Origin: a virus
Length of the DNA stretch: 35,307 nucleotides
Reading direction: 5' to 3' (one strand)
Virus record (IMG/VR): IMGVR_UViG_3300010939_000060
Location: 1 to 35,307 of that record
The translations under genes were made by a program, and so were the position numbers. The notes under the pieces were generated by a model, which saw only the letters and a program-made list of their open reading frames with translations, was not told where the DNA came from and searched no databases. Of this stretch, positions 1-35,307 are shown piece after piece. Numbering within the stretch: the stretch's first letter is position 1; each line of letters begins with the position of its first letter.

Positions 1-105
1 CAGGACCTGGTGCGGCTCGCCGTCGGCGGCGCCGCGCACCAGCGCGTCGATGGCGGCCTGCTGGTCGCCGCGCGGCTCATAGCTGCTGACCAACTTAAAG
101 CTCAT
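1..105 (-). CDS. uvrB: UvrB excinuclease N-terminus (partial)
   Basis: This is the first 35 codons of a minus-strand gene whose remainder lies beyond the window edge. It begins [19 protein letters not shown], and the pattern F-K-L-x-S-x-Y/F-x-P-x-GDQ-x-x-AI followed by G-x-x-HQ-x-L matches the start of UvrB, the DNA-damage helicase-like subunit of UvrABC nucleotide excision repair. The Walker A motif would follow immediately outside the window. A Shine-Dalgarno AGGTGAG lies upstream of the ATG. The segment is far richer in GC than the phage DNA to the right, so it belongs to a bacterial chromosome and not to the phage. Confidence 0.85.
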
Positions 106-348
106 CGTTGATTCTCACCTGCAATGTTGACCGTGCATGATGATCCCACACCCTCTACCCAAACCTCCCATTATACGCGCACGGCATGTCATCCTGAGCG
201 AGCCCCGAGTGTCACGAGGGCGAGTCGAAGGACCTCAACTGCGGGCATGCCCACACTGGGCTACACGCCTGCTACTTCCTCGCTGCCAGGCTGGTCTATC
301 GTGCCCTCGGCTATCGGCTTCTGCCAGACATACCTACTCTCCGTTCAG

Positions 349-370
349 GCCACGGGCTTCTGCCCGTGGC
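349..370. terminator. Hairpin GCCACGGGC/GCCCGTGGC
   Basis: A perfect 9-bp stem with a TTCT loop lies between the upstream minus-strand gene end and uvrB. It has no clear T-run, so it could be a bidirectional transcription stop or a member of a palindromic repeat family. Confidence 0.5.
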
Positions 371-397
371 AGGCCAGTCGGCGCAGGAGATTTTATC

Positions 398-419
398 CCC
401 CCAGGCTGATGCCTGGGGG
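398..419. terminator. Hairpin CCCCCAGGC/GCCTGGGGG
   Basis: A perfect 9-bp stem with a TGAT loop is preceded on the plus strand by TTTTAT. Read on the minus strand, the stem is therefore followed by ATAAAA rather than a clean T-tract. It sits just after the stop codon of the minus-strand open frame ending at 452 and may terminate that gene's transcript. Confidence 0.5.
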
Positions 420-451
420 CTCGGTGTAAGAAGGGTAAAGGATCGAAGCTA

Positions 452-853
452 TTATTCGTTGTCTTCCGCCGGGACCAACTCGATGCGCGGGTTCTGGAGC
501 GTCCCGGTGAGGCGGTAGGTGTTCGCTAAAAGGTCCACGAGTTCCTGCGAGGGCCGGCGACCGCCCACGAAAAGCGGTTGACCGTGCAACTCGAAATCGA
601 GCGTACCGTCGAACCCGGCCCGCCCGGCCACATCCAGCGCCGCAATTTTAATAAACCTTTCACGCATGACATTTTCTGAAGTGTCACTCAATAATACCAT
701 TTTCTTGATGTAATCGTGAAATCCTTTGTGCATCTGGTCTGTGATATATTGAAACCAATCTGTAAAAATGTGCCCGTCATCATGTTCAGGCCCGCCCCAT
801 TGCTGGTCCTGGCGGTCCCGTTCTTTTTCGATTTCATGGAAAATATTAATCAT
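452..853 (-). pseudogene. Chimeric ORF: phage gene fused to bacterial tail
   Basis: The 133-residue frame has two unrelated halves. Residues 1 to about 70 (MINIFHEIEKERDRQDQQW, then GGPEHDD, later RFIKIAALD) are a phage protein with a paralogue at 34759-35019. From about residue 70 the DNA becomes strongly GC-rich, and the protein (GRAGFDGTLDFELHG, later LTGTLQNPRIELVPAEDNE) resembles the C-terminus of an AsmA-like or other bacterial protein. In the paralogue the phage frame instead ends after AALAVAAIESIDRKQGEK. The join lies at about 640-650, in a short stretch shared by both sides (ATTGCGGCGCTGG). I regard the full-length frame as an artefact of a DNA junction, not as a gene product. The ERxRQ...GGPEHDD motif is common in small phage proteins of unproven function. 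Confidence 0.75.
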
Positions 854-895
854 CGGTTTTCCTTTCTATTCCTTTCTATTCCTTTCTAATTCTTT

Positions 896-1960
896 TTAAA
901 TCTCGGTTGCCCAGGGCGGGAACATGGCATCATCAAAATATTCAATCGGCTCATGCTGGACCCAGGGCGCGGTTCTGAAAGTCCGCCAATAATTATCAAA
1001 GCGGGTCATGGCGGCATCAATGCTGGTTTCCCCGCAGTTGAACATTGATTGCTGTGGAAAAATCCGGGGCAATACCAGCGGGGCCGGACCCTTTTGCTGG
1101 AAGATAAAAATGAACTTCATTTCATGGTCGTCACCAAAAATTTTATCAGTAAATTCCTGTTGTTCTTTGGTGCCGTCCGTTGAAAGTGGCCCTAGTTTCC
1201 TGAGTTCATTGATGGCCCGCAAATAAAGTGTGCCTTGGATATGATACCGGCGTTTGGCCATTTCAGTGTAAACAGCATTTTCCATAGGACGCTCGGTTGC
1301 GGCCATTGTCTTCAGTTCAGCAATCATCATGGGCTTGAGATAATCAAAGCGCACCTTAAACGGGATGCCGGCATCCGGGTCATACCAGAAGGCACTGACT
1401 TCTGAAAACCCGCCCCGGAAGCATTTGGATACATCCTCATGAATTTCAATCAGGCTGGCGGCGAAGTCCAGTTCTTCAATTTCATCCGGCTCCATAAAGC
1501 CTTCAGCATTTTCATTCGCCCGGTAAAATTCAGCCTTGGCATCTTCAACAAACCGACATTCAACATCAGCCTCAAGGATGCGTTGCTTCAGGACCGGCTT
1601 GGTGCCGCTGACCGCAAGGTCCAATTCTCGGCACCGCTCTTTATAATCTTCCTGGGTGTTCAGGGCCTCGGGGAAATCGTCCGGGTTGAAGTTCACCGGG
1701 AAGCGCCGGTTAAATTCATCACGGCCTTCCAAAATCAAACAGTGATATGCCTTGCCGATGCGCTGATGTTCACGGTCCTCTTGTTCCGAGCGGTCAATGT
1801 TCAGCCAGCTTTCCGCCCAAAATAAAAGCGGGTTGCCCATCAGTTTTTTGACGCCTGATGCTGATAGCGCGGGCACCGCAAGATAATCCTCAAAGGATTG
1901 GTTGAAATAAATTCCAGGCGCAACACCCATATCAAAAAGTGGCTCAGTCATTTTTAACAT
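896..1960 (-). CDS. RecE/exonuclease VIII-like PD-(D/E)XK nuclease
   Basis: This 354-residue protein matches the exodeoxyribonuclease VIII C-terminal, PDDEXK-like family. It opens with GIYFNQSFEDY...ALSASGVKKL (residues 16-40) and has a conserved-looking H73 in RIGKAYHCLIL. The likely metal-binding core is E187 (GFSEVSAFW), D206 (VRFDYLKP) and E215-x-K217 (IAELKT), followed by Q242/Y246 in YHIQGTLYLRAI. By family, such enzymes resect duplex DNA 5'-3' and hand 3' tails to a RecT annealing protein; a RecT gene is present at 33383-34222. The gene is transcribed leftward from the divergent promoter at 1974-2021. A second methionine (MTEPLF, start 1951) is a possible alternative start. The last 23 residues recur identically at 35237-35307. 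Confidence 0.85.
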   Translation of the reverse strand: MLKMTEPLFDMGVAPGIYFNQSFEDYLAVPALSASGVKKLMGNPLLFWAESWLNIDRSEQEDREHQRIGKAYHCLILEGRDEFNRRFPVNFNPDDFPEALNTQEDYKERCRELDLAVSGTKPVLKQRILEADVECRFVEDAKAEFYRANENAEGFMEPDEIEELDFAASLIEIHEDVSKCFRGGFSEVSAFWYDPDAGIPFKVRFDYLKPMMIAELKTMAATERPMENAVYTEMAKRRYHIQGTLYLRAINELRKLGPLSTDGTKEQQEFTDKIFGDDHEMKFIFIFQQKGPAPLVLPRIFPQQSMFNCGETSIDAAMTRFDNYWRTFRTAPWVQHEPIEYFDDAMFPPWATEI

Positions 1961-1973
1961 CCCATGTTTGCGG

Positions 1974-2021
1974 TTGACAGTTTCTGGAATATGGAATAAA
2001 CCGATTTCCAGATTATGTCAA
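1974..2021. promoter_or_regulatory. Symmetric divergent promoter/operator
   Basis: The plus strand has TTGACA (1974-1979) and, 17 bases on, TAAACC (1997-2002). The minus strand has TTGACA (2021-2016) and, 17 bases on, TATTCC (1998-1993). The two halves form a near-symmetric dyad: TTGACA-3-TCTGGAA-16-TTCCAGA-3-TGTCAA. This predicts overlapping face-to-face promoters driving the leftward exonuclease gene and the rightward early genes. The inner TCTGGAA/TTCCAGA arms (1983-1989, 2006-2012) could be an operator. The start codon of the rightward gene (2015) lies inside the dyad, so its mRNA would have a leader of only a few bases. Confidence 0.65.
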
Positions 2022-2206
2022 CAGGTAAAACCAAAGCGGGCCAGCCAACCATTAGACAACTTAAGCGTCTGGCACAGCTTAAGAGTTTCGGCAATGCCGC
2101 CAAGAATATCAGAAAAAGATTTGACCCGGATTGGGGAATTGAAAATGAAAAAAATAAAACCCGAAAACTAAGGTCATATGAATTTAAAAACCTGGAAGAC
2201 TATTAA
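2015..2206 (+). CDS. Small basic hypothetical protein
   Basis: This 63-residue, lysine/arginine-rich protein (MSTGKTKAGQPTIRQLKRL...) is the first gene of the rightward early operon. The ATG lies within the promoter dyad, and no Shine-Dalgarno fits in front of it, so translation would be nearly leaderless. QPTIRQLKRLAQLKSFGNAAKNIRKRF could form one or two basic helices, which would suit nucleic-acid binding, but no family is recognised. It is followed 11 bases later by the Cro-like gene. Confidence 0.5.
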   Translation: MSTGKTKAGQPTIRQLKRLAQLKSFGNAAKNIRKRFDPDWGIENEKNKTRKLRSYEFKNLEDY

Positions 2207-2217
2207 AGGAAAAGCGC

Positions 2218-2406
2218 ATGAAAATGAAAGAATTTATTGAAAAGAATTTTAACGGGAACCAGGCCGCATTTGCCCGGAAGCACGATTTCAGTGACCAGCA
2301 AGTCAGCCGTGCCGTGAACGGTGGCCCGCTGTCCCGCAACGCGCTCAGGCGGCTTGTGGACGCCACCGGGGGTAAAGTCACCGCCGATGACATCCTGAGT
2401 GTGTGA
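2218..2406 (+). CDS. Cro-like helix-turn-helix regulator
   Basis: This is a 62-residue protein. Residues about 12-48 (NGNQAAFARKHDFSDQQVSRAVNGG, then NALRRLVDATGG) have the layout of a small Cro/YdaS-type HTH: a short helix ending in AAFARKH, a turn, then the recognition helix DQQVSRAV. Ribosome binding site AAAGGAAAAGC precedes the ATG. A second in-frame ATG lies two codons downstream. Its position directly after the divergent promoter suggests that it controls the early genes, possibly by binding the dyad at 1974-2021; this is inference. No larger CI-like repressor is seen. Confidence 0.7.
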   Translation: MKMKEFIEKNFNGNQAAFARKHDFSDQQVSRAVNGGPLSRNALRRLVDATGGKVTADDILSV

Positions 2407-2407
2407 C

Positions 2408-2587
2408 ATGGTTGTGGGGTTGCAGGGGCTGGTGCATGTTTGCGCCAAAGAAGCACAACAAAAATTGGCCCAAGCCAAAAAAGACGGGGTGTCAATTCAC
2501 ACCCTGATTGGGGAAGATGCCGGTCCAATAAAAGAAGCGGCGCTGGCCTGGATGATATTGAACGCAAGATTGGCGGAAAGACCATGA
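2408..2587 (+). CDS. Small hypothetical protein
   Basis: This is a 59-residue protein starting at the ATG one base after the Cro-like gene's stop (an in-frame GTG at 2399 is an alternative). The sequence MVVGLQGLVHVCAKEAQQKLAQAKKDGV followed by EAALAWMILNARLAERP is probably mostly helical. No family is recognised. It lies in the early operon just before the DnaA-box-rich repeat. Confidence 0.5.
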   Translation: MVVGLQGLVHVCAKEAQQKLAQAKKDGVSIHTLIGEDAGPIKEAALAWMILNARLAERP

Positions 2588-2856
2588 ACAGCATCTTTGA
2601 AATGACGGATTTAAATTTTTTTCGGTTTGTGAAAAACCTGTGCGCCGGTCGTGGATTAACTGACGGGATGGTTCCTTTCGATAAAGCATCCCCGTTCACC
2701 GCTAAACAATCCACAGGGTTATACACAAGAGAAAGCGTTGCAACGGCTTGCGCTACACCGGGTGTTGTGCCAGTTGTCCACAGGACCAACAACAACAATC
2801 TTTTAAATATAAATAGTAATATAGATGAACATGGGGAAAACCGGAAAGGAAAGACG
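2584..2856. repeat. DnaA-box-rich repeat, copy 1
   Basis: This segment resembles 12589-12854 at DNA level. Both start at AGACCATGA, share GTGrAAAACCTGTG and (C/T)GTGGATwAA, and end with AGTTrTCCACAG, then ACCAACA, then TTTAAATATAAAT. Here the DnaA-box-like words are TTATACACA (2719-2727), TTGTCCACA (2774-2782, one mismatch to TTATCCACA) and a weaker CAATCCACA near 2709. An AT-rich tract follows at 2800-2826. An open frame runs through (from 2584, continuing to 3102), but the shared words fall in different reading frames in the two copies, so the element is probably non-coding. Confidence 0.65.
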
Positions 2857-3102
2857 ATGGGAAAATTGGCAAGTATTTATGTCAACGGGTACAGTTTTGA
2901 AGCCGACATTTATGGCGCACCAACCAAGGTTCTGGTGATTGGCCAGATTTCCTTGAAACCCGTACCACGGCTTTTTGTGCGTTTGCTGGAAAATGCTTTC
3001 GGCATCCCGACCGAAACAGGAAGACGCCTGACGCTGGAATTGAAGAATGACAAGTGGCGGATTTCGGAACATCAATTTTATCTTGGACCAAGGGAACTTT
3101 AA
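2857..3102 (+). CDS. Hypothetical protein
   Basis: This is an 81-residue protein (MGKLASIYVNGYSFEADIYG...) with alternating hydrophobic residues that suggest a small beta-rich fold. I chose this start because CGGAAAGGAAAGACG immediately precedes the ATG, and because the upstream in-frame extension to 2584 falls in the DnaA-box repeat. No family is recognised. It is followed one base later by the next gene. Confidence 0.6.
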   Translation: MGKLASIYVNGYSFEADIYGAPTKVLVIGQISLKPVPRLFVRLLENAFGIPTETGRRLTLELKNDKWRISEHQFYLGPREL

Positions 3103-3103
3103 A

Positions 3104-3358
3104 ATGACAGAACGCGATGATGATTTTATCACCATGACAGTGAAACTGGAAGCCAAGGCCCAGAAACTTTGCTTCAGGTGCGACAAGCAATTTCCAGCGG
3201 ACACGCCGCCAGAAAAACTAGCTGAGGCTTTTGAGAATTTGGGGAAAGATATGGCCCAGGAAATGAAAGCGGGGCTGGAAAAATATGGTCACTATGTCAA
3301 ACGCCCGGAAAAGAAACTTCCCGATGATGGAATGGGTGGAAAGCAGGGGGGACTGTGA
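3104..3358 (+). CDS. Hypothetical protein
   Basis: This 84-residue charged protein starts at the ATG after AAGGGAACTTTAAA. It has one CxxC pair (LCFRCDK), too few cysteines for a full zinc finger, and a predicted helical C-terminal half (EKLAEAFENLGKDMAQEMKAGLEKYG). The stop codon lies inside a strong hairpin (3347-3377). Function unknown. Confidence 0.6.
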   Translation: MTERDDDFITMTVKLEAKAQKLCFRCDKQFPADTPPEKLAEAFENLGKDMAQEMKAGLEKYGHYVKRPEKKLPDDGMGGKQGGL

Positions 3359-3377
3359 GCCGCTAGCACAGTCCCCC
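3347..3377 (+). terminator. 11-bp hairpin at gene end
   Basis: GGGGGACTGTG (3347-3357), a 9-base loop, and CACAGTCCCCC (3367-3377) form a perfect stem that includes the stop codon of the preceding gene. No T-run follows, so this may be an RNA-stability or attenuation element rather than an intrinsic terminator. A new promoter follows at about 3513. Confidence 0.55.
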
Positions 3378-3566
3378 GGGTCCGCGCTCGGAAATGCGGC
3401 GAGGGAAATCTATTCCCCAGGTCCCCACCCGAAAGCCCGGCAGGAGAACTCTATCAAAAAAACCAATATCGTGCCATGTGAATTTGACCATGACAAAAAC
3501 TGAAAATATATATTGACAACGCGAGCGCCCGCAGTTTAGGGTCAAAAGAAAACATGGGATATTCAA
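3359..3566. promoter_or_regulatory. Intergenic region with candidate promoter
   Basis: No convincing gene lies in these 208 bases. After the hairpin there is a TTGACA (3513-3518) preceded by an AT-rich ATATATAT tract, with a weak -10 candidate around 3535-3541. It would drive the HTH gene starting at 3567. Confidence 0.4.
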
Positions 3567-3908
3567 GTGTCTGAAAAAAAAGACCTGCAAAAAATCATCG
3601 GTCACCTTTCATCTTTACCGGACTTGAGCGGGGATGATATCAAGGCTTGCCGCAAGGCGCTTGGACTTTCCGCTGACAAATTCGCCAGGGTGCTTGAATT
3701 GAAAGGCATGCAAGCGGCCAGGACGGTCAGGCGCTATGAGGCCGGGCAAATTAAAATCAACCCGATGAAAAGAATGTTTATTGCTGATGCCCTGCACAAG
3801 AAACTTCAGGAAGCGGCCAGCGCATATTTCCTGGCGATAAAGGGATTGAAGGGAGCGGTCGCTTTGCCCACGGTCATCAAGGCAACTGGTGATGGTAAGG
3901 AAAAATGA
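3567..3908 (+). CDS. Helix-turn-helix protein, XRE-like
   Basis: This 113-residue protein begins at a GTG (MSEKKDLQKIIGHL...). Residues about 23-62 (DDIKACRKALGLSADKFARVLEL, then RTVRRYEAGQIKINP) match an XRE-type HTH, including the typical R-R-Y/W-E-x-G after the recognition helix. It is preceded by its own candidate promoter and overlaps the DUF1643 gene by four bases (ATGA). It is likely a transcriptional regulator of the early region; its target is unknown. Confidence 0.65.
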   Translation: MSEKKDLQKIIGHLSSLPDLSGDDIKACRKALGLSADKFARVLELKGMQAARTVRRYEAGQIKINPMKRMFIADALHKKLQEAASAYFLAIKGLKGAVALPTVIKATGDGKEK

Positions 3909-4456
3909 AACTGGTCAAAACATCTGATTTAATCCAGCGCCGCCTAAATATATTTTCAGCCCGTGGCCGCTATCGCTTCCGCCTGGAACATCGTTGGGGC
4001 GAAGGTCCGGCTGTGCTGTGTATCATGATGAACCCAAGCCTGGCCGGGTCCGTCAAGGAAACCGACATGACTACCGAAAAATGCAAACGCATCTGGAACC
4101 ATCATGGCTTTGCCGCGCACGTAGCAATGAACCTTTGGCCGTTCATCAACCCGGACCCGCGCATCATGAAGGACCACATCAGCAATCTTTCGGAACGGTC
4201 ACGGGCCAGGTTGATTGAATTGAATGACGGCTTTATTCTTGAGGAAGCCGGGAATGTGGCCAAGGTGGTAATTGCCTGGGGCGCTGAATTTCATGACCCG
4301 CGCGGCTTGGAAGTGGCCCGCAAATTGAACCTGGCCGGTCATGACCTTTGGTGTCTGGGGACAAACAATGACCTTTCCCCACGGCATCCGCTGGCCCGTG
4401 GTAATAATCGTGTCCCGGCTGATGCTCAGCTTTTAAAATGGATTAGATTGACATGA
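3905..4456 (+). CDS. DUF1643 family protein
   Basis: This is a 183-residue protein. Residues 20-70 (GRYRFRLEHRWG...AVLCIMMNPSLAGS...DMTTEKCKRIW) and the following AAHVAMNLWPFINPDP match the DUF1643 signature, a family common in phages and bacteria with no established biochemical role. The later VVIAWGAEF and LWCLGTNNDLSPRHPL segments also fit the family. The ATGA overlaps on both sides indicate translational coupling in the early operon. Confidence 0.85.
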   Translation: MKLVKTSDLIQRRLNIFSARGRYRFRLEHRWGEGPAVLCIMMNPSLAGSVKETDMTTEKCKRIWNHHGFAAHVAMNLWPFINPDPRIMKDHISNLSERSRARLIELNDGFILEEAGNVAKVVIAWGAEFHDPRGLEVARKLNLAGHDLWCLGTNNDLSPRHPLARGNNRVPADAQLLKWIRLT

Positions 4457-4782
4457 AAAAACCTTTCATAGACTTTACAGGTTTTCTTAAATCACGGCAT
4501 CCCGGCAGGGATATGATGAATACCGACAATCCGCTGATTGATGAAGCCTGGGCGTTGGCGATTATAAGCACCCAGATAAAATTTATTGCGGGCAGAAAAG
4601 CAAAAAAATATAGTAGCCTCACCCCAACATATTTAACCCTGATGGTCATGATGAAGGGCTTGAAGGACGGGGTCATCTTTGGCCCGGAAGCACATCGGAT
4701 GCTGGCCACAATCCAGGGCTGGATGATTGCCAAAGGGGCCATGACCTTCAATGAGCAACAGCAAATCAACAAGGATATTTGA
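4453..4782 (+). CDS. Hypothetical protein
   Basis: This 109-residue protein overlaps the DUF1643 gene by four bases. It is helical and moderately basic (IISTQIKFIAGRKAKKYSS...). No family is recognised. A more conservative start at MMNTDN (4516) is possible, but the ATGA coupling favours 4453. Confidence 0.55.
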   Translation: MKKPFIDFTGFLKSRHPGRDMMNTDNPLIDEAWALAIISTQIKFIAGRKAKKYSSLTPTYLTLMVMMKGLKDGVIFGPEAHRMLATIQGWMIAKGAMTFNEQQQINKDI

Positions 4783-4783
4783 C

Positions 4784-4993
4784 ATGAAACTATCAGAAAA
4801 AATGTCGGAAGATGGTGACTGGATTGTTATGGAGAATATAACAACCGGGGAAATTATAGCTGGCTTAGTTGGTCACGGGCGCAAGACCCGATTTTGCATT
4901 TTTTATGCAGGGAATGAACGGACGTTGTTGAATTTCAAAGATAAAAATTGGCGGTGGTCCCCGGCTGGAAATGCTTTTTTCTTGGGGGAATGA
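4784..4993 (+). CDS. Small hypothetical protein
   Basis: This 69-residue protein (MKLSEKMSEDGDWIVMENITTGEIIAGLVGHG...) follows AAGGATATTTGAC, which sets the start. The pattern suggests a compact beta barrel. Function unknown. It overlaps the next gene at GGAATGA. Confidence 0.5.
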   Translation: MKLSEKMSEDGDWIVMENITTGEIIAGLVGHGRKTRFCIFYAGNERTLLNFKDKNWRWSPAGNAFFLGE

Positions 4994-5172
4994 AAATGAA
5001 ATCATTTTTGTCCTCAGTTTTTTACTTGGTTGCCGCTGGCCTCAGCCTGGTTGCATTTTATTATTTCCCGTTCTGGCTGGAAGACCTGACCGGACCATTG
5101 GGTTTCAGGGTCGGGTTGGCCCTGTGGGCGGCATTGCTGGTAGTGATTGCCGGACAGTTGGAACGCCGATGA
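4990..5172 (+). CDS. Small two-helix membrane protein
   Basis: This 60-residue protein has two hydrophobic segments: residues about 5-24 (FLSSVFYLVAAGLSLVAFYY) and 37-56 (VGLALWAALLVVIAGQL). It ends in basic LERR. It lies among early genes, far from the lysis genes, so a holin role is unlikely though not excluded. The ATG overlaps the previous stop; GGGGGA upstream can act as ribosome binding site. Confidence 0.55.
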   Translation: MKMKSFLSSVFYLVAAGLSLVAFYYFPFWLEDLTGPLGFRVGLALWAALLVVIAGQLERR

Positions 5173-5321
5173 ATATGCCCCGCCAATCTCCTGTCGGGCC
5201 ACGGCGGCGGTCCGCACACAAGTCATCCTGCCCTTTTGATGCGGGGTTAAACATGACCGGGGCGGGGAGCCGAAAGGCGCATTGTATCTGGTCTAAGGAT
5301 GACGCGCCGCCATTTATTTGA
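5169..5321 (+). CDS. Small Cys/His-containing protein
   Basis: This 50-residue protein starts at an ATGA overlap with the membrane protein gene. It is basic at the N-terminus (PRQSPVGPRRRSAHKSSC) and has single cysteines and histidines, not enough to claim a zinc site. No family is recognised. Confidence 0.4.
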   Translation: MNMPRQSPVGPRRRSAHKSSCPFDAGLNMTGAGSRKAHCIWSKDDAPPFI

Positions 5322-5334
5322 AAGGAAAAACATC

Positions 5335-5820
5335 ATGAAAACATTCGCGGAAAAAGAAAAAGCAATCAGGGATTTATTGGAAACTTTTCCCTTCGATGAC
5401 ATCGACAATCCGCCGACAAATCAATTGGCGGATGGCATCAGGGAAATTCTTGATGCTGAACTTGAACCGGGTGAAATCACCCCGCCCAACGGGCTATATT
5501 TTTACGACCCGGAAGAATGGGAATACACCACGGAAGATTTGTTTCTTTTGACCGATAATGCGGAACGGGATAAAGTACTTCAGCTTGCTGTGGTGGAAGA
5601 ATATGACGCTAATATTTTTGCGATTTATGACCCGCTCAAAGAAGAATGGCGGTATTTCAATGACCAGGACCTTGCTGACGCTACGTTGAAGGAATGGCTG
5701 GACGCCTTGTGCCCGGAATGTGGTGCAGGACGCCTGACATGCCCGTCCATGCCGGGAACGGGTGGCCAGGTAGCGATTGCCATTTGCCCGGATTGCGGCT
5801 GGCGGAGTGATGGGAAATGA
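5335..5820 (+). CDS. Hypothetical acidic protein with zinc ribbon
   Basis: This is a 161-residue protein. The first ~125 residues are acidic (DLLETFPFDDIDNPP...DPEEWEYTTEDLF). The C-terminus has CPECGAGRLTC and, further on, CPDCGW, a four-cysteine zinc-ribbon arrangement (two CxxC pairs about 27 residues apart). Start chosen at the ATG after TTTGAAAGGAAAAACATC. It is likely to bind nucleic acid or a protein partner; function unproven. Confidence 0.6.
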   Translation: MKTFAEKEKAIRDLLETFPFDDIDNPPTNQLADGIREILDAELEPGEITPPNGLYFYDPEEWEYTTEDLFLLTDNAERDKVLQLAVVEEYDANIFAIYDPLKEEWRYFNDQDLADATLKEWLDALCPECGAGRLTCPSMPGTGGQVAIAICPDCGWRSDGK

Positions 5821-6158
5821 CAGAACTTGAAACATCGGTCAGGCTAACCCCTGAGCAAATCACCGGGGCACAATCATGCTTCAATGATATTGGGCGCAAG
5901 ATGTTTGAACTGGCGACAGGAAACCATCTGGCCTATCTGGAAATGATTGCAAATGCAGGCACTTTTTTCACCGGCTTGCATTTGGCTTATATCAAACCAG
6001 AACAGCGACAAGCGGCTTATCTTAATTTGCTGATGATGACCGTCATGGTCCAGGCTGAAACGATGGCTGAACAACTGGATATAAAGGATTTTCTTGGCGT
6101 TGAAAGCATTGAAACAGTAGGCATGGGCACGACCAGCCTGAGTGATAAAAAACATTGA
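5817..6158 (+). CDS. Hypothetical helical protein
   Basis: This 113-residue protein (MTELETSVRLTPEQITGAQ...) overlaps the zinc-ribbon gene by four bases. It is probably all-helical, with methionine-rich hydrophobic helices (AYLNLLMMTVMVQAETMAEQL). No family is recognised. Confidence 0.55.
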   Translation: MTELETSVRLTPEQITGAQSCFNDIGRKMFELATGNHLAYLEMIANAGTFFTGLHLAYIKPEQRQAAYLNLLMMTVMVQAETMAEQLDIKDFLGVESIETVGMGTTSLSDKKH

Positions 6159-6176
6159 AGGAAAGGAAATGCCGCG

Positions 6177-6437
6177 ATGTTGCCGATTTCATTCAAACAT
6201 CAAACCCGTGTGTTAAAAAAACCACCGAGTTGGGATGAAAAAGAACAGGGGCCATGTGTGGACCTGCCCGTCTTTATCACGCAACGGGGGACCGTCTGGT
6301 CCTGTTGGAAGGGGTCATGGCGGGACCGGCTGAAGTTTTTGATATACGGCAGGGTGTGGCTTCATGTTTGCCAGGGGGACAATTCACAGCCAGCCGTGGC
6401 CTTGATAGTGGAAAAGGAAATCCTGAAGGAAGTCTGA
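6177..6437 (+). CDS. Hypothetical protein
   Basis: This 86-residue protein has an N-terminal segment giving VLKKPPSWDEKEQGPCVDLPV, and a C-terminal beta-like part YGRVWLHVCQGDNSQPAVALIV resembling a family of short phage proteins of unknown role. Ribosome binding site GAAAGGAAATGCCGCG precedes the ATG. The longer frame at 6254-6538 is a shadow of this gene and the next. Confidence 0.6.
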   Translation: MLPISFKHQTRVLKKPPSWDEKEQGPCVDLPVFITQRGTVWSCWKGSWRDRLKFLIYGRVWLHVCQGDNSQPAVALIVEKEILKEV

Positions 6438-6538
6438 TGTTAAAAATTCCTTTAGATTTTGAATGTTACCGGCGTAAGCACCGGCTGACCAATTGGACCG
6501 GGGGAACGGATGCTTTAATATTCCAGTCAGGAAAATGA
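6437..6538 (+). CDS. Very small hypothetical protein
   Basis: This is a 33-residue frame starting in a TGATG junction with the previous gene and ending in an ATGA junction with the DUF7694 gene. AAGGAAG precedes the start. The tight coupling on both sides supports translation; no function can be inferred. Confidence 0.4.
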   Translation: MLKIPLDFECYRRKHRLTNWTGGTDALIFQSGK

Positions 6539-6777
6539 TTATTGTGGTCAGCAATGGTGAGGGTTGGGAACACGCTTTTGTTAGCATTGAAAGCCGTTGC
6601 CCAACATGGGATGAAATGGAATGGGTAAAAAGAAAACTTTGGGGACCTAATGACACGGTAATGCAATTGCACGTTCCACCCGGCGACCACAATAATTGCC
6701 ACCCCTATTGTCTTCATTTGTGGCGTCCGTTGGGTCAGAAAATTCCCAGACCACCAAGCGTTATGGTAGCCCCATGA
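6535..6777 (+). CDS. DUF7694-like protein
   Basis: This 80-residue protein has GWEHAFVSIESRCPTWDEMEWVKR, then DTVMQLHVPPGDHNNCHPYCLHLWRPL and IPRPPSVMV. This matches a widespread phage family (DUF7694), where WEHVSVS, CPTWEEM, VMQLHP and HPYCLHLWRP recur. The biochemical role is unknown. Start set by the ATGA overlap with the preceding gene. Confidence 0.75.
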   Translation: MIIVVSNGEGWEHAFVSIESRCPTWDEMEWVKRKLWGPNDTVMQLHVPPGDHNNCHPYCLHLWRPLGQKIPRPPSVMVAP

Positions 6778-7079
6778 TGCCAAAACGGCCTAATACCCAG
6801 GAGCGCAAACACTATGCCAGGATTGTCGAAGATGGTTGCTTGATTTGTGGCCGTCCGGCTGAAATACATCATTCTCTTTTGTATTTGCCGCGCCGTAACG
6901 ATAGAACATTTCCGCTTTGTCATGAACACCATCGCAACTCCCGCGATAGTGTGCATCAGGATGGCAATGAAAGACGGTTCTTTGACCGCCACGGCATCAA
7001 TGCCGAGACCTGGCCGGCGGAAGCATGGGACGAAACCCTGGCTATATTGAAAGGAAATTATCATGTTAATAAAAATTGA
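6774..7079 (+). CDS. HNH nuclease-like protein (Ref/DUF968 type)
   Basis: This is a 101-residue protein. C22-x-x-C25, H32H33, then PLC49-H50-x-H52H53R and H61 form the zinc/active-site pattern of HNH nucleases, close to the phage Ref (RecA-dependent nuclease) and DUF968 groups. FFDRHGINAETW at residues 69-80 also fits those families. The protein could nick or cut DNA during recombination or replication. It overlaps its upstream neighbour by four bases and its downstream neighbour by 17. The late-gene position next to terminase seen for packaging HNH proteins does not apply here, so an early recombination role is more likely. Confidence 0.75.
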   Translation: MMPKRPNTQERKHYARIVEDGCLICGRPAEIHHSLLYLPRRNDRTFPLCHEHHRNSRDSVHQDGNERRFFDRHGINAETWPAEAWDETLAILKGNYHVNKN

Positions 7080-7302
7080 GGACTTCAGAATATCCGGGCA
7101 TTTAAACACCAGACTTAAAACCCGGCTGGTCAACACCAGGAATATTTGTGAGGTCCGCAAACTTCAAATGCTGTCCCCGGCTCGCAAGCAAAAATGGCAT
7201 GCCTTTGAAGTGGTTTACAGCTTTGGTCATTCCAGCTATTTTTATTTTACTGAGCGCAAAAGTTTTGAATGGGCATTGAGACAACTAACGGAAGGGGCAT
7301 AA
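7063..7302 (+). CDS. Hypothetical protein
   Basis: This 79-residue basic protein (MLIKIEDFRISGHLNTRLKTRLV...) starts inside the end of the HNH gene after AAAGGAAATTATC. A C-terminal stretch SFGHSSYFYFTERKSFEWAL looks like a strand-helix unit. Function unknown. Confidence 0.55.
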   Translation: MLIKIEDFRISGHLNTRLKTRLVNTRNICEVRKLQMLSPARKQKWHAFEVVYSFGHSSYFYFTERKSFEWALRQLTEGA

Positions 7303-7463
7303 TGATGTTCACCAAATACAGGAAAAAAGACCGGCCCAAAACAGGCAAGGGCACCAAAAAAAAACTAAACACAACCACCAAACGCGGTGGCCCCGGCGGT
7401 GAAGGGAAAAAAGAAAATCGTATAACAAAGGGTGGCATAATTGAACCCCCCCACAATCATTGA
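7302..7463 (+). CDS. Small highly basic protein
   Basis: This 53-residue protein (MMFTKYRKKDRPKTGKGTKK...) is rich in lysine and glycine and probably disordered, compatible with nucleic-acid binding. The start codon shares a base with the previous TAA. It is the last gene of the early rightward block, just before the regulatory region. Confidence 0.45.
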   Translation: MMFTKYRKKDRPKTGKGTKKKLNTTTKRGGPGGEGKKENRITKGGIIEPPHNH

Positions 7464-7594
7464 TTAAACCTATTTGGTTTAAGGCTTTATAATTTGGTTA
7501 AAACTTTTTTTATTTTTTTTCTGGCCACGCAATCTTGCGGGCTACAGAACCAAAAACCCCTGAAAACAAGGGTGGATAAGGGTTTGGTTAAAAA
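7464..7594. promoter_or_regulatory. TTTGGTTWAA repeats / operator-like region
   Basis: A palindrome TTAAACC-TATTT-GGTTTAA (7464-7482) is followed by TTTGGTTAAAA (7493-7503), an inverted AACCAAA (7548-7554) and TTTGGTTAAAAA (7583-7594). A long T-rich tract lies at 7504-7520. The recurring TTTGGTTWAA word suggests binding sites for a regulator ahead of the 97-residue gene. The first palindrome plus T-tract could also end the early transcript. Confidence 0.5.
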
Positions 7595-7606
7595 CCCGAT
7601 TTGCAA

Positions 7607-7645
7607 AACCTTTCAAAATATGTCATACTACCTTATACTGCTAAC
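7607..7645 (+). promoter_or_regulatory. Candidate promoter for the 97-residue gene
   Basis: A good -10 TATACT lies in CCTTATACTGC (about 7634-7639), with a poor -35 match (TTTCAA) 17 bases upstream. A weak -35 is what an activator-dependent promoter would show, but that is inference. Confidence 0.35.
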
Positions 7646-7664
7646 CACAGCGAAAGGAAATGGG

Positions 7665-7958
7665 ATGACAATGATGGCAAGGCTTCAGCTTCAGGATGAA
7701 TGTCCCCGTGTCGGGACTGGTTTTAAAACTTTTATTCTGTTGCCAACACGCGGAAAGAAACTGGTGCGGTTGCTTTACTGGTCAACCCTGACGGTGGTCA
7801 GGATGACGCGCCAGAACTATAACCGCAATCTTATTTCAGAAGGGTCGGTCCCGCCCAAGGTGATGACCATGATTAAAAAGAAGGCCAAAATCTATAGACG
7901 CCTGGGCGTACCCTTCCCCCAAAAGATTGTCAGGAAATTATTAAATGGTAGTGCGTAA
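7665..7958 (+). CDS. Small basic protein, possible late regulator
   Basis: This 97-residue protein (MTMMARLQLQDECPRVGTG...) is strongly basic, with two likely helix-forming stretches: TVVRMTRQNYNRNLISEGSVPP and MTMIKKKAKIYRRLGVPFPQKIVRKLL. The start is set by GAAAGGAAATGGG. No family is recognised. It sits alone between an operator-like region and three long repeats that precede the late operon, which is where phages often encode a late activator. Role inferred from position only. Confidence 0.55.
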   Translation: MTMMARLQLQDECPRVGTGFKTFILLPTRGKKLVRLLYWSTLTVVRMTRQNYNRNLISEGSVPPKVMTMIKKKAKIYRRLGVPFPQKIVRKLLNGSA

Positions 7959-8000
7959 CTTTTCTAAAAATAAATGTCAGAAAACGACAGTTTTAATTTG
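7957..8000 (+). repeat. Late-region repeat R1
   Basis: This is the first of three copies of a ~44-bp element: AACTTTTCTAAAAATAAA followed by TGTCAGAAAACGACAG (7975-7990) and TTTTAATTTG. The core is an inverted repeat TGTC-7-GACA flanked by AT-rich arms. It overlaps the end of the 97-residue gene. Confidence 0.8.
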
Positions 8001-8045
8001 AAAAGTTAGAGGTCCCTCAATTCACATACCTTGGGCAAGGCCCGA

Positions 8046-8089
8046 AACTTTCTGAAAAAAAAGTGTCAGAAAATGACAGTTTTAATTTG
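8046..8089 (+). repeat. Late-region repeat R2
   Basis: This is the second copy: AACTTTCTGAAAAAAAAG, then TGTCAGAAAATGACAG (8064-8079), then TTTTAATTTG. The core is 89 bp from R1. Confidence 0.8.
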
Positions 8090-8133
8090 GAGGATTTGGC
8101 ATCTTTCGCCGCCCATGTGTTGGCACCGGCCAT

Positions 8134-8177
8134 AACTTTTTGAAAAAGATTTGTCGGGAAACGACAGTTTTTCTTTC
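8134..8177 (+). repeat. Late-region repeat R3
   Basis: This is the third, more diverged copy: AACTTTTTGAAAAAGATT, then TGTCGGGAAACGACAG (8152-8167), then TTTTTCTTTC. The core is 88 bp from R2 and lies just upstream of the late-operon promoter candidate. Confidence 0.75.
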
Positions 8178-8204
8178 CCCCTTTTGCAATTCCAGCCTTT
8201 CCGG

Positions 8205-8222
8205 TATAAGGTTGGGTCAACC
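8205..8222 (+). promoter_or_regulatory. Candidate late promoter and small dyad
   Basis: TATAAG (8205-8210) is a plausible -10. No good -35 is present (TTGCAA lies 15 bases upstream), so activation through repeats R1-R3 is possible. The short dyad GGTTG-GGT-CAACC (8210-8222) overlaps the expected transcription start. Confidence 0.4.
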
Positions 8223-8244
8223 TGAACCGAAAGAAGGATTGGCC

Positions 8245-8619
8245 ATGACCCAATTGAGCATTAACAAAAGCCTGGAAGATGGCATTGAACTGGATAGCGC
8301 CGGATTGGTGGCCGCGACAGCGGCGGGCGATAAATTCAAAAACGATGGCAACACGGTTTTGATTGTCAAGAATATTAATGCCGCCGCCAGGACCGTCAAC
8401 ATCGCCCCGCAAAATGCCACACAATCTGTTGCCGGTAAGGGCAAGATGACCAAACCCGCCGTGGCAAAATCTGTGTCGATTGACAAACTTTTTATGTTCG
8501 GCCCGTTTGAGCCGGGCGAATGGAACGATGGCAATGGCGATGTGCTTGTTACCTATAGCGCCGATGTCGGCGTCACCGTTGGTGCGTTCCAGTTGCCGAA
8601 GTCACACGACCGCATTTAA
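8245..8619 (+). CDS. Small phage structural/decoration-like protein
   Basis: This 124-residue protein contains FKNDGNTVLIVKNINAAARTV, then FGPFEPGEWN and VLVTYSADVGVTVGAFQL. This pattern (F-x-N-D/N-G-x-x-V-L-x-V, a GPF turn, then beta strands) recurs in small phage proteins thought to be head or connector decoration. The 18379-18684 gene has the same layout and looks like a distant paralogue. It is the first gene of the late operon; GAAAGAAGGATTGGCC is its ribosome binding site. Confidence 0.6.
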   Translation: MTQLSINKSLEDGIELDSAGLVAATAAGDKFKNDGNTVLIVKNINAAARTVNIAPQNATQSVAGKGKMTKPAVAKSVSIDKLFMFGPFEPGEWNDGNGDVLVTYSADVGVTVGAFQLPKSHDRI

Positions 8620-8627
8620 GGTCTAAC

Positions 8628-9263
8628 ATGACCAAGCCGTCCGCAAAGCAGGCACCGAAAGGAAAGCCCAAATTCAAAGGACGCCCCAAGCCCAAATTCA
8701 AAGGACGCCCCAAGCCCAAATTCAAAGGACGCCCCAAGCCCAAATCCAAAGGACGCCCCAAGCCCAAATCCAAAGGACGCCCCAAGCCCAAATCCAAAGG
8801 ACGCCCGACCAAGTACACCCCGGCGATTGCACGGAAGATACTGGCCCGCCTTGCTGATGGTCACGGGCTTAAAACTATTTGCCGGGATGACACGAAACTT
8901 CCACCTGCAACAACAATCAGGGGATGGTATATTGATGACCGGCCAAAGGGCTTTTACGTCCGATACGCACACGCGCGCGAGTTGGGGGCACATGCGATGG
9001 CTGATGAAATTAATGAAATTGCCGATGACGGGCGGCAGGATTATGCTATTTTTAAAACCGCCAGCGGCAAAACAATAATCCGGTTTGACCAAGAGCGTGT
9101 CCAGCGGTCCAGGTTGCGAATTGATGCCCGGAAATGGTTGACATCCAAAATCCTGCCCAAAATTTTTGGCGACAAAATTGATTTGGATGGTCAACTGGAA
9201 ATCAAAATGGTGATTGATGCCGATGATGCCGCCACGATTTCAAAAAACTATAAAGCAGACTGA
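8628..9263 (+). CDS. terS: Terminase small subunit with AT-hook-like repeats
   Basis: This is a 211-residue protein. From residue 59 (GRPTKYTPAIARKILARLADG...KTICRDD...TTIRGWYIDD) it has the HTH of Sf6 gp1-like small terminases, followed by ARELGAHAMADEINEIADD and RLRIDARKWLTSKILPKIFGDK, typical of that family. The subunit recognises the packaging site on phage DNA and recruits the large subunit. The N-terminus (residues 13-60) is unusual: six tandem octapeptides KPK(F/S)KGRP, encoded by a perfect 24-bp tandem repeat (8664-8807). Each repeat carries a GRP core flanked by lysines, like an AT hook. The gene overlaps the large terminase by about 50 bases. Confidence 0.85.
   Translation: MTKPSAKQAPKGKPKFKGRPKPKFKGRPKPKFKGRPKPKSKGRPKPKSKGRPKPKSKGRPTKYTPAIARKILARLADGHGLKTICRDDTKLPPATTIRGWYIDDRPKGFYVRYAHARELGAHAMADEINEIADDGRQDYAIFKTASGKTIIRFDQERVQRSRLRIDARKWLTSKILPKIFGDKIDLDGQLEIKMVIDADDAATISKNYKAD
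8664..8807 (+). repeat. 24-bp tandem repeat, six units
   Basis: Six head-to-tail 24-bp units lie within the terS frame. Units 1-3 carry AAATTCAAAGGACGCCCC and units 4-6 carry AAATCCAAAGGACGCCC; they differ at one position (TTC or TCC, encoding F or S). Near-identity implies recent expansion, and the copy number is expected to vary between isolates. Confidence 0.95.
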
Positions 9264-10485
9264 TGCCACCCGCTTGATTGCCAGGTATATGTTCATCCTG
9301 CTTTACGGCGGGTCACGGTCCGGTAAAACTTTCCTTCATTTGCGGGACATTGTAATCCGCGCCGCCGCCGTCAAGTCCCGGCACCTGGTGGCACGGCATC
9401 ATTTCAACCATATCAAGCAATCAATCGTTTATGATACCTTTCCCAAAGTGATGACGCTGTGCTTTCCTGGCGTGCCCTATCACGTCAATAAGACGGACTG
9501 GTTTGCCGAACTGTCCAACGGGTCGCAAATTTGGTTCATGGGCCTGGACGATAAAGAGCGGGTTGAAAAAATATTGGGCAATGAATACAGCACGATTTTT
9601 CTGAACGAGGTTTCCGAAATCACCTGGATGGCGGCTGAAATTGTTATGACCAGGCTGGCGGAAAATGTTGGCTTGGATTTGAAAATGCTGTTTGACTGCA
9701 ATCCGCCGTCAATTAAACACTGGATTTATTCAATTTTCTTTGAGGGCCTTTTACCAGGGACAAAAGAACCCTTAAGGAACCCGCATCTATATGGGAAAAT
9801 GCAGATTAACCCGCCTGATAATCTGGCAAACCTGACCCCCGAATTTATTGAAATTCTAAAAAGCCTGCCGCGTGCCGCCCGCGCCCGGTTCTTTGCCGGT
9901 GAGTTCCAGCGGATTGTTGAAGGTGCATTGTGGACCTGGGAGGATATTGACAAGGCCCGGATGCTGAACCCGCCCAAGGAAATGGACCGGATTGTTGTGG
10001 CGGTTGACCCGCCGGTCACGTCCGGCCCGGATGCTGACGAGTGCGGCATCATTGTGGCCGGGGCACATGGCCAGGGCACCGGACGCCATGCGTTCATTTT
10101 GCAGGATTGTTCCTTGCAGGGTTCACCCTTGACATGGGGCAATAAGGTGCTTAGGGCCTACAATATTTTTCTGGCTGACCGGGTGGTGGCTGAGGTCAAC
10201 CAGGGGGGCGACCTGGTGGAAACCAATTTGCGGAACATTCAAAATAATGTTAGTTATAAATCCGTTCATGCCACAAAAGGGAAAATGACCCGCGCTGAAC
10301 CAGTCGCCGCCTTGTATGAATTGGGCAGGGTCCACCATATCGGCACCTTGTCAGGGCTTGAAGACCAGCTTATTTCATATGTCCCTGGGGTCACGAAAAA
10401 AAGCCCGGACAGAATGGATGCGCTGGTGTGGGCAATCACTGAATTGGTCCTTAGTGGCAAACAAGGCGATTGGGATTTAATCTGA
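9214..10485 (+). CDS. terL: Terminase large subunit
   Basis: This 423-residue protein is the packaging motor ATPase and headful/cos nuclease. Walker A is GGSRSGKT (residues 32-39). The Walker B region is STIFLNE (126-132), with N131 where most families have D. A coupling motif FDCNPPS lies at 160-166. The RNase H-like nuclease domain shows VAVDPP (D264) and DRMDALVWA (D398, D401). It matches PBSX/T4-like phage terminases. The listed start is a TTG; the ATG at 9217 is an equally good choice. It is translated from inside the end of terS and ends in a TGATG junction with the portal gene. Confidence 0.9.
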   Translation: MMPMMPPRFQKTIKQTDATRLIARYMFILLYGGSRSGKTFLHLRDIVIRAAAVKSRHLVARHHFNHIKQSIVYDTFPKVMTLCFPGVPYHVNKTDWFAELSNGSQIWFMGLDDKERVEKILGNEYSTIFLNEVSEITWMAAEIVMTRLAENVGLDLKMLFDCNPPSIKHWIYSIFFEGLLPGTKEPLRNPHLYGKMQINPPDNLANLTPEFIEILKSLPRAARARFFAGEFQRIVEGALWTWEDIDKARMLNPPKEMDRIVVAVDPPVTSGPDADECGIIVAGAHGQGTGRHAFILQDCSLQGSPLTWGNKVLRAYNIFLADRVVAEVNQGGDLVETNLRNIQNNVSYKSVHATKGKMTRAEPVAALYELGRVHHIGTLSGLEDQLISYVPGVTKKSPDRMDALVWAITELVLSGKQGDWDLI

Positions 10486-12506
10486 TGTTGAAAAAAATAT
10501 TCGGCGGACTTTTTGGGAGTGAAGCGCAAGGCAACTTCTTTTTTTCGCCAGTCGGCGATAACACCACCCCGACAATTTTCACCCAACGTCAACTTGTCCT
10601 GGGTTATCACCGATACAAATGGCTCAACGCCGTGGTCAACAAGACCGCTGAAATCGGTGCGGCGGTTCCCTGGTTAGTGACAGTCGATGGTGAGGAAATT
10701 GAGGACCATCCCTTTGCCAATGCCATGAATAACGGCAATGAAGTTTTTCCTGGCCTTCAAAACTGGTTGCTGGCGTGGAAATATTTTTGTATTTTGGATG
10801 AATTTCATTTCCTGAAGGAACGCAATTTCCGGGGCGACACAATTTCCTTCTGGCCTATTCCGACCCACGAAATCCTGAAGCGGCCGATACTTGGCAAGGG
10901 CACCTGGCAGGTCCGTATCGGGGCCACCATGTTCAGCTTTGAGCCTGAAGACATCATTGCGGTTGTCAATCCAGACCCGGCCAATCCCTACGGCCCAGGC
11001 AAGGGACGCGGCGCGGCGCTGGCGGATGACCTTGAAACTGATAGCTATGCCACACGCTATATCAAGAACTTTTTCCGCAACAGCGCCCGGCCTGATTTGC
11101 TGATTTCAGCGGCGGACAGTGAAAGCGGGTTTGGCAAGGACCAGGCTGAACGGCTTGAGAAAAAATGGCTTCAAAAACTGCATGGCGTGGCGCGGGCATC
11201 GGTGCCGTTCTTTGTCACTGGCGGCAAGATTGACGTGAAGGAATTTGCCAAGGACTTCCGCAAGATGGCGATGAAGGACATCAGGGGGATGTCACGGGAC
11301 GCGGTGCTTCAGGTCTATGGCTTCCCGCCCGAAGCCCTGGGCATCCTTGAGAACAGCAACCGGGCCACGATCGAAGCCGCCGAGTTCTTTTTATCCAAGC
11401 ATGTGGTCCTGCCCAAACTGATTGTAATGCGTGCGGTCTTTGAACGTGAATTGCACGAGCAGGACCCACGCGCCAAATTGGGGTTCATCAGCCCGGTCAA
11501 GGAAGACATGAAGACCAAAATTGAGTTGATGAAATCACGGCCAGAAGCCTTCAGGCTGAATGAGGTCCGCAAGGCCGCCGGTGAGGAAGTGCTTGAGGGG
11601 CTGAACGTGTTCCCGGTGCCGTTCAATCTGAACATCACAGGCAATCCGGCAACCCCTGGGCTGGAAGAACTTGCTGGATTGCGTGCGCCACAGTTATTTT
11701 TCAGGGAAAGCAAAAATGGCCCGGTGCTGATAGATGGCACGTTCAAGGAAATCACCAAGGCACCCGATGACATTGATGATATTCTTGCCGCGATTGACGC
11801 TAACAGCCCAGGCCCGGCAACGGTCGGGATTGTATCCGATACCGTGGCCGCGTTCGGGGATGACCTGTTCCGGTCCTTGAACCTGGATATTGTTTTTGAT
11901 TTGAATGACCCGGCTGTGGTGCGGTTCTTGCGGGACTATTCCAGCACCCGTGTGGTCGGCGTCAACGGCACCATCAAGGAAGGTTTGCGGCGCACCCTGG
12001 CTGAAGGACTGGCGGCGGGGGACAGTCTTCCGGCGCTTTCAACACGGGTCACACAGGTCTTTGACGCCAGCATTTCACGGGCGGGCACCATCGCCCGGAC
12101 CGAAACCGTCAGAGCGTCCAGCTTTGGGGTGCAGGAAGGGATGGTCAAGGCCGGGGTGAAAAAGAAAATGTGGCTGATTACGGTCGGCGGGTCGCCGGTG
12201 CGGGACACGCATGTTGCATTATCCGGCGTGACCATTCCGGTTGAAAACAATTTTGTCAGTGCCGGGGGGGCCAGCGCCCCAGGGCCGGGACAATTCGGGG
12301 TGCCCGGGGAGGACATTAACTGCCAGTGCGGCGTGGTCCCTGTGGTCCCGGCCAATCTTGCCCGTCTGGATACAGAAGAAAAGCGTGCTGAAGTGTGGCG
12401 GGTGTTTGAAAACAGGCGGCAACAGTTTGAACGCCAGTTGCGCCGCGCCTTCAGGCGGTCCTTCCGGGCCATGCACGCTGATGTGCTGGCGATTGTGCAG
12501 GGCTGA
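10485..12506 (+). CDS. Portal protein fused to MuF-like head protein
   Basis: This 673-residue protein is about 1.5 times the length of a usual HK97-type portal. The N-terminal ~380 residues (MLKKIFGGLFG...YKWLNAVVNKTAEIGAAVPW...RGMSRDAVLQVYGFPPEALGI...) are a portal of the HK97 family, the ring through which DNA passes. The C-terminal ~200 residues match phage Mu F: ARTETVRASSFGVQEG, then PVRDTHVALSGVTIPV, then PGEDINCQCGVVPV, where R/D-x-x-H and NCxC are family hallmarks. The two are usually separate neighbouring genes, so this is a gene fusion. The start is set by the TGATG overlap with terL. Confidence 0.85.
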   Translation: MLKKIFGGLFGSEAQGNFFFSPVGDNTTPTIFTQRQLVLGYHRYKWLNAVVNKTAEIGAAVPWLVTVDGEEIEDHPFANAMNNGNEVFPGLQNWLLAWKYFCILDEFHFLKERNFRGDTISFWPIPTHEILKRPILGKGTWQVRIGATMFSFEPEDIIAVVNPDPANPYGPGKGRGAALADDLETDSYATRYIKNFFRNSARPDLLISAADSESGFGKDQAERLEKKWLQKLHGVARASVPFFVTGGKIDVKEFAKDFRKMAMKDIRGMSRDAVLQVYGFPPEALGILENSNRATIEAAEFFLSKHVVLPKLIVMRAVFERELHEQDPRAKLGFISPVKEDMKTKIELMKSRPEAFRLNEVRKAAGEEVLEGLNVFPVPFNLNITGNPATPGLEELAGLRAPQLFFRESKNGPVLIDGTFKEITKAPDDIDDILAAIDANSPGPATVGIVSDTVAAFGDDLFRSLNLDIVFDLNDPAVVRFLRDYSSTRVVGVNGTIKEGLRRTLAEGLAAGDSLPALSTRVTQVFDASISRAGTIARTETVRASSFGVQEGMVKAGVKKKMWLITVGGSPVRDTHVALSGVTIPVENNFVSAGGASAPGPGQFGVPGEDINCQCGVVPVVPANLARLDTEEKRAEVWRVFENRRQQFERQLRRAFRRSFRAMHADVLAIVQG

Positions 12507-12544
12507 TAAAGGATAAGACATTGAAAACATTAAAGAAAGGCGGG

Positions 12545-12592
12545 ATGTTTCACGTGAAACATTTTGCAAATCAAGATAAGGAAAGACCATGA
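12545..12592 (+). CDS. Mini-ORF overlapping parS
   Basis: This 15-codon frame (MFHVKHFANQDKERP) has a good ribosome binding site (AAAGAAAGGCGGG) and ends in an ATGA overlap with the next frame. Its first codons are simply the parS sequence read as protein. It may only maintain ribosome passage through the gap; a functional peptide is unproven. Confidence 0.25.
   Translation: MFHVKHFANQDKERP
12546..12561. promoter_or_regulatory. parS: parS-type ParB binding site
   Basis: TGTTTCACGTGAAACA is a perfect 16-bp palindrome identical to the canonical bacterial chromosomal parS consensus, which is bound by ParB/Spo0J and used for origin segregation. The exact word is expected by chance about once in 4 billion bases. 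No parA or parB gene is visible in the window, so any binding protein would come from the host. Confidence 0.85.
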
Positions 12593-12756
12593 GCATAACC
12601 CTGTGGAAAACCTGTGTATTGGCTGTGGATAAATTGATTTTTAAAAAATTATCCCGGTTAATCACAAACAATTCACAGAGTTATCAACCTGGCGTGTTTG
12701 GTTTGAAACACCTAAATATAGTGGTGCGTTTAAAGTTTGGACGCAAAATGTTGTAG
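12589..12756 (+). CDS. Possible small ORF through the DnaA boxes
   Basis: This 55-codon frame (MSITLWKTCVLAVDKLIFKKL...) is preceded by AAGGAAAGACC. It covers most of the DnaA-box cluster, and the corresponding segment at 2584 uses another reading frame for the shared DNA words, which argues that DNA sequence, not protein, is conserved. Coding status is doubtful. Confidence 0.25.
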   Translation: MSITLWKTCVLAVDKLIFKKLSRLITNNSQSYQPGVFGLKHLNIVVRLKFGRKML

Positions 12757-12854
12757 CTGGCCGTACTGCGACATTAGTTATCCACAGCACCAACATCATC
12801 AACCCTTTAAATATAAATTATGAAGATGATGAGAGTAATAACAAAGGAAAGGCC
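12589..12854. repeat. DnaA-box-rich repeat, copy 2
   Basis: This is the partner of 2584-2856. Perfect DnaA boxes TTATCCACA lie at 12778-12786 (plus) and 12624-12632 (minus, read as TGTGGATAA). TGTGGAAAA at 12602-12610 is one mismatch away, and TTATCAACC at 12681-12689 two. The end of the element (AGTTATCCACAG, ACCAACA, TTTAAATATAAAT) closely parallels copy 1. An inverted repeat GTGTTT/AAACAC lies around 12694-12711. Confidence 0.7.
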
Positions 12855-13964
12855 ATGACAAAATTTCTTTATTCAAGCGACCTGAAAAGCGACACCATCA
12901 TGACGCCCAAGGGGGCAATGCTTATCAAGCAATATGCTGAACCCGGTTATATTCGGGGCATTGACCAGGACAAGCGGACCGTTGACTTCATTATTTCCAC
13001 TGGCGATGTTGACCGGGATGGCGATACCATCAGTGTCAAGGGTTGGGAGTTGACCCACTTCAAAAAGAACCCGGTGGTGTTATGGGCGCATGACCATCGC
13101 ATCCCGGCAATCGCCCAGGCCCGGCAGGTCAAGGTCCAGGGCGGCAAACTGGTCAGCCTGGCCACGAAATTCACTGAAAAGGATGAACATGAATTTGGCT
13201 TCATGACGTTTAAATTGCTGGCTGGCGGTTTTCTGAACACCACATCGGTTGGATTTGTTTCCAGGCGCCATGAGCACAATAATGACCGGGGCGGGATTGA
13301 TTTCATTGAGCAGGAACTGCTGGAATTTTCCCTGGTCAACGTACCGTCGAACCCGGAAGCCTTAATCCAGGCGCGGGCCAAGGGCATTGACCTGAAGCCG
13401 ATGAATGAATGGGCGCGGCGCACGCTGGATGAATGGAAGACCGTGAAAAATGACCTGCCCATTTCCCGGCATCAGGTTGAACTGGTACGGAAAAACACCC
13501 TGGAAGGCGAAGTCACCTACACCTTTGGCACCAAAAAACTGGCCGGTGAAGTCATGGACCATGTGAAAAAAGACCTGGACAGCTTTGAGGATGAATGGCT
13601 TGAAAAATTGAAAACCAAGGTGCTGGAAGTAGTCAAGTCACAGCGCGGCATCATTGCTGACGAAGGCGGACCGTTGCCTTTTTTCCCTATGCCTGAGAAA
13701 AAAACAAAGCCGAAAAAAGCCCCGACACTTGCTGACCTGATGGCTGAAGTCCGGGGGTTTAAAAAACAACTCGACGCCGTGATGCTGGAAGTCAGGGAAA
13801 GCAATGAGGGGCAAGAGGAGTTGCAAGATTTGGTCGCCCGTGCTATGGCAAATCTCAAGGTGCCGCACGGTGCCGCAAAATCCAAGAGCGTACAGATGCC
13901 AACTCAGGCGGAAATCACAACCGTTGTTTTAAACGCTGTGAAAGACGCCATGAAGAAAGCATAA
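12855..13964 (+). CDS. Prohead maturation protease
   Basis: This 369-residue protein is the serine protease that cleaves scaffold and capsid N-terminal segments during head maturation. The HK97/U35-type domain covers about residues 30-175: H79 in VLWAHDHRIP, S131 in NTTSVGF, and ELLEFSLVNVPSNPEAL at 154-170. The charged C-terminal part (about 200-369) is probably an elongated helical region and may contribute scaffolding. The start follows ACAAAGGAAAGGCC, after the origin-like gap. It precedes the capsid gene, as in HK97-like phages. Confidence 0.9.
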   Translation: MTKFLYSSDLKSDTIMTPKGAMLIKQYAEPGYIRGIDQDKRTVDFIISTGDVDRDGDTISVKGWELTHFKKNPVVLWAHDHRIPAIAQARQVKVQGGKLVSLATKFTEKDEHEFGFMTFKLLAGGFLNTTSVGFVSRRHEHNNDRGGIDFIEQELLEFSLVNVPSNPEALIQARAKGIDLKPMNEWARRTLDEWKTVKNDLPISRHQVELVRKNTLEGEVTYTFGTKKLAGEVMDHVKKDLDSFEDEWLEKLKTKVLEVVKSQRGIIADEGGPLPFFPMPEKKTKPKKAPTLADLMAEVRGFKKQLDAVMLEVRESNEGQEELQDLVARAMANLKVPHGAAKSKSVQMPTQAEITTVVLNAVKDAMKKA

Positions 13965-13996
13965 TCTAACCGATTGATTTTGAAAGGAAAAATCAA

Positions 13997-15415
13997 ATGA
14001 AAATTCTGGAAAGGCTTAAAGCCGTACTTGCCAAATTACAGGCGGACGTTGACAAGCTTGGTGATGCGGCAACGGATGAACAAACCGAAAAACTGAAGGG
14101 TCTTAAGGCGGACATCACCGAACTTGAGGCAATCTCAGCGGCCAAACCTAAGACCGATGAAGCCGATGGCAAGAAAAAACCAATGGTCAAAACAACTCCG
14201 GCCGATGATTTTGACGCCGAAAAGTTCATGACGGACCTGAAGAAAACCGTCAAGGACACGGTTGATGATGCCGTAAAAGAAAAAGGCTTCACCGACAAAA
14301 ACATTGCCGTTCTCAAGGGCGGTGTTTCCAAGGCCGAGGTTGAAAAGTTCAATGACATCGGGAAGGAAAGTGAGGAAGACCAGGCAAAAACACGCTTTGG
14401 CAAATTGCTGGCGGTTCATGTCATGCACAAATTCAATCCCTATGGCGCATCTTATTTCATTGAAAATATCAGCGATGAAAAGCTGAAGGACAGCCTGGAA
14501 AAATCTTTGTTGTCCACTGTCTTTGATGCCGGCGGGTCAACAGTCCGTGAAGATATGGCGGAAGAAATCATTGACCTGTTGCGTCCGGCCAGTGTTGTCC
14601 GGCGTGCCGGTCCGCGCATGGTTACAATTCCGCGCGGCAATTTCGGCATGGACAAGCTGACCGCCGGTGCGACCGCGACTTGGGGTGAGGAAGGCACTAA
14701 CACCAATGCGTCACAGCAAAAAACTGGTCAAATCAAACTGGTGGCGCACAAGCTGACGGTCATCATCCCTGTCACCAATGAACTGTTGCGCTATACCTCT
14801 GGCAAGGCCATGCAGTTGGCTCAGAATGACGCACTTCGCATCATGGGCACGACAGAAGATGTGGCGTTCCTGCGCGGCTCTGGCACGCTGTCACAGCCCA
14901 AGGGGATGCGGAACCATGCGCTTGCTGGCAACGTATTCGCCACGGCTGGCGCAACTGCCGCCAATGTTGAAAGTGATGTCAACATCATGATTACCAATCT
15001 GGAAGGCAAAGACATCGGGATGGTCAAACCCGCCTGGTTTGGCGTGCCCCGTTCGCGTGGCAACATCGGTGCCTTGCGTGAGGCCGCTGGCGGCAACCGG
15101 GTCTTCCCCGAAATGCGCGGGTCAACCCCGTTGCTTGAAGGACATCCCTGGTGGAGCACCAACAACATCCCCTCAAATCTTGGGGGCGGGTCCAATGAAA
15201 CCGAAATCTTGCTGGCCGATATGGAAGACCAGTTGATTGCGAATGTTGATGAAATCACGCTTGCCGTGGTGGATGGTGCCGCTTATCTCGACAGCACCGG
15301 AACATTGCTGTCCGGGTTCAGCCGGAATGAAACTGTCATCCGCATGGTCCTGCACGTTGATTTTGCCACTTTGCACAGCGAAAGCATCAGCGTCATGACC
15401 GGCGTGACCTATTAA
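13997..15415 (+). CDS. Major capsid protein (HK97 fold)
   Basis: This is a 472-residue protein. Residues 1 to about 125 form a charged coiled-coil delta (scaffold) domain (LERLKAVLAKLQADVDKLG...). The shell-forming domain starts around 170 with STVFDAGGSTVREDMAEEIIDLLRP and continues PRMVTIPRGNFGMDKL, ATWGEEGTNTNASQQKTGQIKL and LRGSGTLSQPKGM, all characteristic of HK97-type capsid proteins. Cleavage by the upstream protease probably removes the delta domain; the site is not evident. GAAAGGAAAAATCAA is the ribosome binding site. Confidence 0.92.
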   Translation: MKILERLKAVLAKLQADVDKLGDAATDEQTEKLKGLKADITELEAISAAKPKTDEADGKKKPMVKTTPADDFDAEKFMTDLKKTVKDTVDDAVKEKGFTDKNIAVLKGGVSKAEVEKFNDIGKESEEDQAKTRFGKLLAVHVMHKFNPYGASYFIENISDEKLKDSLEKSLLSTVFDAGGSTVREDMAEEIIDLLRPASVVRRAGPRMVTIPRGNFGMDKLTAGATATWGEEGTNTNASQQKTGQIKLVAHKLTVIIPVTNELLRYTSGKAMQLAQNDALRIMGTTEDVAFLRGSGTLSQPKGMRNHALAGNVFATAGATAANVESDVNIMITNLEGKDIGMVKPAWFGVPRSRGNIGALREAAGGNRVFPEMRGSTPLLEGHPWWSTNNIPSNLGGGSNETEILLADMEDQLIANVDEITLAVVDGAAYLDSTGTLLSGFSRNETVIRMVLHVDFATLHSESISVMTGVTY

Positions 15416-15458
15416 GGGCACAACGGTTTGACAAAAACCTCAAGAAAGGAACGGAAAA

Positions 15459-15869
15459 ATGGAAGTGAAACATGACATTGGTGCCCTGCTGAAAAGCCTG
15501 ATTGGGATTTCACCACAGAACAGCGCCGGTGCCACCATCAATGGCACGGGATTTTCCCGTGACGGGTTTGACAGTTGCGTCCTGGTAGTGGCCGCTGGCG
15601 CGACAACCGGCGCACCAACCAGCTTCACGGTTGATGGTAAACTGCAATCAAGCGATGCGGTTGGTGGCACCTACGCCGACATTACCGGAGCGGCAATCAC
15701 GGCCTTGACCGCAATTGATACCATCGGCAACAAGAATGTTGACCTTGGTGCGATTGACGAGTTTATCCGGGCGGTTGTCATAACTGCCTTTGTCGGGGGC
15801 ACAGCGCCGACAGTGGATGTCGCGGCGGTTGTCATCCTTGGTGGTGCTGACGTATTGCCAGCCGCTTAA
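15459..15869 (+). CDS. Hypothetical virion protein after the capsid
   Basis: This 136-residue protein is rich in Ala, Gly, Thr and Val (DSCVLVVAAGATTGAPTSFTVDGKLQSSDAVGG...), predicted all-beta, with a strong ribosome binding site (AAGAAAGGAACGGAAAA). Its position immediately after the major capsid gene and before a terminator suggests a high-copy capsid-associated or decoration protein. This is inference from position. Confidence 0.6.
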   Translation: MEVKHDIGALLKSLIGISPQNSAGATINGTGFSRDGFDSCVLVVAAGATTGAPTSFTVDGKLQSSDAVGGTYADITGAAITALTAIDTIGNKNVDLGAIDEFIRAVVITAFVGGTAPTVDVAAVVILGGADVLPAA

Positions 15870-15886
15870 AGCTAAGGAATAAACCG

Positions 15887-15930
15887 AAAGGGGGAAGGGT
15901 CGGCATGACGTTGCCCCTTCCCCTTTTGTT
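15887..15930 (+). terminator. Rho-independent terminator inside the late operon
   Basis: AAAGGGGGAAGGG (15887-15899) pairs with CCCCTTCCCCTTTT (15914-15927), with one bulged G and a ~14-base loop, and ends in TTTTGTTT. It separates the capsid genes from the connector and tail genes and probably acts as a partial terminator that keeps capsid transcripts more abundant than tail transcripts. Confidence 0.75.
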
Positions 15931-15950
15931 TAAAACCGAAAGGAAGACCT

Positions 15951-16334
15951 ATGCCTGAAGACAAAACACCAAAAGAAGGCCCCGGTATAATGGAGCGCCG
16001 TGACCGCTTTCATAAGGATTACAGTGCCCCGACCAGGCCGGACTTGGTATCATTCCGTTTTTCACGTTCCGCCATGAATTACATGCCCGGTGACGTGGCC
16101 GGGTTCAGCAAGGAACAATGCCAGGCTTTTGCAAAGCGCGGATGGGGGGAAACCCTGGCCAACCATGAGAAGCATGTCAAGGCAGATGCGGCCAAGAATG
16201 CCGCTGAGGCCAAGGCCAAACAAAAGCAGAATGAGGCTGACCGGAAGGCCAGGTTGAAAGGTGCCGCCGCACAGAAAGCCCTGGATGAAGCCAAGGCCAA
16301 AGAGGAAGCTGAGGCCAAGGCCCAGGCAAAATAG
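15951..16334 (+). CDS. Hypothetical protein with charged coiled-coil tail
   Basis: This is a 127-residue protein. The first ~75 residues include VSFRFSRSAMNYMPGDVAGFSKEQCQAFAKRGWGE, seen in small phage proteins between capsid and connector genes. The last ~50 residues are an Ala/Lys/Glu-rich helix (AAEAKAKQKQNEADRKARLKG...), probably a coiled coil. It follows the terminator and has ribosome binding site CCGAAAGGAAGACCT. A role in head completion is possible but unproven. Confidence 0.6.
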   Translation: MPEDKTPKEGPGIMERRDRFHKDYSAPTRPDLVSFRFSRSAMNYMPGDVAGFSKEQCQAFAKRGWGETLANHEKHVKADAAKNAAEAKAKQKQNEADRKARLKGAAAQKALDEAKAKEEAEAKAQAK

Positions 16335-17195
16335 GTGCTGACATTCAGAACAAAGCCCCTGTTCACCAACCTGACCAGCCTGGTAGCGGTCAAGGAAGCC
16401 CTGAGCATTACAGGAAGCGCCAGTGATACCATCCTGAAACGGATGATTGTCCAGGCATCCAGCGTCTTCCGCACCTTCACCGGACGGACATTTGTGCGGG
16501 GCTTTGTAACTGAAACCTTATCGTCCGTTGGTGAACTGGAATTGTTGCTGGATTTGACGCCAGTGGTGTTGCTGGAAGCGGTCCGCTACAAAACCGAAAC
16601 CGTGACAGACCTGTCACAGATTTCAATTCAGGATGCTAACGCCGGGATTTTATTGAACCGCAATCTTTGGAACAATACCTTCACACGGGATGCCGCGACC
16701 ATCGGCGGCGACATCAACCCGCACCAGTCCTTGCCCGATTATGACATTGATTATTCAGCCGGTTATTTTGTCCCGGATGATGACATTGCCAGTACCAGCA
16801 TCAGCGCGTCCAGCACGGATGACAGTTTCAATCTGTCCAGCGGGACGTTTCCCTTGCTGGTGGCCGGTGATACTTTTGTGGTGGCCGGGTTTGTTGATGG
16901 GGCCAACAACGGAACCTTCACCGTGGTCACGCGAGCGAGCGCAAAAATCACCGTGGCGGAAGCCCTGGTCACGGAAGCCGCCGGGCCAAGCGTCACCCTG
17001 GCTGTCAACAATCTGCCTGAAGATATTGAACTGGCAATCATCAAGGCGGTGGTTCATTTTCATGAAAGCCGCGCCGCTGACCCGGCAATCAAATCTGAAA
17101 AAATCGGGGACTATGCCCGCACACTTTTTGACCAGGGCGTTGGTGACATTTTCGGGTCAATCCCATCATTGCGTCATTGGGTAAGGATTGGGTGA
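16335..17195 (+). CDS. Head-tail adaptor with inserted beta domain
   Basis: This 286-residue protein has a GTG start directly after the preceding TAG. The N- and C-terminal parts (SLVAVKEALSITGSASDTILKRMIVQAS...FTGRTF and LPEDIELAIIKAVVHFHESRA) fit gp6-like head-tail adaptors, which are helical. A beta-rich insertion at about residues 150-220 (DDSFNLSSGTFPLLVAGDTFVVAGFVDGANNGTFTVV) resembles Ig-like modules found on several virion proteins and makes it longer than usual for the family. Confidence 0.7.
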   Translation: MLTFRTKPLFTNLTSLVAVKEALSITGSASDTILKRMIVQASSVFRTFTGRTFVRGFVTETLSSVGELELLLDLTPVVLLEAVRYKTETVTDLSQISIQDANAGILLNRNLWNNTFTRDAATIGGDINPHQSLPDYDIDYSAGYFVPDDDIASTSISASSTDDSFNLSSGTFPLLVAGDTFVVAGFVDGANNGTFTVVTRASAKITVAEALVTEAAGPSVTLAVNNLPEDIELAIIKAVVHFHESRAADPAIKSEKIGDYARTLFDQGVGDIFGSIPSLRHWVRIG

Positions 17196-17198
17196 GGT

Positions 17199-17528
17199 AT
17201 GTCCCTGAGCGGTCTTTTAAAGGATACCGGCACCATCAAACGCGTGGGACGTACTGCCACCGGCCAGGGGGGCTTTGCTGAGGCCTTGGCGGACGTTGAA
17301 ACGAATATCCCCTGCCGGGTTCATGCCGCGTCTTCTGCCGACCGGCAAATTGCCGTGAAGGACAATCGCGCCGTGACCCATGCGTCATACTGGAACGCCG
17401 GAATTGATGTGAAGCGCAAGGACACTGTTGTCATCAACGGCACGACCTTCAGCGTGGTGGCCCTGTTACCCCCTAGCAAGGCGCATCACCTGAAGGTTTT
17501 GCTGGAAGAAATCCAGGAAGGCGGATGA
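17199..17528 (+). CDS. Head closure / head-tail joining protein
   Basis: This 109-residue protein starts MSLSGLLKDTGTIKRVGRTATGQGGF, matching the SPP1 gp16 / HK97-type head closure family: the D-x-x-T-I-x-R opening, then a small beta barrel with KRKDTVVINGTTFSVVALLPP. It lies between the adaptor and the gp10-like gene, the canonical order. Confidence 0.75.
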   Translation: MSLSGLLKDTGTIKRVGRTATGQGGFAEALADVETNIPCRVHAASSADRQIAVKDNRAVTHASYWNAGIDVKRKDTVVINGTTFSVVALLPPSKAHHLKVLLEEIQEGG

Positions 17529-17529
17529 T

Positions 17530-17955
17530 ATGGCGGCACGGATTAGATGGCATCAAAAGCGGTTTGAAGCAAAACTGAAACGTGAAGTCTCTAAACGGAT
17601 GGCGCTGGCGGTCGAACTTGTCAAGGGCACCGCGCGGACCTTGATTTCCAGGGGTCAGCCGCTTGGTGTGGTAAAATCAGGAAAAACAGCGGGTCGGCGA
17701 TTTGGCCTGGACCCATCCAAGCCCGGCGAACCCCCCAAGAAAGTGGAAGGGCGGTTGTTCAACAGCATTGCCGCGCGGGTTGTTGATAGCGGCACCACCA
17801 TCACCGGCCAAGTTGGGACCAATGTGATATACGCCCGCAGGCTGGAATTGGGCACGAAAGGAAATCAGCAAAGGACCAAGAGGCCGTTCTTGCGTCCGGC
17901 CCTGAAGCAAAACATTCCGGTCATCAGGAAAATCTTTGGGGCCAGAAGACGATGA
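17530..17955 (+). CDS. HK97 gp10-like neck protein
   Basis: This 141-residue basic protein has the gp10-like hallmark VIYARRLELGTKG...RPFLRPALKQN at residues about 100-130 and a middle part GRLFNSIAARVV. Proteins of this family sit at the head-tail interface. It ends in an ATGA overlap with the tail terminator gene. Confidence 0.82.
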   Translation: MAARIRWHQKRFEAKLKREVSKRMALAVELVKGTARTLISRGQPLGVVKSGKTAGRRFGLDPSKPGEPPKKVEGRLFNSIAARVVDSGTTITGQVGTNVIYARRLELGTKGNQQRTKRPFLRPALKQNIPVIRKIFGARRR

Positions 17956-18362
17956 GCGACATGACCAAAGCGGTGTTTGATGTGCTGAACGGGGACGGTC
18001 CCCTGACGGCTTTACTTGGCACTACCGAAGGGGCACCTTCAATCTTCACTTCGGACGTCCCCGGCAATGCCGTGTTCCCTTACCTGGTCAGCATCGGTGA
18101 AATCAACCAGCTTCCCTTTGATGACAAGACCCAAGAGGGGCGTGAGGTTGACCGCGACATTGAATGTTATGCCGATGCTGACGGGGACGCCAGAACTGTG
18201 GAGGATATTGCGGAAAAGGTCCGGGCGCTGTTCCACAGGAAGATGATGACGATTGCCAATTTTACCAACGTCATCACCCGTGTTCGCGGACCGCATGTAA
18301 ACGATGGTGATGGTTATTATGGCCGGGTTGTGACCGTCACTTTCATGCTTGATAAACTTTAA
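17952..18362 (+). CDS. Tail terminator (DUF3168-like)
   Basis: This 136-residue protein (MTKAVFDVLNGDGPLTALLG..., VFPYLVSIGEINQLPFDD..., DIECYADADGDARTVEDIAEKVRALF, then the strand RVVTVTFMLDK) matches DUF3168 tail-completion proteins that cap the tail tube. It is in the expected position before the tail tube gene. Confidence 0.8.
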   Translation: MSDMTKAVFDVLNGDGPLTALLGTTEGAPSIFTSDVPGNAVFPYLVSIGEINQLPFDDKTQEGREVDRDIECYADADGDARTVEDIAEKVRALFHRKMMTIANFTNVITRVRGPHVNDGDGYYGRVVTVTFMLDKL

Positions 18363-18378
18363 GAAAGGACTTTTTAAA

Positions 18379-18684
18379 ATGTTTGGAATGGTAAAACTTG
18401 AGCCGGGCGGGATGTTTTTGAAAGACATCGCCAGTCCCTTCGACAGGGCTGGCTTTGCCAAATTCGCCAATAATGGACACGGCGTGCTGGTGTTCCACAA
18501 CACCGGAAAAAAAACCGCGACCGTTAAAATCCAGCGGGACCCGAAGACTGTTGAAATCAAATTGCCGCCAGGGACGGTAGTGGTGGCCGGGAAGTTTCCC
18601 CCGCCAATTTTCAATAAAGGGACTGGTCAACTGTGTTTGCATTGTGCTACCGGCAAAGAAATCCTTGTTGGACTTATTTTTTAA
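18379..18684 (+). CDS. Small structural-like protein, paralogue of 8245 gene
   Basis: This 101-residue protein (MFGMVKLEPGGMFLKDIASPFDRAGFAKFANNGHGVLVFHNTGKKTATVKI...) shares the layout of the first late gene: N-G-x-x-V-L-V/I-x-x-N, a TVKI strand, then a P-P-x-x-F/W-N turn. It sits between the tail terminator and tail tube genes. The start follows AAGAAAGGACTTTTTAAA. Exact role unknown. Confidence 0.55.
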   Translation: MFGMVKLEPGGMFLKDIASPFDRAGFAKFANNGHGVLVFHNTGKKTATVKIQRDPKTVEIKLPPGTVVVAGKFPPPIFNKGTGQLCLHCATGKEILVGLIF

Positions 18685-18707
18685 TTTGACAAAAAAGGAA
18701 CCTGAAA

Positions 18708-19109
18708 ATGATTAACGGAACGGTTATTTTACTTGCTGTTCGGACAGGAACCGGCCCGGATGTTTACACCGATGTTGGTGGTCAGCGTGGCATCAGTTTT
18801 GATGAAAATGTGGATGAAATTGACATCAGCAACAAAATTGATGGTGCTGATTTCAAGATGCTTCCAGGACGGCGCAAGCAAACTTTCCAGCTTGACGCTT
18901 CTTATTTGCGGAGTGAAACGGCTTTCACCACCCTTCAGAGTGCAATCCGCGCGGGCACAAAAATCCGCATCAGGCGTAGCGATGCGGGATCGGATATTGA
19001 ACAGGCTGACGGTTATTTGACCAGCATTTCAGAAAATCATCCTGACCAGGATAATTCAGTTGTGTCGATTGCCGGCACCATTGATGGTCCTTGGGGCGCA
19101 ATTGTCTGA
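18708..19109 (+). CDS. Major tail tube protein
   Basis: This 133-residue protein (MINGTVILLAVRTGTG..., DENVDEIDISNKIDGADFKMLPGRRKQTFQLDASYL...) has the TP901-1-type tail tube pattern, also seen in RcGTA g9: an early SNK/D-I-S motif, then G-x-x-x-x-x-x-x-L-D, and a C-terminal IAGTIDGPWGA strand. Many copies stack to form the tail tube. AAAAAAGGAACCTGAAA is a strong ribosome binding site. Confidence 0.85.
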   Translation: MINGTVILLAVRTGTGPDVYTDVGGQRGISFDENVDEIDISNKIDGADFKMLPGRRKQTFQLDASYLRSETAFTTLQSAIRAGTKIRIRRSDAGSDIEQADGYLTSISENHPDQDNSVVSIAGTIDGPWGAIV

Positions 19110-19129
19110 TAGTTGAAAGGAACGCCGCC

Positions 19130-19486
19130 ATGACAACCCAACCAACCATCCTGAAGTTGGATGATAAAACTTTGAAGCTGTACTATGACGGAAATGCTTT
19201 CTGTGAACTTGAAGACCGATTTGGATGCAAAAGTTTTGATGATTTCCTGACCCTTCTTGGTAAAAAAAAGGTTTCCATGAAAACAATCATAACCTTGGTT
19301 TGGGCCGGGGCTTTGCATCACCAACCCGACATCACGGAAACCGATGTCGGGAGGGCCGAGATTGGTGCCTTGTTGGGCGCATTGGTTGTCTGCACGAAAG
19401 CAATCTACGAAGCAATGCCCCAGACCGCCGATGTGCCAGCTTTTACCAAAGCCAAGGAGAACCAGAAGGGGAAAAAAGCGGCTTGA
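19130..19486 (+). CDS. Tail assembly chaperone, GTA g10-like
   Basis: This 118-residue protein (LKLDDKTLKLYYDGNAFCELEDRFG..., KTIITLVWAGALHHQPDITETDVG) fits the GTA/phage tail assembly chaperone family. Such proteins coat the tape measure during tail-tube assembly. The start was taken at the ATG after TTGAAAGGAACGCCGCC. Its TGA stop overlaps the TTG start of the next gene. Confidence 0.75.
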   Translation: MTTQPTILKLDDKTLKLYYDGNAFCELEDRFGCKSFDDFLTLLGKKKVSMKTIITLVWAGALHHQPDITETDVGRAEIGALLGALVVCTKAIYEAMPQTADVPAFTKAKENQKGKKAA

Positions 19487-19896
19487 AAAAAGCTGCACCA
19501 CCTGGAATTTTTCCTTGGCTTGAATGGGAAGCAATCGCTTACGGCGCATTGGGCTTAAGGCCCTGGGAGTTCTGGAAACTGACGCCGCGCCAGTTTGTCA
19601 AAATGGTCTATGGCCAGGCCGAACATCTTCAAAGAATTGTTATTGTCCAGGCATGGTGGACATCCTCACTGGTGATGGCTGGCTTCAGCAAAAAAGGCTT
19701 GCCGCCGCTGGCAAGGTTTTTAGATGTGCTCAGCGGTGAACTGCTGGAAGAACATATCAAGGCGGATGCGGCGCAAAAGAAAAAAGATTACGAGGAAATC
19801 GTAAAAAGATTAGGCGATGGCACCACCAGCAAAGCCCAGGATGAAGCCGCAATGAAAGCATATATAAAACGGGAAAAGGAAAAACATGCCGGTTGA
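19483..19896 (+). CDS. Tail assembly chaperone, GTA g10.1/TAC_6-like
   Basis: This 137-residue protein begins at a TTG inside the previous stop (cTTGA), with AAGGGG ten bases upstream. Residues 8-45 (IFPWLEWEAIAYGALGLRPWEFWKLTPRQFVKMV) match the short TAC family that follows g10 in gene transfer agents. The C-terminal half is a charged helix, longer than in the GTA protein. The frame is -1 relative to g10, so a frameshift product is conceivable, but no properly phased slippery heptamer is present. Confidence 0.75.
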   Translation: MKKAAPPGIFPWLEWEAIAYGALGLRPWEFWKLTPRQFVKMVYGQAEHLQRIVIVQAWWTSSLVMAGFSKKGLPPLARFLDVLSGELLEEHIKADAAQKKKDYEEIVKRLGDGTTSKAQDEAAMKAYIKREKEKHAG

Positions 19897-22603
19897 TACA
19901 AATCTTGGTGACGCACTGGTTGAAATCCGGGCCGACTTGGCCCTGATGCGCGCCGACATGAAAAAAGCCAGGGGCATTTTCAGCACCAGCGTCAAACAAA
20001 TTTCCACCAGGATGAAAGCGGCGGGACGGGCCATGTCAATCGCCCTGACCGCGCCCATCATCGCGGCGGGATTTGCCTTTGTTAAATCAGCGACAAAATT
20101 TGAAACATCATTGTCCCGTATCCAGGGGCTTGTTGGTCGGTCCGCTGAGGAAGTCCGGGGCTATGAACAGGCAATCATCGCCCTTGGCCCGGCGGTCGCC
20201 CAGGGACCAAACGTGCTGGCGGAAGCGATGTTCTTCATCACGTCCGCTGGCCTGGAAGGGGCGGCGGCCCTGGAAGCCCTGGAAGCGTCAGCAAAGGCCG
20301 CATCAGCCGGATTGGGGTCGGTGGTATCCGTAGCCGATGCGGTCACGTCAGCGGTCAATGCGTTCCAAGGCCAGATGCTATCCGCCAGTGATGCGGCTGG
20401 TATCTTGGTCGCCACGGTACGGGAAGGCAAGGCGGCGGCCGACAGTATCGGTGCGGCGATTGGGCGCGTCACGGGCATTGCCGCCGCCCTGGGGGCTACC
20501 TTCAATGATATTGGGGCCATTATCGCCCTGCTAACCCGTACCGGCTCCACGGCTGAGGAAGCTGGCACCACCATTGGCGCATTTTTCAACACGCTTGTCC
20601 AGGGGGCCAAGGAGGGTAGCGACCAGGCTGACGCCCTTGATGAAGTCGGGTTATCTTTTGAACAATTGCGGGATGTCATCAAGGGGCCGGAAGGCACCCT
20701 GGGCGTATTACAACTCTTGGCTGAGGCGTTCAAGGGGAATGAAATTGCCCTGGGCAAGGTCTTCCCCAATGTCCGGGCGTTGCGCGGCCTGTTGCAATTA
20801 GTGGGCGACCGGGCGGCTGAGACTGAGACAGTTTTCAAGAGCCTGGCCAATGCCACGGCGGTTGACCTGAATGATGCTTTTGCCGTGGCCGCGCAAACCG
20901 CTGAGTTCAAATTCAATGCCCGGATGGCGGAAATGCAAACCCTGATGAACCAGATTGGCAAGGATGTCTTGCCGATTGTGCTTGAAGGCATAAAATCGCT
21001 TGGCCAGGTGTTGCGGGACGCATCACGCTCTTGGGCCGAAATGAACGATGAAGCAAAACAATCCACGTTTAAAATGTTGGCGCTGACGGCGGCAATCGGC
21101 CCGTTGCTTTTGGTGGTCGGCAGTTTGCTTGGGATTGTAGTCCGCTTGGTGGCCGTCTTCGGTTTTTTACGGGTGGCTTTAGCGGCGCATCCGCTTTTAC
21201 TTGTGGCGGGTATTCTTATCGGGGTCTTCACGGTGATGGCAACCCTGCGTGAAAAAACTGATTTGGCAACCGAGGCATACGAAAGATATCGGGACATTCT
21301 TGATGAAGTAAATGCCCGGCTGGAAAAAATAAAAACCTTGACCGGAGAACTTAAAACTGAGGAAGAAAAATTAACTCAAGCCGTGATTGCTGAAACCCGC
21401 GCTGAAGTTTTGCGGGAAAAAGTCAGGCTGGAAAGCGAACTGGCGGCGGTGCGGGCCAGGGAAAAAAGGGAGAGCGGCAGGGCCGGGCCGCTTGGTGTTA
21501 CTGCCGGTTTGATAGCGGCACAGTCGGAAGCAGCGCGGCTGGAACGGCGGATTGAAGGGCTGGTCCGGGCGCTTGCCGATTTGAACCTTGCGGAGGGGGC
21601 AATTGCCATTGGGTCAATCATGGCGAAAATGGCGGTGATGGCGGAAACGACAAAGGATGCCGTTGATAAAATTGATGACCTTGGTGATGGTGTAATTGAA
21701 TTATCCGATGACTTGGTGGAATTACTGGAGCGGCTCAATCCTGCTGAAGCGCGGATGAAAACCTTCAAAGCGGAAGTGGCATTGTTGAAAGAAGTGCTAG
21801 CAGTAAACGGGCTTCCCGAATATACCGAACAGCTTCAACTTTTGGTTGCCGAATTTATTGAGGGTGAAAAAGAAGCGTCCGGGTTCAACACGCGGATGGC
21901 CCAGGCGAAGGCGGTTTTCACCGCCACCCGAACCCCGCTGGAACAGTTCAATATTGCTTTTGCCGAACTGATAGCGCTGGCCAAAGAGTTTCCTGAAATC
22001 ATCAACGCGGAAACTTTTCAACGCGCCCTGGGGGGTTTGCGGGAAACTTTGGCGGGCGCGACAAAAGGCATCCTGACGGACGCACAGAAAGCCTTGAAAC
22101 AAACTATCCTTGGTGTGTCACGGCTTGTGGGCCGGACCATTGTGGACATCGCCACCGGCGTCAAGGGCGTGCTTGAGGGCTTGAAGGATTTGGCCAAGTC
22201 GATTGCTGATTTTATTCTGCAACGCATCATTTTTGCCCTGATTGACGCAGGGCTTACATTTGCTTTCCCTGGTCTGTTCGGGTCAGCGCAAGGCAATGTC
22301 TTCAGCGGCGGCAAGCCGGTGCCGTTCGCCAAGGGCGGGATTGTTACCGGCCCCACGGTTTTCCCGTTGGCAAGCATAGCTGAAAAAGGACCGGAAGCGA
22401 TTGTCCCGCTGAAGCGCGACAGCGCGGGCAACCTGGGCATCGCCGCTATCGGCGGTGGTGGTGGCGGGTTTACACAGAACCTTGAAATGAACTTCACCAG
22501 CGATGTGAAAAAAAGCACACGGGAAGAAATCCTGAACCTGTTACCGTTGATTGTCCAGGCCACCACGGTTGCAATCGAAAACCGGAACAACCGGAAACGG
22601 TGA
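19886..22603 (+). CDS. Tail tape measure protein
   Basis: This 905-residue protein is the tail length ruler. The N-terminal ~350 residues match the phage tape-measure core (AGRAMSIALTAPIIAAGFAF, then FETSLSRIQGLVGRS and DAFAVAAQTAEFKFN). Hydrophobic segments follow at about 400-450 (LALTAAIGPLLLVVGSLLGIV, LLLVAGILIGVFTVMA), then coiled-coil regions. The C-terminus PFAKGGIVTGPTVFPLASIAEKGPEAIVPL is the conserved end motif. The gene overlaps the chaperone gene by 11 bases. Family length per residue predicts a tail of roughly 135 nm, as an inference. Confidence 0.92.
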   Translation: MPVDTNLGDALVEIRADLALMRADMKKARGIFSTSVKQISTRMKAAGRAMSIALTAPIIAAGFAFVKSATKFETSLSRIQGLVGRSAEEVRGYEQAIIALGPAVAQGPNVLAEAMFFITSAGLEGAAALEALEASAKAASAGLGSVVSVADAVTSAVNAFQGQMLSASDAAGILVATVREGKAAADSIGAAIGRVTGIAAALGATFNDIGAIIALLTRTGSTAEEAGTTIGAFFNTLVQGAKEGSDQADALDEVGLSFEQLRDVIKGPEGTLGVLQLLAEAFKGNEIALGKVFPNVRALRGLLQLVGDRAAETETVFKSLANATAVDLNDAFAVAAQTAEFKFNARMAEMQTLMNQIGKDVLPIVLEGIKSLGQVLRDASRSWAEMNDEAKQSTFKMLALTAAIGPLLLVVGSLLGIVVRLVAVFGFLRVALAAHPLLLVAGILIGVFTVMATLREKTDLATEAYERYRDILDEVNARLEKIKTLTGELKTEEEKLTQAVIAETRAEVLREKVRLESELAAVRAREKRESGRAGPLGVTAGLIAAQSEAARLERRIEGLVRALADLNLAEGAIAIGSIMAKMAVMAETTKDAVDKIDDLGDGVIELSDDLVELLERLNPAEARMKTFKAEVALLKEVLAVNGLPEYTEQLQLLVAEFIEGEKEASGFNTRMAQAKAVFTATRTPLEQFNIAFAELIALAKEFPEIINAETFQRALGGLRETLAGATKGILTDAQKALKQTILGVSRLVGRTIVDIATGVKGVLEGLKDLAKSIADFILQRIIFALIDAGLTFAFPGLFGSAQGNVFSGGKPVPFAKGGIVTGPTVFPLASIAEKGPEAIVPLKRDSAGNLGIAAIGGGGGGFTQNLEMNFTSDVKKSTREEILNLLPLIVQATTVAIENRNNRKR

Positions 22604-22607
22604 GGTC

Positions 22608-23228
22608 ATGGCAATCACTTTTCCCAGGGTCTTTCCGTCAGGTATAGAAATTGCGAAATCCGCCCTTGGATTGGCTTTTCTGAACACTGTTTTTTTTTCT
22701 GATATGGCCAGGGCAATCAGCACCGGACGGGTCAATGACGGCTTGGGCGACCGTTGGGAGGGGGAATGGGAAACCACGCCCTTGACCTTTGACCAGCGCG
22801 CCGAATTGCTGGCCTGGATGATTTCCCTGGAAGGGGGCCTGAAGCTGTTCAAGGCACAAGATTTGGACCGGCTGTTGCCGTCCACAAAGAACGGGTCTTT
22901 TCCCGGCAACGGCCTGGTGATGGGGGCCAGCCAAACCGGGACGCTATTGAATGTTGACGGCTTTCCCATCAACAGCACCATCCTGAACCCCGGCGATTAT
23001 TTTGGATGGGGAAATTTTACGCACATGGTCACGGTTCAGGCCGACACCAATGGGGCCGGTGAAGTCACGCTTGAATTTGAGCCGCCGCTGAAATCGTCGC
23101 CAGCCGACAACGCCGCTATCCTGACGGAAGGATTTTTTTTCCTGGCGCGATTGATTGATGTGCCTTTTGCGGTTAGCGACAACGTGAAGGGGTTGCCGGT
23201 CCGCCTGCGCTTTGTGGAGGATTTGTGA
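22608..23228 (+). CDS. Distal tail protein A (DUF2460-like position)
   Basis: This 206-residue protein opens FPRVFPSGIEIAKSALGLAFLN..., with GDRWEGEWETTPLTFDQRAELLAWMISLEGGLKLFKAQDLDRLLPST in the middle. It follows the tape measure where gene transfer agents encode the DUF2460 distal tail protein and probably forms the tail-tip ring. It is clearly paralogous to the next gene (shared DRWEGE, TTPLT, LLPST, PADNAA and a closing R-F-V-E-D-L). A stop/start overlap (GTGATG) couples the two. Confidence 0.65.
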   Translation: MAITFPRVFPSGIEIAKSALGLAFLNTVFFSDMARAISTGRVNDGLGDRWEGEWETTPLTFDQRAELLAWMISLEGGLKLFKAQDLDRLLPSTKNGSFPGNGLVMGASQTGTLLNVDGFPINSTILNPGDYFGWGNFTHMVTVQADTNGAGEVTLEFEPPLKSSPADNAAILTEGFFFLARLIDVPFAVSDNVKGLPVRLRFVEDL

Positions 23229-23920
23229 TGGTCACATATCCCTTGACATTCCCCACCAGCATCCGTCTTTTCAGGTCGCGGATTGAACTGAATTTCAATC
23301 GGGCAATTTTTGAAGGAGTCTTGACCCGCAAGGTCAGCTTGCAACGTCATGCCGGTGGCACAACCGACCGATGGGAGGGCGAGTTCACCACCACGCCGCT
23401 GACGATTGCGGAAACCCGGACCCTGACGGCTTGGATTTTAAGCCTGCGCGGACGGGTCGGCACCTTCAAGGCATATGACCCGGACAAGCGGTTGCCGTCC
23501 ACATTTGTCGCCGGTAAAGTCACGCTTGATAGTGGCATTGTCAGTTGGGACAGTGAACTTTTTACCTGGGATAATGACAGTTTCCCGAAGGTTTTTGTGG
23601 TCGATGGGGCCAACCAGCAAGGCAATACGCTGAACATCAGGGAAGCCCCGGCCAGCGCCTTGGTGCTGAAGGCAGGGGATTATTTTATGGTTGAAAACCG
23701 GCTGTTGATTTGTGTCGAAAATGTCAACACGGATGGCGCCGGCAAGGCCACCATTACACATCAGCCGCGCATCAAAACGGCCCCGGCTGACGGTGCGGCA
23801 GTTACCACCGAACAGACTTTTTTCATCGCCAAACTTACCAAACAAAAACTTTTGTGGCAGAGTGACAACGTGCAAACCATCCCAATGACCTTGGGATTTA
23901 TTGAGGACCTAACACTATGA
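23228..23920 (+). CDS. Distal tail protein B, paralogue of A
   Basis: This 230-residue protein (MVTYPLTFPTSIRLFRSRIELNFNRAIFEG...) shares TDRWEGEFTTTPLT, FKAYDPDKRLPST, PADGAAVTTEQTFFIAKL and the ending GFIEDL with protein A. It differs by about 24 extra residues (GKVTLDSGIVSWDSELFTWDND) in the middle. The pair probably arose by tandem duplication and may form a mixed ring or different layers of the tail tip. Confidence 0.65.
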   Translation: MVTYPLTFPTSIRLFRSRIELNFNRAIFEGVLTRKVSLQRHAGGTTDRWEGEFTTTPLTIAETRTLTAWILSLRGRVGTFKAYDPDKRLPSTFVAGKVTLDSGIVSWDSELFTWDNDSFPKVFVVDGANQQGNTLNIREAPASALVLKAGDYFMVENRLLICVENVNTDGAGKATITHQPRIKTAPADGAAVTTEQTFFIAKLTKQKLLWQSDNVQTIPMTLGFIEDLTL

Positions 23921-24900
23921 GTGCAATTATCGACATTAATGTCGGCGCTGTCGCCAATGACGGCACCGGCGACAAATTGCGCTCAGGCGGTCAAACCATC
24001 AATACCAATTTTGATGAACTGGATGAACGGACAATCAGGAAAACGGCGGCAGTTACGGCCACCCGTGCATTGGCCAATACCGACCGGGGCGTGTTTTTGC
24101 TGGTGGATACTTCCACTGGCAATGTGGTCCTGACATTTCCTGCCGCCGCCGCCGACCAGAATTTCTGTCTCGGCATCAAAAAAACCACCGGCGATGCCAA
24201 CACCGTGACCATCGCGGTCCAGGCCGGGGAGAAAATGAACGGCACCGTTGATGGCACGATTGTCTTGGACGACCAACACGATACGGTGCTGCTGGCTGGT
24301 AATAATGTCGATGGTTTTGATTTGGTGGTTCAGGGTGTCCTGAACCATGACAATTTACTTGGCTTTGTCGCTGGCGAACATTTTTTGCAAGCCGCCATTG
24401 TCACTGTTGGAACAATTACAACCGGCGTCTGGAACGCAACAGATATACCAATTATAGCCGGTGGCACCGGAGCCTCGACCGCAAGCGTGGCACGCACCAA
24501 TCTTGGCCTCGCTATCGGAGTTAATGTTCAGGCTTTTAATGCCAATAATGCAGTTAAAAATGTTGCGCAGGAATACACGGCACAACAGAATTTCAATGCC
24601 ACCACTTTAACTGATGGGGCGAGTATTGCGTGGAATTTGAACACAAATCAAGTTGCCAAAGTTACCCTTGCTGGTAATCGAACTCTTGTCAATCCAACCA
24701 ACATGAAGGACGGCGCGACCTATATCCTCAAGGTAATACAGGATGCAACCGGAAGCCGGACGCTGGCCTACGGGACTGCCTATAAATGGCCGGGCGGGAC
24801 AGCGCCAACACTTTCCACAGCGGCCAATGCCGTTGATTATCTGACGTTTATTTCAGATGGAACAAGTATGCATGGCGACTCACGCTTGGCGTTTAGCTAA
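23917..24900 (+). CDS. Tail fibre-like protein
   Basis: This is a 327-residue protein. The start MSAIIDINVGAVANDGTGDKLRSGGQTINTNFDELD is a common phage virion module. The middle has VVLTFPAAAADQNFCLGIKK and GGTGASTASVARTNLG, the fibre repeat motif. The C-terminal ~100 residues (SIAWNLNTNQVAKVTLAGNRTLVNPTNMKDGATYIL...) match the end domain of many tail fibre proteins. It probably trimerises. It is coupled by ATGA to protein B and by TAATG to the next gene. Confidence 0.75.
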   Translation: MSAIIDINVGAVANDGTGDKLRSGGQTINTNFDELDERTIRKTAAVTATRALANTDRGVFLLVDTSTGNVVLTFPAAAADQNFCLGIKKTTGDANTVTIAVQAGEKMNGTVDGTIVLDDQHDTVLLAGNNVDGFDLVVQGVLNHDNLLGFVAGEHFLQAAIVTVGTITTGVWNATDIPIIAGGTGASTASVARTNLGLAIGVNVQAFNANNAVKNVAQEYTAQQNFNATTLTDGASIAWNLNTNQVAKVTLAGNRTLVNPTNMKDGATYILKVIQDATGSRTLAYGTAYKWPGGTAPTLSTAANAVDYLTFISDGTSMHGDSRLAFS

Positions 24901-25634
24901 TGTTTACTTTTCCATTTGCACTTTTCAGTGGTGGCGTTCCACCTGGCTACACCACTACCGCCAATGATTATGACGGCACCAATGATTTTGCCTTAAGAGG
25001 AGCAGATTTAACCGGCAACGCTGATGCCAAAACCGGGACTTTCTCCGCTTGGCTAAGATTAGATGGCGGAGATGGCGCTAATCAAGTATTAATAGAGAAT
25101 ACTAGTCGTGGATTTGAGGTATTAAGAGCCAGTGCAAATACACTTGAAATAAGAGGTGAAAACGCTATTGGTAGTCTTATTATGCGAATGGTATCAGCTT
25201 CAACTTATTTAGCATCGGCCAGTCATATTCATCTTTGTGGAACGTGGGATTTGGCTGTGCCAGTCACTCATTTTTTCATTGATGATGTTGATGATGAAGC
25301 CGCGGGGTCAACTGAAATAGATGATACAATTGATTATACCAAAGCGGATTGGGGTATCGGTGCATGGGTTACTGGAGGTTTAAAATTAAATGGTTGCCTT
25401 CAAGAACTTTGGTTTGATAATGTTTTTTTCGATGTATCAGTTTTAGCGAACAGACGCAAATTAATAACTGCCACTCTTAAACCAGTTGATTTAGGTGCTA
25501 ATGGCGAACTTGTAACTGGGACAACCCCGCTAATATATGCTCCTGATGGCGACCCAAGCAATAATAAAGGGACCGGCGGAAACTTCACTATTACAGGCGC
25601 TTTAACCACCTGTTCAACTTCGGCGAGCGACTGA
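24900..25634 (+). CDS. LamG/concanavalin-like receptor-binding candidate
   Basis: This is a 244-residue protein. YDGTNDFALRGADLTGNADAKTGTFSAWLRLDGG, then the central strand set and HIHLCGTWDLAV...HFFIDDVDDEA and GCLQELWFDNVFFD match a LamG/ConA-like jelly-roll that binds carbohydrate. The coding sequence is visibly richer in A+T than its neighbours (many TTA, ATA and AAT codons), a sign of recent exchange. Its place at the tail tip and its fold make it a candidate host-receptor binding protein. Confidence 0.7.
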   Translation: MFTFPFALFSGGVPPGYTTTANDYDGTNDFALRGADLTGNADAKTGTFSAWLRLDGGDGANQVLIENTSRGFEVLRASANTLEIRGENAIGSLIMRMVSASTYLASASHIHLCGTWDLAVPVTHFFIDDVDDEAAGSTEIDDTIDYTKADWGIGAWVTGGLKLNGCLQELWFDNVFFDVSVLANRRKLITATLKPVDLGANGELVTGTTPLIYAPDGDPSNNKGTGGNFTITGALTTCSTSASD

Positions 25635-25635
25635 T

Positions 25636-25923
25636 ATGATTTATCTCAAAATAAATATGGCGCATCCTGATTGGCCTGCTGCCAACCAAGAAATGATAAA
25701 TAGATTTGCGCAGACCCATCCTGAAAATATCCTTTCGGTGAATATCAAAATGGACGGAACCGTGGCCTGGGCAAAACTGGAAGATGATACCGGCTTGGCG
25801 GCAATGTTCCCAGGAGTTATTATAAATCGGGCAACTCCCGGGGCAGAACACATCGCTAAAGTACAGGCAGATATTTATGCACTAGATTGGGAGCCTGATG
25901 AACCGAATTTAACCGGAGCCTAG
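25636..25923 (+). CDS. Hypothetical protein
   Basis: This 95-residue protein (MIYLKINMAHPDWPAANQEMINRFAQTHPENILSVNIKMDGTVAW...) starts one base after the LamG gene's stop. It may be a partner or chaperone of the adjacent fibre proteins, judging only by position. No family is recognised. Confidence 0.55.
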   Translation: MIYLKINMAHPDWPAANQEMINRFAQTHPENILSVNIKMDGTVAWAKLEDDTGLAAMFPGVIINRATPGAEHIAKVQADIYALDWEPDEPNLTGA

Positions 25924-25955
25924 CCATAGAAAGTTGAACAAAAAAGAAATTTATT

Positions 25956-26216
25956 ATGATTAAAAGTTTAAACAGTTTAACTGGCATCCTGGGATTGGGA
26001 ACAGCGGTTTCCGTGACTATCGCGGAACAGACCCAGGTGGAATTGTAACAGCAAATCCAGGCGGCGTCCGTGTCGGGCACCATCGGCGATGTCATGACCA
26101 TAATCGCCGGACTGGTGGGCTTGATTGGCTACGGTTTTTTTGCCTGGAACCAGTTTAAAAAAAGCCAGCATTATGCTGAAAAACGAAAATTGAAAAAAAG
26201 GACAAAGAAAAAATGA
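25956..26216 (+). pseudogene. Small membrane protein gene with in-frame stop
   Basis: A frame of 86 codons plus stop runs from the ATG at 25956 to a TGA at 26214-26216, but a TAA at 26046-26048 splits it after 30 residues. Before the stop: MIKSLNSLTGILGLGTAVSV... After it: QQIQAASVSGTIGDVMTIIAGLVGLIGYGFFAWNQF and a very basic end KRKLKKRTKKK. The part after the stop has one membrane helix; an internal GTG (26068) or ATG (26095) could restart it. It ends in an ATGA overlap with the next gene. A CAA-to-TAA change would explain it. It may be broken, mis-assembled or two peptides. Confidence 0.5.
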
Positions 26217-26515
26217 ACCGTGAAATAAAATGGTCCCTGGGTAACATTGTTGCTACGATTGCTATTTTGACCAGCCTTTACGGGTTCGGGGTTTGGTCCG
26301 GGATAATGTGGGTAACGCTAGACCAGTTTAATGCCGCTGTCGCTCAAATTGATGACCGATTGGGCAAGGTTGAACGGATGCAATATATTGACCGGGTACT
26401 TGAACTTTTAGAAAAGCGCGATGTGCAACAGGGAGTTTTAACCGGGCAAGAACAGGATGAACTTTGCACCAAGGCTGAAATTCTTGGTTGGGAAGTGGAA
26501 AGATGCAGGGGGTGA
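26213..26515 (+). CDS. Single-pass membrane protein with coiled coil
   Basis: This is a 100-residue protein. Residues 10-35 (GNIVATIAILTSLYGFGVWSGIMWV) form a membrane helix, followed by a periplasm-facing coiled coil (FNAAVAQIDDRLGKVERMQYIDRVLELLEKRD). This N-in/C-out layout is seen in inner-membrane spanins and in some holin-like proteins. It overlaps the interrupted gene by four bases. Lysis-related function is possible but not shown. Confidence 0.55.
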   Translation: MNREIKWSLGNIVATIAILTSLYGFGVWSGIMWVTLDQFNAAVAQIDDRLGKVERMQYIDRVLELLEKRDVQQGVLTGQEQDELCTKAEILGWEVERCRG

Positions 26516-26518
26516 GCC

Positions 26519-27169
26519 ATGTCAAGAAACCTTGCCGCCGCCGTTGCTACCCATGTCGCCCAACGCGATATAAATTATGCGTTGTTTTTTGAACTGGATT
26601 TGATTGGCGATTTCACCCGGTTATGGTCCGGCATCGGTACCATCAGCGCGATTTCGCAAAGCTGGCTTGGAGTGGGGGAATTTGGCCAGCTTTCCGGTTT
26701 CGGAGAACCAACGGATTTAACTGAACAAACCATCCAGGCGACCCTCAACCTTATCCCTGAAGATGCCGTTAAGGATTTCATTGCCTTGTTTAAAAATAAC
26801 AAACAAACCGGGCGGGGCTATAAAATCTATGTCGGGTTTTTTGATGATGACCTGAACCTGTTGGGCGGCACCATCAAAACCATGTCGGTCGGTTTCATCA
26901 ACGGCGTATCCATGTTTGATGGCCCGGATTTTGCAATCATCACGCTTGAACTGGCGACCGAAGCAACGCTGTTGACGCGCACCCATTTCTGGAACGTCAA
27001 CAATACCATGCAACAGAAACTTTTCAGCGGCGACAAGGGGCTTGAATATCTCAATGACCTGGATGAAGAACTGCTTTGGGGCATCGCCAGCAAGCAAACC
27101 ATCGGCACCGGGTCAGGCACGCCGTTCAATCCCAATCCACAAAAAGGAATTAATATACAAATAAAATGA
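26519..27169 (+). CDS. Tail hub-associated protein (DUF2163-like position)
   Basis: This is a 216-residue protein. NYALFFELDLIGDFTRLWSGIGTISAISQSWLGVGEFGQLSGFGE is the typical start of a family of tail-tip proteins. The end LEYLNDLDEELLWG is also seen there. It precedes an NlpC/P60-like gene and the hub gene, the same order as g13-g14-g15 in gene transfer agents, where DUF2163 proteins sit at the tail hub. The exact family assignment is uncertain. Confidence 0.6.
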   Translation: MSRNLAAAVATHVAQRDINYALFFELDLIGDFTRLWSGIGTISAISQSWLGVGEFGQLSGFGEPTDLTEQTIQATLNLIPEDAVKDFIALFKNNKQTGRGYKIYVGFFDDDLNLLGGTIKTMSVGFINGVSMFDGPDFAIITLELATEATLLTRTHFWNVNNTMQQKLFSGDKGLEYLNDLDEELLWGIASKQTIGTGSGTPFNPNPQKGINIQIK

Positions 27170-27597
27170 CCGGCTTTTATAATACCTTGAGCACCCGCAA
27201 ACCCAACTGGATGCCGGACCTGGAAGCTGTCATCCGGTCCTGGTCAGAAAAAAAGTTTGCCTGGGGAATTACCGATTGCTGTGTATTTTGCGGGGAATGT
27301 ATTAAGGCCATGACGGGCAACAACCCGTTCACCCCTTTTGCCGGATATAACGACCGCCAGGGCGCGCTGAAGACGCTGAAAGCCAAAGGGAGGGGAACCC
27401 TGCCGACAACCCTTGTGGCGGTATTGGGTGTTCCCCTGCACGTCAGCAAAGCGGCAGCGGGCGATATTGTCCTGAACTGTGATAAAAAGAACCCGGCGAT
27501 TGGCCTGTGTGTCGGGGTGGACAGTCTTTTCATCAGTCCCGATGACGGGCTGATTTACGTTGAAACCAGCACATGCGGAAAGGTCTTTAAAATCTGA
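27166..27597 (+). CDS. NlpC/P60-like tail peptidase (DUF6950-like)
   Basis: This is a 143-residue protein. KKFAWGITDCCVFCGECIKAMTG places a likely catalytic cysteine after TD (C38), followed by a Gly/Ala-rich AAAGDIVLNC and AIGLCVGV, the usual arrangement in tail-associated NlpC/P60-type proteins. Such enzymes open peptidoglycan locally at infection. No clear catalytic histidine can be assigned (H85 in PLHV is a weak candidate), so activity is uncertain. Coupled by ATGA on both sides. Confidence 0.65.
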   Translation: MTGFYNTLSTRKPNWMPDLEAVIRSWSEKKFAWGITDCCVFCGECIKAMTGNNPFTPFAGYNDRQGALKTLKAKGRGTLPTTLVAVLGVPLHVSKAAAGDIVLNCDKKNPAIGLCVGVDSLFISPDDGLIYVETSTCGKVFKI

Positions 27598-29552
27598 TGG
27601 GCAAAACCCTCACAGGCTTCATTCAGGTGGTTGTCGGGATAACCTTGATTATGGTCGGCATTGTTACTGGTATTTCATTCCTGTGGAAATTGGGGGCCGT
27701 TTTTGTGCTGTCGGGAATTTCAACTTTGCTGTCCCCTTCGCCAAGCCTGAGCAATCCGCTTGAAGACGGCCAACGCTTGCGGCTGCGGATTTCGCCGGTT
27801 GAACCACGGGCGGCATTATTAGGGCGCAATGCCACCGGCGGGTTGCTGGTGTTCCGCGATACCTATGGCGAAGACAACAAATTTCTTTCGCTGGTGGTGG
27901 TGGTCGGCGGTCATGAATTTGATACGGTTGCGGAAAAATTTTATTGGGCCAATGACCTGGTGACATTCACCGGGGACAATGCGAACGCGCCCTTCAGCGG
28001 GGTCATGTCGTTGTTCAAGAAAACCGGCATCGATGCCCAAACCGATTTTGCCGAATTGACCAGTGCCTCAAGCAAATGGACCACGGCGCACCGGCTCAGG
28101 GGATTGCCTGCCATTCATTTGAAGCTGACTTTTGACCGGGACAAATTTCCCAACGGCGTTCAACAATTCATCATTGTCAACAAGGGGGCCAAAATTTATG
28201 ACCCGCGCCTTGATACCACCAACGGCGGCAGCGGCCCGCAACGGCTGACCGACCAGTCAACCTGGGTCTGGTCCAACAATCCCATTCTGTGCATCGTCCA
28301 TTATATGCGTGGCTTCCTGGTGGCCAATTCCACCACCACATCCTATGACGGCACTAGGGTCATCGGGGTTGGCATCGCCGATGACCGTTTTGATTGGGCG
28401 CATATCCGGGCGGAAGCGGATGTCTGTGATGAAACCGTTGACCTGAAGGCGGGCGGCAACCAAACCAGGTACACCTGTGACGGATATGTTGACCCGCGCA
28501 ATCAGCACCGGGTCAATCTTGAAAACCTGATGACTTCATGCGCGGGCCGGGTGACATTGCAAAACGGCCTGTGGCGGGTGTTCGCTGGTGCCCCGCGGGT
28601 GGCCACCAAGACTCGCGGCATCAATGATGTCCTAAGTCCTATTTCCTATCGGCTGAATACCGGCCTGGGCCAAAAATTCAACACCGTCACGGGTGTTTTC
28701 GCTGATGAAGATGACCAGTTCAATGCGAAAAACCTGCCGCTGATTGAAGACACGGCAGCGGTCACGGAAGATTACAACCAGGCTTTAATCGGCAACATTG
28801 ATTTGCTGTTCACTACCAACCATATCCGGGGCCAGCGCATCCTTCAGATTGCCTTGAAATCCAACCGGGTGGAAGAAAATCTTGACCTGACCTTCAGCCC
28901 GATTGCGCTTCAAGATGAAGCAATGGACAGCATCAATTTCAGTTATGACCGCTTGAATATCGTGACATCGAAATGGCTTATTGCCGATTGGGTGATGTCG
29001 GTTGATGCCGATGAAGACGGCAACCTTGGGTTCTTAATCAGGGAAAAACTTGAGTTGTGGCCGGACAGCATTTTTGACTGGACCCCGGCCACCGATGAAC
29101 AGGCATTGGTCGCCGGTGCCAAATTGAACCGCAATGACGCAATTATTGACAGCCGCAAAGACCCGGTCCTTTCAACCATCGGCGTCATCAGCATCCGGGA
29201 CATGGCGATCCTGTTAACCGCCACAGATGCCGGAGCCACGGCCACCATCAGTATCGCCGCCCATAATGTTGAAATCGGAGCCAAGACGATTGCTTATCCG
29301 TCAGGGTCCCTGACCGGCTTGAGTTTTAATATAAGATACTTTATTTATATGGATGACCCGGGCCTTGATGGCGGTGGCACCTATATAGTAACAACCAATT
29401 CAGCTATCCTGGGCCAAGGCAACCATCGCTATTATGTCGGGTCAATTGTCACCCCGGCTGACGGTGCCGGGGACACCAGCGGAAGTGGCGGTGGTAGTGT
29501 TGGCGGTACTGGCGGTACTGGCAGCGGCCTCGGCACAGCAGAATTAATCTAA
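27597..29552 (+). CDS. Tail hub / central fibre protein (gpJ/TipJ-like)
   Basis: This 651-residue protein has an N-terminal hydrophobic pair of segments (residues 6-45, GFIQVVVGITLIMVGIVTG... and LGAVFVLSGISTLLSP), as in many gpJ/TipJ-type proteins. The middle contains KIYDPRLDT, WVWSNNPILCIVHYM and the following TCDGYVDPRNQHRVNLENLMTSC, typical of the phage tail-tip hub. The C-terminus is glycine-rich (SGSGGGSVGGTGGTGSG), probably flexible. It is likely to form the tip that touches the host envelope. Confidence 0.75.
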   Translation: MGKTLTGFIQVVVGITLIMVGIVTGISFLWKLGAVFVLSGISTLLSPSPSLSNPLEDGQRLRLRISPVEPRAALLGRNATGGLLVFRDTYGEDNKFLSLVVVVGGHEFDTVAEKFYWANDLVTFTGDNANAPFSGVMSLFKKTGIDAQTDFAELTSASSKWTTAHRLRGLPAIHLKLTFDRDKFPNGVQQFIIVNKGAKIYDPRLDTTNGGSGPQRLTDQSTWVWSNNPILCIVHYMRGFLVANSTTTSYDGTRVIGVGIADDRFDWAHIRAEADVCDETVDLKAGGNQTRYTCDGYVDPRNQHRVNLENLMTSCAGRVTLQNGLWRVFAGAPRVATKTRGINDVLSPISYRLNTGLGQKFNTVTGVFADEDDQFNAKNLPLIEDTAAVTEDYNQALIGNIDLLFTTNHIRGQRILQIALKSNRVEENLDLTFSPIALQDEAMDSINFSYDRLNIVTSKWLIADWVMSVDADEDGNLGFLIREKLELWPDSIFDWTPATDEQALVAGAKLNRNDAIIDSRKDPVLSTIGVISIRDMAILLTATDAGATATISIAAHNVEIGAKTIAYPSGSLTGLSFNIRYFIYMDDPGLDGGGTYIVTTNSAILGQGNHRYYVGSIVTPADGAGDTSGSGGGSVGGTGGTGSGLGTAELI

Positions 29553-29561
29553 GGATTTAAG

Positions 29562-29996
29562 ATGGTAAAAACACCTGAACAAATTCGAGCCATGCGCGAT
29601 GCAATCAAAACGGGTGTAACGCAAATGCCCAAGGCCGGACTGGACATGGAGCCTGCGGACCAGCTTTTTGAATTTAAAAATGAATACGTCAAAATCACAA
29701 TCAGGCGAGAAACGGAAGATAAAACCATTGCCGGGGTCATCACCCCTGCCGCAATCAAGTTTATTTTAACCGCCGTGATTGCAGACCAGGATGGCCAGGC
29801 GTTGAAAACCGAAGATGGCAAACTGGTCATTTTCCCGTACCAGGTTGTTATCCCGCTGACGGAACTTTCTGAGGCGGCGGACCCAGGGGAAGACCTTCAG
29901 CTTGAAGCCGCCAAGCTGGTGAAAAAATGTGTCAACTGGCACCACGGCAAAGAAAATGCGAACCTGGCCCATGCCGACTGGCTGGAAGGCGGCTGA
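29562..29996 (+). CDS. Hypothetical protein
   Basis: This 144-residue protein (MVKTPEQIRAMRDAIKTGVTQMPKAGLDMEPADQLFEFKNEYVKITI...) is acidic overall. It lies between the hub gene and the endolysin. The start follows AAGGATTTAAG. No family is recognised. Confidence 0.6.
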   Translation: MVKTPEQIRAMRDAIKTGVTQMPKAGLDMEPADQLFEFKNEYVKITIRRETEDKTIAGVITPAAIKFILTAVIADQDGQALKTEDGKLVIFPYQVVIPLTELSEAADPGEDLQLEAAKLVKKCVNWHHGKENANLAHADWLEGG

Positions 29997-30463
29997 TGCG
30001 TTTGTCCCCGCATTTCACCCTGAAGGAAGCTACGGCCAGCCGCCGGGCCAAGGCCGAAGGCATCATCAACCTGCCCACGCCGACTGAAATTATTTGCTTA
30101 ATCCATACCGCTTACAATATCCTTGAACCGTGCCGGACTCATTTTGGTGTGCCGTTTTCCCCATCATCCTGGTTCCGGTCGTTGGCATTGAACCGGGCCT
30201 TGAAATCCAAGGATACCAGCCAGCATGTCAAGGCCGAAGCGGTTGATTTTACTATCCCTGGTGTGGCCACATTGACCCTGTTTTTGTTCATCCGCGATGC
30301 CTTGGAATATGACCAGGTGATTTATGAAGTCCGGCCTGGCAAGAAAGGCAAACTCGCAAAAACCTGGGTCCATTGTTCCTTCAAGATTAAATACAACTGG
30401 CACCAGGCTTTAAGTTTTGACGGGAAAAATTTCAAGAATTTCAGCACTGGCTTGACACCATAA
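29996..30463 (+). CDS. Endolysin, peptidase M15A-like
   Basis: This 155-residue protein begins MRLSPHFTLKEATASRRA, the usual opening of M15A phage endolysins. Zinc ligands are H77 and D84 in SQHVKAEAVDF and H126 in TWVHCSF, the conserved H-x6-D and W-x-H sites. The family cleaves the peptide stems or cross-links of peptidoglycan. I chose the ATG overlapping the previous TGA (TGATG) over the in-frame upstream start at 29927. It is the first gene of the lysis cluster. Confidence 0.85.
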   Translation: MRLSPHFTLKEATASRRAKAEGIINLPTPTEIICLIHTAYNILEPCRTHFGVPFSPSSWFRSLALNRALKSKDTSQHVKAEAVDFTIPGVATLTLFLFIRDALEYDQVIYEVRPGKKGKLAKTWVHCSFKIKYNWHQALSFDGKNFKNFSTGLTP

Positions 30464-30470
30464 TAAAAAT

Positions 30471-30483
30471 AGCGGAAGGTCCG
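30471..30483 (+). terminator. Short hairpin after the endolysin gene
   Basis: GCGGA-AGG-TCCGC forms a 5-bp stem with a 3-base loop followed by CAGTAATTATTT. It is weak as a terminator and may only stabilise the endolysin mRNA end. Confidence 0.3.
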
Positions 30484-30508
30484 CCAGTAATTATTTGAAG
30501 GAAAAGTC

Positions 30509-30697
30509 ATGAACATCTTGGAAATCCTGAAGGGAAAAAAATCCTATCTGGCTGGCGGGCTGATGGTTATCCTGGGGATACTGACATTTTTTGCGCCCAA
30601 CCTGATTGCGTTTTTAGGGATTGAAGACGCCACCACGTTGATTGGTACCGGCCTGGGCATCATGGCCCTACGCGCCGGCATCAAGAAAGCGGAATAA
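30509..30697 (+). CDS. Putative holin
   Basis: This 62-residue protein opens KGKKSYLAGGLMVILGILTFFAPN, has a second hydrophobic stretch LIGTGLGIMALRAGI, and ends in KKAE. Similar short proteins (KGKKTY followed by one or two helices and LRAGI) lie next to endolysin genes in many phages and are usually called holins. The start follows TTGAAGGAAAAGTC. Confidence 0.65.
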   Translation: MNILEILKGKKSYLAGGLMVILGILTFFAPNLIAFLGIEDATTLIGTGLGIMALRAGIKKAE

Positions 30698-31032
30698 TGA
30701 AGGGGCTTGCCGCCGCCCTGTTCCTGTTGTCAGCTTGCACCACGGTCAACATTCACAGCCCGGATGGGACCATCACCGTGACACGCGGGTTTGGCATGGT
30801 CCGCATCGAAGCCGCACCAGGCACCGGACCTGTTACAATTGATACCAAAGGGGTCGGGATATTTTCTTTTTTTGGCGGGTTTTATGCGGGCTGGACCAGC
30901 GCCAGATTTACAATCTTGCCTTTTGATGATTGCCGGATTATGATTTTTAACAATGCCAGTCCGGAAGCGTGGGCTGAAGTCTTTGGCAAAATTGATGCCG
31001 CCAACATTTGCTTTGAGGAACCGTTCAAATGA
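30697..31032 (+). CDS. Lipoprotein, possible spanin component
   Basis: This 111-residue protein has a lipoprotein signal, MKGLAAALFLLSAC, with the lipid-attachment cysteine at 14. The mature part is beta-rich (VNIHSPDGTITVTRGFGMVRIEAA). Being after the endolysin and holin genes, it could be an outer-membrane spanin, but it is larger than typical ones. The TAATG overlap couples it to the holin gene. Confidence 0.65.
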   Translation: MKGLAAALFLLSACTTVNIHSPDGTITVTRGFGMVRIEAAPGTGPVTIDTKGVGIFSFFGGFYAGWTSARFTILPFDDCRIMIFNNASPEAWAEVFGKIDAANICFEEPFK

Positions 31033-31478
31033 AAATAATCTTGATGACTGCAATCATGGCCCTGATACTTGGGGCATGTTCAACCAAACAGGAATTGCCC
31101 GCCCTTTATTTCAGCCTGAAAACCCTGGGCATATCCGTTGACCCGGCCCCGGTCGGCGGGGCACCGGGCTTCACATTCGGGTCGAAAATTACCGACCTGG
31201 CGATTGTTCCCTTGACCGTTGCTAATGCCGAAGGTGGCCGTGACCTGATTACATCGACCCATGACTGCACCTGGGCACCGGCCCCCAACGCCAACGGGGA
31301 CTATGAATTTGCCTGTGAGGAAGACGCAATCAGCGTGCTTGGCCAATACAATGTCAAGGCTAAAAATTCTGGAGTTTCATTGGGGAATTTCTTCAGCGTT
31401 GGTGCCGCCGCTTTTAAACTCGGCGTTGGATTTGGGGAACGGGTGAAGACCACGGGCGCGACGAATGAACCAGAATAA
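31029..31478 (+). CDS. Lipoprotein
   Basis: This 149-residue protein has a signal peptide and lipobox ILGAC (cysteine 17). The mature part (LPALYFSLKTLGISVDPAPVGGAPGFTFGSKITDLAIVPLTV...) suggests a beta-rich outer-membrane or periplasmic protein. It might be a superinfection-exclusion or lysis accessory protein; neither is shown. It overlaps the preceding lipoprotein gene by four bases. Confidence 0.65.
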   Translation: MKIILMTAIMALILGACSTKQELPALYFSLKTLGISVDPAPVGGAPGFTFGSKITDLAIVPLTVANAEGGRDLITSTHDCTWAPAPNANGDYEFACEEDAISVLGQYNVKAKNSGVSLGNFFSVGAAAFKLGVGFGERVKTTGATNEPE

Positions 31479-31620
31479 GTTCCCGTCAGGTCCAAAGACG
31501 CCCAAGCGACCCGCCGACCGGCCCGGCCCGGCCAAGCGTGCCAATCGCGGCAAACGCAGACGCAGGGACAAACGCGAAAAACGGCCTCAAAAAATGAACC
31601 GCTTTTTGATATGGGCATAA
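31465..31620 (+). CDS. Small highly basic protein
   Basis: This 51-residue, Arg/Lys/Pro-rich frame (MNQNKFPSGPKTPKRPADRP...KRRRRDKREKRPQ) overlaps the end of the lipoprotein gene by 14 bases. No clear ribosome binding site is present, so coding status is uncertain. It is the last possible gene of the late operon. Confidence 0.35.
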   Translation: MNQNKFPSGPKTPKRPADRPGPAKRANRGKRRRRDKREKRPQKMNRFLIWA

Positions 31621-31700
31621 TGAAATAAGTCGGGGATGCAAGACAGCGTTTCTTGTCGGCTCAATTCCCTGGATGCTCTCCAGATGTTAGGTCACAAGAA

Positions 31701-31730
31701 GAAGGGGCTGGCTTTACCGCCAGCCCCTTC
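31701..31730. terminator. Strong hairpin between convergent operons
   Basis: GAAGGGGCTGGC, the loop TTTACC, and GCCAGCCCCTTC form a perfect 12-bp stem. It lies between the end of the rightward late operon and the end of the leftward early operon, where a bidirectional terminator is expected. A long T-run is missing on both sides. Confidence 0.7.
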
Positions 31731-31779
31731 AAGTCGTGATGGGATGTTCAGTGATGAACACCCCGCTTTTATCCGGTTT

Positions 31780-32100
31780 TCATTCGGCAAGCAAGCGCCT
31801 TGTTTGGTCCAGGGCTTTCCGCACATGCTTTCCTGCCCGTCCGCTGGCAGTATCCCCGGCATGTTCAAGGGCATCTTCAATGTGTTGAAGGTCCTGTTTT
31901 CTAAAAATAAAAGTGACGGCCACAGGGGTCCATTGGTGAGAATTAATCCGGCCAGCAATTGTTTCAAGGCGGGCAACCAAAGCATTTGCGACAGCGGTAT
32001 TGTGGGACCGTCAACCATCCGCGTTATATTGCAAAAACCTGACTAGTGTTTTGCGAGTTGACGGCATCAGCTTCAGGCCCTTTTCATCTTCCCATGTCAT
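31780..32100 (-). pseudogene. Small gene with in-frame TGA
   Basis: The minus-strand frame starts at the ATG at 32100 after AAGGGGGGTTATTATC. It reads 29 residues (MTWEDEKGLKLMPSTRKTLV...), meets TGA at 32013-32011, and continues in the same frame for 76 residues (SHNTAVANALVARLETIAGR, later AVTFIFRKQDLQHIEDALEHA) to a stop at 31782-31780. The two parts read like one helical protein. A CGA-to-TGA change, a sequencing error or stop readthrough would explain it; a restart at the TTG at 31980 is also possible. TGA ends most other genes here, so recoding of TGA genome-wide is excluded. Confidence 0.55.
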
Positions 32101-32115
32101 GATAATAACCCCCCC

Positions 32116-32643
32116 TTAAATGGATGGTTCCAACCTCTGCAATTCGGCAAGGGCGTCTTCCCATTCAGGTTCAACTTCATCACGGCGCTCAATAAAATCT
32201 TCCTCGCTTTCGCCGTCCGCCTGTTCCATGTGGTCAGGATTTTCTTCCGGGGTATTAACGCAATCAACTTCCTCAGCCCATTCATCCATTGCATCAATGC
32301 GTTCCTGAAGCAGTTCCCCGGTCGGGCTTTCCTGAAGGCTTTCGGGCATGTTATCCAGGCTTTCCTGACACTGTTCGCCAAGTTCACGGATGCGGTCCGA
32401 AATCTCGCTGTAATCCCCTTCATAGGCTTTGAAATTATCCGGGGTGATTGCTTCAATATCATCCTGCAAATCGTACAGGCCACCAAGGAAAGCTGACTGT
32501 GTTAACTGTGACCGGCACGGCGGGTTTAAGGAACAAATTTTTGAACCATATGGAAACTTCCACCAATAGTAGCTATCCCCTTTTTTGATGCCATAACGGT
32601 CATTGTCTTTCCGGGCTTTTTTAACGTGAGTGACGCGGGGCAT
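32116..32643 (-). CDS. Acidic hypothetical protein
   Basis: This 175-residue protein has a basic start (MPRVTHVKKARKDNDRYGIKKGD...), a segment YYWWKFPYGSKICSLNPPCRSQLTQS with two cysteines, and a very acidic helical C-terminal two thirds (SEEDFIERRDEVEPEWEDAL). It could mimic DNA or bind a basic partner; no family is recognised. The start codon lies one base after the stop of the upstream 46-residue gene. Confidence 0.6.
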   Translation of the reverse strand: MPRVTHVKKARKDNDRYGIKKGDSYYWWKFPYGSKICSLNPPCRSQLTQSAFLGGLYDLQDDIEAITPDNFKAYEGDYSEISDRIRELGEQCQESLDNMPESLQESPTGELLQERIDAMDEWAEEVDCVNTPEENPDHMEQADGESEEDFIERRDEVEPEWEDALAELQRLEPSI

Positions 32644-32644
32644 G

Positions 32645-32785
32645 TTAAATCCTTCCTAGTTTGTCGATTAATATGTCAATCTCAGTTCTCATTTCAAGCG
32701 CCCCGACGTGTCTGTCTTTTACCTGTCCTTTGAGCGCACGGAGTGCGTTAACAATAAGCGCCTTATCTCGGTGTGTTAATTTCAT
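32645..32785 (-). CDS. Small hypothetical protein
   Basis: This 46-residue protein (MKLTHRDKALIVNALRALKG..., EMRTEIDILIDKL) looks like two short helices. CAGGAGTAAATCACC precedes the ATG, and a good promoter lies just upstream (32817-32845). It is the first gene of a short leftward unit with the two genes after it. Confidence 0.6.
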   Translation of the reverse strand: MKLTHRDKALIVNALRALKGQVKDRHVGALEMRTEIDILIDKLGRI

Positions 32786-32813
32786 GGTGATTTACTCCTG
32801 TTGTTATATTAGA

Positions 32814-32845
32814 CCCTTAATATAGGGCGTATATTGAAAAGTCAA
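32814..32845 (-). promoter_or_regulatory. Leftward promoter with dyad
   Basis: On the minus strand, TTGACT (32845-32840) and TATTAA (32822-32817) are 17 bases apart. The imperfect palindrome CCCTTAATATAGGG (32814-32827) overlaps the -10 and could be an operator. Confidence 0.55.
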
Positions 32846-32875
32846 TCGCTTTCTTTCCAAAATCTGAAATAAATT

Positions 32876-32944
32876 CCCCCCGGACAAGCCTGACGACCTA
32901 ACCTGACCGGGGGGATGCCCCTTGTTGTGCAGGGTTCGGGGCAT
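32876..32944. other. Inverted repeats upstream of the leftward promoter
   Basis: The region 32786-33035 has no credible gene. It contains CCCCCCGG (32876-32883) paired with CCGGGGGG (32907-32914), and directly after it ATGCCCC (32915-32921) paired with GGGGCAT (32938-32944). On the minus strand the first hairpin is followed by AATTTATTTC and may end transcription of the recT-HTH unit before the next promoter. Confidence 0.5.
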
Positions 32945-33035
32945 GAATTGGGTCGTTACGTTGGGAGGTTATCCATGCGACCCGGAACAAGGATGCTTGC
33001 TGGTGGCGCTTACAGGACGATTGAGGGGCTGTCCC

Positions 33036-33386
33036 TTACGGTGTCAAACCAAAGCTGTTGGGATAATGGCCAGCATAATCCAAACCCTTATCTTTCAGCC
33101 ATTGCGTCAATTCCGGCACGTGGCCCGTGCCAAACCGGCCCTTGAAATATTCCATGTGTCTGTCCATGAAGTGCGCCGGGATATAATACACCGCAAAATA
33201 AGCCCCGGTTACTGGAAACCTGGCCTTGGTCGCATAAATTTTCAAACCCTTCAAGCGCAGGTCTTCCACAATGGCTGACAGCCGCATGGTATGAAATTGG
33301 CTGGCGGCTTCAAGCGGGGTCAGGGCATAGCCTTCAGACAAGTGCTTCCTGACCTGTGCAGTTTTTTTCCGGTCCATGTTTTTCAT
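33036..33386 (-). CDS. Winged-helix HTH protein
   Basis: This is a 116-residue protein. Residues about 10-50 (QVRKHLSEGYALTPLEAASQFHTMRLSAIVEDLRLKGLKI) match the phage winged-helix module (HTH_55-like: a start L-x-x-G-x-x-L/I-T-P-x-E-A, then R-x-S-x-x-I-x-x-L-R-x-x-G). The remainder (ARFPVTGAYFAVYYIP...) is of unknown role. It overlaps the RecT gene by four bases, so it is expressed with it. Possibly a DNA-binding accessory to recombination or a regulator. Confidence 0.7.
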   Translation of the reverse strand: MKNMDRKKTAQVRKHLSEGYALTPLEAASQFHTMRLSAIVEDLRLKGLKIYATKARFPVTGAYFAVYYIPAHFMDRHMEYFKGRFGTGHVPELTQWLKDKGLDYAGHYPNSFGLTP

Positions 33387-34222
33387 CCTCTTTTTTCTGG
33401 CAATTCATCATCCTCAAGGACTTCCTCAATCAGGTCCTTTTCGGGTTCAGGTGATACCCAGGTGTCACCTTCGGATGTTTTGGTCTCAGCATCGCCAGCG
33501 GGAATTTCATTAGCCTCACCCTCGATAACATCACCAAGAAATTTTGTGTCCTTGACGGTTTTCTTTTCAGGGATGCCTTCCAGTTCTTCCCTGATAGCCA
33601 GCCCGCAAAGCACATCAGCAAAAAGGTCACGGACGCACCAGGCGCGGGCACGGTTGAATAGCATCCGGTTGATATAATTCCAGGCAAACTTGCCAGCCTT
33701 GGGAGTGCCGTCCCGGTTAATCAATCCGGCGTGGGTTGCGTCCGCCATTGAAAAGGTCCGGGTGATTGAGTTGTCAACCGTGCGCCGCTTCATGGTGACG
33801 GAACACATCAAATCCCCCTTTTCAAATGACCCTTCATAGTGGTCATTCATAAATTCCAACTCGCCGGTATCATGAACTAGGGCCATTGCCGCGTCCCCCC
33901 AAATTGTTGGCCGTGCTTTGACAATATAAATATTGGCCAGGGCAGTCATCGGCATCAGCCCAACTTCCAAGCCCTTCAGGATGGCCATTGCAACTTTGTT
34001 CCGGTCATTCTCAAAACTATCAGGGGCAAGGCAGGCGGTTATAACAGCATCCGCAAATCGGTAAACCTGTTCAATGGTGTGTGGAACAATAGCTTCAACT
34101 TTCCCCCCGGCTTTCAACCTGGCCTGGGGCTTTCCTTTCTTCAGGTTTTCTTTCTTGGTACCGGGGGCTTCAGCCGGTGCGGGGGCATCAACTTTTTCAG
34201 GTGTGGTGTTCATCTTATTCAT
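33383..34222 (-). CDS. recT: RecT-family single-strand annealing protein
   Basis: This is a 279-residue protein. The core at residues about 45-215 has NDRNKVAMAILKGLEVGLMPMTALANIYIVKARPTIWGDAAMALV, then MKRRTVDNSITRTFSMADATHAGL and WNYINRMLFNRARAWCVRDLFADVLCGL, matching RecT-like annealing proteins. The N-terminal ~40 residues and the acidic C-terminus are low-complexity. With the exonuclease at 896-1960 it forms a RecE/RecT-type recombination pair for phage DNA repair or concatemer formation. A sigma70-like promoter lies just upstream. Confidence 0.85.
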   Translation of the reverse strand: MNKMNTTPEKVDAPAPAEAPGTKKENLKKGKPQARLKAGGKVEAIVPHTIEQVYRFADAVITACLAPDSFENDRNKVAMAILKGLEVGLMPMTALANIYIVKARPTIWGDAAMALVHDTGELEFMNDHYEGSFEKGDLMCSVTMKRRTVDNSITRTFSMADATHAGLINRDGTPKAGKFAWNYINRMLFNRARAWCVRDLFADVLCGLAIREELEGIPEKKTVKDTKFLGDVIEGEANEIPAGDAETKTSEGDTWVSPEPEKDLIEEVLEDDELPEKRG

Positions 34223-34246
34223 CCCATGTTATTTCAAATTATGGAA

Positions 34247-34275
34247 AGATTAGCACAAGGTCAGAGCCTTTTCAA
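34247..34275 (-). promoter_or_regulatory. Promoter for recT
   Basis: On the minus strand, TTGAAA (34275-34270) and TAATCT (34252-34247) are 17 bases apart, about 25 bases before the recT start codon. Confidence 0.5.
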
Positions 34276-34321
34276 GCCAGCAATTAATTTTTTCATTTCC
34301 TTGATTTCAGTCTCAGTCCGT

Positions 34322-34402
34322 TCAATCGTGCCGCAAACTGGCCCGCAAAAAATCCGGGTCAAAATTTGGACGCAATGGTTCATTGGTTAATTGATTGTTC
34401 AT
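34322..34402 (-). CDS. Very small hypothetical protein
   Basis: A 26-residue frame (MNNQLTNEPLRPNFDPDFLR...) starts in an ATGA overlap with the preceding gene's stop, with GAACGG upstream. A second frame, 34261-34383 (40 residues, ending ERTETEIKEMKKLIAGLKRL), overlaps it and looks equally protein-like at its C-terminal end. The two could be parts of one frameshifted gene. Neither is certain. Confidence 0.35.
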   Translation of the reverse strand: MNNQLTNEPLRPNFDPDFLRASLRHD

Positions 34403-34617
34403 TTCCGTTCTTTTTTAATTTGCATATCAAGGTCAGCAAGTTCTTTTTCCAGCCGCGCCTTGTCCTTGAGAAGCCGTTGCCGTTCGGCCAGTGTGGTCAG
34501 CCAATGCCTGACAGCGTGAGCCGTGACATCCGTGCCATATAAACCAAGCATGGCATCAAGTTTCTTGGTGATGGCCTTCAGGGATGGGGTAGTCTTAACG
34601 GTGTAACGTCCGGTCAT
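34399..34617 (-). CDS. Small coiled-coil protein
   Basis: This is a 72-residue protein. The first half (MTGRYTVKTTPSLKAITKKLDAMLGLYGTDVTAHAVRHWL) may be globular. The second half (LAERQRLLKDKARLEKELADLDMQIKKE) is a clear coiled coil. The start follows AAGGACCAAGAAA and lies 23 bases inside the upstream gene. Function unknown. Confidence 0.6.
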   Translation of the reverse strand: MTGRYTVKTTPSLKAITKKLDAMLGLYGTDVTAHAVRHWLTTLAERQRLLKDKARLEKELADLDMQIKKERK

Positions 34618-34759
34618 TTTCTTGGTCCTTTTCTTTTTCCTTTATTTTGATTAGAGGATTGGCGATTTTTTCCAACTGTTCAGCGATGATTTTTAAAAGG
34701 CGGTTTGTTTCTTTCCAGCGTTGTTTAATCAGAGTAAAATCTTCACGCGAAAATGACAT
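34595..34759 (-). CDS. Small helical protein
   Basis: This 54-residue protein (MSFSREDFTLIKQRWKETNRLLKIIAEQLEKIANP...) is mostly helical and charged. Its ATG shares a base with the TAA of the upstream gene, and its end overlaps the next gene by 23 bases, so the three are translationally coupled. Confidence 0.55.
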   Translation of the reverse strand: MSFSREDFTLIKQRWKETNRLLKIIAEQLEKIANPLIKIKEKEKDQENDRTLHR

Positions 34760-35019
34760 TATTTTTCTCCTTGTTTTCGGTCAATGCTTTCAATCGCGGC
34801 AACAGCAAGGGCGGCAATTTTGATAAAGCGCTTGCGAGCAACCAAACGAATGTTTTGTTCTGAATTTGTAACAGAAAATATGTTGTCAATCTTAAGACAG
34901 AATTTTCTTATGAAGCGGACGAAATCATAAATGCTGTGCGCGTCATCATGTTCGGGTCCGCCCCATTGCTGGTCCTGGCGGTCACGTTCTTTTTCGATTT
35001 CATGAAAAATATTAATCAT
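34759..35019 (-). CDS. Small conserved phage protein (ERxRQ..GGPEHDD)
   Basis: This 86-residue protein opens MINIFHEIEKERDRQDQQW, then GGPEHDDAHS, and ends RFIKIAALAVAAIESIDRK. This motif pattern is widespread in short phage proteins that resemble the MazG-like nucleotide pyrophosphohydrolase fold, but I cannot prove that link. It is the intact counterpart of the truncated copy at 640-853. The first 26 residues are identical, the middle is unrelated, and RFIKIAAL is again shared. Confidence 0.65.
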   Translation of the reverse strand: MINIFHEIEKERDRQDQQWGGPEHDDAHSIYDFVRFIRKFCLKIDNIFSVTNSEQNIRLVARKRFIKIAALAVAAIESIDRKQGEK

Positions 35020-35236
35020 TGGTTTTCCTTTTTAAATTTGGCGGCGATGGGGGGAAGCAACATTAACCGTCCTTTTCTTGTGTCTCATCTTCCGGGGCCT
35101 ATCTCCGGCTTGACAGCACACCTGGGCTTCCAGTAGTTCAGCGGCAATCAAAGCCACATTCCACGGACACTGTGCCTTGCGGCACCCCCATCACCATAAA
35201 ATCCTTTCTAGTTCTTTCTATTCCTTTTTACTTCTT
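35020..35236 (-). other. Spacer with mini-ORFs, absent from the left copy
   Basis: In the left copy only about 40 bases separate the exonuclease and the small gene; here there are about 217. Two mini-frames have good ribosome binding sites: 35138-35197 (19 codons, MVMGVPQGTVSVECGFDCR, after GAAAGGATTTT) and 35016-35063 (15 codons, MLLPPIAAKFKKENQ, after AAGGACGGTTA, ending in overlap with the next start). A third frame between them reads ALIAAELLEAQVCCQAGD. It may be a decayed gene. Confidence 0.4.
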
Positions 35237-35307
35237 TTAAATCTCAGTTGCCCAGGGCGGGAACATGGCATCATCGAAATATTCAATCGGTTCATGCTGT
35301 ACCCAGG
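35237..35307 (-). CDS. Exonuclease C-terminus, second copy (partial)
   Basis: The last 22 residues (VQHEPIEYFDDAMFPPWATEI with preceding W) and the stop of a second RecE-like exonuclease gene are cut off by the window end. The protein sequence is identical to the end of the 896-1960 gene, while the DNA differs at four positions, all silent. It is therefore a diverged allele or duplicate, not an exact terminal repeat. Confidence 0.8.
   Translation of the reverse strand, partial: WVQHEPIEYFDDAMFPPWATEI

Follow-up and report, generated by a model that had tools for sequence, protein, structure and literature searches.

Extrachromosomal actinobacteriophages, P1 and N15 encode their own ParA and ParB together with their own sites. 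In bacteria, ParB is a CTP clamp which loads at parS and then spreads, acting with ParA, and it also recruits SMC (PMC12704722, PMC5815017). In Caulobacter, competition between a parS-bearing plasmid and the chromosome can prove lethal, and additional chromosomal parS sites are tolerated best near the origin or terminus (PMC5815017). Use of host ParB by a phage is known from phi29, whose chromosome is entrapped in spores by host Spo0J (ParB), according to the account in PMC9437464 (citing Meijer et al. 2005). In the part of the literature covered (that other than subscription papers and preprints), we found no description of a wide occurrence of bare parS in phages or of such a case outside spore formers.

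The DNA analysed here (the window) is the whole 35,307-nucleotide stretch of IMG/VR virus record IMGVR_UViG_3300010939_000060. Motif search of these 35.3 kb located an exact match to the 16-bp palindromic core of canonical chromosomal-type parS (TGTTTCACGTGAAACA) at 12546-12561, as reported in the initial annotation, and this is the only match to the 16-mer in the window even when up to three mismatches are allowed. It is enclosed by the longest perfect palindrome of the window:

12545-12562, no strand: 18-bp perfect palindrome ATGTTTCACGTGAAACAT, enclosing the canonical 16-bp parS core (12546-12561)

While canonical parS is usually present as two or more sites near a chromosomal origin, the window has just one exact site, and this is on phage DNA. 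The chance expectation for the 16-mer in 35.3 kb is 0.8 × 10⁻⁵ (from base composition) to 1.8 × 10⁻⁵ (first-order Markov), so the earlier estimate of about 1 in 100,000 was right. Some other DNA-binding proteins recognise CACGTG cores, and the word might be the site of one of these or have arisen by chance. Either is very improbable, given an expectation of the order of 10⁻⁵ and the fact that a control palindrome of the same composition (TACAAAGTGCACTTTGTA) had no match in 50,697 phage records searched with the same settings. It is well supported that the word is a real host-type parS and not a product of chance.

When matches of at least 16 exact bases were counted, the 18-mer was found in 315 of the 50,697 phage records, at 924 strand-counted places (462 sites); these 315 records, in 29 organism-name groups, include many near duplicates, and independent events are fewer. 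Groups with the word include phages of Listeria, Microbacterium, Arthrobacter, Gordonia, Ruegeria, Lactobacillus and Butyrivibrio, Microviridae and the phi29-like Bacillus phages, of which B103 and Goe1 carry the 18-mer. The single-stranded Microviridae and Spiroplasma phage 4 carry it too (records M17988.1, MG945524.1, HQ264138.1 and others). Enterobacterial phages were absent among the matches listed, and there was no match in 5,426 E. coli genomes (28 Gb, prophages and plasmids included), a size at which only full 18-base matches pass the E-value limit; E. coli is without a ParB homologue (PMC5815017).

At least 120 IMG/VR stretches also match the parS word. The exact word occurs at 62 sites in 48 large IMG/VR records, compared with none for the reversed control word in the large records. 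Most of these 48 contigs are genuine phages, since a terminase large subunit was matched in 34 of them (two PHROGs; 35 counting the window), and ParB_N had no match in 44 and a match in four (three above cut-off). The parS word is a real phage feature, recurring far above chance, and hundreds of phage records with bare parS suggest that borrowing of host segregation proteins may be widespread among phages.

In the window, the palindrome lies within a head operon with the order TerS-TerL-portal/MuF-protease-MCP:

8628-9263, plus strand: terminase small subunit
9214-10485, plus strand: terminase large subunit, approximately 2.1 kb upstream of parS
10470-12506, plus strand: portal protein fused to a MuF-type head morphogenesis protein, upstream neighbour of the parS gap
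12507-12854, no strand: A+T-rich stretch holding parS (348 bp; 36.5% G+C vs 50.8% in the whole window)
12855-13964, plus strand: prohead maturation protease, downstream neighbour of the parS gap
13997-15415, plus strand: HK97-type major capsid protein

The gap, described in the initial annotation as an interruption of a tightly packed operon, is indeed the longest between called genes of the window. The same source had placed it between the portal and protease genes; the protease is downstream as stated, but upstream the portal is encoded as a fusion with MuF rather than alone. Absence of par genes held on searching Pfam and/or PHROGs: ParA, ParB, Rep and integrase were not recognised in approximately 67 ORFs (the PHROGs scan of 57 proteins being read from the first 25 of 38 families listed), and no parA and parB lie beside the site.

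On a modest balance of probability, the palindrome is a functional ParB-loading site, using host ParB in trans to position or segregate the phage genome. During infection or carriage, host ParB-CTP clamps would load onto phage DNA at parS and slide into the flanking head genes, bringing host ParA and SMC condensin to phage DNA, and the phage genome would be positioned and segregated like the host origin region. The cost to the phage would be 16 bp, with no recognised partition protein to encode. Borrowing of host ParB had been proposed in the initial annotation, and what stands of this is a host-type parS on a phage with no recognisable ParB; binding of ParB to this phage is what the sequence leads us to expect, and as to its purpose, we infer that the benefit is positioning or segregation rather than interference or regulation. 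A role in stable segregation is less easily reconciled with the presence of parS in lytic phages, in Microviridae and in a Spiroplasma phage.

The ends of the record bear on how the phage is carried. Positions 1-105 of the window encode, on the minus strand, the beginning of UvrB (PDB match, E 1e-5) and are high in G+C, and across 1-440 the UvrB N-terminus is followed by an intergenic-looking repeat (gtcatcctgagcgagccccgagtgtcacgagggcgagtcgaaggacctc). The left end is probably bacterial chromosome, which would make the record one edge of an integrated prophage, or give it a chimeric end. With host uvrB at the left end, it is likely that the sampled copy was integrated as a prophage, which counts against a purely plasmid lifestyle; the co-segregating extrachromosomal element offered earlier as one purpose of the site is weakened by this fragment, although not refuted. 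As the right prophage edge would be beyond the record, the integrase could lie outside it. Two recombination genes are also placed near the ends:

896-1960, minus strand: exonuclease VIII
33383-34222, minus strand: RecT

These two genes usually adjoin each other; here one is near each end of the record, an arrangement that would fit an integration point between them. Circular permutation of the contig, considered for the same arrangement, was dropped because the left end starts in uvrB. An integrated copy also counts against the ParB-loading interpretation, as an extra parS is of less benefit there and could be costly to the host (PMC5815017).

Replicating phage genomes bearing parS could instead titrate host ParB, ParA or SMC, stalling segregation or division to the advantage of the phage. 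A strong parS on phage DNA would be expected to have a marked effect, whether as a centromere or in disturbing the host, judging from Caulobacter, where a parS plasmid, by competing with the chromosome, cuts viability up to approximately 1000-fold (PMC5815017); furthermore, sites are found in lytic phages, sometimes in several copies. Such a decoy is nevertheless unlikely here, since a single site in an apparently integrated phage would be a poor one and arrays would be expected more often than they occur, with only 10 of the 48 large IMG/VR contigs having more than one site (two or three).

Another possible function, rated as slightly less probable again, is regulation, ParB spreading from the site so as to silence or insulate the head operon and keep late gene expression low in the prophage or at an early stage of infection. 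The site is indeed flanked by head genes, and in Caulobacter the spreading of ParB extends over as much as approximately 2 kb (PMC5815017). In one large IMG/VR group, the word is just 5' of the terminase gene, within approximately 150 bp of its 5' end, in about 15 contigs; as these were collected by the exact word, its perfection there reflects selection of the sample, while its recurring position does not. The terminases of this group are diverged (L025, L033, L035, L048, L072, L094, L099, L103, L107, L117, L125, L126 and others). Sites are also modestly over-represented at distances of up to 3 kb from terminase (13 of 35 records vs 7.5 expected, P ~0.02). What tells against regulation is that sites elsewhere are in varied places: 82 of 147 phage sites are inside called ORFs and the others between ORFs, and neighbours include tail, lysis and hypothetical genes.

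Arthrobacter phages provide a view of how such sites change over time. Around their MuF-protease gene, exact or one-mismatch sites are present in Pureglobe5, MellowYellow, Ranunculus and BruhMoment, at several different places, and there are none in SilentRX, AWGoat, Rizwana and Tank (loci with sites, L146, L161, L162 and L165; sister loci without, L163, L164, L166 and L167). Within 4 kb, some Arthrobacter phage genomes have two or three copies, exact or with one mismatch. These phages gain and lose parS repeatedly around the MuF-protease gene, and turnover with repeated gain argues for selection. In an unrelated high-G+C, actinophage-like contig (L030, contig range 17910-22060), exact sites are at 21144, 21667 and 22255, parS being found both in the interval that separates MuF from protease and within the protease gene, which reads the word as VSRET. 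It is suggestive that sites share a position close to the MuF-protease junction, but this may reflect no more than a tolerance of insertion by the linkers and gaps there.

Several further elements were recognised in the 348-bp gap of the window:

12545-12592, plus strand: possible 15-codon leader ORF (MFHVKHFANQDKERP), starting inside parS; putative
12589-12756, plus strand: possible 55-aa ORF with a AAGGAAAG-type ribosome-binding site; putative
12602-12610, minus strand: DnaA-box-like TTTTCCACA, one mismatch
12624-12632, minus strand: perfect DnaA box TTATCCACA, contributing, with the box at 12778, to an 11-bp inverted repeat
12695-12710, no strand: degenerate parS-like palindrome TGTTTGGTTTGAAACA, 12 of 16 positions
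12778-12786, plus strand: perfect DnaA box TTATCCACA, forming part of the 11-bp inverted repeat with the box at 12624

The two perfect DnaA boxes are the only ones in the whole window, and two in the gap were reached in none of 2000 Markov simulations of the gap. As in a DnaA-dependent origin, the boxes are clustered in A+T-rich DNA. The gap may be a composite of origin and centromere, a weaker reading than that of ParB loading; because the boxes were noticed after looking, the origin is a lead only. Across phages in general, no association between parS and DnaA boxes was found (3 observed vs 2.0 expected). A repeat, AAGGAAAGNCCATGA, is present at 12578 and 12844. It was considered as an insertion scar, but need not be one because AAGGAAAG-type ribosome-binding sites recur across the phage, and it is more simply the usual ribosome-binding site. 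No RNA families or tRNAs were found.

The degenerate palindrome at 12695-12710 is possibly a decayed second parS site. Together with the resemblance of parts of the gap to an origin region, it would fit neutral capture, in which the A+T-rich gap is a piece of a bacterial origin region that brought parS and DnaA boxes with it and now has no function. Copying from an alphaproteobacterial oriC is unsupported, however, as the parS-to-DnaA-box spacing occurred in only 1 of 385 alphaproteobacterial genomes searched, and the gap region had no match among the phage or plasmid records searched. Moreover, a perfect 18-bp palindrome in otherwise unrecognisable DNA and the recurrence of the word across phages suggest selection, and we regard neutral capture as improbable.

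Close relatives, sought by portal, protease, terminase and DNA, were not found, and the nearest sequences, reached via the head genes, have 23 to 52% protein identity. These distant relatives comprise 12 viral loci (via portal-MuF and protease) and seven bacterial loci (via protease), the latter from uncultured Acetobacteraceae, Rhodospirillales, Hyphomicrobiales and Mesorhizobium. Exact parS was present in none of the 12 viral and seven alphaproteobacterial loci, and in most of them the protease gene abuts or overlaps the gene before it, compared with the 348-bp gap here. As far as can be seen, the site is specific to the lineage of the window. Retention of the flanking genes without the site, the pattern which the initial annotation held would speak against its interpretation, is seen in distant relatives only. 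Their lack of the site, as well as the presence of just one perfect site in the window, weighs against the ParB-loading interpretation, but absence from any one relative says little because of the turnover seen in Arthrobacter phages.

The likely host family, judged from the proviral protease relatives, is the Acetobacteraceae. In the family of one Acetobacteraceae genome, the exact 16-mer was present in 78 of 150 genomes, and in two inspected genomes of the group it is found at the mnmG-rsmG-parA junction as a pair 37 bp apart. The comparison with the parS of the likely host, called for in the initial annotation, therefore gave the same word, that of the chromosomal parS of Acetobacteraceae; if the host belongs to this family, the site is that of its own ParB. 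A host search from the uvrB flank gave only short matches (best 74% over 100 bp), which pointed to no particular host.

Overall, a borrowed centromere is preferred, followed in order by interference, regulation, neutral capture and chance. A broader proposal, which we put forward tentatively and consider doubtful as a whole, is that bare parS is a general phage strategy for exploiting host ParB-ParA-SMC in non-sporulating hosts, gained repeatedly and often in the packaging or head region, and here joined to DnaA boxes as a host-driven origin and centromere, with the phage carried on host proteins alone. If host ParB does load on phage DNA, bacterial centromere machinery would be a common phage target outside spore formers, and positioning, segregation or protection of phage genomes by host proteins would become testable. 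It would also account for the many phages which have such sites but no par genes, and provide a simple sequence mark for picking phages to study.

Compared with bacterial chromosomal parS (mnmG-rsmG-parA), the window has the identical 16-bp word, but as one exact site on phage DNA, without parAB and outside the mnmG-rsmG-parA locus. With the parABS cassettes of extrachromosomal actinobacteriophages, P1 and N15 it shares a centromere site on phage DNA; those phages code for ParA, ParB and sites of their own, whereas no ParA or ParB was recognised in the window. The closest likeness is in reliance on a host segregation protein, as described for phi29 and Spo0J: a host-type parS lies on a phage with no recognised ParB of its own, and the phi29-like B103 and Goe1 have the same 18-mer. 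The difference is that phi29 is entrapped in spores, while the proviral protease relatives of the window phage are alphaproteobacterial. Alphaproteobacteria form no endospores, so the benefit to this phage would differ from that to phi29.
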